From a bacterium (GTDB taxonomy: Bacteria; Pseudomonadota; Alphaproteobacteria; Caulobacterales; Hyphomonadaceae), in the NCBI GenBank assembly GCA_016125045.1, contig WGML01000005.1, positions 1 through 64,000 on the forward strand: DNA of 64,000 bases, given 5' to 3'. This document shows positions 1-64,000 of this stretch, piece after piece. The translations under genes and the position numbers were made by a program. The notes beneath the pieces were generated by a model. That model worked only from the letters and a program-made list of their open reading frames with translations, had not been told where the DNA came from and made no database searches. Each line of letters begins with the position of its first letter. Positions within the stretch are counted from its first letter, which is position 1.

Positions 1-218
1 GATATCCCGCCTGACCTCCGGCCCGCCAACCCCAACACATCCTCCCGGACCTCCCCGAGGACATCCTGGCGGGCGATAAACGTGGATTCAACACTCGCGC
101 TTCATTAGTGTGCGCGAAACCCTACCTCGTTGAGTTCACGGTCGCTAACGCGACGCACAGTCTGACAATCGCTCGGACCGAGTCCTGACAATCGCTCGGA
201 CCGAGTCGATCCGACACC
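1..218. other. Non-coding end of window behind the ABC exporter
   Basis: I see no gene here. The stretch lies downstream of the reverse-strand exporter permease. Its only clear structure is the 23-bp tandem duplication listed separately. Whatever gene follows the exporter lies outside the window. Confidence 0.6.
162..207. repeat. Perfect 23-bp tandem duplication with internal inverted repeat
   Basis: Two identical, directly abutting 23-bp copies occupy 162-184 and 185-207. Each contains CTCGGACCGAG, a 5-bp inverted repeat around a single A. The pair ends 11 bp beyond the stop codon of the reverse-strand permease gene, so it would be transcribed in that gene's 3' end. There is no T tract, so it is not a textbook terminator. 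Confidence 0.9.
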
Positions 219-1046
219 TCAAATCGCAAACACGAGACGACGCCCGGCACGCACCGTTACGATGATGGCCATGGTCCAAAGGCCCACGATCCAGCATCCG
301 ATCGTGATACCCTGCTCCTGCGTCCACCACTCCCCGTGAACGACTGCGGCCCGGAACATGTCGAGGACGGTGATCATCGGATTCAGCAATCGCAGTAGCT
401 GGAGCTTGTCCGAATCGAACATCGCCCGCTCAAACATCACCGGTGAGAGAAGGAAGAGCGCCGACACCACCATGGTCGACAAATGTTTCAGATCACGGAA
501 CTGCGTCCCAAGGACCGACAACACGATGCACATCGGGGCCATGAACAGGAACAGGACCACAAACGCCGCCGGCGTCTGCACGGCCCACGCAAGACCGATT
601 GGCACTTTGCCCATGATCACTTGAAGACCGATGAGTCCGCAAAAGGCCGCCGCCAGAACAACCAGCCCTGACATTGCGGGACGCAGCTGGAACACAAGAA
701 ACGGAATTCGGGTCTGCTTCAGATAACCCTCGCCATTGAGCAGCGAGTCTTGCGAAGACACCACACAATTCGAGAAATATTCCCAGACGATCAGGCCGGC
801 GTAAACGTAGACCAGGAATGTCCAATAGTCCGGAATGACCAACAGATTGGCCCAGACATAGGCGAGCGCCAGCGCGAAGCCGAGCGGCTGCACGAGCGAC
901 CACAGGATTCCGAAATAGCTGCGGCGAAAGCGGGAGCGCAGGTCTGATCCGACAAGGCTCCACATCAGGTGGCGGTAGGTGAACAGCTCAATGATGTAAC
1001 GAATGACAAAGGGCATCGAGCGGCCGTTGACGTTGACATAGCTCAT
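219..1046 (-). CDS. Polysaccharide-type ABC exporter, permease subunit
   Basis: A 275-residue integral membrane protein with about six hydrophobic segments and the ABC-2 permease pattern of the KpsM/Wzm/TagG group. The N-terminal region has an FxYRHLMW-SLVGSDLRSRFRRSYFG-type stretch, followed by WSLVQP, as in O-antigen or capsule exporters. The start at 1046 (MSYVNVNG) has GGGAG about six bases upstream; a longer reading from 1199 would overlap the ATPase gene heavily. It lies 37 bp behind the ATPase gene on the same strand and probably forms one exporter with it. The substrate, a surface polysaccharide or lipid-linked glycan, is inferred from the family only; no glycosyltransferase genes are visible. 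Confidence 0.85.
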   Translation of the reverse strand: MSYVNVNGRSMPFVIRYIIELFTYRHLMWSLVGSDLRSRFRRSYFGILWSLVQPLGFALALAYVWANLLVIPDYWTFLVYVYAGLIVWEYFSNCVVSSQDSLLNGEGYLKQTRIPFLVFQLRPAMSGLVVLAAAFCGLIGLQVIMGKVPIGLAWAVQTPAAFVVLFLFMAPMCIVLSVLGTQFRDLKHLSTMVVSALFLLSPVMFERAMFDSDKLQLLRLLNPMITVLDMFRAAVVHGEWWTQEQGITIGCWIVGLWTMAIIVTVRAGRRLVFAI

Positions 1047-1083
1047 GCGGATCTCCCGGCGCTGTCGAAGAGACGGCGCGGCA

Positions 1084-1923
1084 TCAGGCCTCTGACTGGA
1101 TAGCGTTAAGAACTTGCGGGACGACGATCTCCGGATGCCCATCGCGAACAATCTCGCCGCGATCCAGCCAGATGACCCGGGTGCAGGCCCGCTGCACAAG
1201 CGCGAGGTCGTGGGTCGCGATCACCATTATTCCTGCACGAGCGACGATGCCCTCCATGCGCGCGAGGGCTTTCTTGGCGAAGTCCGCATCACCCGCCCCG
1301 AACACCTCATCGATGAGCAGAATGTCCGGCGCGAACTGGGTGGAAATTGCGAATCCCAGCCGTACATACATGCCCGCCGAATAGGTCCGGACCGGAAGAT
1401 CGATGAAATCACCAAGCTCCGCGAAGTCGATGATCGCCTGTTCAACCTCGCGGATCCGCCGCCTTGAATACCCCATGGCCATAGCGCGGTAGTAGATGTT
1501 TTCGCGGCCAGTCGCCTCGGACTCAAAGCCGAGAGCGATGTCGAGCAGCGTGCCGATCTGGCCCACGACCCGAATGGTGCCGCTGCGCAGCGGATAGATG
1601 CCGCCAAGCGCCCGAAGCAGTGACGACTTGCCGGAGCCGTTTCGGCCGACCAGCGCGACCCGTTCGCCATGGGAGATCGAGAAGCTGATGTGGCGCAGCG
1701 CGTCTACATAGGCGGGCCGTTGAATGTTGGAGCGGTGCCCGAGCAGCCGGAACAGGTTTTCCTTAAGGCTGCCCCTGGCAAACGCCCCGAGCGGATAATG
1801 AATGCTCGCCTCGGTTACTTCGATGGCGAGCGAGCGCGGATCGTTGATCGCGGGCACTGATTGGTTGGACTGCTCTCCTGGTCGGACGAGACGCAGCTCC
1901 TCGGCTCCCTGACGCGAAACCAT
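1084..1923 (-). CDS. Polysaccharide-type ABC exporter, ATP-binding subunit
   Basis: A 279-residue ATPase of the KpsT/Wzt/TagH group. Walker A is GRNGSGKSS (about residues 93-101), the signature region is YSAGMYVRLGFA, and Walker B is ILLIDEVFGAGD followed by the H-loop (ATHD). The GRNGSGKS and EVFGAGD forms are typical of exporters of surface polysaccharides. I chose the start at 1923 because AGGGGA lies about 10 bases upstream; an in-frame ATG at 2010 adds 29 residues but has a poorer ribosome site. It energises the permease encoded just downstream. There is no long C-terminal carbohydrate-binding domain, so it resembles short Wzt or KpsT forms. Confidence 0.87.
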   Translation of the reverse strand: MVSRQGAEELRLVRPGEQSNQSVPAINDPRSLAIEVTEASIHYPLGAFARGSLKENLFRLLGHRSNIQRPAYVDALRHISFSISHGERVALVGRNGSGKSSLLRALGGIYPLRSGTIRVVGQIGTLLDIALGFESEATGRENIYYRAMAMGYSRRRIREVEQAIIDFAELGDFIDLPVRTYSAGMYVRLGFAISTQFAPDILLIDEVFGAGDADFAKKALARMEGIVARAGIMVIATHDLALVQRACTRVIWLDRGEIVRDGHPEIVVPQVLNAIQSEA

Positions 1924-2258
1924 TGTACTTACTTCCCCTGTATCGACCTGACATACGGCCGACAAACGCCGGGCGGTTTCACGCGGAGTCTCGACACCGA
2001 CGCCTAGCATCGTTGATCGCCTTATATGTGGGCGGCAAATGATTGGCTATAGCGCTCGGCGCCTCAGGCGATGGTGCAGGCAGCAGGCAGAAGAGCGCCG
2101 GCCGAACGGGTCAACCTCCCCTGCCCGGAGGCGCAACAATCCGGCAAAGCCGTGCGGTTGATGCCCGCGCCGCCTCAGCCTAGACACGCGCTCGGACGAA
2201 TGTTCGCGCATGGTGCGGATCGCCGCAGTTGCATCCATAGGGCGGGACGGCGAGCCAA
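1924..2258. other. Divergent intergenic region, ABC exporter / lhgO
   Basis: About 335 bp separate the divergent exporter ATPase and the FAD oxidase. No convincing gene is present. A TATAAG hexamer on the reverse strand (2021-2026) could be a -10 element for the exporter, but I do not see a matching -35. The half nearest lhgO is GC-rich and shows nothing distinctive. Confidence 0.4.
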
Positions 2259-3374
2259 GTGTTTGACGTTGATGCATTCGTGGTCGGTGCAGGCGTCGTC
2301 GGGCTTGCCTGCGCGGCGCGCCTTGCCCGTGCGGGATCCAGCGTGGTTGTCAGCGAAGCCGGACCGCGCATCGGCGGGGGCAATTCCTCGCGCAACAGCG
2401 AGGTGATGCACGCAGGGATATACTACGCCACCGGCAGCTTGAAGCACCGACTATGCGTCGACGGGCGGCGGCGTCTCTACGCCTACCTCGCCGAGCGCGG
2501 CGTACCATATGCGAAGTGCGGCAAGCTGATCGTCGCAACGGACGCTCGGGAAATCGGCGCGATCAACGACATTTTGCTGCGAGGACAGGCGAACGGCGTC
2601 GAGAACCTGTCGATGCTGAGCGCCCGCGAGGCGGGATCTCTCGAACCGGAACTGTCTTGCGTCGGAGCCTTGCTGTCAAAGGAATCCGGAATTGTCGACA
2701 GCCACAATCTGATGCTCGCGCTCCAGGGAGACCTTGTAGATCTTGGCGGCATGATCGCTTTCCGGACGCCCGTGCTCGGCGCAGAGGCGCTCGCAGGGGG
2801 AGGGTTCGAGGTGCGGACCAACGATGCGCGCATCCGCACCAGAGTGCTTGTGAACGCGGCTGGCCTTTGGGCGCAGAAACTGGCGATGTCGATTGCTGGT
2901 CTCGACGCCGAGCACACGCCGCCACTCAAGCTTGTGAAAGGGAGCTATTTCAGCTGCGCTGGCCGACCAGCGTTTTCTCGATTGATCTATCCTGCGCCGG
3001 TCGACGGTGGACTTGGCGTGCATGTCACGCTCGACCTTGCCGGTCGGATGCGGTTTGGCCCGGATGTGGAATGGCTCGACCATGACGATCCGGCGGCGGT
3101 GGACTACGCGGTCGATCCCGAACGAGCGAACGCGTTCTACACCGCGGTGAGACGCTACTGGCCCCGTTTGCCCGACGGGGCCATCGCTCCAGACTATGCC
3201 GGCTGTCGCCCCAAACTGTCCGGACCGGGCGCGCCCGTGGCCGACTTCCGGATCGACGGGTCGGCGGTGCATGGGCTTCCCGGTCTCGTGAACCTGTTCG
3301 GGATAGAGAGCCCGGGGCTCACAAGCTGCCTCGCGATCGCGGAGGAGGTTCTGACCTGCGTCTCGGACGCCTGA
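2259..3374 (+). CDS. lhgO: L-2-hydroxyglutarate oxidase-like FAD oxidoreductase
   Basis: A 371-residue protein of the DAO family. The N-terminal FAD-binding motif GAGVVG is at residues 10-15, and RNSEVMHAGIYY (45-56) is the hallmark of the L-2-hydroxyglutarate dehydrogenase/oxidase group. The C-terminal GIESPGLTSCLAI stretch closes the FAD fold. The expected reaction is oxidation of L-2-hydroxyglutarate to 2-oxoglutarate, a metabolite-repair step, at the membrane or in the cytoplasm. The start is a GTG at 2259 and upstream spacing offers only a weak ribosome site. It stands alone between the divergent exporter and the tRNA gene. Substrate assignment is by family and not proven here. Confidence 0.85.
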   Translation: MFDVDAFVVGAGVVGLACAARLARAGSSVVVSEAGPRIGGGNSSRNSEVMHAGIYYATGSLKHRLCVDGRRRLYAYLAERGVPYAKCGKLIVATDAREIGAINDILLRGQANGVENLSMLSAREAGSLEPELSCVGALLSKESGIVDSHNLMLALQGDLVDLGGMIAFRTPVLGAEALAGGGFEVRTNDARIRTRVLVNAAGLWAQKLAMSIAGLDAEHTPPLKLVKGSYFSCAGRPAFSRLIYPAPVDGGLGVHVTLDLAGRMRFGPDVEWLDHDDPAAVDYAVDPERANAFYTAVRRYWPRLPDGAIAPDYAGCRPKLSGPGAPVADFRIDGSAVHGLPGLVNLFGIESPGLTSCLAIAEEVLTCVSDA

Positions 3375-3425
3375 CGCCCCTAAAACCGCGAAGCAGAGCC
3401 AACGATACGGAAGAAAGATACTAGC

Positions 3426-3515
3426 TGGCGGAGAGACAGGGATTCGAACCCTGGGTGCCCGCAAAGGCACAACGGTTTTCGAGACCGCCCCGATCGACCA
3501 CTCCGGCATCTCTCC
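3426..3515 (-). tRNA. tRNA-Ser (anticodon CGA)
   Basis: Read on the reverse strand, this 90-nt sequence has a 7-bp acceptor stem (GGAGAGA / TCTCTCC), a D-arm, an anticodon loop reading CTCGAAA (anticodon CGA, decoding UCG), the long variable arm of serine tRNAs, a GGTTCGAATCC T-arm, discriminator G and an encoded CCA end. All arms pair by eye. The UCG codon is common in this high-GC window. Confidence 0.97.
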
Positions 3516-3530
3516 CGCAAGAAGCCGCTG

Positions 3531-3558
3531 CATATAGCACCGCTCCAGCGAGGTGCAA
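3531..3558 (-). promoter_or_regulatory. Promoter of tRNA-Ser
   Basis: On the reverse strand TTGCAC (3553-3558) and TATATG (3531-3536) are separated by 16 bp. The -10 box lies 15 bp before the mature tRNA 5' end, the usual arrangement for a housekeeping sigma-70 promoter. Confidence 0.65.
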
Positions 3559-3942
3559 TCTCCCCGTTGGGCTTTCGCCGATCTCCGGCGGACGTAGGCG
3601 GGGGCACGGTCCCGTCGGATTGCCGGTCATCAAACGCGGTCAACGTTTGACAGGCGCTCAGGGTTGTGAGTATACGCGCGGTCTTCGTCGGCGGCGTTTT
3701 GCCGGCGATCTCCTTTTGCTTTTCAGACGGGTCGAAGCGCCGACAGTGCGTCAGCGGCGCCGGCGAATTGCAGACAGGGGAAGCCGCGGTCGGCTCTTAT
3801 GGGCCATAGCCCGGTACGGACTTGATCAGCCTTCCCGGCCCTGGTTTGGCGGCGGCAGGGGTCGATCACGATCAAGAAGTTGCCCAACGGGCTGCGTCGG
3901 TGACCCCGTCACCCCAGCCGCAAGACGAGAGACCAGTAGACC
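3559..3942. other. rplU upstream region and untranslated leader
   Basis: No credible gene lies between the tRNA promoter and rplU. The stretch holds the rplU promoter at 3647-3676, so the transcript would carry roughly 260 nt of leader before the L21 start codon. Such a long leader leaves room for ribosomal-protein feedback control, but I could not fold it convincingly by eye. Confidence 0.5.
3647..3676 (+). promoter_or_regulatory. Strong sigma-70-type promoter for rplU-rpmA
   Basis: A consensus TTGACA (3647-3652) is followed after 18 bp by TATACG (3671-3676). It points at the ribosomal protein genes that start at 3943. Among the promoters I could see in the window it is the closest to consensus. 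Confidence 0.7.
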
Positions 3943-4650
3943 ATGTTCGCGGTGATCAAGACAGGCGGTAAGCAGTATCGTGTCGCAACCGACGATCTGA
4001 TCGTAGTCGAGCGCTTGCAGGCGGAAGCGGGCGACACCTTCGTGTTCGGCGAAGTGCTGATGCTCGGCGACGGCGACAAGGTTCACCTCGGCGAGAAGGA
4101 AGTCGCCAGCGCACAGGTGGTGGGAGAGATCGTCGAGCAGCGCCGCGGCGCTAAAGTGATCATCTTCAAGAAGAAGCAGCGCAACACCTATCGCCGCAAG
4201 AAGGGCCACAAACAGCACGAGACCGTGGTCAAGATCACGGAGATCCTGGCGAAGGGCGGGCGCAGCGAGGGCGTCGCCAAGGGCGCCAAACCTGCCAAGG
4301 CCGCAGCGACCGAATCCAAGCCGAAGGCGGCAAAGCCCGCAAAGCCGGCGAAAGAGGCCGCGGCCCCGGCCCCCGCCGCAACGGCGACGGCGGCGGCGGC
4401 GGTTGATGCCCGTGGGCGGATGTCGGCCCCGATTGGCGCGGCCGACGATCTGAAGAAGATCAATGGCGTGGGCAAGGTTCTAGAAAAAAAGCTCAACGAC
4501 GCCGGAGTGTTCTACTTCTGGCAGATCGCAGCGCTTACCAGCGAGCAGGTTGAAGAACTCGAGAAAGACATGAGCTTCCCCGGCCGCATCACCCGCGACA
4601 ACTGGATCGAGCAAGCCGAAACACTGGCCAAGGCCGCCAAAGGCGACTAA
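3943..4650 (+). CDS. rplU: 50S ribosomal protein L21 with C-terminal helix-hairpin-helix extension
   Basis: Residues 1 to about 104 are a complete L21 (start [14 protein letters not shown], core [16 protein letters not shown]), a protein that binds 23S rRNA in the large subunit. A lysine/alanine/proline-rich linker follows to about residue 155. The last 78 residues (about 158-235) form a helix-hairpin-helix-like domain: [19 protein letters not shown], then [16 protein letters not shown]. The total of 235 residues is more than twice the usual 100 or so. Extended L21 proteins of this kind are known in alphaproteobacteria; the role of the extra domain is unknown to me. It forms an operon with rpmA 59 bp downstream. 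Confidence 0.95.
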
Positions 4651-4709
4651 ACGACAATCGGTCTCCGCTTAGTATCGGCCGGGCGGGACCAAGAGAGGAA
4701 TGTTGCGTC

Positions 4710-4985
4710 ATGGCGCACAAGAAATCAGGCGGTTCATCGAAGAACGGCCGCGATTCACACTCAAAGCGACTGGGCGTGAAGCGCTTCGGCGGTGAGGCTG
4801 TGGTCGCCGGAAACATCATCGTTCGCCAACGCGGAACGAAGTTTGGAGCCGGCGAGAATGTCGGCGTCGGCCGAGATCACACGCTGTTCGCCACCGTGGA
4901 CGGGGTCGTAACCTTCCGCGAGCGAGCCGGCGGCAAGAAGTTCGTGGCGGTGGCCCCGCTTACGAACAACAAAGCCGCGGAATAG
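4710..4985 (+). CDS. rpmA: 50S ribosomal protein L27
   Basis: A 91-residue L27. The start [16 protein letters not shown] is diagnostic, followed by GVKRFGGE and [23 protein letters not shown]27 sits at the peptidyl-transferase side of the 50S subunit, its N-terminal tail reaching toward the P-site tRNA. Here the protein begins with the mature-type sequence and has no cleavable N-terminal extension of the Firmicutes kind. It is cotranscribed with rplU and followed by a hairpin (5002-5032), which suggests at least partial termination before the acetyltransferase gene. Confidence 0.98.
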
Positions 4986-5001
4986 GCGATCCGTCACCCC
5001 C

Positions 5002-5032
5002 GGACCGCCTCCTCCCGCAGGAGAGCCGGTCC
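5002..5032 (+). terminator. Hairpin downstream of rpmA (possible terminator)
   Basis: GGACCG (5002-5007) pairs with CGGTCC (5027-5032), and inside it CTCCT (5009-5013) pairs with AGGAG (5019-5023). The result is an 11-bp interrupted stem with a 5-nt loop. No T run follows, so it may slow or partly stop polymerase, or protect the rplU-rpmA mRNA end. Confidence 0.45.
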
Positions 5033-5120
5033 CGGAGCAGGAAGCGCCAACGGGAGACCGGATCGGCCTCCCCCAAACATGGTCTCCCGATCGACAGGCC
5101 GCCGCGCCCGGGAGGGAAAC

Positions 5121-5711
5121 ATGTCAGAGCCGCTGACGAACGAAACGGATATCTTGCTGCAGTCTGAGCGGCTGGTCCTGCGCCCCTTCAAGGCGTCGGA
5201 CGCCGCGCTGGTCGCTGAACTTGCGGGCGATTATGACGTCGCGAAAATGTGCGGGCGGGTGCCGCATCCCTATCCAACACTCGCCGCCGAAGGCTGGATC
5301 GCGATGCACGCCGCGGGCCGCGCCAACGGACAGGAGCATCCACTTGCAATAACCCTCAAGACAGGAGACCTGATCGGGTCGGTCGGCCTGACGCGGCACA
5401 CGTTCGACGGTCAGGTGATGCACGAATTGGGCTATTGGCTCGGGAAGCCCTATTGGGGCCAGGGTTTCGCGCAGGAAGCCGCCGCGCGCATCATGGCGTG
5501 GGGGCGCGACGCCCTCGGAGCGCAAGTCTTCACCTCCGGCCATTTCGTGGACAACCCGGCGTCCGGAGCCGTGCTGACGCGACTGGGGTTTGTGGGCGTG
5601 GGGCAGGACGAACTCTTCGGTCTCGCCCGCGCACGCAAGGACACCTGCGAGCGGTATGTCTGGCCGGCGGCGGCGGCGAGCGCTAGGCTGATCCAAGCTC
5701 GTCCGCATTAG
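5121..5711 (+). CDS. GNAT family N-acetyltransferase (RimJ/RimL-like)
   Basis: A 196-residue acetyltransferase. ERLVLRPFKASDAALVAEL at the N-terminus is the classic opening of the RimJ/RimL subgroup. The middle has ELGYWLGKPYWGQGFAQEAA, carrying the acetyl-CoA-binding Q/R-x-x-G-x-A-type loop, and NPASGAVLTRLGF follows. Members acetylate N-termini of proteins or small molecules; the substrate cannot be read from the sequence. The start at 5121 is backed by GGGAGGG about four bases upstream. It lies 15 bp before obgE on the same strand and in many alphaproteobacteria a GNAT gene occupies this same slot, so it is probably cotranscribed with obgE. Confidence 0.85.
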   Translation: MSEPLTNETDILLQSERLVLRPFKASDAALVAELAGDYDVAKMCGRVPHPYPTLAAEGWIAMHAAGRANGQEHPLAITLKTGDLIGSVGLTRHTFDGQVMHELGYWLGKPYWGQGFAQEAAARIMAWGRDALGAQVFTSGHFVDNPASGAVLTRLGFVGVGQDELFGLARARKDTCERYVWPAAAASARLIQARPH

Positions 5712-7984
<2,273 letters not shown>

Positions 7985-8081
7985 CTCCGAAGGTTTGAGT
8001 GACGTTTCGTCACAGGTTCGGGCTAGGTTCGCCGGAGGTGTCGTGCGTGGCGGCTTTTTGGCGGATATCTGGAGCGGCGGG

Positions 8082-9707
8082 ATGAGGCAGAATCGCAGGC
8101 GAATCCTCGTGGGCGCGGCGAGTCTGCTCGCCCTTCCCTCCTTTCGGGCGGTCGCGCAAAGCGGGGACAGGTCCGGCTTCACGCACGGCGTGGCGAGCGG
8201 CGACCCCTCGCCTGAATCTGTTGTGTTGTGGACCCGCTATGCCACCAAAACGGCGCAAGAGACGAACCTGCGGGTGGAGGTGGCGCTCGACCCGGACTTC
8301 GCCTACCCGATCGCCGCCGCGACGACGGCGGCGTCGCCCTTCACCGACAACTGCGCCAAGGTGCGGATCGGCGGCCTGCCCGCGGGGGCGTGGTTTCACT
8401 ATCGCTTCATCGCACCGGACGGCGCGGCTTCGCCGACGGGACGCACCCGCACCCTGCCCTCGCCGGAGGATGGGAGGTCCTTCCGCATCGCGGTGTTCTC
8501 GTGCTCGAACGGCACCTCGGGCTGGTTCAACGCCTACGCCCACGCCGCGGAACGCGGCGACATCGACCTCGCCGTGCATCTTGGCGACTACATCTATGAG
8601 AGCCCGCTCACGCGCTCGGACGCTCTGGCCGAACTCGTGAGCCTCCGGGGGCTGGAGCCGCTGACCGAGGTGGTGACGCTCACCGACTATCGCCGGCGCT
8701 ATGGCAGCTATCGGCAGGACCCTGACCTGCAGGCGCTGCACGCGCGGCTGCCGATGATCAATGTGTGGGACGATCACGAGACCGCCAACAATTCCTGGGT
8801 GAGCGGCGCGTCGGGCCATGACCCGGCGACGGAAGGCAACTGGGCGGCGCGGCGCGATGCGGGCGTGCGCGCCTATTACGAATGGCTGCCGATGGATGAG
8901 GAGCCCTACGCCGCCTACCATATTGGCGCGAACGCGACGCTGCACCGGCTGGAGACCCGGCTGCTCGGACGCACCGAACAGCTCGACATCGATGAGGTGC
9001 TGGGCGCGGCGGGTGACCGGATGGCGGCGCTGGACGCCTTCCGCAAGGGGCCGCTCGCCGACCCTCAACGCACCATGATGGGGCTTGAGCAGGAGGCCTG
9101 GCTCGCGGCGGGCATGAAGGCCTCGGCGCAGTCGGGGCGGCGCTGGCAGGTGCTCGCGCAACAGACGGTGATGCATGCGCGCGGCACGACGGCGCCCCGC
9201 CGGGAATGGCTCGCGCCGGACGAGGCCCTGACGCCGGAAATGGAGCGCGACATCGCCTTCCGGACGATGCTCGCGCGGGCGGGGGCGACGTCGGCGATGG
9301 ACCGCTGGGACGGCTATCCCGCCGCGCGGGCGAGGCTCTATGCGGCCGCCCGGGCGTCCGGCGGGGACCTGGTGACCCTCACGGGCGACAGCCATAATGC
9401 GTGGGCGTCGAACCTGTTCGACGAGGGCGGCGCGGCGGGCGTCGAATTCGCGGGTCAGGCGGTGTCGTCCTTCGGCATCGAGCGGCGCTTCCGGGGCGAC
9501 CCGGCGCTCATCGCGGCGGACTTCGTGGCGTCGAACCCGGGGCTCGTCTGGTGCGACACGAGCCAGAAGGGCTATTTCACGCTCGACATCACGCGCGACG
9601 CCGTGACGGCGGAGTTCGTGTTCGTGCCTTCAGGCGCTGTGCGGTCCTCGCGCGAGACCGGACGCCGCATCCTCACGGTCGAGGCGGGTGCGCGGCGGAT
9701 CGCGTGA
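8082..9707 (+). CDS. phoD: Alkaline phosphatase D, Tat-exported
   Basis: A 541-residue PhoD-family phosphodiesterase/phosphomonoesterase. The N-terminus NRRRILVGAASLLALP is a twin-arginine signal, so the enzyme is exported folded, with its Fe/Ca-type centre, to the periplasm. GFTHGVASGDPSPESVVLWTR is the family opening. HLGDYIYE, NVWDDHE and TGDSHNAWA carry the metal ligands of the metallophosphatase core. The start at 8082 has GGAG about seven bases upstream. It lies 97 bp behind proB. PhoD enzymes release phosphate from phosphodiesters and lipids under phosphate limitation; no Pho box was recognised. Confidence 0.92.
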   Translation: MRQNRRRILVGAASLLALPSFRAVAQSGDRSGFTHGVASGDPSPESVVLWTRYATKTAQETNLRVEVALDPDFAYPIAAATTAASPFTDNCAKVRIGGLPAGAWFHYRFIAPDGAASPTGRTRTLPSPEDGRSFRIAVFSCSNGTSGWFNAYAHAAERGDIDLAVHLGDYIYESPLTRSDALAELVSLRGLEPLTEVVTLTDYRRRYGSYRQDPDLQALHARLPMINVWDDHETANNSWVSGASGHDPATEGNWAARRDAGVRAYYEWLPMDEEPYAAYHIGANATLHRLETRLLGRTEQLDIDEVLGAAGDRMAALDAFRKGPLADPQRTMMGLEQEAWLAAGMKASAQSGRRWQVLAQQTVMHARGTTAPRREWLAPDEALTPEMERDIAFRTMLARAGATSAMDRWDGYPAARARLYAAARASGGDLVTLTGDSHNAWASNLFDEGGAAGVEFAGQAVSSFGIERRFRGDPALIAADFVASNPGLVWCDTSQKGYFTLDITRDAVTAEFVFVPSGAVRSSRETGRRILTVEAGARRIA

Positions 9708-9732
9708 CCGCGCGCAGAGGGTGCGGGCCGCC

Positions 9733-11568
9733 CTACTCCACGGTGACGGACTTGGCGAGGTTGCGGGGCTGGTCCACGTCCGCGCCTTTCTCAACCGCGA
9801 CGGCATAGGCGAGAAGCTGAAGCGGGACGACGGCGAGGATCGGCGCGAGCAGCGGGTCGCAGTCGGGGACGACCAGCGTGCGGGCGGGCGACGGGCCGGC
9901 GCTCGTCACGCCGTCGGCGGTGCTGATGAGGATGACCTTGCCGCGGCGAGTCGCCACCTCCTCGAGGTTGGACAGCGATTTGTCGAGCAGCTCGTCCGCC
10001 GGCGCGACCATGATGACGGGCGTTGCGTCGTCGACGAGGGCGATGGGCCCGTGTTTCAGCTCGCCCGACGCATAGCCCTCGGCGTGGATGTAGGAGATTT
10101 CCTTCAGCTTCAGCGCGCCCTCGAGCGCCATCGGATAGAAGACGCCGCGACCAAGGTAGAGGACGTCGCGCGCGCGGGACAGGTCGATCGCGATGTCGGC
10201 GGTCTCGGCCTCGAGCTTCAGCGTCTCCGAAAGCAGGCGGGGCCGCTCCATCATCGAGCGGGCGAAAGCGCGCTCCCGGTCGCGGCTGACGGCCCCGCGA
10301 TGGCGTCCGAGCGCGATGGCGACCGAGAGCAGCGCGCAGAGCTGGGCGGTGAACGCCTTGGTCGATGCAACTCCGATCTCGGTCCCGGCGAGGGTTGGGA
10401 AGACGGCGTCGACCTCGCGCGCGATCGAGGAGGTGGGCACGTTGACGACCGCGGCGGTGGTCAGACCCTGCGACCGGCAGAGATCGAGCGCGGCGCGCGT
10501 GTCGGCGGTCTCGCCCGACTGCGACACGAACAGGCAGAGCGTGGTGGGGGAGAGGACGGGCGAGCGGTAGCGGAATTCGGAGGCGATGTCGGCGGTCGCG
10601 GGGACGCGGGCGATCCGTTCGAACCAGTAGGCGGCGGCGAGGCCGGCATAGTAGGCGGTGCCGCAGGCGACGATCTGCACCCTGTCGACTTTGGCGAGGT
10701 CGATCGCGCCGCCGCCCGGCCGATCGGGCAGACCGACCGTCTCCTCGATGGCGTCGACATAGGCGGCGATGGTGCGCGAGGCGCTGTCGGGCTGTTCGTG
10801 GATCTCCTTCAGCATGAAGTGGCGGTAATTGCCCTTGTCGACGGCGGCGGCGATCGCGTCGATCTGCGTCACCGGGCGCTGCACCTCCTCGCCGGCGGTG
10901 TTGAAGATGGAGCGGGAGCCGCGATGCAGGACGCAGGCGTCGCCCTCCTCCAGATAGATCACCTGGCTGGTGAACGGCCCGACCGCGAGGGCGTCCGACC
11001 CGAGGAACATCTCGCCGCGACCGACGCCGATGACGAGCGGCGACCCCTGGCGGGCTCCCATCATCAGGTCCTCCTCCCCCTCGACGATCACCGCGAGGGC
11101 GTAGGCGCCCTTGAGCTGGCGGACGGCGCGCAGAAGCGCGTCCCTGGGGGTAAGGCCCTCGGTCAGCCCCTCGTCGATGAGATGGGCGATGGTCTCGCTG
11201 TCGGTCTGGGTGTCGAAGCGGCGGCCACGCGCCTCAAGGGCGAGACGAAGGTCGCGGAAATTCTCGATGATGCCGTTGTGGACGATCGCGACGCGGCCGG
11301 AGGCATGCGGGTGGGCGTTGATCTCGTTCGCCTCGCCATGCGTCGCCCAGCGGGTGTGGCCGACGCCGACGCCGCTTTCGAGACGCGCGGCGCGCACCTT
11401 GTCGTCGAGATTGATGAGCTTGCCGGGAGCGCGCACCCGCGTGACGCCGCCCGCCTCTAGTGTCGCGACGCCGGCGGAGTCATAGCCGCGGTATTCGAGC
11501 CGGCGCAGCGCCTCCACGAGCCGCAGGGCGACGGGCTCATCGCTCAGTATGCCTATGATTCCGCACAT
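9733..11568 (-). CDS. glmS: Glutamine-fructose-6-phosphate aminotransferase (isomerizing)
   Basis: A 611-residue enzyme that makes glucosamine-6-phosphate from fructose-6-phosphate and glutamine, the entry to peptidoglycan and lipid A precursors. The nucleophile Cys2 follows the start (MCGIIGIL), the glutaminase domain runs to about residue 240, and two SIS domains follow (CGTAYYAGLA, SQSGETADTRAAL, LGRGVFYPMALEGALKLKE). The C-terminus ends PRNLAKSVTVE, as in all GlmS enzymes. The gene runs away from glmM, the next enzyme of the pathway, across a 225-bp gap. I see no glmS ribozyme upstream. Confidence 0.98.
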   Translation of the reverse strand: MCGIIGILSDEPVALRLVEALRRLEYRGYDSAGVATLEAGGVTRVRAPGKLINLDDKVRAARLESGVGVGHTRWATHGEANEINAHPHASGRVAIVHNGIIENFRDLRLALEARGRRFDTQTDSETIAHLIDEGLTEGLTPRDALLRAVRQLKGAYALAVIVEGEEDLMMGARQGSPLVIGVGRGEMFLGSDALAVGPFTSQVIYLEEGDACVLHRGSRSIFNTAGEEVQRPVTQIDAIAAAVDKGNYRHFMLKEIHEQPDSASRTIAAYVDAIEETVGLPDRPGGGAIDLAKVDRVQIVACGTAYYAGLAAAYWFERIARVPATADIASEFRYRSPVLSPTTLCLFVSQSGETADTRAALDLCRSQGLTTAAVVNVPTSSIAREVDAVFPTLAGTEIGVASTKAFTAQLCALLSVAIALGRHRGAVSRDRERAFARSMMERPRLLSETLKLEAETADIAIDLSRARDVLYLGRGVFYPMALEGALKLKEISYIHAEGYASGELKHGPIALVDDATPVIMVAPADELLDKSLSNLEEVATRRGKVILISTADGVTSAGPSPARTLVVPDCDPLLAPILAVVPLQLLAYAVAVEKGADVDQPRNLAKSVTVE

Positions 11569-11793
11569 GACGACCCTCCTCTCACGCCCACCCGAACTGC
11601 GCGGGAGCTATAGGGGAGCGGTGGCGAAATGATGTTACAAAAAGGCGTCAGGCTTGGTCACGATCATCACGAGTGATGAACGCGCCGCTTGCGTTTGTGC
11701 GCCGCCGCGGGTTCAACCGCGCTCCGGTCCGTGTTTCAGGCGAGATCGCGGATCAGGCGACGGAGCCGCGGACCGGGGGGAGATGCAAGACGA
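11569..11793. promoter_or_regulatory. glmS/glmM divergent region with 16-bp inverted repeat
   Basis: This region must hold the promoters of both divergent genes. TCATCACGAGTGATGA at 11664-11679 is a perfect 7-bp inverted repeat around a 2-bp centre, the size of a dimeric repressor site. The regulator is unknown. A TTGGTC just upstream could be a forward -35, without a good -10. Confidence 0.45.
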
Positions 11794-13140
11794 ATGACTG
11801 CGCGCAAGATTTTCGGGACGGACGGCGTGAGGGGCACCGCCAACCGGTTTCCGGTGACGCCGGAAATGGCGATGCGGCTCGGCATGGCGGCGGCGACCTA
11901 TTTCAGACGGTCCGACCCGCGCCGGCATCTCGTTGTCATCGGCAAGGACACGCGGCTCTCCGGCTACATGCTCGAGCCCGCGCTCACCACGGGTTTCGCG
12001 GCCAAGGGGATGGACGTGATCCTGTTCGGACCGCTGCCGACGCCCGGGGTCGCGATGATGACGCGGTCGCTGCGCGCCGACCTCGGCGTGATGATCTCGG
12101 CCTCCCACAACTCGTTTGAGGACAACGGGATCAAGCTGTTCGGCCCGGACGGCTACAAACTCTCCGATGAGGCGGAAGCCGAGATCGAAAAGCTGATGTC
12201 GCGCCCGCTGGATGAGGATCTGGCGGCGCCCGCGGAACTGGGCCGGGCGCAGCGGGTGGACGACGCGCAGTCGCGCTATGTCGAAATCATCAAGGCGACC
12301 TTCCCAAAGAAGCTGCGGCTGACGAATCTGCGGGTGGTGGTCGACTGCGCGAACGGGGCGGCCTACCGCGTCGCGCCGAAGGCGCTGTTCGAACTCGGGG
12401 CGGAAGTGTTCCCGATCGGGGTGGAGCCCAATGGCTTCAACATCAACCGCGAGGTCGGATCGACCGACACGCGGGCGCTCGTCGAGGCGGTGCACCGCTT
12501 CCGGGCCGATATCGGGATCGCGCTCGACGGCGACGCCGACCGGGTTGTGCTGTGCGACGAGACCGGGCGGATCATCGACGGCGACCAGGTGCTCGGCATG
12601 ATCGCGCGCAGCTGGAAGGCGCAAGGGCGGCTGTCCAAGCCCGCGGTCGTCGCAACGATCATGTCCAATCTCGGCCTCGAGACCTATCTGAAGGGCATCG
12701 GGGTGACGCTCGAGCGCACCAAGGTCGGCGACCGCTATGTGGTGGCGCGGATGATCGAGAAGGGCATCAATCTCGGCGGAGAACAGTCCGGCCACGTCGT
12801 GATGTCGGATTTCTCGACGACCGGCGACGGGCTGATCGCGGCGCTTCAGGTGCTCGCGGCGCTGATGGAATCGGGCAAGCGGCTGAGCGAGGTCGCCCAC
12901 GTCTTCGACCCGGCGCCGCAGCGTCTGGTCAATGTGCCCTACAAGGGCGGCGATCCCCTGTCGCGCAAGCCCGTGCAGGAAGCAATCGCGGCGGCGGAGA
13001 AAGCGCTTGGCGCGCGCGGCCGCCTCGTGGTGCGTAAATCCGGGACGGAGCCCGTGGTGCGGGTGATGGCGCAGGCGGAAACCGAGGCGCTGGTGGCCGA
13101 GGCGGTCGAGGGTGTTCTGGACGCGCTCGATCCGCGCTAG
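11794..13140 (+). CDS. glmM: Phosphoglucosamine mutase
   Basis: A 448-residue enzyme that converts glucosamine-6-phosphate to glucosamine-1-phosphate. [13 protein letters not shown] at the N-terminus is diagnostic, the phosphorylated serine is S104 in [12 protein letters not shown], the metal loop is DGDADRV, and the sugar-binding GGEQSGH and phosphate-binding RKSGTEP loops are present. All four domains are complete and the length is normal. The start at 11794 (MTARKIFG) has a GGGGGGAGA run upstream. Together with glmS it supplies UDP-GlcNAc synthesis; in E. coli glmM follows folP, here it faces glmS. Confidence 0.97.
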
Positions 13141-13191
13141 AGGGTCCTCTGACACAGGGCTTCCGGGTTCGGGAAGCGGACGAGGTGGTTG

Positions 13192-14502
13192 ATGCGTATT
13201 GCTATGATCGGGACCGGCTATGTCGGCCTGGTGTCCGGCGCCTGTTTCGCCGACTTCGGACACAATGTGACGTGCGTCGACAAGGACGCGCGCAAGATCG
13301 ACCGCCTGATGCACGGCGAAATCCCGATCTTCGAGCCGGGGCTCGATCAGCTTGTCGCATCGAATGTGCGCGAGGGACGGCTCGACTTCGCGGTGGAGAG
13401 CGACGCCGCGATCCATGATGCGGACGCGGTGTTCATCGCCGTGGGCACGCCATCCCGCCGCGGCGACGGCCATGCGGACCTCTCCTATGTGTACGCCGCC
13501 GCCAAGGAAATCGCCGAGAACATGACCGGCTTCACCGTGGTGGTGACGAAATCGACGGTTCCGGTGGGCACGGGCGACGAGGTCGAGCAGATCATCCGCC
13601 AGACGCGGCCGGACGCCGAATTCGCCGTGGTCTCCAATCCGGAATTCCTGCGCGAGGGGGCGGCGATCGCCGACTTCAAACGCCCGGACCGGGTGGTGGT
13701 CGGCACCGATGACGAGCGCGCCCGCGAGGTGATGCGCGAAATCTATCGTCCGCTCTATCTCAACGAGACGCCGATCCTGTTCACCTCACGGCGGACGTCG
13801 GAGCTGATCAAGTATGCGGCGAACGCCTTCCTTGCGGTGAAGATCACCTTCATCAACGAAATGGCGGACCTGTGCGAGAAGGTCGGAGCCAATGTGCAGG
13901 AGGTGTCGCGCGGCATCGGCCTCGACAACCGGATCGGGAAGAAGTTCCTGCACGCGGGGCCGGGCTATGGCGGGTCGTGCTTCCCCAAGGACACGCTCGC
14001 CCTCACCAAGACGGCCAATGATCACGGCAGCCCGGTGCGGATCGTCGACACGGTGGTTGAGGTCAACAACGCCCGCAAGAAGGCGATGGCGGGCAAGATC
14101 ATCCGCGCGATGGGCGGCGACGTGCAGGGTCGGACGATCGCCGTGCTCGGCCTCGCCTTCAAGCCCAACACCGACGACATGCGGGACGCGCCGGCGCTCG
14201 ACATCATTCCGGCGTTGCAGGAGGCGGGCGCGTCGGTGCGCGCGTTCGATCCCGAAGCGATGAACGAAGCCGACAAGATGCTGCACGACGTGTTCTTCTG
14301 CGACGGCCCGTATCACGCCGTCGAGGGCGCGGACGCGATGGTCATCATCACCGAATGGGATCCGTTCCGCGCGCTTGATCTCGACCGCGTCAAATCGCTG
14401 ATGCGGACGCCGCTGATCGTCGACCTGCGAAACATCTACGCCCCGGAGGAGGTGACGCGCCGCGGGTTCGCCTATGACAGCGTCGGGCGCCCGCAGCGGT
14501 GA
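13192..14502 (+). CDS. ugd: UDP-glucose 6-dehydrogenase
   Basis: A 436-residue NAD-dependent enzyme that oxidises UDP-glucose twice to UDP-glucuronate, a precursor of capsule, exopolysaccharide and lipid A sugars. The NAD motif GTGYVG is near the N-terminus (residues 7-12). The catalytic cysteine is C263 in GPGYGGSCFPKD, and the C-terminal NAD/UDP half carries GLAFKPNTDDMRDAP. The start at 13192 has GAGG seven bases upstream. It follows glmM by 51 bp and may be cotranscribed, grouping sugar-nucleotide genes. The exporter at the window start could use such precursors, but that link is only suggestive. Confidence 0.96.
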   Translation: MRIAMIGTGYVGLVSGACFADFGHNVTCVDKDARKIDRLMHGEIPIFEPGLDQLVASNVREGRLDFAVESDAAIHDADAVFIAVGTPSRRGDGHADLSYVYAAAKEIAENMTGFTVVVTKSTVPVGTGDEVEQIIRQTRPDAEFAVVSNPEFLREGAAIADFKRPDRVVVGTDDERAREVMREIYRPLYLNETPILFTSRRTSELIKYAANAFLAVKITFINEMADLCEKVGANVQEVSRGIGLDNRIGKKFLHAGPGYGGSCFPKDTLALTKTANDHGSPVRIVDTVVEVNNARKKAMAGKIIRAMGGDVQGRTIAVLGLAFKPNTDDMRDAPALDIIPALQEAGASVRAFDPEAMNEADKMLHDVFFCDGPYHAVEGADAMVIITEWDPFRALDLDRVKSLMRTPLIVDLRNIYAPEEVTRRGFAYDSVGRPQR

Positions 14503-14511
14503 CGGGAGCCG

Positions 14512-16347
14512 CTACTCCGCCGCCGCGGCGCCGGTGAACTGCAGCTCGGCGAGACGGGCGTAGAGACCGCCCGCGCGGACGAGGCTCTGATGGTCGCCCT
14601 CCTCCACGATCCTGCCGCCCTCCATGACGAGGATGCGGTCGGCGCGGCGCACGGTGGCCAGACGGTGCGCGATCACGAAGGTGGTGCGGCCCTCGGCGGC
14701 GCGCTCAAGCGCCTGCTGGACGAGCCGCTCATTGTTGGCGTCGAGGGCGCTCGTCGCCTCGTCGAGCAGCATGACCGGCGCGCCGCGAACGAGCGCGCGG
14801 GCGATGGCGATGCGCTGGCGCTCACCGCCCGACAGCGACTTGCCCTTTGAGCCGACCTCGGCGGTGAGGCCGCCGCGCGGTTCGAGAAAGGCGAGCGCCT
14901 CGGCCCTGGCGAGCGCCTCGCGCACCTCCTCGTCGGTCGCGTCGGCGCGGCCGAACCGCACATTGTCGACCGCGGCGCCGGTGAAGATCGGGGCTTCCTG
15001 CGGGACGTAGGCGAAGCGCGCGCGCCAGTCCGCCGGGTCGCAGTCGCGGGCGTCGACATCATCGAGCAGGACCCGGCCGGTCGTCGGGTCGAAGAAGCGC
15101 AGCAGGAGCCGCAGGACGGTCGACTTTCCGGCGCCCGACGGGCCGACGAGGGCGACGAGCTCGCCCGGTCGTGCATCAAAGCTCAGCCGGTCGAGGGAGG
15201 GTGTGTCCGCCCCGGGATAGGTGAAGGAGACGTGGTCGAACACCACCCGTCCGGCGGCGCGTTGCGGCAGCGCGGTCGGCGTCGCGGGGGCGGCGATATC
15301 GGGCCGCTGGCCGAGAATCTCCATCGCCCGCATGGCGGCGCCGGAGGCGCGCATGGCGTCGCCATAGACCTCCGCCACGGTGGCGAATCCACCGACGCCG
15401 AGAAGGGCGAGAAAAGCGAACTGGAGGAAGGCCCCGGTGGTCATGTCGCCCGAGATCACGCTGCGCGCGCCGAGCCAGACGACGCCGGCGACGCCTGCAA
15501 AGAACAGCGAGATGATGACGCCGGTGAGAAACGCCCGGGCGTTGATGCGGGCGAGCGCGGCGCGGAAGGCGGCCTCCACCGCGTCGCGGAACCGCCGGTC
15601 CCGCGCCGTCTCCATGCCGTAGGCCTGCACAAGATCGATGGCGTCGAGCGTTTCGGTGGCTTCGGCGGCGGCGTCCGCGAGCCGGTCCTGCGCGGAGACG
15701 GAGAGGCGGCGGACGCGACGGCCGACCGCCATGATCGGGAAGATCGTCACCGGCGCGAGCACGAAGAGGAGCGCGGTCAGCTGCCAGCTCACCACCGCCA
15801 TGAGGATGAGGGCGCCAAGGCCGGTCAGCGTGGAGCGCACCGCCATCGAGAAGCTCGAGCCGAAAAAGGTTTCGATGAGGGTGATGTCGGCGGTGAGGCG
15901 CGAGACCGCCTCGCCCGTGCGCAGCTTCGCAAAATAGGCCGGAGACAGGCTGAGCAGCCGGGTGTAGACGTCCGCGCGCAGATCAGCCGCGAGCCGCTCC
16001 CCGAAGCGCGAGAAGAAGTAGAAGCGGACGGCGGAAAACAGGCCGAGGATGAGCGACAGCGCGATGACCGCGAGAAATCCCTGATTGATGGTGGTCATGT
16101 CGGCGCTGAGGCCCGCATCGCCGAGCCAGCGCACCGGCAGGGTGATGGCGAGGTTCGCGGCCGCCGACAGGACGAGAAAAACGATCGCCGCCGCCGCGAC
16201 GCTTTTCTGGCGCATGACATAGGGAAGCAGCAGCAGGAGCGGACGCAGGGACTTGGCCTTTGCGCGCTCGGCGCCGCCCTCCCCCCAACGCATCTGGTTG
16301 ACCTGACGGTCGAACTCAGCGCCGCCGCCGCTTGGTGTTTCGGCCAT
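14512..16347 (-). CDS. MsbA-type ABC transporter (fused membrane and ATPase domains)
   Basis: A 611-residue half transporter. A six-helix exporter domain covers about residues 40-330, then the ATPase carries Walker A GPSGAGKST, signature LSGGERQR and Walker B VMLLDEATSALD with IAHR in the H-loop. It would work as a homodimer in the inner membrane, in the group annotated as lipid A or multidrug exporter (subfamily B). The start at 16347 has AGGAGGTGG eight bases upstream; a longer reading from 16482 is unsupported. It ends 9 bp from the convergent ugd gene. The substrate cannot be told. Confidence 0.9.
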   Translation of the reverse strand: MAETPSGGGAEFDRQVNQMRWGEGGAERAKAKSLRPLLLLLPYVMRQKSVAAAAIVFLVLSAAANLAITLPVRWLGDAGLSADMTTINQGFLAVIALSLILGLFSAVRFYFFSRFGERLAADLRADVYTRLLSLSPAYFAKLRTGEAVSRLTADITLIETFFGSSFSMAVRSTLTGLGALILMAVVSWQLTALLFVLAPVTIFPIMAVGRRVRRLSVSAQDRLADAAAEATETLDAIDLVQAYGMETARDRRFRDAVEAAFRAALARINARAFLTGVIISLFFAGVAGVVWLGARSVISGDMTTGAFLQFAFLALLGVGGFATVAEVYGDAMRASGAAMRAMEILGQRPDIAAPATPTALPQRAAGRVVFDHVSFTYPGADTPSLDRLSFDARPGELVALVGPSGAGKSTVLRLLLRFFDPTTGRVLLDDVDARDCDPADWRARFAYVPQEAPIFTGAAVDNVRFGRADATDEEVREALARAEALAFLEPRGGLTAEVGSKGKSLSGGERQRIAIARALVRGAPVMLLDEATSALDANNERLVQQALERAAEGRTTFVIAHRLATVRRADRILVMEGGRIVEEGDHQSLVRAGGLYARLAELQFTGAAAAE

Positions 16348-16502
16348 GAGGGGTCCACCTCCTGTTGGTTGCGCGGGCTCGGTCGTGCTGCGAGGCAGAC
16401 GCCTTGCCAGAAGCCGGCCGATGGCGTAAGAACGCGCTCCGATTTTTTGGCGGGCGCCGCCGCAAGCGATTGCGCCCCTCATCCCAAGTTGAGATGCGGA
16501 CG

Positions 16503-16724
16503 ATGAAAAAAGAAGGCCACCCCGACTATCACTTCATCACCGTGGTGATGACGGACGGCACGTCGTTCAAGACGCGGTCGACGGTTGGCAAGGCAGGCCA
16601 CGTCATCAATCTCGACATCGATCCGAAGACGCACCCGGCCTGGACCGGCGGCAACCAGACCGTACTGGATCGCGGCGGACGGGTGTCGCGCTTCAAGGAC
16701 AAGTTCAAGGGCTTCGTCCGCTAG
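16503..16724 (+). CDS. rpmE: 50S ribosomal protein L31
   Basis: A 73-residue L31 beginning [19 protein letters not shown] and ending [13 protein letters not shown]. It lacks the CxxC zinc pairs found in the zinc-binding (C+) form, so it is the zinc-independent type common in alphaproteobacteria. It bridges the subunits at the central protuberance. An in-frame ATG lies nine bases upstream (16494); 16503 matches family length. The gene is divergent from the ABC transporter and converges on a small membrane protein gene. Confidence 0.95.
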
Positions 16725-16734
16725 GCCCGAAGGC

Positions 16735-17187
16735 TCACGCGTCCGGCGCCCGCCGGCGCGAGCGGGCGCGTATCCACGGAACAAGGGCAAACAGCAGCTG
16801 GCCGACAAGGCCGGTCGCGCCGGCGGGCGTCAGCCAGTCCCGCAGCCAGGCGACGAGGGATCGCCCCATCGCGGCCCCCAGCACCGCCTCCATCACCAGC
16901 AGCATGACGAAAGCGATGGCGCCCGCGACGAGCGCTTGGCCCTCGCGGGATCCAATGCGGGCGACGCGCTCCGTCGCCGCGCACGCGACCCAGGACGCGA
17001 GGAGCATGAAAGGGAGTTCAATCGCGACGGCGGCGAGCGGTCCCACAGCCGGCGCAAGGACGAGGACGCGAACCACGCCGAGCGCGAACCCGACCGCGAA
17101 CACGAGCGCGGCGTAGACGACGCCGAACAGCAGGAGGGTGGACAGGCGCGCCGTGCGCGGCGGCCCCGGACGGCCGGAGGCCGTCAA
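16735..17187 (-). CDS. Small four-helix membrane protein of unknown function
   Basis: 150 residues with about four hydrophobic segments (roughly residues 17-38, 45-70, 84-107 and 122-138) and a basic C-terminal tail (RARSRRR). I do not recognise the family. The gene starts with TTG at 17187 and overlaps the rcdA stop codon by two bases, so it is translationally coupled to rcdA. That coupling, next to a cell-cycle adaptor, is the only hint to its role. The 3' end contains an 8-bp GC inverted repeat (16746-16753 with 16762-16769) close to the convergent rpmE. Confidence 0.7.
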   Translation of the reverse strand: MTASGRPGPPRTARLSTLLLFGVVYAALVFAVGFALGVVRVLVLAPAVGPLAAVAIELPFMLLASWVACAATERVARIGSREGQALVAGAIAFVMLLVMEAVLGAAMGRSLVAWLRDWLTPAGATGLVGQLLFALVPWIRARSRRRAPDA

Positions 17188-17735
17188 GTCTGCTCGCGCC
17201 AGATCGCGAGCGGGTCGAACACGCCGCCCTCAGCCGCTGACTTGAGCTTGTCGAGCTGGCGGATCACGGGATTGTCGCCGATCAGCGGATCCTCGCAGTA
17301 GAGCGCCTCATCGAGACGCCACACACGATCGTAGAGCGCGCGGGAGCGGTCGATCAGGACACGCAGCTCGGCCGGCATCAGCACCCGCTCGGTCGACCGC
17401 ACGCTGGTGGGCGGGGCGAGGCGGAATTTCTGCTCGCCGGCCTCATCAAGCGTCATGTCCTTGTCGCGCACGGCGCGCTGGACGACGAGCCAGCTCGCGG
17501 CCTGCATGAGGCGCGTGGTCACTTCCATGCTTTCGGCGGCGTAGACGAGCGCGCCCTCGCGCGGAAGGCTGCGCGACGCCTGACGGCCGGGGCCGTCGAG
17601 ATAGGCGGCCGCTTCCTCGACGAGCTTCATGCCGTCCTTGAACAAACGGTCGAAGACCTCGGAGGCCGCGAAATCCGCCACCCGTTGCTTCCAGTCATGG
17701 GCTCCCGCCCCGATGGAATGGATCGCGTCCCGCAT
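17184..17735 (-). CDS. rcdA: RcdA-like DUF1465 protein (CtrA-degradation adaptor)
   Basis: A 183-residue helical protein of the DUF1465 family, which includes RcdA of Caulobacter. Characteristic stretches are FDRLFKDGMKLVEEAAAYLDG, AESMEVTTRLMQAASWLVVQRAV and RVWRLDEALY. In Caulobacter RcdA is an adaptor that, with CpdR and PopA, brings the cell-cycle regulator CtrA to the ClpXP protease. I chose ATG 17735, with TGAGG six bases upstream; a GTG at 17774 would add 13 residues without a ribosome site. Neighbours rpmE, DUF1192 and trcR form a recurring alphaproteobacterial cluster. Assignment is by family resemblance. Confidence 0.8.
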   Translation of the reverse strand: MRDAIHSIGAGAHDWKQRVADFAASEVFDRLFKDGMKLVEEAAAYLDGPGRQASRSLPREGALVYAAESMEVTTRLMQAASWLVVQRAVRDKDMTLDEAGEQKFRLAPPTSVRSTERVLMPAELRVLIDRSRALYDRVWRLDEALYCEDPLIGDNPVIRQLDKLKSAAEGGVFDPLAIWREQT

Positions 17736-17877
17736 CGTCAGCCTCACACCCGAATCAGTCACGCCTTGGGTCACACACGGTCGACGCCAGAGCTTAGTGG
17801 AACATTAGCGCCGCCCGGAGAGGGCGCCAGCGATCGCTGCACACGCAAGCATCGCGCCGATTCACCAAGGCGGGCCG

Positions 17878-18054
17878 TCAACGCTTGAAAAAGGCGGCCT
17901 CCGCGGCGCGGCGTGTGGCTTCCTTCTTGGCGATCTCCGCTTCGCAGAGCGCGATTTCGGCGTTGAGCCGTTCGATGCGCTCCTTGAGCTCGTTGATCGA
18001 CATGTCCTCGAGCAGGCGTTTGGTCTTGGGGGTCAGCTCCTCGTCGCCCAGCAT
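17878..18054 (-). CDS. DUF1192 small protein
   Basis: A 58-residue protein starting MLGDEELTPKTKRLLEDMS, with an amphipathic heptad-like helix through INELKERIERLNAEIALCEAEIAKKE and a basic C-terminus ending AAFFKR. This is the DUF1192 pattern, a small coiled-coil family of alphaproteobacteria with no known function. GGAGGTGA lies six bases before the ATG. It lies divergent from the quinone oxidoreductase gene and upstream of rcdA on the same strand (142 bp apart), so the two could share a transcript. Confidence 0.88.
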   Translation of the reverse strand: MLGDEELTPKTKRLLEDMSINELKERIERLNAEIALCEAEIAKKEATRRAAEAAFFKR

Positions 18055-18112
18055 TGCCTCTCACCTCCAGGGTCAATATGGCTTGTGGACGACTATGCCG
18101 GAGACGCCAGAA

Positions 18113-19093
18113 ATGTCCAAAACCCAGATGAAGGCGATCGCAGTCGTCAAGGACGCCCCGCTGAAGCTGATCGAGATCGACCGGCCGGTCCCTGGACAGG
18201 CCGACGTGCTGATCCGGGTCGAGGCCGCGGGCGTGAACCGGCCGGACCTGCTGCAGCGGTCGGGCCTTTATCCCCCTCCCCCCGGCGCGCCGGCGACGCT
18301 CGGGCTTGAGGTGGCGGGTGTGGTGGAGGCGGTCGGCGCGCAGGTGACGCGCTGGAAGGCCGGCGACCGGGTGTGCGCGCTGCTCGGCGGCGGCGGCTAT
18401 GCGGAGTATGCAACCGTGCATGAGGGATCGGTTCTGCCGATTCCGGAACCGCTCGATTTCGTGGGTGCAGCGAGCCTGCCCGAGACGGTGTTCACGGTCT
18501 GGAACAACGTCTTTCACATCTGCAAGCTGAAGCCCGGGGAGGCCTTCCTCGTCCATGGCGGCGCGAGCGGCATCGGCGTCGCGGCGATCCAGATGACCGC
18601 CGCATGGGGCGCCAGGGTTTACGCGACGGCGGGCACGGACGAGAAATGCCGAACCTGCGAGGCGCTCGGGGCGACGCGGGCGGTCAACTACCGCACCGAA
18701 CGATTCGATGAGGTGCTCGCCGCCGAAGGCGGGGTCGATGTCATCCTCGACATGGTGGGAGCGCCTTATTTCGAAGCGAATGTGGCGATCCTGAAGGATC
18801 TCGGTCGGCTGGCCTATATCGCGTTCCTGCACGGGTCGCGGATCGAGGGCGACTTCATGCGCCTGATGCTGAAACGGCTGACGGTGACGGGCTCGACCCT
18901 GCGAATCCGCAGCACCGACTACAAGGCGATGCTCGCGCGGGAGATCGAAACGCATGTCTGGCCGATGATCCGCGAGGAACTGGTGCGCCCGGTCATCGAC
19001 AGCGTCTTTCCGCTCGCCGAGGCGGAAGCGGCGCACGCCCGGCTGACCGGCGGGGACCATGTCGGCAAGATCGTGCTCACGCCCGGAGCCTGA
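18113..19093 (+). CDS. NAD(P)H quinone oxidoreductase, MDR/PIG3 family
   Basis: A 326-residue zinc-independent medium-chain reductase. The N-terminal GroES-like domain includes VEAAGVNRPDLLQRSGLYPPPPGAPATLGLEVAG, typical of the QOR/PIG3 branch. The Rossmann motif is HGGASGIGVAAIQMTAAWGA, and the NADP-dependent fold continues to the C-terminus. It reduces quinones or enones with NADPH. I chose the start at 18113 (MSKTQMKAIAV) because GGAGA precedes it by eight bases; 18095 is the alternative. The position between DUF1192 and DUF1013 is conserved in alphaproteobacteria. The physiological substrate is not evident. Confidence 0.9.
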   Translation: MSKTQMKAIAVVKDAPLKLIEIDRPVPGQADVLIRVEAAGVNRPDLLQRSGLYPPPPGAPATLGLEVAGVVEAVGAQVTRWKAGDRVCALLGGGGYAEYATVHEGSVLPIPEPLDFVGAASLPETVFTVWNNVFHICKLKPGEAFLVHGGASGIGVAAIQMTAAWGARVYATAGTDEKCRTCEALGATRAVNYRTERFDEVLAAEGGVDVILDMVGAPYFEANVAILKDLGRLAYIAFLHGSRIEGDFMRLMLKRLTVTGSTLRIRSTDYKAMLAREIETHVWPMIREELVRPVIDSVFPLAEAEAAHARLTGGDHVGKIVLTPGA

Positions 19094-19119
19094 AACGCAA
19101 AAGCCGCCGATTGAAATTG

Positions 19120-19148
19120 TTCACAAAACCAAGAATTGCGCCTATACC
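19120..19148 (+). promoter_or_regulatory. Candidate promoter of the TrcR-like gene
   Basis: TTCACA (19120-19125) and TATACC (19143-19148) are 17 bp apart, in an AT-rich patch between the reductase stop and the DUF1013 gene. It implies an untranslated leader of about 75-80 nt. Confidence 0.5.
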
Positions 19149-19232
19149 CAGCGCGCTGAGAGCAATTTTTCCGCAACACGAGTTCGGAACGCGCAGGCCC
19201 CGGCGCCGGGCGCGGCCCCTTGGGAGACGATG

Positions 19233-19940
19233 ATGCCGAGTTTTCTGATGCCGAAAGCCACCGCGGTGTGGCTGATCGAGAATACCGGTCTGACCTTCGA
19301 GCAGATCGGGGATGTGTGCGGACTTCACTGGCTGGAGGTGAAGGTGATCGCGGACAGCGAGACCAACAACTCCATCCGGGCGAGCGACCCGGTGGCGAAT
19401 GAGGAGCTGAGCCGCGAGGAAATCGCGAAGGGCGAGGCCGACCCCTCCTACAGGCTGAAAGCGCTGCCGCCGAAACACCAGAACCTGCCGCAGACCAAGC
19501 GCAAGGGCGCCCGCTTCACGCCGGTGTCGCGGCGCAAGGACCGGCCGGATGCGATCGCCTGGTTCCTTCGCCACCACCCCGAGATCACCGACCCGCAGAT
19601 CGCCCGTCTGATCGGGACCACCAAGCCGACGATCGAATCGGTGCGCGCGCGCACCCACACCAACATGGCGAACATCAAGCCGGTGGACCCGGTGACGCTC
19701 GGCCTCTGTTCGCAGATAGAGCTCGACGAACTGGTCTCGAAGGCGGCCTCGAAGAAGTCGAACGCGGCGGCCGAACGCGATGCGCGGCTGGCTGGCCCGA
19801 CGCTGCGCCGCGTGGCGCCGCCGCCGCCGAAGCCGGCGGCCCCGGAAGCCGATGACGAGGATCCGGATGCGCCGCGCCGCGAGGTGTCCGCCGAGGAAGT
19901 GTTCGCGCGGTTCGACCAGTCGTCCGGCAAGGACGACTGA
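19233..19940 (+). CDS. trcR: DUF1013 / TrcR-like transcriptional regulator
   Basis: A 235-residue protein of the DUF1013 family, found almost only in alphaproteobacteria and reported as the cell-cycle transcription factor TrcR. It has two helix-turn-helix-like stretches, TAVWLIENTGLTFEQIGDVCGLHWLEVKVI (about 10-40) and AIAWFLRHHPEITDPQIARLIGTTKPTIESVR (about 108-140). The C-terminal tail is proline- and acid-rich. GGGAG lies six bases before ATG 19233; another ATG is three bases upstream. The neighbourhood with rcdA supports a cell-cycle role. The name rests on recalled family annotation, not on a search. Confidence 0.82.
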   Translation: MPSFLMPKATAVWLIENTGLTFEQIGDVCGLHWLEVKVIADSETNNSIRASDPVANEELSREEIAKGEADPSYRLKALPPKHQNLPQTKRKGARFTPVSRRKDRPDAIAWFLRHHPEITDPQIARLIGTTKPTIESVRARTHTNMANIKPVDPVTLGLCSQIELDELVSKAASKKSNAAAERDARLAGPTLRRVAPPPPKPAAPEADDEDPDAPRREVSAEEVFARFDQSSGKDD

Positions 19941-19966
19941 CCTTGCGACATGACAGGCTGGGGGCG

Positions 19967-20413
19967 TCAGTCCTCGGACTGGCGCTCCAGCGTGGGATCG
20001 GGGCTCGCCGACGCGGCGGCGGAACCCGGCCGCGCGGGACGCGGGCGCGAACTCGCGGGCTGATAGGTCGACGCACCCGTGCCTGCCGCCGTTCCTCCTC
20101 GCGCGCCGCCCCGCTCGTCTTCGGCGTCCGTGGTGGCGCGGGCAGCGGGCTCAGCGTCCGGGCCGGCGTCGCGCCAGTGCTGGAGGATGAGGAGATCGGC
20201 CTGGATGCGGACCACGAGATAGATCGCAAGCGGCACCGCGAGCGACCCCGCGGCCTGGATCAGGGCGGCGAGAATCCGCCCGGAAAACAGCGCTCCGAGC
20301 GCCCCGAGCACGCCCGCCGCCGCCAGAAACACAAGCAGCACGGTCAAAGCGGTGAGCGTCGTGCGCAGCGTTCCCGGCGCCAGGGGTTGTTCGGATTCCC
20401 AAAGACCACGCAT
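19967..20413 (-). CDS. Hypothetical two-helix membrane protein
   Basis: 148 residues. Two hydrophobic segments (about residues 19-45 and 50-70) form a hairpin with the sequence RTTLTALTVLLVFLAAAG, followed by RIQADLLILQHWRDAG. The last 70 residues are a low-complexity Ala/Ser/Pro/Arg-rich tail that is probably disordered. I do not recognise the family. The helical part suggests a small inner-membrane protein, and the position 26 bp from the convergent trcR-like gene tells nothing about function. Confidence 0.55.
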   Translation of the reverse strand: MRGLWESEQPLAPGTLRTTLTALTVLLVFLAAAGVLGALGALFSGRILAALIQAAGSLAVPLAIYLVVRIQADLLILQHWRDAGPDAEPAARATTDAEDERGGARGGTAAGTGASTYQPASSRPRPARPGSAAASASPDPTLERQSED

Positions 20414-20594
20414 GAGACGATTCTCGCAGACTGATGTCCCGCTCGTTTACGCGGGCGGCTCGCCCATCGCCCGGCGCGCGCGCCATGTGTGCGGTGCGCC
20501 GGGGTCAGAGCCGCTGTGAGACTGGATTATCGGTTCAGCATGTCAACCCGCGGACGCGCTGGGCGCGGCGTCTGCGGGGGGATTGAGGAGTGCG

Positions 20595-20762
20595 CTAATT
20601 CGTTCGCAATTGCGCGATCTCGTCCTTCAGCTTGAGCTTTCGTCGCTTGAGTTCGGCGAGATGGGCCGCATCGGAGCTCGCGCGCTTGATTTGGTCAGAG
20701 ATCTCGGCGTCAAGCCGCTTGTGACGAACCGTGAGTTCACGGATGCGGGCTTCAAGGCTCAT
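20595..20762 (-). CDS. DUF465 (YdcH-like) small coiled-coil protein
   Basis: 55 residues, almost entirely a charged helical hairpin: MSLEARIRELTVRHKRLDAEI then LAELKRRKLKLKDEIAQL. The LKRRKLxLKDEI block is the family signature. Members are small, abundant helical proteins of unknown function. GGGAG lies eight bases before the start codon at 20762. A paralogue runs divergently at 21124, about 360 bp away. Confidence 0.85.
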   Translation of the reverse strand: MSLEARIRELTVRHKRLDAEISDQIKRASSDAAHLAELKRRKLKLKDEIAQLRTN

Positions 20763-21123
20763 GTCGTCATCTCCCGTGTCGGGGGGGCGACGGAAGCCTG
20801 GACCTGGAGACGGGCCCAGTCGGACCGAACGCCCTCGCCACCAAACCAGGGAGGCCGCACGAACCCCTTCGCACGAGCGCGCAGAGAGCGGCGCTCCCAT
20901 GAAGAGTGAAACATGATCGGGCGGCCAAGTCATCCGGGCCCAGATCGATTCGCGATCAATTATGACAGTTTCGCAAGATTTTTGATCGCCCGGTGTGCGA
21001 AGACCAGGCGACCCGCTCGCTTTGCGGTCTGCGCGAAACTTGCTAGATCAACGCTGTGTCGACCGGGGGGCGACTCCGGTCCGGCGCATGCCGATCGTTC
21101 ATGTGGAATCAAGGACTTGAAGC
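20763..21123. other. Divergent region between the two DUF465 genes
   Basis: About 360 bp with no convincing gene. The middle (about 20950-20990) is AT-rich and contains GCGATCAA (20952-20959) repeated inverted as TTGATCGC (20982-20989), with 22 bp between the arms. TTGCGG and TAGATC 16 bp apart upstream of 21124 may form a weak promoter for the right-hand gene. The arms could be a spaced operator shared by both genes. Confidence 0.4.
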
Positions 21124-21342
21124 TTGGACAGGGATGGAAATGATCCGCTCGATCCGGATTCCATGGAGCGCTGGCTGGAGGAGCTGCGATCCGAGCATCG
21201 CGAACTCGATCTGAGGATCGAACAGCTTGCGGCCGATGGCGGTTCGCCGTTCGAGATCATGACGCTGAAGCGCCGGAAGCTGCGCGTGAAGGACCGCATC
21301 GCCTGGCTCGCGACCAAGCTGACGCCAGATATCATCGCCTGA
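21124..21342 (+). CDS. DUF465 (YdcH-like) small coiled-coil protein, paralogue
   Basis: 72 residues. MERWLEELRSEHRELDLRIEQL and FEIMTLKRRKLRVKDRIAWLA form the same helical hairpin as the reverse-strand gene at 20595, with a shared LKRRKLxxKDxIA block. The start is TTG 21124, supported by AAGGA nine bases upstream; an internal ATG at 21163 would give a 59-residue product of more typical length but has no ribosome site. The gene's last codons, ATCGCC TGA, are echoed twice just downstream. Confidence 0.82.
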   Translation: MDRDGNDPLDPDSMERWLEELRSEHRELDLRIEQLAADGGSPFEIMTLKRRKLRVKDRIAWLATKLTPDIIA

Positions 21343-21369
21343 CATCATCGCCTGAAGTGATCGCCTGAT
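21333..21369 (+). repeat. Three near copies of ATCGCCTGA at and after the DUF465 stop
   Basis: ATCGCCTGA, the final two sense codons and stop of the DUF465 gene, recurs twice in the next 27 bases (spacings 13 and 14 bp). It looks like replication-slippage duplication of a gene end. The consequence, if any, is extra in-line stops. Confidence 0.7.
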
Positions 21370-21413
21370 ATGGTCGACCGATTCCGGGCTTGCGGTGTGC
21401 GCGCGCCGTTCAG

Positions 21414-21473
21414 GATCGGGCCAGACGGGATCGGGCCAGACGGGATCGGGCCAGACGGGATCGGGCCGGACAG
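21414..21473. repeat. Four-copy 15-bp tandem repeat
   Basis: The unit GATCGGGCCAGACGG occurs three times exactly (21414-21428, 21429-21443, 21444-21458), and a fourth copy has two changes (21459-21473). The array lies between the DUF465 gene and the 3' end of the reverse-strand lipoprotein gene. A unit of 15 would preserve a reading frame, but no credible gene crosses it. There are no spacers, so it is not a CRISPR. Confidence 0.93.
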
Positions 21474-21510
21474 GATCGATCCGCCTGGCCCTACCGCAAG
21501 GATGACCGGT

Positions 21511-22053
21511 TCAGGACGGCAGGCTCGCCGTGGTCGGGGCCGCCGGGGCGGCGGGCGTCTCCGTCGGCAGAGGCGCCGCGCCGGCCATGCAGCAGCGCAC
21601 CTTCATCTCAAGCACGCGGGCATGGAAACGGCACTGCTGATCATCGATCGCGCGCATGATGGACGGCCCGCCCGCGCGATAGGTGAAGCGCGACTGCGTG
21701 CAGCTGACGAGCGTGTATCCCGGTGAGCAGGATCCGGTGTCCGTGCGCTGAAGGGTGCGGGTCTCGCAATAGATCTTGTCCTCACGCTCCGCGGCGGCCT
21801 TGGCCTCCATGCGGGCGGCGGTGGCCTCACGCAGCGCCTCGTCGGCGCGAACGCGGGCGTCGCTGAGGCTGAGATTGGTCTGTGCGAGAGCCTGCTTCTG
21901 CCCGTCGACATCGACCCACACCTTGCAGATCTCGCGGTCGGTGTTTCCGGCGTCGGCGCAGTATTCGGCGACGCTCATCTCCCGCGGCACACCCTGACAG
22001 GCGGACGCCAGAAGTGCGGCGCCGGCGGCGGCGATGAAAGCGAACCTGGTCAT
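21511..22053 (-). CDS. Hypothetical lipoprotein with coiled-coil region
   Basis: 180 residues. The N-terminus MTRFAFIAAAGAALLASAC carries a type II signal peptide with lipobox LASAC, so Cys19 should be lipidated. Residues about 55-95 are Ala/Glu/Arg-rich and predicted coiled coil (ALREATAARMEAKAAAERED). Six further cysteines (EYCADAG, REICKVW, YCETRTL, GSCSPGY, SCTQSRF, QQCRFH) and a CC pair suggest disulphides in the periplasm. The C-terminus is Pro/Ala-rich. I recognise no family. The gene stands alone, between a tandem repeat array and the polyamine leader. Confidence 0.72.
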   Translation of the reverse strand: MTRFAFIAAAGAALLASACQGVPREMSVAEYCADAGNTDREICKVWVDVDGQKQALAQTNLSLSDARVRADEALREATAARMEAKAAAEREDKIYCETRTLQRTDTGSCSPGYTLVSCTQSRFTYRAGGPSIMRAIDDQQCRFHARVLEMKVRCCMAGAAPLPTETPAAPAAPTTASLPS

Positions 22054-22288
22054 CGGTGACCTCCTGAATGGTTAACACATGAGCGTTCGATAGGCCCCGA
22101 TCGCGAGGTCGACAAGCAGCGGGATCAGCCCGCCTCACGCAAAACGCCATTCCTGACAAAGGTTTAACGCAGCGCCCCGTCAGGCCCGGGAAAAAATCTC
22201 CGTCCGGGCGAGTTGGCCGGGTATCACGCGGCGGAACGGCCCGCATCAACGCCGCCGGTTGCGTGTGCGTGGGCGCGCTCGCGGGAAT
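22054..22288. other. Intergenic region upstream of the decarboxylase leader
   Basis: This stretch separates the reverse-strand lipoprotein gene from the structured leader of the decarboxylase and must contain both promoters. GTTAACACATG at about 22071 and GGTTTAACG near 22162 are the AT-rich spots. I find no paired -35/-10 that convinces and no gene. Confidence 0.35.
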
Positions 22289-22642
22289 GTGCGATCAGAC
22301 GCTGGGAGACTTTCGTCCCCGAAGCCTTGAGGACGTCGCCGGAAACAATCGCCGAAACAGCGAGTTAGCGTCGCACCGGGACTGCAGCCCCAGACGAAAT
22401 CTTTTCTTTACACACCGTCCGTATGTCCTTATGTACATCGCGCCGGCGGACATCGGCTCGAGGCTCTGCGCTCTGATTCCACGTGGCGTCTGAACTTCCC
22501 GCGATCGATGAGGGTCCTCTAACAGGGAACTCCAATCGGGTAGGGGTTTGGATGACGTGTGCGGGTTGAGGGGCAGACTTAACGAGTCAAAGATCCGTAC
22601 TAACGCCGGATTGGGTTTAACGATTACAGGGGTTTGCGTGAC
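22289..22642 (+). promoter_or_regulatory. Structured 5' leader of the decarboxylase gene (speF-type candidate)
   Basis: A roughly 350-nt leader with long-range pairing. GTGCGA (22289-22294) pairs with TCGCAC (22371-22376), and CGCT (22300-22303) with AGCG (22367-22370). Inside, GGGA and TCCC close the loop of GGGAGACTTTCGTCCC. Lower down, ATCCG pairs with CGGAT around 22592-22611. A conserved RNA (speF leader, Rfam) is known upstream of ornithine decarboxylase genes of alphaproteobacteria, and this position fits. I could not compare with the Rfam model. A five-codon reading frame (22552-22569, MTCAG) with AGGGG before it may act as a leader peptide. Confidence 0.5.
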
Positions 22643-22645
22643 GTG
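22542..22645 (+). repeat. Direct repeat at the decarboxylase initiation region
   Basis: An 18-bp segment at 22542-22559 (AGGGGTTTGGATGACGTG) recurs with two changes at 22628-22645 (AGGGGTTTGCGTGACGTG), a distance of 86 bp. The second copy contains the ribosome site and start codon of the decarboxylase. The first copy could serve as a decoy initiation site or be involved in alternative pairing. Confidence 0.85.
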
Positions 22646-23863
22646 CTCACGTTCAATACGCCCCTGGACCTGGTCCGGGATAGGCTCCCAGAGAAGCCGG
22701 TCGCATGCGTGCGTCCGGAACGGGCAGCTCTAGCAACGGCTTGGTTCCAGGAAAACTTTCCGGGTGAGGTTCTTTACGCTGTAAAGGCGAACCCGTCGCC
22801 ATGGGTGCTCGACGCGATGTACGCGGCCGGCCAGCGCTGGTTTGACGTCGCGTCGGAAGCCGAGATCGAGCTGATCGCGTCCCGCTTCCCGGACGCGGTG
22901 ATGGCTTACATGCATCCGGTGAAACCCCGCGAGGCGATCCGGCGCGCCTATTTCGATCATGGCGTGCGGATCTTCGTGCTCGACTGCGAGGCCGAGCTGC
23001 GGAAAATCGTCGAGGCGACGAACGGCGCGGGCGATCTGACGCTCGTTGTGCGGCTCGCGGTGTCGAACGAGGACGCCGGCCTGCCGCTCAAGCACAAATT
23101 CGGCGCCTCGGCGGCCGAAGCGCCGTCGCTGCTTCAGGCGGTGCGTCGGCATGCCGACCAGCTTGGCGTGTCGTTCCATGTCGGGTCGCAGTGCATGAAC
23201 CCCGGCGCTTATCGCCGGGCGATGGCGGACGCGTCCCGCGTGATCCTGAAGGCGGCGGTCACGGTCGACATCGTTGATGTCGGCGGCGGCTTTCCGTCGC
23301 GCTATCCGGGAATGAACCCGCCCGATCTGTCGCGCTATGTCGACGTGATCGACGCGGCCTTCGAGGAAATGCCGGTTCTCGCGAACGCGGACCTGTGGTG
23401 CGAGCCCGGGCGCGCGCTCGTCGCGGAGTCGACCTCGATCCTTGTGCGTGTGGAGCTCGTGAAGGACGGCGCCGCCTACATCAATGACGGCGCCTACGGG
23501 AACCTTTTCGATGCGGCGCACTGCAAGTGGCAGTTTCCGCTGCGCGTGCATCGGGCCGACGGATCGACCGCGACCGAAACGCGGGCGTTCAAACTCTACG
23601 GTCCGACATGCGACTCGATCGACACGCTGGAGGGTCCGTTCGAGCTTCCGGCCGACCTCAGCGAGGGCGATTACATCGAGTTCGGCATGCTGGGCGCCTA
23701 TGGCGTCGCGATGCAGACACGGTTCAACGGCTTCGGCGACACCGATGACGTGATCGTCCGGGATGCGCCGTGGACCTCGATGTTTGGCGATGCAACGGCC
23801 CCGGCGCGGTCTGGCGAGGTCGTCGCCTTCCCCCGCCGCAAGCGGAGCCGCCGGGCCGGGTGA
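22643..23863 (+). CDS. Ornithine/lysine decarboxylase, fold type III PLP enzyme
   Basis: A 406-residue alanine-racemase-fold decarboxylase. The PLP lysine is K48 in LYAVKANPSP, the phosphate loop is VDVGGGFPSRYP, and the decarboxylase cysteine is C323 in LYGPTCDSIDTL. FHVGSQC and WCEPGRALVAES are also typical. It converts ornithine to putrescine, and related alphaproteobacterial enzymes also use lysine to make cadaverine. I chose GTG 22643, 10 bases after AGGGG; a TTG at 22634 in frame sits only one base from that site. The downstream DHS-like gene makes a two-step polyamine pathway likely. The extreme C-terminus is basic (PRRKRSRRAG). Confidence 0.92.
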   Translation: MLTFNTPLDLVRDRLPEKPVACVRPERAALATAWFQENFPGEVLYAVKANPSPWVLDAMYAAGQRWFDVASEAEIELIASRFPDAVMAYMHPVKPREAIRRAYFDHGVRIFVLDCEAELRKIVEATNGAGDLTLVVRLAVSNEDAGLPLKHKFGASAAEAPSLLQAVRRHADQLGVSFHVGSQCMNPGAYRRAMADASRVILKAAVTVDIVDVGGGFPSRYPGMNPPDLSRYVDVIDAAFEEMPVLANADLWCEPGRALVAESTSILVRVELVKDGAAYINDGAYGNLFDAAHCKWQFPLRVHRADGSTATETRAFKLYGPTCDSIDTLEGPFELPADLSEGDYIEFGMLGAYGVAMQTRFNGFGDTDDVIVRDAPWTSMFGDATAPARSGEVVAFPRRKRSRRAG

Positions 23864-23911
23864 CCGGCGCGTGACAACGCTTGTCGCACCCTGCTCAAGG
23901 GCTTGATCGAT

Positions 23912-23945
23912 CGCGACGCCGGGGCCACAACGCTCCGGCGTCGCG
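23912..23945. terminator. Perfect 11-bp inverted repeat between decarboxylase and DHS-like gene
   Basis: CGCGACGCCGG (23912-23922) pairs perfectly with CCGGCGTCGCG (23935-23945) around a 12-nt loop. It lies 49 bp after the decarboxylase stop. No T run follows, so full intrinsic termination is doubtful; it may be an mRNA stabiliser or partial terminator that separates expression of the two genes. Confidence 0.5.
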
Positions 23946-24151
23946 GCCTTGTCGCGATGCGGCGTCCCGATCAGGGACCAAACGGGAGGCGGCGCTCAAC
24001 CGTCACACGACCGACAGACTTGGCCGACATAATGTCTCGCCGACACGTATGTCTCGCCCTCACCTTGCGTGGTCTCACCCGTTGCGCCGTCCGGGCCGGG
24101 ACCTGACTCTACCCACCGACGCCTTGCGCTTGACACGGAGTAACTGATCCC

Positions 24152-25198
24152 ATGGCTGCTGCCTCAAACACCAAGGCGGAACTGCTCTCGAACACGATCG
24201 AGCATGTCGACATCACGTCCTATGATGCGCGGCCGATCATCGACTCGATGCGCAAGATGAGCTTCTCGTCCCGCGACACGGCGCGGGCGGCGGACATCCT
24301 CGACATGGCGATCGCGGACGACACGTGTTCGCCCTGGCTGATCCTCGCCGGCTCCACATCCGCGGGCGGCTGCATGCACGTCTATCGCGACATGGTGAAG
24401 TTCGGGATGATCGATGCGGTGGTGGCGACCGGCGCCTCCATCGTCGACATGGATTTCTTCGAGGCGCTCGGCTTCAAGCACTATCAGGCGGCGGGCTCGG
24501 TCGACGACAACCGGCTGCGCGAACTCTATATCGACCGGATCTACGACACCTATATCGACGAGGAAGAGCTTCAGGCCTGCGATCACACGATCCTCGAGAT
24601 CGCCGACAGCCTCGAACCCCGGCCCTATTCGTCGCGCGAGTTCATTCACGAGATGGGCAAGTGGCTGGCGAACGGCAACGCGAAGAAGCCGGCGAGCCTG
24701 ATCCAGACCGCCTATGAGGAGGGCGCGCCGATCTTCTGCCCTGCCTTCGTCGACTCCTCGGCGGGCTTCGGCCTCGTGAAGCACCAGAAGCAGCGCATGA
24801 AGGCCGGCAAGCCCTATATGTCGATCGATGCGGTGGCGGACTTCCGCGAACTGACCGACATCAAGATCGCCGCTGGAACCACGGGCCTGTTCATGGTGGG
24901 CGGCGGCGTGCCCAAGAACTTCGCGCAGGATACGGTGGTGTGCGCCGAGATTCTGGGCGTCGAGGCCGACATGCACAAATACGCGGTGCAGATCACGGTC
25001 GCCGACGTCCGCGACGGAGCCTGCTCGTCGTCGACGCTGAAAGAGGCGGCGAGCTGGGGAAAGGTCGAGACCACTTATGAACAAATGGTGTTCGCCGAAG
25101 CCACGACAGTCGTTCCCCTGATCGCCTCGGACACGTATCATAGGGGAAGCTGGCGGGCGCGCCGCAAGCGGCGCTGGTCGGAGCTGTTCTCCGGATAG
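24152..25198 (+). CDS. Deoxyhypusine synthase-like protein (probable homospermidine or spermidine synthase)
   Basis: 348 residues of the deoxyhypusine synthase fold. Conserved blocks are AGSTSAGGCMHVYRDMV, DAVVATGAS, KNFAQDTVVC and AASWGKVE, the last carrying the active-site lysine (K304), equivalent to K329 of human DHS. In eukaryotes and archaea DHS modifies eIF5A/aIF5A, absent from bacteria; plant homospermidine synthase derived from DHS. With a decarboxylase 288 bp upstream, transfer of an aminobutyl group from spermidine or putrescine to putrescine is the likely reaction. GGAG precedes the start by 11 bases. The C-terminus ends in a basic stretch (RARRKRRW). The product is not fixed. Confidence 0.88.
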   Translation: MAAASNTKAELLSNTIEHVDITSYDARPIIDSMRKMSFSSRDTARAADILDMAIADDTCSPWLILAGSTSAGGCMHVYRDMVKFGMIDAVVATGASIVDMDFFEALGFKHYQAAGSVDDNRLRELYIDRIYDTYIDEEELQACDHTILEIADSLEPRPYSSREFIHEMGKWLANGNAKKPASLIQTAYEEGAPIFCPAFVDSSAGFGLVKHQKQRMKAGKPYMSIDAVADFRELTDIKIAAGTTGLFMVGGGVPKNFAQDTVVCAEILGVEADMHKYAVQITVADVRDGACSSSTLKEAASWGKVETTYEQMVFAEATTVVPLIASDTYHRGSWRARRKRRWSELFSG

Positions 25199-25206
25199 GT
25201 GAAAGC

Positions 25207-25773
25207 ATGTCGGAAGGTTGGATGTGGGTGTTGGGTGCGGTCGCGCTCGCCGCGTTCGCTTGGGCCGTGAAGGGAATGCTGGACGCCGCCTGGCGTCAGC
25301 GCGCCGACAAGGCGTCGCTCTATGAGGAAATGATCAACTGCGCCGCCGGCTGCCTGCCGGAGGCGGGCAATGAGGAGTCCCGCACGCAGGCGCGGGCGCT
25401 GTTTTCGCGGGCGTTCTTTTCGCTCAGCCTCGTCGGGTCGCCGCGCGTGGTGCGGGCCTGCCGGCGCTTTCTGGAGGCTCAGGGGGCGTCAAGCGCCGCG
25501 CCGCAGCTCGCGCAGGACACACGGACCCGCCTTGCGGAAATGATGCACGCGATGCGCAAGGATCTCTCCTTGTTCAACAACATCGCGCCACCCTCGACAT
25601 CCGGCCTAAAGCTCGCCGACTTCACCCTCCCCTCGATGAGGACGCATGCCCCGAAGGCGCCCGGCGCCCAGCACGCGGCGCACGCCGAAGCCCCGCCGCG
25701 CGCGACGCCGTTCCCGCAACTGCTTCGCGCCGACCGGGTGGATAATTTCGTGAGAGAGCGCCGCACGGGCTGA
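25207..25773 (+). CDS. Hypothetical protein with N-terminal membrane helix
   Basis: 188 residues. One hydrophobic helix (about residues 4-26) anchors the N-terminus, followed by an alpha-helical cytoplasmic part (KASLYEEMINCAAGCL, FSRAFFSLSLVGSPRVVRACRRFLEAQG, RLAEMMHAMRKDLSL) and a Pro/Ala-rich tail. I know no family. The gene begins eight bases after the DHS-like stop and is almost surely cotranscribed with it, so a link to polyamine use or transport is possible but unproven. No catalytic motif is visible. Confidence 0.65.
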   Translation: MSEGWMWVLGAVALAAFAWAVKGMLDAAWRQRADKASLYEEMINCAAGCLPEAGNEESRTQARALFSRAFFSLSLVGSPRVVRACRRFLEAQGASSAAPQLAQDTRTRLAEMMHAMRKDLSLFNNIAPPSTSGLKLADFTLPSMRTHAPKAPGAQHAAHAEAPPRATPFPQLLRADRVDNFVRERRTG

Positions 25774-25869
25774 CGGTTCAGCGGCGGCGGCTCGATCTCA
25801 AAAAGGGCTCTCCGGCCGCGGATGGCCGGGCCGATTGCGCGGTGACGCTTTCGCAGGCATTCTCACGCC

Positions 25870-26193
25870 ATGCCTCTTCACGCCCAGATCATCTGCATCG
25901 GCGGAAACGCGCTCCTTGCGCTTTTGTTTGCGGTCGCGGCCTTGGCCGGCGGCGGTGACGAGAATGCGCCGCCCATGCTGCTGATGCTCGCGTTCGCGGG
26001 GGTGTGCGCCTACTCGGCCTGGGTGCTGATCAAGTTCCGAAACTTTCTGGCGGCGGAGGCTGAACGCGGGCGAGGCGCCCAGCGGCCCGACCTCTATGTC
26101 ATCAAGACGCCGGACACCGCGTCTCGGGACGACTCCTCGCGGGACGATTCGCAGGATGATCCGCCGACGGGGGCCGGCGGCAAGCTGCACTGA
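25870..26193 (+). CDS. Small two-helix membrane protein
   Basis: 107 residues with two hydrophobic segments (about residues 6-25 and 35-53) joined by a short acidic loop, then a basic/acidic cytoplasmic tail containing repeated SRDDS/SQDD motifs. No family is recognised. It lies 96 bp behind the previous gene on the same strand and could belong to the polyamine transcript. Function unknown. Confidence 0.6.
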   Translation: MPLHAQIICIGGNALLALLFAVAALAGGGDENAPPMLLMLAFAGVCAYSAWVLIKFRNFLAAEAERGRGAQRPDLYVIKTPDTASRDDSSRDDSQDDPPTGAGGKLH

Positions 26194-26227
26194 CACGACG
26201 CGCGGGGCGCTTCTGAGGGCCCGGCCG

Positions 26228-26905
26228 TCAGCTTCCCGCTGAGGCGGCCTGACGTCTGGCGAGCGCATCGAGCGCGGAGCGGGCCTCGGGATCCTGCGGG
26301 GGCGACGCTCCGCCGCCGTTCGCGGACGCACCGTCGCCGTTGGCGCGGGCGCTCACTTCGGTCGATGCGGGCTGGCCTGAGCCGTGGTTTTGGCCGGAGC
26401 CATGGTTTTGGGAGGAGCCGGACGGTCCCCTGCCTCCATTCTCCAGTCCCTCGCCGGGGCGGCGCCGACCGCGTCTGCGGCGGCCGCGATTCTGGGATTC
26501 GGAGGCGACGGCGTCAGGGGCGTCATCATCGCCCTCGTCGCCGTCATCGCCATCGTCGACGCCAGATGCGCCAAGCTCATCATCACCGCGATCATCGACG
26601 ACCTTCATCGGATCGGAAGACTCATCCTGATCACGGGCGCCGTTGTCAGCTTCATCCTGATTGAACTGAAAGCGTTCGCGGGGCGACATGGCGGCCATCA
26701 ACCGAAAGTAATGCTCGGCGTGCTGCATCAGGTTCTCGAAACGGACCCTGTCTCCAGCAGACTGGGCGTCGCGCGCATACTGTGAATACTTTTCATAGAT
26801 TTGCGCAGCGGTTCCGCGAATCTTGACTTCAGGACCATTGCTTTCGAGCGGTCGATTGACCGGGTTGCCACCCGGCTTCCGCCCGCGTCCCCGCTGACGT
26901 TTCAT
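26228..26905 (-). CDS. DUF4167 protein
   Basis: 225 residues. The N-terminal DUF4167 domain (GTAAQIYEKYSQYARDAQSAGDRVRFENLMQHAEHYFRLM, about 30-72) is the family core. The remainder is a disordered, strongly acidic stretch followed by an RGRRRRGRRRPGEG basic block and a Gly/Ser/Asn-rich tail with the repeat NHGSGQ. The mix suggests nucleic-acid or ribosome binding, but the function is not known. It follows prfA-prmC on the same strand in the order usual for alphaproteobacteria. Confidence 0.86.
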   Translation of the reverse strand: MKRQRGRGRKPGGNPVNRPLESNGPEVKIRGTAAQIYEKYSQYARDAQSAGDRVRFENLMQHAEHYFRLMAAMSPRERFQFNQDEADNGARDQDESSDPMKVVDDRGDDELGASGVDDGDDGDEGDDDAPDAVASESQNRGRRRRGRRRPGEGLENGGRGPSGSSQNHGSGQNHGSGQPASTEVSARANGDGASANGGGASPPQDPEARSALDALARRQAASAGS

Positions 26906-27071
26906 GCAAACATCCTGTTCTCGATTACGTCCCGAGGGACGGAAAGGCCCGAAATACCTGCTGAGAGCCTTCGGCTGCTGGCGAAAGAACCTTGGAGCGC
27001 CTGCGGAGCCGCAAGGAGGACGTTAGCGCTTCGCCGACGGCATTCCAAGTGTTTTTGCGCATGACGCGACT

Positions 27072-27989
27072 TCAATTCGACATTCCCTCGGCGCCGGGGC
27101 CCCCGCTGACAGGAAGGGTGCGCGCGCAGATCATCCGGACATGACCAGCCAGATCCCGATGCGAGCGAATCTGCTGGTATTCGGCCGACTTGAAAAGCCC
27201 GAGAACGTCCTGCTCCTGGCCGAGGCCGATCTCGACCGCCAGCCAGCCGCCGGGCGCGAGCAGGCGGCGCGACAGATCGATGATCGGCGCATAGGCGGCA
27301 AGTCCGTCCGGTCCGCCGTCAAGCGCCCCGACCGGATCGAAGAGGCGGACATCGGGGTCAAGCGCCCGGATGTCGTCTGAGCGGATATAGGGTGGATTGG
27401 AGACGACAAGATCGAACGGCCCTTGCGGCAGACCGTTCGCCGTCGACCCCCAGCCGCCGACCTCCAACTCGGCGCGGCCGGAGAGCCCGAGCGCCCGCGC
27501 ATTCCGTCGGGCACAGTCCACCGCTTCGGCCGAGAGGTCGACGCCGCAACCGGTCGCGTCCGGACGAGCGTTGAGAATGGCGAGCAGGATCGCCCCCGAA
27601 CCGACGCCAAGATCGAGAACCCGTCCCGCCCGGGGAAGGGCGTCGACGGCGAAGTCGACAAGAAGCTCCGTATCCGGACGAGGATCAAGCACCGCCTGAT
27701 TGATCGCGAGCTGAACCCCATGAAACGCCCGCCAGCCGCGGATGCGGGCGACGGGCTCCCCGGCCGCACGGCGGGCGACCAGTTCCAGACACCGCTCGCG
27801 GTCGGGAGTGCTCACGAGCCTCGCATCGTCGGCGATGAGGGCTTCGGGAGGCAGCGCGAGCGCGTGGGCGAGGAGAAGGCGCGCATCGCGCAAGGGATCG
27901 TCCACACCCGCCTCGCGCAGGCGGACCGCCGCCTCACGGATCAGGAGCGCCCGGGACTGAAGACCCGCCTCATCCGTCATCACGGTCAC
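27072..27989 (-). CDS. prmC: Release factor glutamine N5-methyltransferase
   Basis: A 305-residue methyltransferase. The SAM loop is [16 protein letters not shown] (about 124-139) and the catalytic NPPY is at residues 198-201. The N-terminal helical domain positions the release factor. It methylates the glutamine of the GGQ motif of RF1 and RF2. Its start overlaps the prfA stop by four bases, so both are cotranslated, a conserved arrangement that pairs enzyme and substrate. Confidence 0.96.
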
Positions 27990-29071
27990 GTCTCGCCGCC
28001 ATCGAGCGCGGCCAGCCGCTCGGCCTGGTCTTCGGCGATGAGCGCATCCAGAAGCTCATCGAGCCCGTCGCCCGTGAGGACGATATCAAGCTTGTGCAGC
28101 GTGAGATTGATCCGGTGATCGGTCACGCGGCCCTGGGGGAAGTTATAGGTGCGGATGCGTTCTGACCGGTCGCCGGAGCCGACCTGAAGCTTGCGCGCCT
28201 GCGCGCGGGCGGCGTCCTTCATTTCGCGCTCGCGCTCATAGAGTCGGATCTTCAGAACCTCCATCGCCTTGGCGCGGTTGTAGTGCTGCGATTTTTCAGA
28301 CGATGTCACGACGATCCCGGTGGGCAGGTGGGTGATGCGCACGGCGGAATCGGTCTTGTTGACGTGCTGTCCGCCCGCGCCGGATGCGCGCATGGGGTCG
28401 ACGCGGATGTGCTGATCGCGCACCTCGATGTCGACGTCTTCGGGGGCGGGCAGCACCGCGACCGTCGCGGCGGAGGTGTGGATCCGGCCGCCGCCCTCGG
28501 TGACAGGGACGCGCTGGACGCGGTGCACACCGCTCTCGAACTTCCACCGCCCGAACACGCCGTCACCGACGACGCTGGCGATCACCTCCTTGAAGCCGCC
28601 GACCTCCCCTTCCGACACGGAGACGATCTCGACCTGCCAGCCGCGGGATGCGGCATAGCGCTGGTACATGCGGAACAGATCGCCCGCGAAGAGCGCCGCC
28701 TCGTCGCCGCCCGTGCCGGCGCGGACTTCAAGAACCGCGTTCGCCGCATCGTCGGCGTCCTTGGGAAGCAACAAGAGCTGCATGTCACGCTCGCGCTCGG
28801 GCAGGATGTCGCGCAGCTCGCCGACCTCCTCGAACGCCAGCTCGGCGAGGTCGGGGTCGTCGGCCCCGGCCGCCACCAGCGCCTCGGCTTCGGCGAGGCG
28901 TGCGCGCATTGAAAGAAGACTGCTCGCCGCGTCGGCCGCCCGCTTGATTTCGGCATGTTCGCGCGACAGGCGCACGATTTCCTTCGGGTCGACGGCCGCG
29001 CCCATCCGCGCCTCGACCTGTTCGAAGCGGTCAATGATCTGTCGCAGTCGAGATTCAGACAGTACGGCCAT
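27986..29071 (-). CDS. prfA: Peptide chain release factor 1
   Basis: 361 residues. The GGQ motif is at 233-235 in [17 protein letters not shown], with Q235 the site methylated by PrmC. The stop-codon-recognition loop and the N-terminal helical domain ([18 protein letters not shown]) are complete. It reads UAA and UAG in the ribosomal A site. I chose ATG 29071 because it gives the standard length; a longer reading from 29143 has no family support. The gene is divergent from the GNAT gene. Confidence 0.96.
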
Positions 29072-29205
29072 TCTGCATCCGGAAGGTGGGCGCCGCGCGC
29101 ATCGGCTTGCGCCTGCGGTCACAATCGGCGGATATGCGGCCAAGCGGCGATGAGGTCCAGCCCTGTGGTGGAAACCGGGGGACGCTCGCGAAGGGAGTCA
29201 GGGGA

Positions 29206-29838
29206 TTGGGCGCTCCGTTGAGGACATGGCTCGACGTCTCGCCGGCCGAGGCGCTCGCCATAAGGGAGGCGGTGCGCGCGGCCGACCCGTCCGGGCTGGG
29301 GAGCGGGTGCGTTGTGGCGGAGCAGGCGCATGCGGGCGCCCTCCTGGAGCTGCTTTGCGATGAGCGGGTGTCCGGCCCGATCCACGACTTGCCGCGCCCG
29401 TTCAGCGAGGCATCCATCGCGCGCTGGATCGCCGACGCCGCCACTTTGAAGGCGCAAGGAGACGCGATGCTGGTGCTGACGCTGGACGATCGGACGCGGG
29501 CGGCGTCGTTCTCCCGATTCACGATCTGGCCGGAGCGCGCGGCGGGAGAAATCATCGGCGCTCGTCGGGCGGACCTTCAGGGAGCGGGAACGGGCGGCGC
29601 AGGCGCGGCGCGCAGCTTCGGCTGGATGTTCGATGTGCTGAAACTGAGGCTGATCGCGGTGACCGCGGCGCTCGACAATTTCCGCTCGGCGCGGGTCATC
29701 GAGGCCGCGGGCTTTGTCTATATCGGCGAAACCGACAGCGTGCGTCCGGACGGGGCCGTTCGGCGCTCGCATGCATGGGAGCTGAGCCGGGATGCGTGGA
29801 TGGCGGCGCGCAAGGTGCGCGACAGTCCGCCCGGTTGA
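29206..29838 (+). CDS. GNAT-like acetyltransferase
   Basis: About 210 residues. The first part (WLDVSPAEALAIREAVRAA) and later ARRADLQGAGTGGAGAARSF, a GxGxxGA-type acetyl-CoA loop, then LDNFRSARVIEAAGFVYIGE, match the GNAT fold in the order of RimJ-like enzymes. A TTG start at 29206 is preferred because AAGGGAG lies eight bases upstream; an ATG at 29134 is the longer alternative. The N-terminal half is more divergent than usual. The substrate is unknown, and the gene is alone between prfA and a MAPEG gene. Confidence 0.7.
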   Translation: MGAPLRTWLDVSPAEALAIREAVRAADPSGLGSGCVVAEQAHAGALLELLCDERVSGPIHDLPRPFSEASIARWIADAATLKAQGDAMLVLTLDDRTRAASFSRFTIWPERAAGEIIGARRADLQGAGTGGAGAARSFGWMFDVLKLRLIAVTAALDNFRSARVIEAAGFVYIGETDSVRPDGAVRRSHAWELSRDAWMAARKVRDSPPG

Positions 29839-29854
29839 CCCGGTCGTCTGCGGC

Positions 29855-30274
29855 TCAGGCGGCGAACAGCGCGATCACATTCCGCCCCGCAAGGATCATG
29901 AGGACGATCGAGCCCACGGCGAACACCGAAAACCGCACCGGGACGAAGTTCGCCGTGCACTGCACCATCGAGTGGACGACCCTGACGCCGACATAGGCCC
30001 AGGCGAGACCGACGTTCAGGGGATCGGCGACGCCGACCAGATGGGAGTAGACGCAGAGCGCGTAGAACAGCGTCGGCTGTTCGTGCAGGTGATTGTAGTT
30101 GTCGGCGATCTGTTTGACGGACAGGGGAAGACCGTCGAGGTCCGCCGCCCGTTTCAGCTTGCGGGCGTCGACGCCCATCCGGTTCATCGCCGGAATCCGC
30201 GTCGCGTAGAGCCACACCCAGATGATGAACGTCCAGACGATGAGGGCGAGCATCGGCGTCAAGATCGAGGTCAT
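29855..30274 (-). CDS. MAPEG family membrane protein
   Basis: 139 residues with four hydrophobic segments. The block HLHEQPTLFYALCVY followed by AWAYVGVRVVHSMVQC is typical of the MAPEG superfamily (membrane-associated proteins in eicosanoid and glutathione metabolism). Bacterial members include glutathione S-transferases and peroxidases, but many have no known substrate. AGGA lies nine bases before the start at 30274. The gene converges with the GNAT gene and is 105 bp behind the esterase. Confidence 0.82.
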   Translation of the reverse strand: MTSILTPMLALIVWTFIIWVWLYATRIPAMNRMGVDARKLKRAADLDGLPLSVKQIADNYNHLHEQPTLFYALCVYSHLVGVADPLNVGLAWAYVGVRVVHSMVQCTANFVPVRFSVFAVGSIVLMILAGRNVIALFAA

Positions 30275-30379
30275 TGATAGCGTCCTGCGTGGAGGGTGAT
30301 CCCGCCACGCTTTAGGCTCCGGCGCGCCGCGCGGCAATGCGATGGGCGCGGCCCAAGCCCTCCCTTCGCCGCCGAGGCT

Positions 30380-31663
30380 TCAGAGGCGTCGGTCGAGGAA
30401 GTCGAGAAACGCCGCCCAATCGGCGGACCGGACGCCATGCCCGCCCTCGCGGATGAAGAATTCGAGCACGCCGCCGGAGACCGGCTCGCGCAGGTCGGCC
30501 TGGGTGAGCCCCTCCGCGCCGAGCAGCCGCCAGACGGGATCCGCCCCTTGCAGCGCGCGGAAGGATCCGTTGGGGTCCGACCAGACATCCTTCCAGCCAT
30601 TGCTGACGAAGAGCGGACGCGGCGCCGCGAGCGCGATCAGCTGGTGCTGGTCGACCGGGATGGCGGCCTCATTGTCGGCGTAGGCCGCATAGGCCGGGGC
30701 GAACCAGTGGGGGTAGGATCTGGTGATCTGCGCGACGCTCTCGCCGGCATAGGACCGGGTGAGCGTCGCCCCGCCCTTTCCGGACTGGTGGATGATCGCG
30801 GCCTCGACCCGAGGCTCGAAGGCGGCGGAGATCAGCGCGGCCTTGCCATGCCGGGAGTGTCCATAGATCGCGGTTCTGGACGCATCGATCCGCGGGTCGG
30901 CCTCGAGCACATCAAGCGCCCAGCTGTAGGCGGCGGCCCAGACCGCGAGCGCGCTGGTGGGCGCGGGCGATCCCGCGAGCGCTGGCGCCAGCGCCGCGAG
31001 GTCCGCCTGCGCCCGCTCGGCATTGTCGCCGACGATCTCGGACGGATAGAGCGATGCGTAGGCGTAGCCGCGCGCGAGAATGTCGGCGACAGGGGCCTCG
31101 ATGATGTGCACGCCGAAGATCAGGCGGATCACCCGCGCCATGAAGCCGGTGTTCTCGCAGCCGCCGTCGCCGCGCGGCGGAGCGAGACCGGGAGCGCCCA
31201 TATGGCCCGGATTTCCGCAAAAGCTTTCGGAGAGCAGGAGCGGCGCCGCCCGTGGCGGGCGATCGACATCCGCAAGCGGCTTCGGCAGGGCGAGGGCGAG
31301 CCGGAAGCGCGGGCCGGCGTCGCCGTCGCCGATCGCGATCTCGATTTCCTCAAGGGTTCCGGCGCCCTCGGCGAAAGCCGCATCGATGATCCGGCGCGAC
31401 ACCTCGTGCGCCTTCACGCCGGCCGGAACCGGGCCATAGAGCTGATCCTCGAACGCCCTGCGCAAGAGGGGCGCCCGCCTTTGCGTCCAGTCCGCAGCGG
31501 AAAGGACGGGGCGGTCCTCGCCGAACGCATCGAGGACGGCGGGCCGCGCCGGCTCCATGCCGTCGAGCCGGTTGCTCGCGGTGTTGAGGCCGAGCGGCGT
31601 GCAGCCCGAGAGGCCGGCCGCGAGCGCCAGAACCGCCGCGCGTCTCATGACGCCTGCAAACAT
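30380..31663 (-). CDS. Lipoprotein hydrolase resembling glucuronoyl esterases (CE15-like)
   Basis: A 427-residue alpha/beta-hydrolase. The N-terminus has a lipobox (LSGC), so it is probably a lipoprotein. The nucleophile elbow is GHSRHGKA with Ser at about 270, close to the GCSRxGK of family CE15 glucuronoyl esterases, followed by HQSGKGGATLTR. The likely catalytic histidine is H409 in GGHG. CE15 enzymes cut ester links between lignin and glucuronoxylan, but distant members act on other acyl sugars. The ATG at 31663 has GGAAGGGGG eight bases upstream. No carbohydrate-use cluster is next to it. Confidence 0.7.
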   Translation of the reverse strand: MFAGVMRRAAVLALAAGLSGCTPLGLNTASNRLDGMEPARPAVLDAFGEDRPVLSAADWTQRRAPLLRRAFEDQLYGPVPAGVKAHEVSRRIIDAAFAEGAGTLEEIEIAIGDGDAGPRFRLALALPKPLADVDRPPRAAPLLLSESFCGNPGHMGAPGLAPPRGDGGCENTGFMARVIRLIFGVHIIEAPVADILARGYAYASLYPSEIVGDNAERAQADLAALAPALAGSPAPTSALAVWAAAYSWALDVLEADPRIDASRTAIYGHSRHGKAALISAAFEPRVEAAIIHQSGKGGATLTRSYAGESVAQITRSYPHWFAPAYAAYADNEAAIPVDQHQLIALAAPRPLFVSNGWKDVWSDPNGSFRALQGADPVWRLLGAEGLTQADLREPVSGGVLEFFIREGGHGVRSADWAAFLDFLDRRL

Positions 31664-31819
31664 GGTCACGCCCCCTTCCGGAAGGATGCTCGTCAGGGTT
31701 TGAGCGGATCCCGAGAAAAAAGGCTAAGCACATCAGCGTCGGCGATGTCAGCCGGTTCCCCCGTCAACAGATCGCGACGGCTGGGGAGTCTTCGTTCGCG
31801 GAGGGGTGATCGAAGGCGA

Positions 31820-32203
31820 TCAGGCCGAGAGCGATTTCAGGCGCTCCGCGTCGAGACCGACCGTGACCCGATCGTTGGCGACGATCACCGGCCGCTTGAT
31901 CAGTTCGGGCTTGCGGAGGATGAGCGTGAGCGCCCCTGCATCATCGTCGGCCTCGCCCTGCTCGGACGGCGAAAGGGACCGCCAGGTCGTGGACCGGCGG
32001 TTGACCAGCGTCTCTCGTCCGACCTCGCGCAGCCAGTCCGGCGCGAGGGATACAAGATCGTCCAGCTCGCGAAGGTCAACGAAGGCGGGGTCCCGTCCGG
32101 CCGCGCGCAGGGCGGAGAGCGCCTTGCGGCAGGCGTCGCAGGATTTCAGTCCGTAGACGGTGATGGACGACGCGAGCGCTTTCGGGTCACCGGGCGGCGT
32201 CAT
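31820..32203 (-). CDS. ArsC/Spx family thioredoxin-fold protein
   Basis: 127 residues. [23 protein letters not shown] carries the N-terminal CxxC of the ArsC/Spx/YffB fold, and [15 protein letters not shown] is the conserved C-terminal block including the cis-proline. Family members are arsenate reductases, Spx regulators and YffB-type glutathione-dependent reductases; the sequence length and the Pro-rich block place it nearest YffB. The ATG at 32203 overlaps the ispG stop by four bases, so it is translated in an operon behind ispG. Confidence 0.85.
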
Positions 32204-33327
32204 GACACGCCCTGAAGCGATTGACGCTCCGCGCGAAGCTGTTCGGCGCGCGCCTCGACCATGCGGACGATGTGGTCGATCATACCGTCATTGCCGAGCT
32301 TGTGGTCCGGCCGGCCCGCGACATACATCATGCCGGAATCCTTGCCGCCGCCGGTGAAACCGAGGTCGGTCATCGCCGCCTCGCCCGGTCCGTTGACGAC
32401 GCACCCGATGATGGAGAGAGAGATCGGCTCCGAAATGTGGGCGAGGCGCGCCTCGAGCGCCTCCACCGTGCGGATGACGTCGAAGCCCTGACGGGCGCAG
32501 GACGGGCACGCGATGATGTTGACCCCCCGCGTGCGCAGGTTGAGCGATTTGAGGATGTCGAATCCGACCTTGATCTCCTCCACCGGATCGGCCGAGAGCG
32601 ACACCCGGATCGTGTCGCCGATCCCCGCCCAGAGCAGCGAGCCCATGCCGATCGCTGACTTCACAGCCCCCGTCCGCATGCCGCCGGCCTCCGTCACCCC
32701 AAGATGGAGCGGAGCGTCCGTCGCTTCGGCGAGCATCTGATAGGCGGCCACGGTGAGGAAGACGTCCGACGCCTTCACCGAAATCTTGTACTCGCGGAAA
32801 TCATGCTCCTCGAGCAGCCGGGCGTGATCAAGCGCGCTCTCGACCATCGCTTCGGGGCAAGGCTCGCCGTATTTCTCAAGGAGGTGTCGCTCGAGCGAGC
32901 CGCCATTGACGCCGATGCGGATCGAGCAGCCATGGTCCTTCGCCGCCTGCACGACATCACGGACGCGCTGCGCCGACCCGATATTGCCCGGATTGATGCG
33001 CAGGCACGCCGCCCCGGCCTCGGCCGCCTCGATCGCCCGGCGATAGTGAAAATGAATGTCGGCGACGAGCGGCGCCTTCGCCTCGCGGGCGATCTCGCGG
33101 AAGGCGGCGGTCGACTCCTCCGTCGGACAGGACACGCGGATGATGTCCGCCCCCGCCTCCTCCAGTTGGCGGATCTGGTCGATCGTCGCGCCCACATCCT
33201 CGGTCGGGGTGTTGGTCATCGACTGGACGGAGATCGGCGCGTCCCCGCCGACCTCAATCTGGCCGACGCGAATTTTTCGTGAGCGGCGGCGCTCGATCGA
33301 GCGCCAGGGTCTGACCGGATTGTGCAT
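32200..33327 (-). CDS. ispG: 4-hydroxy-3-methylbut-2-enyl-diphosphate synthase
   Basis: A 375-residue [4Fe-4S] enzyme of the MEP (non-mevalonate) isoprenoid pathway that converts MEcPP to HMBPP. The TIM-barrel part opens [24 protein letters not shown], and the Fe-S cysteines are in ACPSCAR and [10 protein letters not shown]. It matches the usual length of the bacterial two-domain form. I chose ATG 33327; a GTG at 33336 lies in frame. It follows the RodZ-like gene on the same strand, a neighbourhood common in alphaproteobacteria. Confidence 0.96.
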
Positions 33328-33425
33328 CGCCCTCACCCGTTCACGCCGTCGCGGCGAACCGCATTCGCATGAGGTTCATTTGGCCCCTGAGCCCGCGTCC
33401 GTAAAGCCGCGGCGGATCACAACCG

Positions 33426-34607
33426 CTAGAAGGGCGCGCCCGGGGCGGGCTCGATCGCCTCGACCCCACGCTCGATGTCCGCCGGGCCGGTGTTGACGAC
33501 CGCGGGCGGCGCGACCGCCGGGCTCGCTGGAGCGGGCGTTGGAGCCGCCGCGGGAGCGGGTGCACTCGCCGCCGGGCGAGGCGTTGTGCGGCGGGGAGCG
33601 GGCGCGGGAGGAGGCGTCGCCGCGGCCGGATCCGCCGACCCGGAGACCGCGGCCGGCTCGCTCAGCACGGCTTCGCGCTGCAAGGCGAGATCGACGCTCT
33701 GCGCATAGATCGGCCCGCCATCCTCCGACAGCAGACCAAGCGATGCGTCGCCGAGACGCCATTCGAAGGCGTCGCCGTCGCGTGCCGTGATCGTCCAGCC
33801 GGCGCCGACGCGGGGGGCGTAGCTCTCGCCGGCTTCGAAATAGCGCGAGCGGTATTTCGTGCCGTCCGCCGCGCGAACCTCGATCCAGGCCTTGCGCAGC
33901 GCGACAAGCCGAAGCGGCGGGCGTTCTACGGTCGGCCCGACGATCGCGTCGTTCGTCGATTGCTGGATCACCTCCGGCCGGTCGGCCTGAGCGGCGTCCG
34001 CCGGCGCAGGATCGTCCCGGTCGGACGCCGACTGCGTGGCGAGATAGAAGCCGCCGATGGCCGCTGCGACGATCAGGGTCGCAACGCCCGCGACGATCGC
34101 CCCGACCGGAGGCGGCTTGGCGGGCGCGGGCGGCGCAATCTCATGCCGCACGGGATCCGCGAGAAAGCCGGACTCCTCGCGGTACCGCCGAACAATCTCA
34201 GTCGCATCAAGACGAAGGTGACGGGCGTAGCTCGTGATGGCGCCGATGGCGTAGACCGGGGCTTCGAAGGCGTTGGGCGTCATCTCCTCGATCGCACGAA
34301 GGTGCGCCTCGCTGATCCGGGTGACGTGGGCGACATCGGAGAGGTCGAGATTGCGGCTCTCGCGCACGGATCTCAGATAGGGCCCGACGCGCATGGTCGC
34401 GCTGGCGTCATCAACATTGTCAGGATTGTCGGCGTCGGACACGACGCGAAGATGCGGCGCGGATTTCCGGACGGGCCTGGCTTCCGGTTCGGCCGGCGCG
34501 GCGGTCGGGGGCGCGACATCAGAAGGACCTGCCTCCTGAGACGGCGTCAATGCTGCGTCCGCCTCGATCTTGTCTGAACCCGTTCCGTCTTTTATCGCAC
34601 CGCTCAT
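33426..34607 (-). CDS. RodZ-like protein (HTH and DUF4115)
   Basis: 393 residues. After an acid/Pro/Ala-rich N-terminal 65 residues comes a RodZ-type helix-turn-helix (VGPYLRSVRESRNLDLSDVAHVTRISEAHLRAIEE, about 73-107). A single membrane helix (about 167-190) follows, then the periplasmic DUF4115 beta domain (RLVALRKAWIEVRAADG) and a long Pro/Ala-rich tail. RodZ anchors MreB and sets cell shape. The N-terminal extension before the HTH is longer than in E. coli. It lies upstream of ispG on the same strand. Confidence 0.85.
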   Translation of the reverse strand: MSGAIKDGTGSDKIEADAALTPSQEAGPSDVAPPTAAPAEPEARPVRKSAPHLRVVSDADNPDNVDDASATMRVGPYLRSVRESRNLDLSDVAHVTRISEAHLRAIEEMTPNAFEAPVYAIGAITSYARHLRLDATEIVRRYREESGFLADPVRHEIAPPAPAKPPPVGAIVAGVATLIVAAAIGGFYLATQSASDRDDPAPADAAQADRPEVIQQSTNDAIVGPTVERPPLRLVALRKAWIEVRAADGTKYRSRYFEAGESYAPRVGAGWTITARDGDAFEWRLGDASLGLLSEDGGPIYAQSVDLALQREAVLSEPAAVSGSADPAAATPPPAPAPRRTTPRPAASAPAPAAAPTPAPASPAVAPPAVVNTGPADIERGVEAIEPAPGAPF

Positions 34608-34716
34608 GAACTCAACCGCCTCGAAAGGCCCGTCTGTTAAGAACGCACCCTCCGCTTACGCCCACCGCCCTAAAGGATTGGTAAAGACCGTAAGGCCCCC
34701 GCACCTTGCGAACAAC

Positions 34717-37005
34717 TTAAATTTTGATAGCCAACTGCTGACAAACCCGGCTGATCTCCGTCCGAAAGGGGGCGCCGCCATCCCTCAGGAGATCGTGCAC
34801 GGTTGGCGCCAACCGTGACAGGTCGGTTGATCGTATCGTCTGCTTGATCAGCGGCAGGCGCGCCGCCGACATCGACAGGCTGCGATAGCCGAGCGCAAGC
34901 AGGGTGAGCGCCTCGATCGGACGGCCCGCCGCCTCACCGCAGACGGAGATCGGAACGCCTGCGTCGCCGGCGCGCTGAACCATCCGGTCAAGGAGAACAA
35001 GCGCCGGGCGGGACAGGAGGTCATAGCGGCCCCAGACGCGCGTGTTCTCCCGGTCCGCGGCGAAGAAGAACTGCATCAGATCATTCGTGCCGACCGACAG
35101 GAAATCGGCCTTGCCCTTCAGATGATCGATCGAGAAAGCGAGCGACGGCGTCTCGACCATCGCGCCGACGAGGACGCGGGCGGGCGCCGACCGCCCGAAC
35201 TTCAGCGTCCATTCGATCTCGGCGTCGAGCAGGCTGCGCGCCTCCTCGAACTCATCGACGGTTGCAACCATCGGAAACATCACACGCAGCGTCCGGCCCG
35301 CGGCGGCGCGGGTGAGCGCGCGCAGCTGACGGCGGAAGAAGTAGGGATGATCGAGCGCCATCCGCAGCGCGCGCCATCCGAGCGCCGGGTTTTCCTCGCG
35401 ATCCCGACGGCCCATGAAGGGGGCGACCTTGTCGCCGCCGAGGTCGATCGTGCGGAAGGTGACCGGCCGGCCGTCCGCCCGGTCCATCACCGACGCGTAG
35501 AAGCGCGTCTGCTCATCCAGTCCCGGCATGGTTTCCGACGCCATGAACTGGAATTCGGTGCGGAACAGGCCGACGCCGCTTGCTCCAACCGCGTCGAGAT
35601 GATCAAGGTCGAAGGAGAGACCCGCATTGATCATCAACTCGCAGTCGACGCCGTCGATCGTGCGCGCGGGCTCATCGCGGAGCCGGGCGAGTTCGGTGAG
35701 TTGTTCGTCCTTCAGGAGCTGGCGGGCGCGGAAACTCTCGACGCGCTCCGCCTCGGGCCTGATGTTGACGATGCCCGCCTCAGCGTCGACCATCAGCCGG
35801 TCGCCGGGCTCGACCCCGTTGACCAGCCCTTCGAGCCCGCCAATCGCCGGCACGCCCATCGCGCGGGCGACGATCGCCGCATGCGATCCGGCCCCGGTCT
35901 CCTCGAGCACAACGCCCGCGAGGTGCGCGTCGCGATAGTCCAACAGCTCGGCCGGACCGAGCCGGCTCGCCACCAGGATCGATCCCGGCGGAACTGGCGC
36001 CTGTTCATCCCCGCCGCCCGACAGATGCCGCAGCAGCCGGTTGTCGAGATCCTCCAGATCGTGGAGCCGCTCACGCAGCAGACCGTCGCGCGCGCTCCCG
36101 AGCCGCGCGCGGTGCTCCCGGCGCACCCGGTCGACCGCCGCCTCGGCGCTGAGACCAGAGCGCACGGCGTCAGTGAGGCGCGCCTCCCACGACGGGTCGT
36201 GCGCAAAGAGCCGGTAGGTTTCAAGGACGTCCCGGCTCTCTCCGAAGAGCACGGGACCGGCGCGCGTCAGCATCGCATCGATCGATTCGCGCAGCTGGCG
36301 CATGGCGGCCGCAAGCCGCGCCTGCTCCTCGTCGACGTCGGCGGCGAACAGGCGGGCGGCCGACAGAACAGGATCGTGCAGATGGGCCGAACCGATGGCG
36401 AGCCCCTCGTTCAGCGTGCGCCCGTGCAGTTCAAGCGGGCGGGTCGGGCGGACGCCGACCATGACGGCGTCGCCGAGAATGCCCACGAGTTCGGCAAGAA
36501 CCATGGCGATGGTCTGCAGCGCCTCGACCTCTTCATCGTCGTAGACGCGCTCGGTGCGGTTCTGCACCACCAGCACGCCAAGCGCCCCGCCGGCGCGCAG
36601 GATCGGCACGCCGAGGAAGGAATTGAAGGGATCCTCCCCGGTTTCCGGTCGATAGGAGAAACGGGGATGCGCGAAAGCGTCGGTGATCCTGAGCGGCCGT
36701 GCGCTCGAGCAGACGAGACCGACGAGACCCTCATTCTCGGCGAGGCGCGTTCGCCCCACCGCCTCGGCCTTGAGCCCCTCGGTCGCGACGAGCAGAAGAG
36801 TGTTGTCGTCCGCCCGAAGATAGATCGAGCAGACGTCCGCCACCATGGTGTTGGCGACAAGCTCGACGACGGCGGCGAGCCGGTCGGCCCCGGTCGCCTG
36901 TTGCGCCATCATCGCCCGGAGCCTGGTCAGCAGGAGCCGCGCGCCGCCCTGCGACGTCCGGGCGCGATCGGGCGGCCGGTCGCCCGGCGGGGAGCGATCA
37001 GGCAT
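34717..37005 (-). CDS. ptsP: Phosphoenolpyruvate-protein phosphotransferase PtsP (EI-Ntr)
   Basis: 762 residues. A GAF domain (about 25-165) precedes the PTS enzyme I core, the layout of EI-Ntr. The active histidine is H375 in GAGSHAAIVARAMG, and the C-terminal PEP-binding barrel has FRTEFQFM, ENPALGWRALRMAL and GTNDLMQFFFA. It phosphorylates HPr-type carriers with PEP and links nitrogen state to regulation. The HPr and EIIA-Man-like proteins encoded at 60438-61123 are plausible partners. The gene follows lysC by 71 bp on the same strand. Confidence 0.95.
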   Translation of the reverse strand: MPDRSPPGDRPPDRARTSQGGARLLLTRLRAMMAQQATGADRLAAVVELVANTMVADVCSIYLRADDNTLLLVATEGLKAEAVGRTRLAENEGLVGLVCSSARPLRITDAFAHPRFSYRPETGEDPFNSFLGVPILRAGGALGVLVVQNRTERVYDDEEVEALQTIAMVLAELVGILGDAVMVGVRPTRPLELHGRTLNEGLAIGSAHLHDPVLSAARLFAADVDEEQARLAAAMRQLRESIDAMLTRAGPVLFGESRDVLETYRLFAHDPSWEARLTDAVRSGLSAEAAVDRVRREHRARLGSARDGLLRERLHDLEDLDNRLLRHLSGGGDEQAPVPPGSILVASRLGPAELLDYRDAHLAGVVLEETGAGSHAAIVARAMGVPAIGGLEGLVNGVEPGDRLMVDAEAGIVNIRPEAERVESFRARQLLKDEQLTELARLRDEPARTIDGVDCELMINAGLSFDLDHLDAVGASGVGLFRTEFQFMASETMPGLDEQTRFYASVMDRADGRPVTFRTIDLGGDKVAPFMGRRDREENPALGWRALRMALDHPYFFRRQLRALTRAAAGRTLRVMFPMVATVDEFEEARSLLDAEIEWTLKFGRSAPARVLVGAMVETPSLAFSIDHLKGKADFLSVGTNDLMQFFFAADRENTRVWGRYDLLSRPALVLLDRMVQRAGDAGVPISVCGEAAGRPIEALTLLALGYRSLSMSAARLPLIKQTIRSTDLSRLAPTVHDLLRDGGAPFRTEISRVCQQLAIKI

Positions 37006-37076
37006 CTGGGGACCCTCTCGGATCGGCGGTCGACCCTCTCGAGAGGGGGCGGGGAGCGGTGAGACTGGGCAAGGGC

Positions 37077-38336
37077 CTACTCGGCGTCGAGTCCATAGGC
37101 GGTGTGAAGTGCACGAACCGCGAGTTCAGTATAGGACGCATCGATCAGCACGGATATCTTGATCTCCGATGTGGAGATCACCTGAATGTTGATGCCCTTC
37201 CCCGACAGCGCCTCGAACATCGTTTTGGCGACGCCGGTGTGGCTGCGCATGCCAACGCCGATCACCGACACTTTCGCGACCTCGCGGCCGACGGTGAGGG
37301 CTTCGTAGCCGATCTTCTCCTGCAGGCTTTCGAGGCGGGCCTTCGCACGCTCGGCTTCGCGATCCGGAGCGGTGAAGACGATGTTCTGGCGGCCCTCCGA
37401 TCGCGCGCTCGCCTGCACGATCATGTCGACATTCACCCCCTCGTCCGCGAGGGCGCCGAAGATCACCGCCGCGACGCCCGGATTGTCGGCGACCCCGTAC
37501 AGCGTGAACTTTGCTTCGTCCCTGGAGTACGCAACCCCGCTTACGACCTGCTTTTCCAAGATTTCTTCCTCATCGCACACCAGAGTTCCAGCGTCTTCGC
37601 CCGGGACGTCCCCCTCAAAGCTCGACAGCACACGCACACGCACGCGGTGGTTCATCGCCATCTCGACCGAGCGGGTCTGGAGCACTTTCGCGCCGAGCGA
37701 CGCAAACTCCAGCATCTCCTCATAGGAAATCCGGCTCAGCCGCCGCGCCTTCGACACGATGCGGGGGTCGGTGGTGTAGACGCCGTCGACATCGGTATAG
37801 ATGTCGCAGGTTCTCGCCTGCAAGGCTGCGGCGACCGCCACCGCGCTGGTGTCCGACCCGCCCCGACCGAGCGTCGAGACCCGGCCGTTCCGGTCGACGC
37901 CCTGGAATCCGGCGATAACGGCGATCTCGCCGGAGTCGACCGCGGCGGAGAAATGCGGATTGTCGACCCCGATGATCCGCGCCTTCCCGTGCGCCTCGTC
38001 GGTGTTGAGCAGCAATTGCCAGCCGAGCCAGGAGCGCGCCCTCAGGCCTTTGCGCCGCAGGGCGAGGGCGAGCAGTCCGGCGGTCACCTGCTCGCCGGAG
38101 GCGACCACCACATCATATTCATCGTCGAACGCCTGCCCATGGAGGGCGTCGCCCGCGGCGCCGCGCGCGAGTTCTACGAGGGAATTGGTCGCGCCCGCCA
38201 TCGCCGACACGACCACCGCGACGCCGCCGCCGCCGCCGCCACGGGCGCGCGCCTCCACGATCTCGGCGACACGCGCAATCCGGTTGAGGTCGCCGACCGA
38301 GGTTCCCCCGAATTTCATCACCGTGCGCGTAACCAA
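37077..38336 (-). CDS. lysC: Aspartate kinase
   Basis: 419 residues. The kinase domain opens MKFGGTSVGDLNRI and contains GFQGVDRNGRVSTLGRGGSDTSAVAVAAAL and TDVDGVYTTDPR. Two ACT domains follow (about 265-410), which bind lysine or threonine for feedback control. It makes aspartyl phosphate for lysine, threonine and methionine synthesis. The start is TTG 38336, because AGGAGG lies nine bases upstream; the ATG 18 bases in would have no site. Two 14-bp repeats lie just upstream (38374-38401). Confidence 0.95.
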   Translation of the reverse strand: MVTRTVMKFGGTSVGDLNRIARVAEIVEARARGGGGGGVAVVVSAMAGATNSLVELARGAAGDALHGQAFDDEYDVVVASGEQVTAGLLALALRRKGLRARSWLGWQLLLNTDEAHGKARIIGVDNPHFSAAVDSGEIAVIAGFQGVDRNGRVSTLGRGGSDTSAVAVAAALQARTCDIYTDVDGVYTTDPRIVSKARRLSRISYEEMLEFASLGAKVLQTRSVEMAMNHRVRVRVLSSFEGDVPGEDAGTLVCDEEEILEKQVVSGVAYSRDEAKFTLYGVADNPGVAAVIFGALADEGVNVDMIVQASARSEGRQNIVFTAPDREAERAKARLESLQEKIGYEALTVGREVAKVSVIGVGMRSHTGVAKTMFEALSGKGINIQVISTSEIKISVLIDASYTELAVRALHTAYGLDAE

Positions 38337-38373
38337 GGCGAAACGCCTCCTGAGAGTGAGAAACCGCCGCGTT

Positions 38374-38401
38374 CAACCTTGGACAGCCAACCCTGGACAG
38401 C
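38374..38401 (-). repeat. Tandem 14-bp repeat upstream of lysC
   Basis: On the reverse strand GCTGTCCAGGGTTG is followed directly by GCTGTCCAAGGTTG, 14 bp each with one difference. The pair lies 38-65 bp upstream of the lysC start, where an activator or repressor pair could bind, or within the 5' leader of the mRNA. Confidence 0.75.
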
Positions 38402-38538
38402 AAAGTCGGGACGTCCGGTCCTGCGTGAGCGACGGGTCCGGTTGCCCAATTCATCGCGACGCGTCAGAACCGAAGGCCCCTCTCTTACGTAGCGAAGGGG
38501 TCGCTCACAAGTCGCCGAAACCGTGAAGGAGGGGCAGG

Positions 38539-39315
38539 ATGGTGAAAGTGCTGGCGCACGATGCAGCTCCACCCCGCTCGGCGAGCGTCGATCCGGCGGA
38601 GATCGAGAAGTTCCGCGCGATGGCCGCCGACTGGTGGAATCCGGCCGGGAAGTTTCGCCCGCTGCACAAGTTCAATCCGGTCCGGCTCGATTTCATCCGC
38701 AATCTCGCGGTGCGGCATTTCGCACGTGATGACGCCGCGAGGCGGCCGCTCGATGGTCTCAGACTGCTGGATGTCGGCTGCGGAGGGGGGCTTGTGGCGG
38801 AACCCATGGCCCGCCTCGGCGCCTCCGTCGTCGGGGTGGACGCGGGAGAAGCCAATATCAAGGCGGCGAGCGTTCATGCGACGGAAGCGGGCGTCGACGT
38901 CGACTATCGGGTGGGAACGGTCGAGGGCCTGATCGGCGCCGGAGAAGCCCCGTTCGACATCGTCCTGACGCTCGAAGTCGTCGAACATGTGGTTGATCCC
39001 GCACGCTTCCTATCGGATTGCGCGGCCCTCGTGAAACCTGGCGGGATCTTGGTGGTCGCGACGCTGAACCGAACCCCGAAAGCGTTCGCGCTCGCGATCG
39101 TGGGAGCCGAGCATGTGCTGCGCTGGCTTCCGGTCGGCACCCATGACTGGTCGAAATTCGTCACCCCCGCCGAAGCCAGGGCGGCGCTCGTCGGCGCGGG
39201 GCTCCGCGTCGACCCGCCGATCGGTGTGAGCTTCTCGCCGCTGCAGGACCGCTGGTCGCTCTCGCGGGACACCGGGGTCAACTACATGCTGACCGCCGTT
39301 CGCGAGGTCAGTTGA
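38539..39315 (+). CDS. ubiG: Ubiquinone biosynthesis O-methyltransferase
   Basis: 258 residues. Near the N-terminus EIEKFRAMAADWWNPAGKFRPLHKFNPVRLDFI is the UbiG signature. The SAM motif is LLDVGCGGGLVAEPMARLGA, and NRTPKAFALAIVGAEHVLRWLPVGTHDW is diagnostic of the C-terminal half. It catalyses both O-methylations of the ubiquinone ring, in the cytoplasm or loosely on the membrane. AAGGAGGGG lies four to eight bases before the ATG. It is divergent from lysC, as in many alphaproteobacteria, and its last 8 bp overlap the convergent DUF1178 gene. Confidence 0.96.
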   Translation: MVKVLAHDAAPPRSASVDPAEIEKFRAMAADWWNPAGKFRPLHKFNPVRLDFIRNLAVRHFARDDAARRPLDGLRLLDVGCGGGLVAEPMARLGASVVGVDAGEANIKAASVHATEAGVDVDYRVGTVEGLIGAGEAPFDIVLTLEVVEHVVDPARFLSDCAALVKPGGILVVATLNRTPKAFALAIVGAEHVLRWLPVGTHDWSKFVTPAEARAALVGAGLRVDPPIGVSFSPLQDRWSLSRDTGVNYMLTAVREVS

Positions 39316-39739
39316 TCTTGTCCGGCGGCGGCGGACGCGGCGGCGCAAACGGCGCGGGCAGCGGGGTCGCGGGGACGCCCTCCTCCATCAGCTCCTTCGC
39401 CGTGTCCGGGTTCACTTCGCCCCACACGGGCCGATGGTCGACATCTCCATAGAACATCGCACGCGCCTCGTCCGCGAACCGGTCGCCGACGAATTCATGC
39501 GTTTCGGCAATGTGAGCGCGCACCTTCGCGGCGATCCGGGCGAGGTCCTCCGGGCCGGGCTCCTTCGCGCTCCTCGACGATCGGACGGCTGGAGCCATGA
39601 TCTGCTTGCGGACTTCCGCAGACCCGCACACCGGACATTCGATCAATGACCGCGCGCTTTGATCGTCGTACGCGCCGGACGAGGCGAACCAGGCCTCGAA
39701 CGCATGCTCCGCGTCACAGACAAGCGCATACCGGATCAT
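39308..39739 (-). CDS. DUF1178 protein
   Basis: 143 residues. MIRYALVCDAEHAFEAWFASSGAYDDQ opens the protein, and the ECPVCGS motif with an earlier CDAEH suggests a metal- or zinc-ribbon-like site. HIAETHEFVGDRFADEARAMFYGDVDHRPVWGE is the conserved core of DUF1178, an alphaproteobacterial and betaproteobacterial family of unknown function. The tail is Pro-rich. It lies between ubiG and grxC, a common arrangement in this class. Confidence 0.88.
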   Translation of the reverse strand: MIRYALVCDAEHAFEAWFASSGAYDDQSARSLIECPVCGSAEVRKQIMAPAVRSSRSAKEPGPEDLARIAAKVRAHIAETHEFVGDRFADEARAMFYGDVDHRPVWGEVNPDTAKELMEEGVPATPLPAPFAPPRPPPPDKIN

Positions 39740-39764
39740 GGGCGCCGCGCCACGAACATCCGGG

Positions 39765-40019
39765 TCAGCGAAGCAGCGGATCGAGTCCGCCCGCGCGATC
39801 CAGCGCGTGCAGATCGTCCGACCCGCCGATATGCCGCCCGTCGATGAAGATCTGCGGATAGGTGCGCCCGCCATTGGACCGGCTCAGCATGTCGTCGCGC
39901 AAGGCGGGATCAGCGCCGGCGTTGAGCTCCTGGTAGGCGGCGCCCTTGCGGTCGAGCAGAGCTTTGGCGGCGGCGCAATAGCCGCACCAGTCCCGCGTGT
40001 AGATTTCTATCTTCGCCAA
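39765..40019 (-). CDS. grxC: Glutaredoxin 3
   Basis: 84 residues beginning MAKIEIYTRDWCGYCAAAK, with the redox pair C12 and C15 (CGYC), the TYPQIFI cis-proline loop and GGSDDLHALD glutathione site. It reduces protein disulphides with glutathione. The start is TTG 40019, with GGGAG about 10 bases upstream; the longer reading from 40100 has no support. It lies 25 bp upstream of the DUF1178 gene on the same strand and 31 bp behind comF. Confidence 0.93.
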   Translation of the reverse strand: MAKIEIYTRDWCGYCAAAKALLDRKGAAYQELNAGADPALRDDMLSRSNGGRTYPQIFIDGRHIGGSDDLHALDRAGGLDPLLR

Positions 40020-40050
40020 GGCGACAATGCTCCCGTGCAGACCTGAACCG

Positions 40051-40917
40051 CTATATAGGGTGCGTTCCCGCCCCGGCAACGCGGGCCAGGGTGAGGACAT
40101 CGACCCGGGCGGCGCCGGACCGCTTCAGCACCCGGGCGCAGGCTTCCACCGTCGCCCCGGTGGTCAGCACGTCATCGACCAGCACCACGGACCGCCCGGC
40201 GATGCGGCTCACCGCGCCTTTTTGCACCGTGAAGGCGCCCTGCACATTTCGCCTGCGGCCGTCGGCGGTGAGGCCTGCCTGCGACGGGGTGGACCGACGT
40301 CGCACGAGCGCGTCGAGACAGACCCGGACGCCGCAGCGACGAGAGAGCGCAGCGGCGAGCCAGACCGACTGGTTGAAACCGCGCTGCGCCATTCTGAAGC
40401 GGTGAAGCGGCACGGGAACCAGAACATCCGCCTCCGCCAGCACCGCCTCGCCCGCATGGGCCATCCAGGAGCCCATCAGCGCCAGGCCGTCGCGCCGTCC
40501 CTGGCGCTTGAGCGCGAGCACCATCGCGCGTGCGGCGTCGCCATAGAGGAGCGCGGCCCGGGCGCGGTCGTAGGCAGGAGGGGTCACAAGGCAGTCGCCG
40601 CAGACCTGGTCGCGATCGACGTCGATCTCGAAGGGTTCACCGCAGCGCGCGCAGATCGGGCCACGCACGAAGTCGAGCGAGGGCCAGAGGTCAGGCTCGA
40701 TCCCGCCTGGACCCGCAATCGCCTCGCCGGTGATGAGGGAGCGCCGCGGCCAGATCACCCTCGCAAGATGAGCGGCCGCCGCGGCGATGACCGTCGACCT
40801 GCGGCCGCGAGGGGAATGCCCTTCCGATGCGGCCTCGGCTATATGCAACCGTGATGACTTCGCCACCCCCACCCCCCCCTTCCCGACCGCCCGTGGACGG
40901 GCTGGATGATCGAGCAC
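40051..40917 (-). CDS. comF: ComF family phosphoribosyltransferase
   Basis: Up to 288 residues; the true start is uncertain because the reading from 40917 overlaps the divergent methyltransferase gene. A four-cysteine zinc finger (ICARCGEPF and QVCGDCL) is followed by VPVPLHRFRMAQRGFNQ and the PRPP loop VVLVDDVLTTGATVEACA. ComF proteins support DNA uptake and recombination in naturally competent bacteria, though the gene is widespread in non-competent ones too. TTG 40848 or a GTG near 40866 are shorter starts with weak sites. Confidence 0.88.
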   Translation of the reverse strand: MLDHPARPRAVGKGGVGVAKSSRLHIAEAASEGHSPRGRRSTVIAAAAAHLARVIWPRRSLITGEAIAGPGGIEPDLWPSLDFVRGPICARCGEPFEIDVDRDQVCGDCLVTPPAYDRARAALLYGDAARAMVLALKRQGRRDGLALMGSWMAHAGEAVLAEADVLVPVPLHRFRMAQRGFNQSVWLAAALSRRCGVRVCLDALVRRRSTPSQAGLTADGRRRNVQGAFTVQKGAVSRIAGRSVVLVDDVLTTGATVEACARVLKRSGAARVDVLTLARVAGAGTHPI

Positions 40918-41870
40918 TGATCTTCGACCGGCGCCGTCACGCCCGGCGGCGCGAGCGCACCCGCCGCGAGTTTCCCGCCCACGCCTTCCTCAAAGACCTT
41001 GCGGCGGAGGATATTGTCGAGCGGCTGGCCGCGGTGAACCGTTCCTTTCCGCGCGTGCTTGATCTTGGCGCACATGACGGCCGGCTGGGAAGGCGCCTTG
41101 CATCGGACCCGCTTCTCGCCCCCCGGATCGGCGAGGTGTTCAGCTGCGATCTTGCTCCGGGCTGGCCCAAGGCGCCGCTCGGCGTCGCGGCTGATGAGGA
41201 AGCCCTGCCCTTCCGGGACGGTTCGCTCGATCTCGTCGTCTCGGCGATGAGCCTGCACTGGGTGAACGATCTTCCCGGCGCGCTGATCCAGGTTCGGCGG
41301 GCGCTGAAACCGGACGGGCTTTTCATCGGCGTTCTGCCCGGCGGCCGGACGCTTCAGGAACTGCGCCGGGCGCTGCTTCTGGCCGAGGCGCAGGTCCGCG
41401 GCGGCGCGGGGATGCGCGTGTCGCCCTTCCTCGACGTGATTGATGCCGCGCAACTGCTTCAGCGGGCGGGATTCGCAATGCCGGTGAGCGATTCCGAGAC
41501 GCGCACCGTTCGCTACCCGGATGTCTTTGCCCTGTTTTCCGAGCTGCGTGGGCTGGGTGAGACGGCGGCCTTCCGCACCGCCGCACCGCCGCTGTCCCGG
41601 CGCATCCTCACCCGCGCGGCGGAGATCTATTCCGACGCGTTCAGCGACCCGGATGGGAGGATCAGGGCGACCGTCGAACTGGTCGCGATGTCCGGATGGG
41701 CCCCGGCCCCGACGCAGCCCAAACCGCTGCGGCCGGGAAGCGCCAAGACCCGGCTCGCCGACGCCCTCGGAGTGAAGGAGCAGGCGGCGGGAGACGCGGC
41801 GATACCAAGGAGGCTGGCGCGGCCGTCTCCGGATCAATCCGGCGGTGAGGACCCATCGGGCGAAGGCTGA
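40854..41870 (+). CDS. NDUFAF5-like SAM-dependent methyltransferase
   Basis: 338 residues. IFDRRRHARRRERTRREF near the N-terminus matches the NDUFAF5/C20orf7 group, and the SAM loop is VLDLGAHDGRLGRRL. The later AMSLHWVNDLPGALIQVRRALKPDGLFIG is typical of this BioC-like branch. In mitochondria NDUFAF5 helps complex I assembly by hydroxylating an arginine of NDUFS7; the alphaproteobacterial protein probably has a related role. The ATG at 40854 lies inside the start region of the divergent comF. Its 3' end overlaps the convergent TetR gene by 37 bp. Confidence 0.85.
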   Translation: MTSPPPPPPSRPPVDGLDDRALIFDRRRHARRRERTRREFPAHAFLKDLAAEDIVERLAAVNRSFPRVLDLGAHDGRLGRRLASDPLLAPRIGEVFSCDLAPGWPKAPLGVAADEEALPFRDGSLDLVVSAMSLHWVNDLPGALIQVRRALKPDGLFIGVLPGGRTLQELRRALLLAEAQVRGGAGMRVSPFLDVIDAAQLLQRAGFAMPVSDSETRTVRYPDVFALFSELRGLGETAAFRTAAPPLSRRILTRAAEIYSDAFSDPDGRIRATVELVAMSGWAPAPTQPKPLRPGSAKTRLADALGVKEQAAGDAAIPRRLARPSPDQSGGEDPSGEG

Positions 41871-42496
41871 GGCGCAGCTGCGGCGCCGGCGAGACCGGAC
41901 AGCACGAAGCGGACGAGCGCCTGAAACCTCGGGTCCTGCGCCGCGGGCTGGCTGTCATTCGCCCAGAGGAACCGGGCGAGACCGAGGAGGAGAATGCTCG
42001 GGCCGGTCACCAGATCGAGCAGGTCGCCGGCGCGGAACCGGCCACGCGCAACCCCGTGTTCGAGCGCTCCGACCAGAAGTCCGCGCATCTCGGCGTCGGC
42101 GCGCTCCATTTCGGCGCGTATCTCCGGGCTGACATCATTGCGAAAGCCTTCCCGGTCGCACCAGGCGGCGACGCGACGGAAACTCTGATTGCCGCGCCAG
42201 CCATCCCAGAGCACGCCGAGCATCGCCTCGAGCCGCGCCTCTGGATCGTCCAACCCGCTGACGTCGCGAAGCTTTTCGGCCATCTCCGACGAGAAGCGCA
42301 CGGCGATGGTGGCGCACACATCATCCTTGCTGGCGAAATGATTGTAGAGCGTTCCCTTTGATATCCCCACCTCGGCGGCGAGGTCCTCCATGGTGACGCG
42401 ATGGAGCTTGTCCTTCCAGAACAGGGCCAGCGCGGTGTCGAGAATGTCCTTCTCCCGCTGCCTGATTTCTCGCTGTTTGCGGGACTCTGTGATCAT
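41834..42496 (-). CDS. TetR/AcrR family transcriptional regulator
   Basis: 220 residues. The N-terminal TetR helix-turn-helix is complete: ILDTALALFWKDKLHRVTMEDLAAEVGISKGTLYNHFASKDDV (about 18-60). The ligand-binding domain is all-helical, and the ligand cannot be told. The gene is divergent from the membrane-anchored hydrolase, with starts 150 bp apart, so it may control that gene and itself. The intergenic stretch holds AT-rich sequence near 42500-42530 with TTGACTATTCGTCAA, an imperfect palindrome that could be its operator. Confidence 0.87.
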   Translation of the reverse strand: MITESRKQREIRQREKDILDTALALFWKDKLHRVTMEDLAAEVGISKGTLYNHFASKDDVCATIAVRFSSEMAEKLRDVSGLDDPEARLEAMLGVLWDGWRGNQSFRRVAAWCDREGFRNDVSPEIRAEMERADAEMRGLLVGALEHGVARGRFRAGDLLDLVTGPSILLLGLARFLWANDSQPAAQDPRFQALVRFVLSGLAGAAAAPQPSPDGSSPPD

Positions 42497-42511
42497 ATTT
42501 CGACGCTAGGT

Positions 42512-42534
42512 CATAAATTGACTATTCGTCAAGA
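42512..42534. promoter_or_regulatory. Candidate TetR operator
   Basis: The AT-rich stretch between the divergent TetR and hydrolase genes contains TTGAC-TATTC-GTCAA, 5-bp inverted arms around a 5-bp centre, about 20 bp upstream of the TetR start codon. TetR regulators usually bind such palindromes in the shared intergenic region. Confidence 0.45.
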
Positions 42535-42646
42535 ACATGGTTGACTGCCGTTGAACCCGTGTCCGGCGCACGTTGGGTCATGTTACGTTTCGGACGCTCG
42601 CGCGGAGCCGCCTGTTCGGCCGAATTCCAGAGGGGTGATCGGGCTC

Positions 42647-44311
42647 ATGATCTATGACGTCATGCTCGTCGGAAGCTTCGTCGGCTTCATCGCGGCCTGG
42701 GTCTGGCGACGGCACAGCATCCGGGAACAGGCGCTGTGGCTGCTTGCGTTCGCGGTGCTGATCACCGCGTTCATCGGTTTCCTCGAAGGCCGCTGGCAAG
42801 CGGTTCCCGCCGGCGGGGTCGGCGCGGTGCTGCTGGCGATCCTCGCGATCAAGCGGTCGCGGGGTCCTGCGCCGAAGGCGGGGCTCGCCTGGGCGTCTGG
42901 CGCCGGGATCGCGCTTCTGTCGCTCGCGTCGCTGATCCCGATCTATCTGTTCCCGCTGTTCAACCTGCCAGAGCCGACGGGCCAGCATCCGGTCGGCGTG
43001 CGCGATTTCGACCTTGTTGATGAAAGCCGCACCATGGAAGCGGCGACGGGCCAACCGGAGGGTGGAGGGGAGCGGCAAGCGCGAAAGCTGTTCGTGCGCG
43101 TCTGGTATCCCGCGGCGTTCATCGAGGACGCCGAGGTGCGCCCCTATGCGACCCGCGACGAAGTGGCGGCGGTGTTCGAACCGCTCGCGACGGCGTTCCG
43201 GCTGCCGCCCTTTTTCTTTTCGCACCTGACGCAGGTCGGGACCCATTCGCATGTCGATGCGCCGGCGCTCAGCGCCACCGGGGGCCGGTTGCCGGTGGTG
43301 TTCTTCAGCCACGGATACGGATCCTATGGATCGCAGAACTGGGTTCTGATGGAGGAGCTGGCGAGCCACGGCTATGTCGTGTTCGCGGTCACCCATACCG
43401 GCGACTCGGCGGGCGTGCTCTTCGCGGACGGGAGCACCGCGCGCGCCAAGCCGCCCGAACAGCCCGGCGACGGCGGCGTGGCGCTGCCTCCGGGGCTTCG
43501 CAAGCTGATCTTCGGGGTCTCAGGTGATGAGCGTTTCGCCGGCGTCGTCGAGACCGCCGCGGCCGACGACCCTCCATCGCTCCAGATCAAGCGGAGCGCG
43601 CCGATATGGACGGCGGACCGGCAATTCATCAAGGCGACCCTGTCGAACGGACAGGGGCCTGCCAGCATCGCGGACATTGTCGCCGCGGCGGACTTTTCAC
43701 GGGTCGCGCACATGGGCATGTCGTTTGGCGGATCGACCTCCGGGGCGGTGTGTCTTGCGGACCCTGCCTGCGTCGCGGCGGTCAATCTCGACGGCGGGGA
43801 CTATCACTACACGACGCTCGGCCGGACGCTCCCGGCGCCGTTCCTGATGATGCATGCGGACTGGCGAACCATGGGCGCGCAGATCGGCGTGGACGACCCG
43901 GTGGACCCGAACCGGGCGTTCAATGATTTCTCGTATGAAGCGTTCGCCGCCGCCGGGACCAATCCAGGTGTCTATCGGATGCGGATCAACGGCGTCGCCC
44001 ATCTCGGACTCTCCGACATGGGCCTGATGCTGCGCCAGCCCGTGCGCGGCCTGCTCGCCGGACCGCGCGACGGGGCCGAAGTGGTGTGGGTGATCAACCG
44101 GTTCACCCTGGGCTTCCTCGACAAGCACATGCGCGGCATGGGCAACAGCTTCCCGGACGAGACGTTCGCCGCCTTTCCGGAGGCGACGACGCCGCACGAC
44201 GCGTCCTGGGTGCGGGACTGGTTTCTCGCCAAGTCGCCCGACGAGCAGGCGCGCATCACGGCGGAGGCCGATCGGATCGCGGGGCGCTCCCCCGCCGCGG
44301 AGACGCCCTGA
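42647..44311 (+). CDS. Membrane-anchored alpha/beta hydrolase (PAF-acetylhydrolase/dienelactone-hydrolase-like)
   Basis: 554 residues. Three to four hydrophobic segments occupy about the first 110 residues, then a large alpha/beta-hydrolase domain begins at PVGVRDFDLVDESR. VVFFSHGYGSYGSQNW gives the oxyanion region, the nucleophile is S359 in GMSFGGSTSG, and a likely histidine sits in GVAHLGLSD. The arrangement resembles platelet-activating-factor acetylhydrolase type II. The natural ester or lactone is unknown. A GTG at 42635 is an alternative start. It is divergent from a TetR regulator that may control it. Confidence 0.8.
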   Translation: MIYDVMLVGSFVGFIAAWVWRRHSIREQALWLLAFAVLITAFIGFLEGRWQAVPAGGVGAVLLAILAIKRSRGPAPKAGLAWASGAGIALLSLASLIPIYLFPLFNLPEPTGQHPVGVRDFDLVDESRTMEAATGQPEGGGERQARKLFVRVWYPAAFIEDAEVRPYATRDEVAAVFEPLATAFRLPPFFFSHLTQVGTHSHVDAPALSATGGRLPVVFFSHGYGSYGSQNWVLMEELASHGYVVFAVTHTGDSAGVLFADGSTARAKPPEQPGDGGVALPPGLRKLIFGVSGDERFAGVVETAAADDPPSLQIKRSAPIWTADRQFIKATLSNGQGPASIADIVAAADFSRVAHMGMSFGGSTSGAVCLADPACVAAVNLDGGDYHYTTLGRTLPAPFLMMHADWRTMGAQIGVDDPVDPNRAFNDFSYEAFAAAGTNPGVYRMRINGVAHLGLSDMGLMLRQPVRGLLAGPRDGAEVVWVINRFTLGFLDKHMRGMGNSFPDETFAAFPEATTPHDASWVRDWFLAKSPDEQARITAEADRIAGRSPAAETP

Positions 44312-44328
44312 CGCGCTGGGCGGCGCGA

Positions 44329-44730
44329 TCAGTCCTCGACGCCCGTCGTGTTCGCGCGCAACCAGGCGGCGAAATCCGCCTCCGACAGGTCGCCCGCGGC
44401 GAGCGCGATCTTGTTGAGGGTCGCCTCGACCTCACTCGCCTGCAACGAGACGCGATTGATCTCGAGAAAGACGGCCGCGGCAAGGAAGCCCGTTCGCTTG
44501 TTGCCGTCGATGAAGGGATGATTTCTCACAATCGCGGCCGCGTAGAGGGCGGCAAGGTCAAAAATATCCGCCGCGCCATAGGCGAACAGGTTCTGGGGAC
44601 GAGCAAGCGCGCTCTCCAGCAACGCCGCTTCCCGCAAACCGCCGGCTCCGCCGTGCTCGGCGAGGGTCGCATCGTGAAGGATCAGGACCGCTTCGCGGCG
44701 CAGCCACCTCGGCGCCGCGCCTCGCGTCAT
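44329..44730 (-). CDS. doc: Death-on-curing (Doc) family toxin, Fic fold
   Basis: 133 residues. The Fic motif HPFIDGNKRT at 71-80 is complete, in the form used by Doc, which phosphorylates EF-Tu and stops translation rather than AMPylating targets. The N-terminal helix carries ALLESALARPQNLFAYG, the usual Doc block. The start overlaps the upstream antitoxin gene by four bases (ATGA), the classic coupling of a type II toxin-antitoxin operon. The antitoxin is of AbrB/MazE type and not the Phd type of phage P1. Confidence 0.93.
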   Translation of the reverse strand: MTRGAAPRWLRREAVLILHDATLAEHGGAGGLREAALLESALARPQNLFAYGAADIFDLAALYAAAIVRNHPFIDGNKRTGFLAAAVFLEINRVSLQASEVEATLNKIALAAGDLSEADFAAWLRANTTGVED

Positions 44731-44951
44731 TTTGCGAGTTCGCGAAGCGTGTTGCGATATCTGCGGGCAAGCTTGCGACCCGCCTCGACCTGTTCGGAGA
44801 CGGCGGCGTCATAGACGTCGAGCCGGAACCCGTCCGGCGTCTCGCTCAGGATCAGGGTGTCGCCCTGGCCGATGCGGTGACGGCTCAGCGCATCGGCGGG
44901 CAGGACCACACCAAGGGAATTGCCGATTCGTCGGATCTTGAGATGGGTCAA
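44727..44951 (-). CDS. AbrB/MazE-type antitoxin
   Basis: 74 residues. HLKIRRIGNSLGVVLPADALSRHRIGQGDTLILSE is a full swapped-hairpin AbrB/SpoVT DNA-binding domain. The last 25 residues (EQVEAGRKLARRYRNTLREL) form a charged helix that likely wraps the toxin. The start is TTG 44951, with GGGAG seven bases upstream. It should neutralise Doc and autorepress through the operator 20-45 bp upstream. Confidence 0.9.
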   Translation of the reverse strand: MTHLKIRRIGNSLGVVLPADALSRHRIGQGDTLILSETPDGFRLDVYDAAVSEQVEAGRKLARRYRNTLRELAK

Positions 44952-44970
44952 GCCCCTGCTCCCGTCATGT

Positions 44971-44996
44971 CACGCGTTATCACACGCGTTATAACG
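44971..44996 (-). promoter_or_regulatory. Candidate operator of the toxin-antitoxin operon
   Basis: CACGCGTTAT occurs twice in direct repeat, at 44971-44980 and 44983-44992, a 12-bp period. The second overlaps CGTTATAACG (44987-44996), a perfect 10-bp palindrome. The block lies 20-45 bp upstream of the antitoxin start, where an AbrB-type dimer would bind for autoregulation; it may also contain the -10 element. Confidence 0.65.
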
Positions 44997-45039
44997 TGCC
45001 ATGGGCGGCGCGGGAAGGCGCAGACAGGCTGCGGCGAAG

Positions 45040-45216
45040 CTATTCGCCCTCGCCGCCGGCGCTCCAGCCCTGTTCGGCAAGGCTGTCATACATGCCGCTG
45101 GCGGACTCGCCCCAATAGGTCATCGCGCCGATCAGGCCCAGCGTGATGAGCGCGGCGATCATGGTGTATTCGATCGCTGTTCCGCCGCGGCGGTCCCTGA
45201 CGAATCGTCTGAACAT
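45040..45216 (-). CDS. Flp/Fap-type pilin
   Basis: 58 residues. FVRDRRGGTAIEYTMIAALITLGLIG is the type IVb Flp pilin pattern, with a short basic leader cleaved by a TadV-like prepilin peptidase before or after the glycine pair, then the Glu and Tyr (EY) of the mature N-terminus and a hydrophobic helix. AAGGAGAGA lies three to five bases before the ATG at 45216. No other tad/cpa pilus gene is in the window, so it is an isolated pilin gene here. Confidence 0.88.
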   Translation of the reverse strand: MFRRFVRDRRGGTAIEYTMIAALITLGLIGAMTYWGESASGMYDSLAEQGWSAGGEGE

Positions 45217-45227
45217 GGGTCTCTCCT

Positions 45228-45659
45228 TCACCAGCCGAGCTCCGACCAGGCGATGAATCGTTCGATGAGCGGCATATCGGCCGGGGGGACGGCGAAGCTG
45301 CGAAGATCGGCGGGGGCGGCCCAGGCGAGCGCCTGCCCTTCCCGCGCCTCCGGATCGCCCCGCCAGGACCGGCACATGTAAAGCGGCATGAGGAGGTGGA
45401 AGCGGTCATAGCTGTGCGAGGCGAAGGCGAAGGCCGAGAGGTCGGCTTCATCCACCTCGATCGCCAGTTCCTCGCGGAGTTCACGCACGAGGCCGGCTTC
45501 CGGACTCTCGCCCGGCTCCAGCTTTCCGCCGGGAAACTCCCACAGGCCCGCCATCGACTTCCCTTCCGGCCGCCGGGCGAGAAGCAGACTGCCGTCGCTA
45601 CGAACCAGCGCCGCCGCGACGACGATCAGAACCGATCGCCCTGTCATGACAAGTGCCAT
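45228..45659 (-). CDS. mutT: 8-oxo-dGTP diphosphatase, NUDIX hydrolase
   Basis: 143 residues. The NUDIX box GGKLEPGESPEAGLVRELREELAIEV is complete, preceded by GLWEFP, as in MutT. It hydrolyses 8-oxo-dGTP and thereby prevents A:T to C:G transversions. The gene follows argJ on the same strand 31 bp downstream, an order common in alphaproteobacteria, and ends 11 bp before the Flp pilin gene. No clear ribosome site is seen at ATG 45659 or at ATG 45647. Confidence 0.93.
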   Translation of the reverse strand: MALVMTGRSVLIVVAAALVRSDGSLLLARRPEGKSMAGLWEFPGGKLEPGESPEAGLVRELREELAIEVDEADLSAFAFASHSYDRFHLLMPLYMCRSWRGDPEAREGQALAWAAPADLRSFAVPPADMPLIERFIAWSELGW

Positions 45660-45690
45660 AACGGGGTGTGGATGGCGTTCATCCGGAGGG

Positions 45691-46929
45691 TCAACTTCGG
45701 TAGGCGCCGTTAATCCTCACATAACCGTCCGTGAGGTCGCAGGTCCACATGCGGGCGCGTCCGTCGCCGAGGCCGAGATCGACCTCCACCTCGATGGCTG
45801 GTCCGGAGACGGCGGCCGTGGCGGCGCTTTCCGAATAATCCGGGGCGCGCGCGCCGTGACTTGCGAGCAGGACGCCGCCGACGCGGATGGCGATGCGGTC
45901 GCGATCGACGGGGGCGCCGGACTTGCCGATCGCCATGACGATGCGGCCCCAGTTGGCGTCACCCGCGGCCATGGCTGTCTTGAACAGCGGCGAGTTGGCG
46001 ATCGAGGCGGCGACGATGCGGGCCGCGGCGTCGTCCGTCGCGCCGGTGACGGTGATGGTGATGAGTTTGGTTGCGCCCTCCCCGTCGCGGACGATCTGGA
46101 GCGCGAGGTCCTGAAACACGCCGTGCAGCGCATCGCGGAACCCGGCGAGGCGGGGGTCGTCCGGTTCATCGATCTTCGCGCCGCCGGTCGCAAACAGCAT
46201 CAGCGTGTCGGAGGTGGAAGTGTCGCCGTCGACCGTGATGCTGTTGAAGGTGAGATCAACGAAGCGGCTGAGCAGCGCCTGCACCGCGTGCGGACCGAGG
46301 GGCGCGTCGGTGAAGACATAGTTGAGCGTGGTCGCCATGTTGGGCGCAATCATGCCGGAGCCTTTGGCGATGCCGACGATGGCGACGCGCCGCCCCTCGA
46401 TGTCGCACACCGCGCCGGACGCCTTGGGGAAGGTGTCGGTGGTCATGATGGCGCGGGCCGCCGCCTCCCAGTCGGCGGGCCCAAGACCGCTCCACGCCGC
46501 GCGGACGCCGTCGGCGACAAGGGAAGCGGGAAGCGGCTCGCCGATGACGCCCGTCGCGCCGACATAGACCTCGTCCAGGCTGCAGGACGCGAGCGCCGCG
46601 GCGGCGGCGATGGTCGCGTCGTTCTTGGCGACGCCGGCGGCCCCGGTGAAGGCGTTCGAATTGCCGGCGTTGACAACCAGCACCCCCGCGCGCCCGCCAC
46701 TGCGTTTCAGGGCGGCGCGGCACCAGTCGACATCGGCCGAGCGCGTCGCGGAGGTGGTGAAGGCGCCGCCCACCGCCGCGCCGTCAGGAAACCGCGCGAT
46801 CAGGAGATCGTCGCGCGCCCGGCCGCGATAGAGGCCAAGCCCGGCCGTCGCGAGCCGCACCCCGGCGACCTCGGGGAGGGACGGAAAGGCGTCGGGCGCA
46901 AGCGGCGACCGCGTCAGGGCCATTGCCAT
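45691..46929 (-). CDS. argJ: Bifunctional ornithine acetyltransferase / N-acetylglutamate synthase
   Basis: 412 residues. GAVCDIEGRRVAIVGIAKGSGMIAPNMATTLNYVFTDA contains the self-cleavage and catalytic threonine in MATTL. The protein splits into alpha and beta chains there. It recycles the acetyl group from acetylornithine to glutamate and may also start the arginine pathway. Start MAMALTRSP at 46929. Gene order PpiC lipoprotein-argJ-mutT is common in alphaproteobacteria. Confidence 0.96.
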   Translation of the reverse strand: MAMALTRSPLAPDAFPSLPEVAGVRLATAGLGLYRGRARDDLLIARFPDGAAVGGAFTTSATRSADVDWCRAALKRSGGRAGVLVVNAGNSNAFTGAAGVAKNDATIAAAAALASCSLDEVYVGATGVIGEPLPASLVADGVRAAWSGLGPADWEAAARAIMTTDTFPKASGAVCDIEGRRVAIVGIAKGSGMIAPNMATTLNYVFTDAPLGPHAVQALLSRFVDLTFNSITVDGDTSTSDTLMLFATGGAKIDEPDDPRLAGFRDALHGVFQDLALQIVRDGEGATKLITITVTGATDDAAARIVAASIANSPLFKTAMAAGDANWGRIVMAIGKSGAPVDRDRIAIRVGGVLLASHGARAPDYSESAATAAVSGPAIEVEVDLGLGDGRARMWTCDLTDGYVRINGAYRS

Positions 46930-46941
46930 GGATCGTCCCTT

Positions 46942-47985
46942 TCAGTCCGGCGAGACCGGCGCGCGGCTTTCATCCGCTCCGGACGGCGCGGGCTGCGGAA
47001 GGACGTCCCCCGGCGCGCGGGCGTCGATCTGGGCGGGAAGCTGCGTCGGCGGCGGCGCGTCGGCGAGCGGGTCCGCCTCGCCCGGCTTGATGACCGGCGC
47101 AAGCTCGAAGGGATCAACGTCGAGCGGCGCATTCACGGGACCGCCGGTCCGGCGGATCGAGGCGGTCTTGCGGAGCTCCTTCAGGGTTTTCTCGATTTCG
47201 AGATAGGAGAGATGTTCAAGGATCGGCCCGCGCAGCTCGTCTAGCGAGGGCGGCTCTTCCTGGCGGCGGTCGACGACCTTCACGATATGCCAGCCCTGCG
47301 CGGTCTGGAACGGCTTCGACACGCCGCCGACCGGCGTGGTCTCGATCACCCGTTTCAACTCGGGCGGGGCCTCGCTCGAAGTGAAATAGCCCAGATCGCC
47401 GCCTTCAAGACGGGTCGCCTCGTCGATCGACTTTTCCGAGGCGAGAACGGCGAAGTCCGCACCGGCGGCGAGCTGTTTTGCGACCTCGTCGATCTCGTCG
47501 CGGGTGGCGGTGACGATATGCCGGAGTTCGGCCTCCTCGCCGAGTTCGAAGAAGGCGATCTGCGTTTCATACATCTTGCGGATGGCGGCTTCGTCGACCC
47601 GCTGCGCCACCAGGGTCTCGATCAGGATGTTGCCGAGGATGCGCTCGCGGGCGGCGTTCAACCGGTGGCGGGAGGCCGGGTCGTCCTCGAGCCCCCGGGC
47701 CTCGGCCTCGTCGGCGAGCAGCGCCTGGTCGATGAGCTGATCGAGGATCGAGTGAAATTCGCCGCTTTCAGGCTCGAGCGCCTCGCCGGACTTCACGACG
47801 CCCTGGGCCTCGGCCTCGAGTTGAACATCGCTGACGAAAATGTCCCGGCCGTTCACCGTCGCGGCGATGGCGGTGTCCACGACCGGCGTCGTCACCGCGG
47901 GAAGTTCGCCCTGATCGCATCCGGCGACCACAACCAGGCTGAGGAGAGCCGCCGAGACGTTGAGCACCCGGGCGCCGATGCGCAT
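46942..47985 (-). CDS. PpiC-type peptidyl-prolyl isomerase lipoprotein
   Basis: 347 residues. A type II signal with lipobox VAGC (Cys23) precedes an N-terminal SurA-like helical part (residues about 40-140). A parvulin PpiC domain follows (ELRHIVTATRDEIDEVAKQLAAGADFAVLASEKS, then GGDLGYFTSSEAPPELKRVIE and PFQTAQGWHIVKVVDR). It should help periplasmic or outer-membrane protein folding from the inner leaflet. The C-terminal tail (60 residues) is Pro/Asp-rich. It is divergent from secA, another secretion gene. Confidence 0.88.
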   Translation of the reverse strand: MRIGARVLNVSAALLSLVVVAGCDQGELPAVTTPVVDTAIAATVNGRDIFVSDVQLEAEAQGVVKSGEALEPESGEFHSILDQLIDQALLADEAEARGLEDDPASRHRLNAARERILGNILIETLVAQRVDEAAIRKMYETQIAFFELGEEAELRHIVTATRDEIDEVAKQLAAGADFAVLASEKSIDEATRLEGGDLGYFTSSEAPPELKRVIETTPVGGVSKPFQTAQGWHIVKVVDRRQEEPPSLDELRGPILEHLSYLEIEKTLKELRKTASIRRTGGPVNAPLDVDPFELAPVIKPGEADPLADAPPPTQLPAQIDARAPGDVLPQPAPSGADESRAPVSPD

Positions 47986-48044
47986 GCGCTGTCACCTCAC
48001 TGCAATAGCACCCCTTGCTGCTGTGGCTTCCAGGGGCGTTTGGA

Positions 48045-48073
48045 TTGACACTCGAACAGGCGCTCCTTACGTC
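48045..48073 (+). promoter_or_regulatory. Candidate secA promoter
   Basis: TTGACA (48045-48050) and TACGTC (48068-48073) are 17 bp apart, in the gap between the PpiC lipoprotein gene and secA. The predicted transcript would have about 150 nt of leader. Confidence 0.55.
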
Positions 48074-48231
48074 TCGGGCATGCGCAAGTCGAGAAGGATT
48101 GTCGGCTTGTCGCGCCTGGCTGGCCCGGACGGTTCGACCCAGGATAGCGGCTGATCGCGGAGTGCGCCATGGTGGGAATGGTGCTGCGGTCCGATGAATC
48201 ATGGCGAGTGAACAATGACGGGTGAACGTTG

Positions 48232-50982
48232 ATGCTAGGGATCGCCCGGAAGCTGTTTGGGTCTGCAAACGAGCGTCAGCTCCGCCAGTTCCGCTCGCTG
48301 GTGCAGCGGATAAATGCGATCGAACCGGTCACCGAGGCGTTGTCCGACGACGCATTGAAACAGCGCACGAGCGAGTTCCGCCAGCAGATCGCCAACGGCG
48401 CGACGCTGACCGACATCCTCCCCGAGGCGTTTGCCGTCGTGCGCGAGGGCGCCAAACGCTCGATCGGCCTGCGGCATTTCGATGTGCAGCTCGTCGGCGG
48501 GATGCTGCTGCATTCGGGCGGCATCGCCGAGATGCGCACCGGCGAGGGCAAGACGCTGGTTGCAACCGCGCCGGTCTATCTCAACGCGCTGGAAGGCCGC
48601 GGCGTGCACGTCATCACGGTCAACGACTACCTGGCGAGCCGCGACGCCGAATGGATGGGACGCGTCTATCGCTTCCTCGGGCTTTCGGTCGGCAAGATCG
48701 TTCACGGGCTCGACGACAACCAGCGCCGCGCGGCCTACGCCTGCGATGTCACCTACGGCACGAACAATGAGTTCGGCTTCGACTATCTGCGTGACAACAT
48801 GAAGTATTCGCTCGCCGACATGGTGCAGCGCGGGCACCGCTACGCGATTGTCGACGAGGTGGACTCGATCCTGATCGACGAGAGCCGCACGCCGCTGATC
48901 ATTTCCGGCCCGACGGACGACCGCTCGGAACTCTATCAGGCGATCGACGCGCTGATGCCGGACCTCGGGCCCGAGGACTTCTCGCTCGATGAAAAGCAGC
49001 GCTCGGTGGTGTACACCGAAGAGGGCAATGAGAAGATCGAGGAATTGCTGACCCGTGCGGGCATTCTGCAGGGCTCGCTCTACGAGCCGGCGAATGTCAC
49101 GATCGTCCACCACTGCAACCAGGGCCTGCGCGCCCACAAGCTGTTCCATCGCGACAAGGACTACATCGTCAAGGGCGACGAGGTGGTGCTGATCGACGAG
49201 TTCACCGGCCGCATGATGCAGGGCCGCCGCCTGTCCGAGGGCCTGCACCAGGCGATCGAGGCGAAGGAGAAGGTCAAGATCCAGCCCGAGAACCAGACGC
49301 TGGCCTCGATCACCTTCCAGAACTATTTCCGGCTCTACGACAAGCTGTCGGGCATGACCGGCACGGCCTCGACCGAGGCTGCCGAATTCCAGGACATCTA
49401 CCGGCTGGAAGTTGCGGAAATTCCGACCAACAAGCCGGTGAAGCGGATCGACGAGGACGATGTCGTCTACCGGACCGCGAAGGAAAAATACAAGGCGATC
49501 ATCGCCGACATCCGCAGCTGCGTGGAGCGCCGCCAGCCGGTGCTCGTCGGCACGGTGTCGATCGAGAAGTCGGAACTCCTGTCGTCGATGCTGACGGCCG
49601 AGGGCATCCAGCACAAGGTGCTGAACGCGCGGCATCACGAACAGGAAGCGCAGATCGTCGCGCAGGCGGGCGTGCCCGCGGCCGTGACGGTGGCGACCAA
49701 CATGGCGGGCCGCGGAACGGACATCCAGCTCGGCGGCAATCTCGAGATGCGGATGGAGGTGGAGGGCGAGCAACTCGCGCAGAAGCTCGGACGGGCGCCG
49801 AGCGAGGCGGAACTCGCCGAATTGCGGGACACGATCCGCCGCGACATCGAGGTGAACCGCCAGGAGGCCCTTCAGGCGGGCGGGCTCTACGTACTCGGCA
49901 CGGAACGGCATGAAAGCCGCCGCATCGACAATCAGCTTCGTGGACGCACAGGCCGCCAGGGCGATCCGGGCCGGTCGAAGTTCTACATCTGCCTTGAGGA
50001 TGATCTGCTTCGCATCTTCGCGGCCGAGCGGCTCGACGGGATCATGCGCAGCCTCGGGATCAAGGAAGACGAGGCGATCACCCACAAATGGATGAACAAG
50101 GCGCTCGAAACCTCGCAGAAGCGGGTGGAGCAGCGCAATTTCGAGATCCGCAAGAACCTGCTGAAATACGACGACGTGATCAACGATCAGCGCAAGGCGG
50201 TGTTCGAGCAGCGCATCGAGTTCATGCGCGCGGCGCACGTCGCCGAGACGATCCGCGAGATGCGCCATCAGGTGATCGAGGACATGTGCAAGCGTCACAT
50301 GCCGGAAAAAGCCTATGCCGAACAGTGGGATGTGGTCGGGCTCGACGCCGAGGTGAAGGAGACGCTGGGGATCGCCGCGCCGGTCGACGACTGGGCGAAG
50401 GAGGAAGGCGTCGCCACCGCCGAAGTGCTGGAGCGGCTGACCAACGCCGCCGACGAGATCTACGCCCGCAAGACCGCCATGGCCGGCGAAGACCGCATGC
50501 GTCTGCTCGAAAAGCAGGTGCTGCTGCAGGAAGTGGACGTGCGCTGGCGCGAACACCTCAGCCAGCTTGACCAGTTGCGGTCGGTGATCCACCTGCGCGG
50601 CTATGCGCAGCGTGACCCGCTGAACGAGTTCAAGAGCGAGGCGTTCACGCTGTTCGAGACGCTGCTGACGGATCTGCGCCGGGCGGTGACGCGCCTTTTG
50701 ATGCGTATCCAGTTCGCGGCGGAACAGGCTCCGCCAAGCAACACCGGCGGTGGGCGGCAGCTCGCTGGAGCCGGCGCAGGCGCCGGAGTGGGGGCCCAAC
50801 CTGCTTCCCAGGCTGCGGCCCAGACTGTGGCCTCACGCGCGGGAGCGATCACCGGAACGGGCCCCGGCGCGACGCCCGATCCCTCCTGGGCGTCGACGCC
50901 GCGCAACTCGCCCTGCCCGTGCGGATCGGGCAAGCGCTACAAGAACTGCCACGGCGACGTGTCGGCGGCGGCGCGGGCCTAG
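48232..50982 (+). CDS. secA: Protein translocase motor SecA
   Basis: 916 residues. The ATPase has GEGKT at 104-108, [10 protein letters not shown] for Walker B, and the NBD2 motifs [14 protein letters not shown] and [12 protein letters not shown]. The preprotein-crosslinking and scaffold domains are complete. The C-terminal zinc motif [14 protein letters not shown] (C895 onward) binds SecB. It drives ATP-dependent export through SecYEG. The start ATG at 48232 follows a TTG. The region before the zinc motif is Gly/Ala-rich, the usual linker. Confidence 0.98.
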
Positions 50983-51016
50983 CGGCGAGGCGGACCCGAC
51001 GCGCGCCGGGCGGCTG

Positions 51017-51973
51017 CTACGCCAGCCCCTCGCGGCCGATCGCGTAGAAGCGTTCCTTGCGCTGCGTGCGCAACTCCTCCGGCGACAGTTTGACGAGCGG
51101 GACGAGCACGGTCTCGATCGCGTCGCCCAGCCTCGCGATGGCGGTCTTCGGGTCGCGGTGCGCCCCGCCCATGGGCTCGGGGACGACCAGATCGACGATG
51201 CGGAATTTCTCGAGGTCCTGCGCCGTGATCTTCATCGCCTCCGCCGTGTCCTTGGCGCGCTTGGAATCATGGAAGAGAATCGACGCCGCCCCCTCCGGCG
51301 AGATCACCGAATAGACCGCGTGTTCCAGCATCAGCACCTTGTTGCCGGATGCGAGCGCGACCGCGCCGCCCGATCCCCCCTCGCCGACAATCACCGAGAC
51401 CATGGGGGTGTCGAGCATCAGGCAGGCTTCGATCGAACGGGCGAGCGCCTCGGCCTGGCCGCGTTCCTCCCCGCCCTTGCCCGGAAAGGCGCCTGACGTA
51501 TCGACAAGGGCGATCACCGGCAGTCCGAACCGTCCGGCAAGCTCCATCAGGCGCACCGCCTTGCGATAGCCTTCCGGGCGCGCCATGCCGAAATTGTGCT
51601 TGATGCGGCCTTGCGTGTCGCGGCCCTTCTCGTGGCCGATGACGACGACCGGGCGCCCGCGAAAGCGCGCGAGCCCGCCGAGGATCGCATTGTCGTTCAT
51701 GTATTTGCGGTCGCCGGAGAGCTCCACGAACTCGTCGAACAGGCCGTCCACATAGTCCATGAAATGCGGCCGGTCGGGATGACGAGCGACCTGGGTTTTC
51801 TGCCAGGCGTTGAGGTGGGAGTAGATGTCTTTCAGCTGTTTGGCGGCCTTCTCGCGCAGGCGCGCCACATCGTCCTCGACGGCGGGTCCGCCGGCGGCCT
51901 GGAGCTCCGCGATCTTCAGTTCGAGCTCGGCGAGGGGCTTTTCAAAATCCAGATAGGTCGAGGGGGTCGCCAT
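51017..51973 (-). CDS. accA: Acetyl-CoA carboxylase carboxyltransferase, alpha subunit
   Basis: 318 residues. The crotonase-like domain is complete with FEKPLAELELKIAELQ, RNDNAILGGLARFRGRPVVVIGHEKGRDT-type residues, ALVDTSGAFPGKGGEERGQAEA and VIGEGGSGGAVALAS. It makes malonyl-CoA together with AccD, AccB and AccC, the first step of fatty acid synthesis. The partner genes are not in the window. The gene is convergent with secA. Confidence 0.96.
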   Translation of the reverse strand: MATPSTYLDFEKPLAELELKIAELQAAGGPAVEDDVARLREKAAKQLKDIYSHLNAWQKTQVARHPDRPHFMDYVDGLFDEFVELSGDRKYMNDNAILGGLARFRGRPVVVIGHEKGRDTQGRIKHNFGMARPEGYRKAVRLMELAGRFGLPVIALVDTSGAFPGKGGEERGQAEALARSIEACLMLDTPMVSVIVGEGGSGGAVALASGNKVLMLEHAVYSVISPEGAASILFHDSKRAKDTAEAMKITAQDLEKFRIVDLVVPEPMGGAHRDPKTAIARLGDAIETVLVPLVKLSPEELRTQRKERFYAIGREGLA

Positions 51974-52078
51974 TCAGATGCGCTGCTCCGTTCCGCCGAC
52001 ATCCATACAACACGCCGGGTTAGAGCGTCGCGCGTTTCGGGGCAAGCGCAAGCGGGGCTCGCCGCTTGGGCAAGCGCC

Positions 52079-52753
52079 TCAGCGGCGGTTCATCACCATC
52101 TTGAGAATGTCGTCCGTCGGGTCGCCGTCGCCATCGGCGTCGAGCAGTCCGCCGAGCATGCCGAGCATCCCGCCCTGACCCTGCTGCTGCTGCGCCTGCT
52201 GGCCGCGACGACCCATGAGACCGCCGAGAAGCGCGCCGATCATCCCGCCCGCCGCGCCGCCCTGCGCGGGCTGTTGACCGCCGAGGGCGCCGCCAAGCGC
52301 CGCCGCGAGCGCATTGCCGACGTCCGGCTTCTTGCTCTGCTTGGACAGGGCGCCCATGGCGAGCGCCGCCACCACGGGGAGCATCTGCTTCATCAACTCA
52401 GGCGAGACGCCGGCGCGCTCGGACGCCTTGGCGGCGACAGCGCGGGAGACATCCTTCGATCCGAGCAGATGGCCAAGAATGGCGTTGCCGTCGGCGACGG
52501 TTTCCGGACGGGTCAGCGCCTCCGGCTGTTCGAGATACTTCGCGTGCGATCCGGACTGCAGAACGCCGACGAGCGCCTGGAGCCCCCCCGGCTGAGCGAC
52601 ATTGCGCTTCAACCCGCCGGAGATCGCCGGCAACAGCGCGCGCACGGCCTGTTGGGTGGTCGCCTCGTCGAGGCCGAACTGCTTGCCGAGCTGGCTCACG
52701 GCGCCCTGCCCGGCGCTGGAGGTGAGCATGTCGAAGAGATTGACGCCGGCCAT
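52079..52753 (-). CDS. DUF937 protein
   Basis: 224 residues. MAGVNLFDMLTSSAGQGAVSQLGKQFGLDEATTQQAVRALLPAI is the DUF937 opening. The rest contains Gly/Ala/Gln-rich stretches (GGMIGALLGGLMGRRGQQ) and ends with LDADGDGDPTDDIL, an Asp-rich loop that resembles a calcium-binding site. The family has no established function. The start at 52753 fits the family. The gene runs between accA and the GMC oxidoreductase on the same strand. Confidence 0.86.
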   Translation of the reverse strand: MAGVNLFDMLTSSAGQGAVSQLGKQFGLDEATTQQAVRALLPAISGGLKRNVAQPGGLQALVGVLQSGSHAKYLEQPEALTRPETVADGNAILGHLLGSKDVSRAVAAKASERAGVSPELMKQMLPVVAALAMGALSKQSKKPDVGNALAAALGGALGGQQPAQGGAAGGMIGALLGGLMGRRGQQAQQQQGQGGMLGMLGGLLDADGDGDPTDDILKMVMNRR

Positions 52754-52857
52754 CCGAGTGATCCTCATTCCCAATTCCGGCGAACCTCATAGGACGAAAT
52801 CGGCCGACACGCGAATCGCAAAACGCGCATCCCGCGGTCAACCGCCGTCAGCGCCGC

Positions 52858-54489
52858 TCATCCTCGCGAATCATCCTCGCGCATCATCGCCGCCGCCTTC
52901 TCGGCGATCATCAGCACGGGCGAGTTGGTGTTGCCCGAGGTGATGGTGGGCATGACGGACGCATCGACCACCCGCAAGCCGTCGACCCCGCGCACACGCA
53001 GGCGCGCGTCGACGACCGCCATCGGATCATCCGCCCGGCCCATCCGCGCCGTACCCACGGGATGAAAAATCGTCGTGCCGATCCGCGCGGCGGCGGAGGC
53101 GAGCTCGGCGTCGGTGACGGCCTCCGGGCCGGGCGCGACTTCCTGCGGCGCGTATCGTGCGAACGGAGGCGCGGCGACAATGCGCCGGACCAGCCGCAGC
53201 GCATCGACCGCCACGACGCGGTCGCCCTCGGTCGCAAGATAGTTGGGCTGGATGGAGGGCGGATCGTCGGGAGAAGGCCCCAGCGCATGCACCGCGCCGC
53301 GGCTCTCCGGCCGCAGATTGCACACGCTTGCCGTGATCGCCGGGAAGCGATGGAGCGGCTCGCCGAACCGGTCGAGCGACAGCGGTTGCACGTGGAATTC
53401 GAGATTGGCGGTGGCGAACCGGTCCGACGAGCGGGCGAAGGCGCCGAGCTGGGAGGGCGCCATGGTCATCGGTCCGCGCCGGCGCAGGGCATAATCGAGC
53501 GCCATCAGCGGCCGTCGCCAGACCTGCGCATACTGTTCATTGAGGGTCGGCACGCCCGACACCCGATAGACCGGCCGCAGCTGAAGATGGTCCTGCAGGT
53601 TTTCCCCGACCCCCGGCAGATGCTGGACGACATCGACCCCTAGCCGTTTCAGGCGCTCGCCGTCGCCGATCCCGGAGCGTTCGAGCAGGACCGGCGTCAT
53701 CACGGCGCCGGCGCAGAGGGTGATCCGCGACGCACGCGCCTCGCGAACCGCCCCGCCCTCGCGCCAGCGGACGCCGGACGCGCGAAGCTGCGACTGCCTT
53801 CCGCCTGCGCCCGCGTCCGCCTCGAACAGCAGGCGTTCCACGAGCGCGCCCGTGGCAAGCGTGAGATTGGCCCGGGAGAGCGCCGGCTTCAGGAAGGCGG
53901 TGGCGGCGCTCACCCGCACGCCGCGTCGCTGGTTCACCTGGAAGTAGGAGACGCCCTCATTGTCGCCGGAGTTGAAATCGGCGACGCGCGGAACACCGCA
54001 AGCCTCCATGGCGTCGGCGAACGCATCGAGCACCGCCCAGCGCAGGCGCATCTCCTCGACCCGCCATTCTCCGCCCGAGCGGTGGAGCGGTCCCGGCGGC
54101 GCGACATGGTCCTCATGCGCGAGGAAGAAGGGAAGCACATCCTCCCAGCCCCAGCCGGGAAGGCCCATCTGCCGCCAGCCGTCATAGTCCGCCGCCTGCC
54201 CGCGCATGTAGATCATGCCGTTGATCGCCGACGAGCCGCCGATGACTCGCCCGCGCGGATAGGCGAGGCTGCGGCCGCCCAGCCCCGGCACGGGCTCGGT
54301 GGCGAACCGCCAGTCCGCGCGCGGGTCGCCGATGGCGAAGAGGTAGCCGACCGGAATATGGAACCAGATCCAGTCATCGCGGCCGCCGGCCTCCAGCACC
54401 AGCACGCGGCGGGAAGGATCGGCCGACAGGCGGTTGGCGAGGAGACATCCGGCGCTCCCCGCCCCCACGATGATGTCGTCAAATTCCAT
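52858..54489 (-). CDS. GMC family FAD oxidoreductase (choline-dehydrogenase-like)
   Basis: 543 residues. The FAD motif GAGSAG is at residues 9-14 (IIVGAGSAGCLLANRLS), then RGRVIGGSSAINGMIYMRG gives the GMC signature 1, and GAVMTPVLLERSGIG signature 2. The C-terminal GTARMG and ITSGNTNSPVLMIAEKAA are typical. Members oxidise alcohols such as choline, polyols or alkanols; the substrate here is open. The start at 54489 (MEFDDIIVG) is chosen because a longer reading adds an unlikely basic stretch. It diverges from the beta-lactamase-like gene. Confidence 0.9.
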   Translation of the reverse strand: MEFDDIIVGAGSAGCLLANRLSADPSRRVLVLEAGGRDDWIWFHIPVGYLFAIGDPRADWRFATEPVPGLGGRSLAYPRGRVIGGSSAINGMIYMRGQAADYDGWRQMGLPGWGWEDVLPFFLAHEDHVAPPGPLHRSGGEWRVEEMRLRWAVLDAFADAMEACGVPRVADFNSGDNEGVSYFQVNQRRGVRVSAATAFLKPALSRANLTLATGALVERLLFEADAGAGGRQSQLRASGVRWREGGAVREARASRITLCAGAVMTPVLLERSGIGDGERLKRLGVDVVQHLPGVGENLQDHLQLRPVYRVSGVPTLNEQYAQVWRRPLMALDYALRRRGPMTMAPSQLGAFARSSDRFATANLEFHVQPLSLDRFGEPLHRFPAITASVCNLRPESRGAVHALGPSPDDPPSIQPNYLATEGDRVVAVDALRLVRRIVAAPPFARYAPQEVAPGPEAVTDAELASAAARIGTTIFHPVGTARMGRADDPMAVVDARLRVRGVDGLRVVDASVMPTITSGNTNSPVLMIAEKAAAMMREDDSRG

Positions 54490-54631
54490 GACGCCGGCGA
54501 TGCTCCCTCGGGCCCGGTGCGAACGGGCGCCCCGCATGCGCTTGCAGCCCGCCGCCCTGCATGGTCAACCTTGGCCGAGAGAAATCGCGATCCGGAAGCC
54601 ACATCCGGGCGACCAGCGGGGAGATGTTCCG

Positions 54632-55999
54632 ATGACAATCGATGCGATCGACAGGGCGGCTCATACACGCGCGCGGCTTGGCCCTGGCGGGGCGGGATGG
54701 CTCGGGGCGGCGCTCGCCGGACTGATGCTGAGCGCCTGTGTGACGGTGTCGGAAACCCAGACTGTCGCTCCGGCCGCCGCTCCGGCTTCCACTCCGGCCG
54801 CGGCGACCATCCGAGGCGCCGACCCCGCCCGGCTGTCGCGCATCGACGAGGCGATGCGGGCCTATGTCGACGCAGGCGAGCTTGCGGGCGCTGTGCTGGT
54901 GGTGCGCCGCGACGGCCGGGAGATTTATTCCGGCGCCTGGGGATGGCGCGACAAGGAAGCGGGCGCGGCGATGCAGGCCGACACCATCTTCCGCATCGCC
55001 TCCCAGACCAAGGCGCTGGTGAGCGTCGGCGTGATGATGCTGCAGGAAGACGGCAAGCTGCTCATTTCCGACCCCGTCGGCAAATACCTGCCCGAATGGT
55101 CACAGACCAAGGTTGCGGTGGCGAAGGATGGCGGCGGATATGACGTGGTCGCGGCGAAACGGCCGATCACCGTCCGGGATTTGCTGACCCACACGGCGGG
55201 CGTCTCCTACGGGCGAGGCCCGGCCGCCGACGCCTGGCAGGCAGCAGGCATTCAGGGCTGGTATTTCGCCGACCGGACCGAACCGGTTTCGGCGGTGGTG
55301 GCGCGCATGGCGGGCCTGCCGATGGACGCCCAGCCGGGCGAACGCTTCGTCTATGGCTATTCCACCGATATTCTCGGCGCGGTGATCGAGAAGGTGAGCG
55401 GCCAGACGCTCGCGGCGTTTCTTGATGAGCGGCTGATCAAGCCGCTCGGCATGACGGATACAAGCTTCTATCTTCCGCCGGAGAAGGCGAGCCGTTTCGC
55501 GGCGGTCTACTCCGCAAATCCTTCAGGTGTGCGCAAGGCGCCCTCCCCCGGCGCCCTGATCGCGGGCAGCCATATCGGCCAGGGACACTATCTAGATGGA
55601 CCGAGGGTCGCCTATTCCGGCGGCGCGGGGCTCTTGTCGACAGCGCGGGACTACGGCCGCTTCCTGCAGATGATGCTGGACGGCGGGGTGGCGCCGGACG
55701 GAACGCGGCTCCTGTCGCGCAAGACAGTGGAGCTGATGACCGTCGACCATCTCCACATGCCGGCGTTCGGGCGACCGGGCACGGGCTTCGGGCTCGGCTT
55801 TCAGGTGACGACCGACCTCGGCGCGGCGGGGGCGACCGGCAGCGAGGGCGAGTTCGGCTGGGGCGGGGCCTATCATTCGACCTATTGGGTCGACCCGAAG
55901 GAAGGCCTCACCGTCGCCTACATGACGCAGATCATCCCCGCCGGCGACGTGAATGATCACGGCAAGGTGCGCGCACTGATCTATCAGGCGCTGGAGTAG
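54632..55999 (+). CDS. Class C beta-lactamase-like serine hydrolase, lipoprotein
   Basis: 455 residues. The N-terminus ends in a lipobox (LSAC). The SxxK motif is S124-Q-T-K127 in RIASQTKAL, and YGYSTDILGAVIEK fills the YxN position. The C-terminal part contains EFGWGGAYHSTYWVD, near the KTG-like third motif. This group covers esterases, D-aminopeptidases and PBP4-like hydrolases, so the substrate need not be a beta-lactam. GGGGAGATG lies eight bases before the ATG. It is divergent from the GMC gene and 14 bp before a small HTH gene. Confidence 0.88.
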   Translation: MTIDAIDRAAHTRARLGPGGAGWLGAALAGLMLSACVTVSETQTVAPAAAPASTPAAATIRGADPARLSRIDEAMRAYVDAGELAGAVLVVRRDGREIYSGAWGWRDKEAGAAMQADTIFRIASQTKALVSVGVMMLQEDGKLLISDPVGKYLPEWSQTKVAVAKDGGGYDVVAAKRPITVRDLLTHTAGVSYGRGPAADAWQAAGIQGWYFADRTEPVSAVVARMAGLPMDAQPGERFVYGYSTDILGAVIEKVSGQTLAAFLDERLIKPLGMTDTSFYLPPEKASRFAAVYSANPSGVRKAPSPGALIAGSHIGQGHYLDGPRVAYSGGAGLLSTARDYGRFLQMMLDGGVAPDGTRLLSRKTVELMTVDHLHMPAFGRPGTGFGLGFQVTTDLGAAGATGSEGEFGWGGAYHSTYWVDPKEGLTVAYMTQIIPAGDVNDHGKVRALIYQALE

Positions 56000-56013
56000 G
56001 CGGAGTTCAGCTG

Positions 56014-56232
56014 GTGAGGGGCCTCGACGCCGCCGCCCTTTACGTCGCCCTTGATGCGGAGCGCCGCCGGCGCGGACTTTCATGGTCGGCCGTGGGACGC
56101 GAGATCGGTGTGGCTCCAAACACGATGACGCGCCTGAAGGCGGGCGGGCGCATGGAGGTCGACGGCATGCTCGCGATGGTCGGATGGCTCGGTCGGTCTG
56201 TCGAAGACTTCGTCGTTGAAACGCCCTTCTAG
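56014..56232 (+). CDS. Small helix-turn-helix protein
   Basis: 72 residues. RRRRGLSWSAVGREIGVAPNTMTRLKAGGRMEVDGMLAMVGWLGRSVEDF is a complete XRE/Cro-type HTH with nothing else. It starts with GTG 56014, GGAG about eight bases upstream, 14 bp behind the serine hydrolase. It could be a regulator of that operon, or a free-standing DNA-binding protein. No operator was recognised. Confidence 0.75.
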   Translation: MRGLDAAALYVALDAERRRRGLSWSAVGREIGVAPNTMTRLKAGGRMEVDGMLAMVGWLGRSVEDFVVETPF

Positions 56233-56268
56233 CGCTTCAAGGGCCGACCGCGATCCGTGCCGCCCCGC

Positions 56269-57900
56269 CTATTTCGCGAGGCGGCTTGCCCGCGCCATGA
56301 CGTGGAAAATCTCATTCTGCTCGATGACGCCCGAGAACAGCTCCGCGCCCGGCCCGGACGCGAAGACCGCGACGTCCTCTCCGGCATGGGTTTCCGACGC
56401 GAGCGGGATCAGGGCCTCCTGCTGAAAATCGACCGCCGTCGTGTCGACGTTCGAGAGGTCCTTGCGCTCGCAGCGCGCCTCGGCCCCGACGCCGCGGCAG
56501 ACCGACCCCGGCCCGTTCATGTAGCCGAGCGTGGTGAAGGGCTTGCCGTCGATCCCGCGGGCGTTCCCCTCCCCGGCGGGGTATTGCACAAGCCCCAGGA
56601 TCGGATTGTTGCGCGTCGGATACCCCGCGATCGTGAAGACGTGGCTGTGATCGGCGGTGACGATGATCAGCGTCTCGGACGGATCGGTCATGGCGAGCGC
56701 CGCGGCGACCGCCTGATCCAGCGCATCCGTGTCCGCGAGCGCCCGGGCGGCGTTGCCCGCATGGTGGGCGTGGTCGATACGGCCGGCCTCGACCATCAGC
56801 ACATAGCCATCGGGATCGCGCGACAGGCGGGTGATGGCGGCGCGGGTCATCTCGGCGATCGAGGGCTCGCCCCGCCGGTCCTTCAGGCGGTCGGCCTCAT
56901 ACTGCATGTGGGAGGGCTCAAACAGGCCGAGCACCTGCACATCGCTTGCGAAGTTCACGGCGTCGAAGCCCTCGCGGCCGTCGACATAGACGCGGTTGGC
57001 CCCGCCGGCGCGCCATTCGGCGGTGATGTCCCGGCCGTCCTTCCGGCCGCCCGTGCTGTTCGGATACTCTGGGTCGGCCTGGGTTTCCGGCATGAATTGA
57101 CGGCGGCCGCCGGCGAGCGCAACCTCGAATCCGTCGCCATGCGCGGCGTTCCAGGCGATGAATTGCGCGGCGATATCGGTGCAGCCCGCGTCCTTCGCCG
57201 ACTGCGGCACCTGGCTGTCATCCTCCCAGTCGCGCTCAGTGGTCTGGGCGAAGGTCGCAGCCGGCGTTGCGTGAGTGAGCCGGGCGGTCGAGACGACGCC
57301 GGTGGCGAGGCCTGCATCCTCCGCGATCGACCAGAGCGAGGTGGTGGCGCTGGTGCGGGCCGTGGCGCAGCGGGCGGTGTCGGCCGCTTGGGTCACGCCG
57401 ATCGTCCCGTTGCGCGACTTGACGCCGGTGGTCATCGCAGCCGCGGTCGGGGCGCTGTCGGCGACCTGGGCGTCATGCGTGTAGGTGCGCGAGAAGGCCG
57501 ACCAGGGGAGCTGCTCCATGGCGAGGCGGTGGCTTTCGCCGTCGACGCCGGCCTGCTGACCCTGCCAGATGCGCGCCGCTGTGATGGTGGATATTCCCAT
57601 GCCGTCGCCGACAAATAGGATCACATTCCTGGCGGGTTTGACGCCGCGGGCGTCGATCCGGCTTTGCACGGCGGCGGCGGCGGCCCTGTAATAGCTGTCC
57701 TCGGCCTGGACGACGGGCGCGGGCTGGCGGCGGCTGACCACCGGATTGGCCGCGGCGGTCGGGGCGGCGGATCCAGCCGCGCCGCCTGCGGTCGGAGCCT
57801 CCAGCGGCGCGCTCGCGCAGGCGGCGGCGAGCACCATCGCGGAGGACAGGATCGCCGCACGGGCGACGGAGGCGCGAGGGGACATGACAGGCTCCAGCAT
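56269..57900 (-). CDS. Alkaline phosphatase, PhoA superfamily, lipoprotein
   Basis: 543 residues. A lipoprotein-type N-terminus (LAAAC) precedes NVILFVGDGMGISTITAAR, the first metal loop. The nucleophile serine is in ADSAPTAAAMTTG, and further metal ligands lie in EAGRIDHAHHAGN and VTADHSH. This is a zinc-dependent periplasmic phosphatase of the E. coli PhoA fold. Start 57900 has AGGA six bases upstream; 57885 is also possible. It is divergent from chvI, so the two-component system may control it, although I see no defined site. Confidence 0.93.
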   Translation of the reverse strand: MLEPVMSPRASVARAAILSSAMVLAAACASAPLEAPTAGGAAGSAAPTAAANPVVSRRQPAPVVQAEDSYYRAAAAAVQSRIDARGVKPARNVILFVGDGMGISTITAARIWQGQQAGVDGESHRLAMEQLPWSAFSRTYTHDAQVADSAPTAAAMTTGVKSRNGTIGVTQAADTARCATARTSATTSLWSIAEDAGLATGVVSTARLTHATPAATFAQTTERDWEDDSQVPQSAKDAGCTDIAAQFIAWNAAHGDGFEVALAGGRRQFMPETQADPEYPNSTGGRKDGRDITAEWRAGGANRVYVDGREGFDAVNFASDVQVLGLFEPSHMQYEADRLKDRRGEPSIAEMTRAAITRLSRDPDGYVLMVEAGRIDHAHHAGNAARALADTDALDQAVAAALAMTDPSETLIIVTADHSHVFTIAGYPTRNNPILGLVQYPAGEGNARGIDGKPFTTLGYMNGPGSVCRGVGAEARCERKDLSNVDTTAVDFQQEALIPLASETHAGEDVAVFASGPGAELFSGVIEQNEIFHVMARASRLAK

Positions 57901-58059
57901 TCGTTTCCTGTCCCCCTCTAGCGCAGGAGCGAGACACTTCGAAGACGTAATTCGTGCGATTGCCCGCCCGCTCAGCCTTCGCCCCTTGCCCTTCAGCGCC
58001 TGTCCCCCGATTATGCACACGACGCGCGTCCTTTGGCGCGACCGGACGGAGAGGCCCAC

Positions 58060-58755
58060 ATGGCGACCATCGCCCTTGTCGACGACGACGAGCACATCGT
58101 TGAGGCGCTGAAGGCGTTCTTCGAGGCCGAGGGGTATCAGGTGCGCCCCTATCATGACGGTGCCTCCGCGCTCGCGGGGCTTTCGGACAATCCTCCGGAT
58201 ATCGCCATTCTCGACGTGAAGATGCCGAAGATGGACGGAATGGAGCTGCTGCGCCGCCTGCGGCAGACATCGAACCTGCCGGCGATCTTCCTCACCTCCA
58301 AGGATGACGAGATCGACGAGGTGGTCGGATTCAACATCGGCGCCGATGATTTCATCCGCAAGCCGTGCTCGAACCGCCTGCTGGCGGAACGGGTGAAGGC
58401 GATTCTGCGCCGGTCGCGGGGTGCGCCGGCGGGAAGCGACGACGCCGACCGCAAGTCGATCGTGCGCGGACGCCTGACGCTCGATCCCAACCGCCACGCC
58501 TGCACGTGGGACGGCAAGGTGGTACGTCTCACGGTGACGGAGTTCCTGATCCTGCAGGCGCTCGCCCAGCGCCCGGGCTTCGTGAAGAGCCGCGACCAGC
58601 TTATGGACGCGGCCTATGACGATCAGGTCTATGTCGACGACCGCACGATCGACAGCCACATCAAGCGATTGCGCAAGAAATTCCGCGATATCGACGACGA
58701 GTTTGAGTCGATCGAGACGCTCTATGGCGTGGGGTACCGCTATAAGGAAGCCTGA
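58060..58755 (+). CDS. chvI: Response regulator ChvI
   Basis: 231 residues. The receiver domain has the acidic pair D8/D9, phospho-acceptor D52 in ILDVKMP, and the conserved K in FIRKPCS. An OmpR-type winged helix follows ([25 protein letters not shown], then [16 protein letters not shown]). ChvI responds to acid and envelope stress and, in plant- and animal-associated alphaproteobacteria, controls exopolysaccharide and host-interaction genes. The start at 58060 is [10 protein letters not shown]. It overlaps chvG by 32 bp. Confidence 0.95.
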
Positions 58756-60367
58756 GCGCTATTCGGGCCGCCGACGGCGGGACGCGGCGCGGTCCAAGCT
58801 TTGGTCGCCGATCGCGGGGCTCATTCTGGCCTCGAACCTCGCAGGGCTCATCATCCTCATCGTCGGCGCGCTTGTGCTGAACGAGATCCGCTCGGGGCTC
58901 GTCCAGGCGCGCACGGAGTCCCTTCGCGAACAGAGCGATCTGATCGCCTCGGTGCTGGTGGATGTCGCAACACGCGGCGACCCGGAACCGCAGCTTCTCG
59001 AAAGCCAGGCGAGGAGCCTGCTGAAACGCCTGAGGACGACCGCGAACACGCGGATGCGGATTTTCAACGCCGATACGGAAGTGGCGGCGGACACCTATCT
59101 GCTGAACGACGAGGTCGAAGCGCAGACCCTGCCGCCCATCCGCGAACCCGGCGTCGTCCAGCAGGGCTGGTTGGAGCTGTCGCGCTTTGTAAGCGGCGTG
59201 ATCGAGCGCCTTGACCGGCGCGGCGGACCGGGAATCGCCGACGCGCGCAGCCTTGAGGAGGAGGTCGCGATCGCGCTGCGCGGGGATGCGGCCGCGTCGC
59301 AACGTTTCAGCGATCTCGGCGAACGGGTGATCTCGGTCTCGATCCCGATCCGCCATGTTGGCGCGGTCGTCGGCGCGCTGACGGTGGAATCGAGCGACGT
59401 CGCTGAGATCATCGCTGCGGAGCGGGCCGCGCTCCTGCCGTTCATTTTCGTGGCGATCCTTGTCGCAATCGTCACCTCCGCCCTGCTGACCACGGTGATC
59501 GCACGGCCGCTGCGGCGGCTATCGATCGCGTCCGATCAGGTGCGCACCGGGGCCGCCGATCGGCTGGACCTCGGCAAGCTGCCAAACCGCAAGGACGAGA
59601 TCGGCGATCTTGCGCAGGCGCTCGCTGCGATGACGGCGGCGCTGAATGACCGGATCCAGGCGAACGAACGTTTCGCCGCCGACGTCGCCCATGAACTGAA
59701 GAACCCGCTGACCTCGATCCGGTCGGCGGTGGAGACCGCGCAGACCGTCTCCGATCCCGCGGTGCGCGAACGTATGGGACAGGTGATCGCGCGCGACGTG
59801 ATCCGGCTCGACCGGCTGATCACGGACATCTCCAACCTGTCGCGGGCCGAGGCGGAAATCATGCGCGAGAAGGCGACGCGCGTCGATCTCTCCCGGCTGC
59901 TGGAGGATCTTGTGTCGATCTACGCCGACACCGGACGGGAGGGCGAAGCGCGGGTCACCCTGCACGCCGAACCCGGCGTCTCCGCGGTGATGGGGCGGGA
60001 AGGCCCGATCGGGCAGGTCGTGCGCAATCTCATCGACAACGCCCGCTCCTTTTCGCCGCCAGGCGGCGAGGTTCGGGTGACGCTCAACCGGCGGCAGACC
60101 GCGCACGGCCCGGTCATGCACATCCTCGTTGACGATGACGGGCCGGGCGTGCCGCCGGACAAGCTCGAGAAGATTTTCGAGCGCTTCTATTCGGACCGGC
60201 CGCAGGGCGCCAAATTCGGCAACAATTCGGGCCTCGGGCTCTCGCTCGTGAAGCAGATCGTCGAGACGCATCGCGGGAAGGTCTGGGCGGAAAACCGGAT
60301 TGCGGAGGGTGTCGTAAAAGGAGCACGCTTCAACGTCGAATTGCCCGCGGTGCGCGGCGACACATAA
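58724..60367 (+). CDS. chvG: Sensor histidine kinase ChvG
   Basis: 547 residues. Two membrane helices (about 28-52 and 240-268) frame a periplasmic sensor of about 190 residues, followed by HAMP ([36 protein letters not shown]), the phospho-histidine H323 in [13 protein letters not shown], and the ATPase ([37 protein letters not shown]). The start ATG 58724 lies inside chvI and has only a weak ribosome site, so translational coupling is likely. In related species ExoR controls ChvG from the periplasm; no exoR is present here. Confidence 0.94.
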
Positions 60368-60437
60368 GTATGCTTCACGCTCTTGCAGCAATTTGGCAGG
60401 ATGTTGTTCGCAGGTGCGGCATTCGGGAGATGCGGTG

Positions 60438-60839
60438 ATGATCGGCGTCGTGGTGGTGACGCATGGCAGGCTGGCGGAAGAGTTCGTTGCAGCGGCCGTG
60501 CATGTTGTCGGGCCGCAGGACCGTCTGGTTCCGGTCTGCATCGGGCCGGACGACGACATGGACATGCGCAGGCGCGAGATCATCGCCGCCGCGAAGGGCG
60601 TCGATGACGGCTCGGGCGTCGTGATTCTCACCGACATGTTCGGCGGCACACCCTGCAACCTCGCGATTTCGGTGATGGGCTCCGGCCAGATCGAGGTCAT
60701 CGCGGGCGCAAACCTTCCGATGCTGATCACGCTTTGCGAGACGCGGGCGAAACTCCCGCTCGCCGAAGCGTGCGAGCGCGCCGCCGACGCCGGCCGGCGT
60801 TTCGTCTCGGTGGTCTCCAAACTGCTCCAGCGCGCCTGA
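60438..60839 (+). CDS. PTS EIIA component, mannose/fructose family
   Basis: 133 residues. MIGVVVVTHGRLAEEFV places the phospho-histidine at H9, and GVVILTDMFGGTPCNLAI is typical of the EIIA-Man fold. In alphaproteobacteria this protein is a phosphorelay acceptor without a sugar permease, regulating through protein contacts. GGGAG lies seven bases before ATG 60438. Its stop overlaps the HPr start by one base (TGATG). hprK is expected upstream but is absent. Confidence 0.93.
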   Translation: MIGVVVVTHGRLAEEFVAAAVHVVGPQDRLVPVCIGPDDDMDMRRREIIAAAKGVDDGSGVVILTDMFGGTPCNLAISVMGSGQIEVIAGANLPMLITLCETRAKLPLAEACERAADAGRRFVSVVSKLLQRA

Positions 60840-61123
60840 TGTCGGGCGCGGACGTCGCGCGCCGGGACGTGTTGATCGTCAATCAGCGCGGCCTGCACGC
60901 CAGGGCGTCCGCCGCCTTCGCCCGCGAGGCCGGGGCGTTCACCTGCCGCATCACGGTGCGCCACCTTGCACTGGCGGCCAATGGCGCCTCGATCATGGAG
61001 CTGTTGACGCTCGGAGCGGCCTGCGGGGACACGATCCGCATCGAGGCGGAGGGCGAAGGCGCGCAAGCGGCGGCCGACGCGCTTGTCGCGCTGGTGGCGG
61101 GGCGGTTCGGCGAAAGCACCTGA
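60839..61123 (+). CDS. ptsH: HPr phosphocarrier protein
   Basis: 94 residues. The active H20 is in NQRGLHARASAAF, and S51 in NGASIMELLTLGA fills the position of the regulatory serine (S46) used by HPr kinase in species that have it. It accepts phosphate from EI (here PtsP, encoded at 34717-37005) and passes it to EIIA. It overlaps the EIIA gene by one base. HprK itself is not in this locus. Confidence 0.94.
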   Translation: MSGADVARRDVLIVNQRGLHARASAAFAREAGAFTCRITVRHLALAANGASIMELLTLGAACGDTIRIEAEGEGAQAAADALVALVAGRFGEST

Positions 61124-61158
61124 TCCGCGCTGATCCGCGCACACGCGCCAACAATCAC

Positions 61159-61178
61159 ATATAAAGATATCTTTATAT
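61159..61178. promoter_or_regulatory. Perfect 20-bp palindrome upstream of ahcY (SahR/SamR-type operator candidate)
   Basis: ATATAAAGATATCTTTATAT is a perfect palindrome, strongly AT-rich against the GC-rich background, 64-83 bp before the ahcY start. From memory, ArsR-family regulators of the S-adenosylmethionine cycle in proteobacteria (SahR/SamR) bind sites of this kind at ahcY and metF/metH genes. I could not check the motif in a database. Confidence 0.75.
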
Positions 61179-61180
61179 CC

Positions 61181-61210
61181 TTTACAGGCCGACGCCCGGC
61201 TTGCTACATC
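61181..61210 (+). promoter_or_regulatory. Candidate ahcY promoter
   Basis: TTTACA (61181-61186) and TACATC (61205-61210) are 18 bp apart, directly after the palindrome. A repressor dimer on the palindrome would touch the -35 region. Confidence 0.5.
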
Positions 61211-61241
61211 GCCCGATCACATACGGGAAGGAAGGCGCGAC

Positions 61242-62642
61242 ATGGCGTTCGACGATTTCAAGGTTGCGGATCTGAAGCTGGCGGACTGGGGCCGCAAGGA
61301 GCTCGATATCGCCGAAACCGAAATGCCGGGCCTGATGGCGCTGCGCGAGGAGTTTGCGGGCAAGGCCCCGCTTAAGGGCGCGCGCGTCACCGGATCGCTG
61401 CACATGACGATCCAGACGGGCGTCCTCATCGAAACGCTGACGGCCCTCGGCGCCGATGTGCGCTGGGCGTCCTGCAACATCTTCTCGACCCAGGACCACG
61501 CGGCGGCGGCGATCGCCAAGTCCGGCGTTCCGGTGTTCGCGATCAAGGGCGAGAGCCTCGAGGATTATTGGGACTACACCGACCGGATCTTCCACTGGGC
61601 GGACGGCGGCTTCACCAACATGATCCTCGATGATGGCGGCGACGCCACGATGTATGTGCTCACCGGCGCGCGCGTCGAAGAGGGCGAGACCGACCTCATC
61701 AAGACCCCGACCTCCGAGGAGGAGGAGTATTTCTTCGCGCAGATCCAGAAGCGGCTCGCCGCCTCGCCGGGCTGGTTCGTGAAGCAGCGCCACGCCATCA
61801 AGGGCGTGACCGAAGAAACGACGACCGGCGTCAACCGTCTCTACCGGCTGATGGAGAAGGGCCGCCTGCCCTTCCCCGCGATCAACGTGAATGACAGCGT
61901 CACCAAGTCGAAATTCGACAACAAGTATGGCTGCAAGGAATCGCTGGTCGACGGCATCCGCCGCGCCACCGACGTGATGATGGCGGGCAAGGTCGCGGTG
62001 GTCTGCGGCTATGGCGATGTCGGCAAGGGCTCGGCCGCCAGCCTGCGCGGCGCGGGCGCCCGCGTGAAGGTGACGGAAGTCGACCCGATCTGCGCCCTTC
62101 AGGCGGCGATGGACGGGTTTGAGGTCGTCACCCTCGAGGACGTGGTCAAGACGGCGGACATCTTCATCACCACCACCGGCAACAAAGACGTGATCCGCAT
62201 CGAGCACATGCGCGAGATGAAGGACATGGCGATCGTCGGCAATATCGGCCATTTCGACAACGAGATTCAGGTCGCCGCGCTGAAGAACCACAAATGGACC
62301 AACATCAAGCCGCAGGTCGACATGATCGAGATGCCGGCCGGCAACCGGATGCTGCTCCTGTCGGAGGGGCGGCTGCTCAATCTCGGCAATGCGACCGGCC
62401 ACCCGTCCTTCGTGATGTCGGCCTCGTTCACCAACCAGGTGCTGGCGCAGATCGAGCTTTGGACCAATGGCGCGGCCTATGAGAACAAGGTCTACACCCT
62501 GCCCAAACACCTCGACGAGAAGGTCGCGGCGCTTCATCTCGCCAAGCTCGGCGCTCGTCTGACGGAGCTGTCGAGCGAACAGGCGGACTATATCGGCGTC
62601 GCCAAGACCGGCCCGTTCAAGCCGGAACACTATCGTTACTGA
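61242..62642 (+). CDS. ahcY: Adenosylhomocysteinase
   Basis: 466 residues. [46 protein letters not shown] is the catalytic domain opening, and [15 protein letters not shown] is the NAD loop. The C-terminal [12 protein letters not shown] is universal. It hydrolyses S-adenosylhomocysteine to homocysteine and adenosine, which relieves inhibition of SAM methyltransferases such as UbiG and PrmC. GGAAGGAAGG lies a few bases before the ATG. The palindrome and promoter upstream suggest control by the SAM cycle. Confidence 0.98.
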
Positions 62643-62754
62643 GCCGAACCAGGCGGACCTGCGGGACCGCTTGCGACATTGCGTAGCACGGGGCTGACCG
62701 CGAAGGTCGGAACCGTGCTAACGCGCTTCCGTCAGAAACCGGGAGGCGGGAGAA

Positions 62755-64000
62755 ATGGCGGCCTCGACCGCCGGCGGGAGCGCCGAGCCAGACGGGCAAC
62801 CGAACGGACGGCGTCTGTTCTGGGCGTCAGCCCTCGGCTCTGTCGGGGTGGTGTTCGGCGATATCGGCACAAGCCCGCTCTACGCGTTCAAGGAATCGGT
62901 GGCGGCGCTTGGCCGCGACGGCGAGGTGGCGAACCGGACCGAAGTGTTCGGCGTCATTTCGCTGATGCTCTGGTCGCTGCTGATCGTGGTCTTCCTCAAA
63001 TATGTCGTGCTGCTGATGCGGCTCGACAATCGCGGGGAAGGCGGAACGCTGTCGCTGATGGCGCTGCTGCAGCGGGCGCTCGGCAAGCGGCCGCTCGCCC
63101 TGCTGGTGATGGGGATCTGCGGCGCCGGCCTGTTTTATGGCGATGCGTTGCTGACACCGGCGATCTCGGTCTTGTCGGCCGTCGAGGGTCTCACCGTCAT
63201 TCCGGCGTTCGAGGGCTGGATCGATCCATTGATCGTTCCGCTTGCGCTCATCATTCTGACGGGACTGTTTCTCGTTCAGCGACGCGGCACAGGCGTCGTC
63301 GGGGCCTGGTTCGGGCCGATCTGTCTCGTCTGGTTCCTGACGCTTGGCGGGCTCGGCGTTTATCGTCTGATCGGCGAGCCGACCATTCTCGCCGCGATCA
63401 GCCCGCACCACGCGATCCAGTTCATGACCTCCCACTCGGTTCTCGCCTTCGTGGTGCTGGGATCGGTGTTCCTCACGGTCACGGGCGCCGAGGCGCTCTA
63501 CGCCGACATGGGACATTTCGGCCGCAAGCCCGTGACGGCGGCGTGGACGGCGCTGGTGCTGCCGTCGCTTGCGTTGAACTATCTCGGCCAGGGCGCGCTG
63601 GTGCTGCGTCATCCGGAGACGATTGAGAACCCGTTCTTCATGATGGCGCCGCAGGTCCTGCAAGGCCCGCTCGTGCTGCTGGCGACCATGGCGACGGTGA
63701 TCGCGAGCCAGGCGGTGATCACCGGCGCGTTCTCGCTGACCCGCCAGGCGATCCAGCTCGGCCTGCTGCCGCGGCTCAACATCGTCAACACATCGGAGCA
63801 GCATCAGGGGCAGATCTACATTCCGCAGGTGAACTATCTTCTGCTCGCGGGCGTGGTGGCGCTGGTGCTCGGCTTCCGCACCTCATCGGGGCTCGCTGCG
63901 GCCTATGGCATCTCGGTGAGCGGCGAGATGATCATCTCGACGCTGCTCGCCTTCATCGCGATCCAGCGGGTGTGGGGCCGCAAGCTGTGGCAGGCGGGGC
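62755..64000 (+). CDS. kup: Potassium uptake protein Kup, partial at window end
   Basis: The first 415 residues of a Kup/HAK transporter, cut by the window end. [27 protein letters not shown] is the diagnostic opening, and [16 protein letters not shown]-like and [12 protein letters not shown] segments continue the 12-helix fold. It imports K+ with a proton. GGGAGGCGGGAG lies two to six bases before ATG 62755. It lies 112 bp behind ahcY on the same strand and could share its transcript. Confidence 0.95.

Follow-up and report, generated by a model that had tools for sequence, protein, structure and literature searches.

The speF RNA (RF00518) is a leader RNA of alphaproteobacterial ornithine decarboxylase (ODC) genes (Corbino et al. 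2005, PMC1273637). The polyamine-pathway compounds tested on speF did not bind, and its ligand is unsettled (PMC1273637). A further motif, odc1 (uORF-25-1), was described in leaders of alphaproteobacterial ODC mRNAs (Brewer et al. 2021, PMC8632094). It has 272 members and comprises tandem starts with two bases between them, a ribosome site located in helix P1, a pseudoknot between the 5' end and a loop, and an 11-residue uORF; in reporter assays, its conserved bases affected the main start and the leader influenced the use of start codons (PMC8632094). A spermidine riboswitch class that derives from a SAM aptamer is polyamine-related as well (PMC10853860); the text of that paper contains neither the word alphaproteobacteria nor ornithine decarboxylase, and no SAM-type or other Rfam family matched the leader studied here or its relatives. 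Leader-based ODC control is also described for the enterobacterial speF leader (Salmonella; PMC6386406). In contrast to that leader, the short frame of the locus studied here was unsupported as a peptide device. Enterobacterial speF also differs from this locus in enzyme family and leader.

The window, a stretch of 64,000 nt from a member of the Hyphomonadaceae (GCA_016125045.1, contig WGML01000005.1), encodes an ODC-like pyridoxal-phosphate decarboxylase on the forward strand at 22643–23863. Its best PDB match was the lysine/ornithine decarboxylase 5gjm (E 3.8e-41), its best solved relatives were lysine/ornithine and ornithine decarboxylases, and it carries the Pfam domains Orn_Arg_deC_N and Orn_DAP_Arg_deC. 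By comparison with homologues, the start is GTG 22643; the open reading frame list had given TTG 22634. A deoxyhypusine-synthase-like gene follows 3' of odc on the same strand (24152–25198; NCBIfam 1,9-bis(guanidino)-5-aza-nonane synthase).

The sequence-only reading of this region had assigned the leader to the speF family. Both speF and the window leader precede a COG0019-type ODC in alphaproteobacteria, the relatives are Hyphomonadaceae, and the 5' end of speF, too, is close to a putative transcription start (PMC1273637). However, a scan with RF00518 gave no match in the window leader or in the source genome (82%-complete), and the conserved sequences differ. The test works, since RF00518 was found in 11 of 289 genomes of the class, nine of these above the cut-off. 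With Rfam 15, nothing was detected in 22040–22760 up to E = 5 and only a tRNA in the whole window, and the scan of 13 relatives yielded one sub-threshold viral match (24.1 bits versus a gathering score of 70). Thus, speF was refuted at the level of the covariance model, and an element of this family is extremely improbable here.

Promoter, core and arm of the leader

A sigma70-type promoter was read directly from the forward strand at 22407–22435, with TTTACA (22407–22412), a 17-nt spacer and TATGTA (22430–22435). Homologous leaders agreed, with a comparable promoter (score of at least 9/12) in 64 of 75, and in nearly all promoter-bearing leaders the −10 box ended 7–9 nt 5' of a conserved CCGGCGG. 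Based on this comparative spacing, the most likely transcription start is at about 22442, and the RNA would then open with the conserved core. The 5' end, GCCGGCGGAC (22442–22451, forward strand), falls within the covariance-model match given below, and its GGCGGA was invariant in CTAACGCC-type and compact leaders. CCGGCG (22443–22448) can pair with CGCCGG (22604–22609), which is the core helix P1.

Inspection of the sequence alone had suggested a structured leader at 22289–22642, held together by long-range complementary arms. The motifs are present (GTGCGA at 22289 and TCGCAC at 22371; CGCT at 22300 and AGCG at 22359 and 22367), but a folding role was not upheld. Six-base complementary pairs within 120 nt occurred at chance level in 22289–22642 (9 seen versus 9.7 ± 4.1 expected), and the whole stretch 22280–22645 gave a poorer fold than shuffled versions of it (z +1.63). 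Since the arms lie upstream of the promoter, they are probably absent from the mRNA. The suggestion of a structured, cis-acting ODC leader was borne out, but at 22442 to about 22678, i.e., reaching 12 codons into the ODC gene. The comparison with homologues indicates that it is a conserved regulatory leader of ODC.

Leaders of odc orthologues were gathered from Caulobacterales and beyond. The core GGCGGA(C)...CUAACGCC was present in about 100 Caulobacterales ODC leaders from most families of the order; in the compact type, GAUGCCGG takes the place of CUAACGCC at the 3' side. Many leaders continue 3' of the core with GG..UGGGUU, the Shine-Dalgarno sequence and two starts two bases apart. Elsewhere in the genomes, core or arm gave only scattered single chance matches, the core recurring at odc promoters only. 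Among the forms were compact leaders (L103–L120, about 95 nt including codons), short leaders that bear a small hairpin (L014 and its relatives) and leaders of one Caulobacterales family with a tandem double core (L122, L153, L156).

Upstream of odc in L122, L153, L156 and L161, the GGCGGAC...ACUAACGCC core occurs twice, as GGCGGACCTGGAAACAGCGTCCACTAACGCC and then GGCGGACCTGACAT..ATGTCCGACTAACGCC, which recalls tandem riboswitch aptamers. In genus g6 (L018, L019, L027 and relatives), a loop CUAACC is complementary to GGUUAG in the ribosome-site region, and this variant suggests a different sequestering pairing.

The window leader is of a long form, in which a nearly invariant arm of about 110 nt is inserted in the core. 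This form also occurred in relatives recorded as Hirschia, Hyphomonas or Hyphomonadaceae, among them Hirschia maritima (L068), and in one Hyphomonadaceae clade only. The arm (22454–22597, forward strand; fold z −1.92) is predicted to form one extended helix with some 40 pairs, topped by variable apical hairpins at about 22496–22541. The 16 distinct long leaders were near-identical over most of the insert, and their apical hairpins varied widely in sequence and length. When the arm was modelled as a single extended helix of 46 pairs in 10 long leaders, 99.6% of 454 cells were paired. One pair had changed on both sides (U-A to C-G), and several one-sided changes were consistent with pairing. Since most arm pairs never vary, conservation and foldability weigh more in the argument than covariation. 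This lineage-specific arm looks like a sensor domain.

A covariance model of the long form (R1) was built from these very leaders, including that of the window. It matched the window at 22442–22617 (150.7 bits, E 4.7e-33, with the window sequence being part of the model) and 22 of 105 genomes of the family, three of the 22 (genus g3) scoring weakly. In every stretch where the gene was sought and present, odc lay directly 3' of the match. Among the 289 genomes of the class, the window alone was matched. The arm word was absent from viral contigs, and a search of region 22050–22900 against plasmids gave no match. A match of the arm word in Corynebacterium (L063) had no core around it and looks like chance. 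Some metagenome contigs were broken inside the arm (L048/L057 with L004/L060; L066 and L071); the probable cause is that co-occurring species have identical arms.

The 3' strand of the arm at 22542–22561 resembles the true start region at 22629–22648 (GGGGUUUG..UGACGUG). The idea that this strand (GGGGUUUGGAUGACGUG) mimics the start region, with the arm 5' strand invading the start, found no energetic support: invasion duplexes had a mean of −16.5 kcal/mol in long-form and −16.8 kcal/mol in short-form leaders, so they were no stronger in the long form.

Predicted start-site hairpin and shared strand

In the fold of 22442–22690, CCGGAUUGGGUU paired with GACCUGGUCCGG (codons 8–12), and the Shine-Dalgarno sequence CAGGGG (22627–22632) paired with CCCCUG (22661–22666; codons 7–9). 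The resulting start-site-sequestering hairpin is predicted at 22606–22678 on the forward strand, with CAGGGG/CCCCUG and GCGUGA/UCACGU as inner helices. Folded alone, 22603–22682 had a z of −3.46, whereas the leader without coding sequence was unremarkable (z −1.2). The pairing was kept across 35 leaders, in 89% of cells for helix 1 and 88% for helix 2, and variable positions changed mostly consistently (UG/CG/UA, GU/AU). In one genus, a compensatory change (GC to AU) between the Shine-Dalgarno sequence and codon 7 turned CAGGGG/CCCCUG (L009) into CAGAGG/CCUCUG (L008, L010), preserving the pairing while the overlapping upstream peptide differs. The covariation score of the 3' hairpin as a whole was not above shuffles in the 35 leaders because coding constraint holds one side nearly fixed. 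In 36 aligned ODC genes, synonymous variation was lowest around codons 6–12 (ranks 1–4 of 203 windows along the gene); overlapping coding in two frames could be a partial cause of this conservation.

The 3' strand of the core, CTAACGCCGGATTGGGTTT (22600–22618, forward strand), is shared according to folding and leader comparison, pairing either with 22443–22448 or with codons 9–12. In the 3' half of the leader, GCCGGAUUGGGUU is predicted to pair with codons 9–12, and the alternatives for GCCGG are CCGGC(G) at the RNA 5' end or codons 11–12. The two constrained folds lay within 3 kcal/mol of each other in 42 of 56 leaders, with near-equal energies in short leaders. Near-balanced alternatives of this kind would be expected of a bistable switch. 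In long leaders, the hairpin was favoured over P1 by 6–9 kcal/mol, so switching there would depend on a contribution of the arm or of a ligand. All long leaders are able to form CCGGCG/CGCCGG; GGCG/CGCC is invariant, however, and covariation therefore has no bearing on P1. A large part of the sequestering hairpin might remain in place with P1 formed.

The window ODC has tandem start codons, GTG 22638 and GTG 22643, which are separated by AC (GUG-AC-GUG in the RNA). Tandem starts of the form NTG-NN-NTG were found in most leaders across Caulobacterales. From GTG 22638, a frame of 31 codons (22638–22733, forward strand; stop TAG 22731–22733) overlaps the ODC gene. Its counterpart has 2 codons in L008 and 11 in L010; L013, L025 and L030 share with L010 the end after 11 codons, which is the uORF length of odc1. 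Across the leaders compared, the position of the upstream start alone is conserved, and frame length and peptide are not.

Relation to odc1-type leaders

Like odc1, the window leader lies upstream of an alphaproteobacterial ODC, has starts two nucleotides apart and holds the ribosome site in a helix. The 5' end of odc1 pairs with an internal segment; in the window, CCGGCG/CGCCGG can form and is invariant in long leaders. However, the ribosome site of odc1 lies in the right shoulder of P1 and is paired with upstream sequence, whereas its predicted partner in the window is downstream coding sequence. The odc1 uORF has 11 codons and the window's upstream frame 31, the conserved sequences differ, and an arm of about 110 nt is inserted in the window leader.

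Leaders of the odc1 type were present in the set, namely L187 and L188 (tandem UUG starts, 11-codon uORF) and one Caulobacterales family; those identified were L021, L148, L149, L154, L157, L163, L164, L187 and L188. Their architecture was supported by covariation, with six two-sided pairs and a score reached by 0 of 500 shuffles, and the helix between 5' end and loop covaried strongly. Rfam 15 gave no match on four odc1-type or related leaders. An odc1-type model (R2) was made here from eight Caulobacterales leaders together with L187 and L188, and it is not the authors' own model. In the window, R2 reached 4.1 bits at best, which is no match, and none of the other core-type leaders tested was matched either. 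Membership of the window leader in odc1 was rejected on this mismatch, on the partner of the ribosome site and on the uORF length. As far as sequence comparison can tell, the window leader resembles odc1 in its position, its tandem starts and its topology, yet is not detectably a member. It may be a divergent odc1 relative, and since both leader types occur in one order, shared descent is plausible, albeit unproven.

In L021, L154, L164 and their relatives, the loop strand GAUUGGCGC shows complementarity to the coding bases GCGCUGGUC as well. This shared-strand layout is that of the window, with different sequence.

Candidate modes of translation control

We consider it likely, given the conservation and folding described above, that the leader is a cis-acting translation-control element of the ODC mRNA, in which a shared-strand switch affects start use. 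The RNA would begin at about 22442 with the conserved core, and the Shine-Dalgarno sequence and start region could be closed in a hairpin, the far strand of which is formed by codons 6–12 of the coding sequence. GCCGGAUUGGGUU would be common to two folds: paired with the RNA 5' end, it would form P1, and paired with codons 9–12, it would complete the sequestering hairpin. A polyamine-pathway metabolite or a protein would stabilise P1, and in the window it might act via the conserved arm. Stabilisation would shift the balance and change the use of GUG 22638 versus the ODC start GUG 22643, in either direction.

A translational sensing step, which the sequence-only reading had attached to a five-codon leader peptide, is probably present, but not via that peptide; the conserved feature is the start pair 22638/22643. 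The five-codon frame exists (most likely ATG ACG TGT GCG GGT TGA, 22552–22569, forward strand), lying inside the 3' strand of the arm, and its invariance in 16 of 16 distinct long leaders would suit a device in which the leader is controlled by ribosomes that translate this frame (MTCAG) or the 31-codon frame starting at GUG 22638. Such a device would also fit the order-wide retention of a start two bases 5' of the ODC start, a start that was used in the odc1 reporter (PMC8632094). However, the surroundings of the five-codon frame are equally invariant, the frame is buried in the stable arm helix, L004 keeps it but loses its GGGG ribosome site, and it is missing from leaders without the arm, including those of other genera. 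The length of the frame from 22638 differs among relatives as given above, and in L010 the peptide is altered while the RNA pairing stays. A translated five-codon peptide is not supported, and control by a leader peptide appears distinctly unlikely.

Protein-binding autoregulation, with the invariant GGCGGA...CUAACGCC and the arm as a protein site and not a small-molecule site, is somewhat unlikely in our view. The core is invariant in its letters, as sequence-specific protein sites are, and it is present at odc only, but no candidate protein emerged and such invariance is equally expected of an aptamer pocket. The hairpin is stable by itself and no ligand is known, as would be the case for a static structure without sensing, which would keep translation at a constant low rate or shield the 5' end of the mRNA; this is unlikely, as the near-invariant arm and the near-balanced folds exceed the needs of a static hairpin.

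Returning to the shared-strand switch, we tentatively propose, as a possibility, that the Caulobacterales odc leader is an undescribed class of metabolite- or protein-sensing RNA. Its GGCGGA...CUAACGCC core would compete with coding sequence for one strand, be present once, twice in tandem or, as in the window, with a sensor-like arm inserted, and control the choice between tandem starts for ODC. The leader type of the window is without an entry in Rfam 15, and no description was found in the literature searched; the genomes that carry it are therefore at present unannotated for it. RNA sensing of polyamines in bacteria has long been argued, speF having shown no ligand and one likewise lacking for odc1. 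Were the proposal true and the ligand a polyamine, the leader would represent a new class of polyamine riboswitch. The order-wide occurrence of this leader in compact, tandem and arm-bearing forms leads to testable predictions on how a strand shared with coding sequence may be used for switching.
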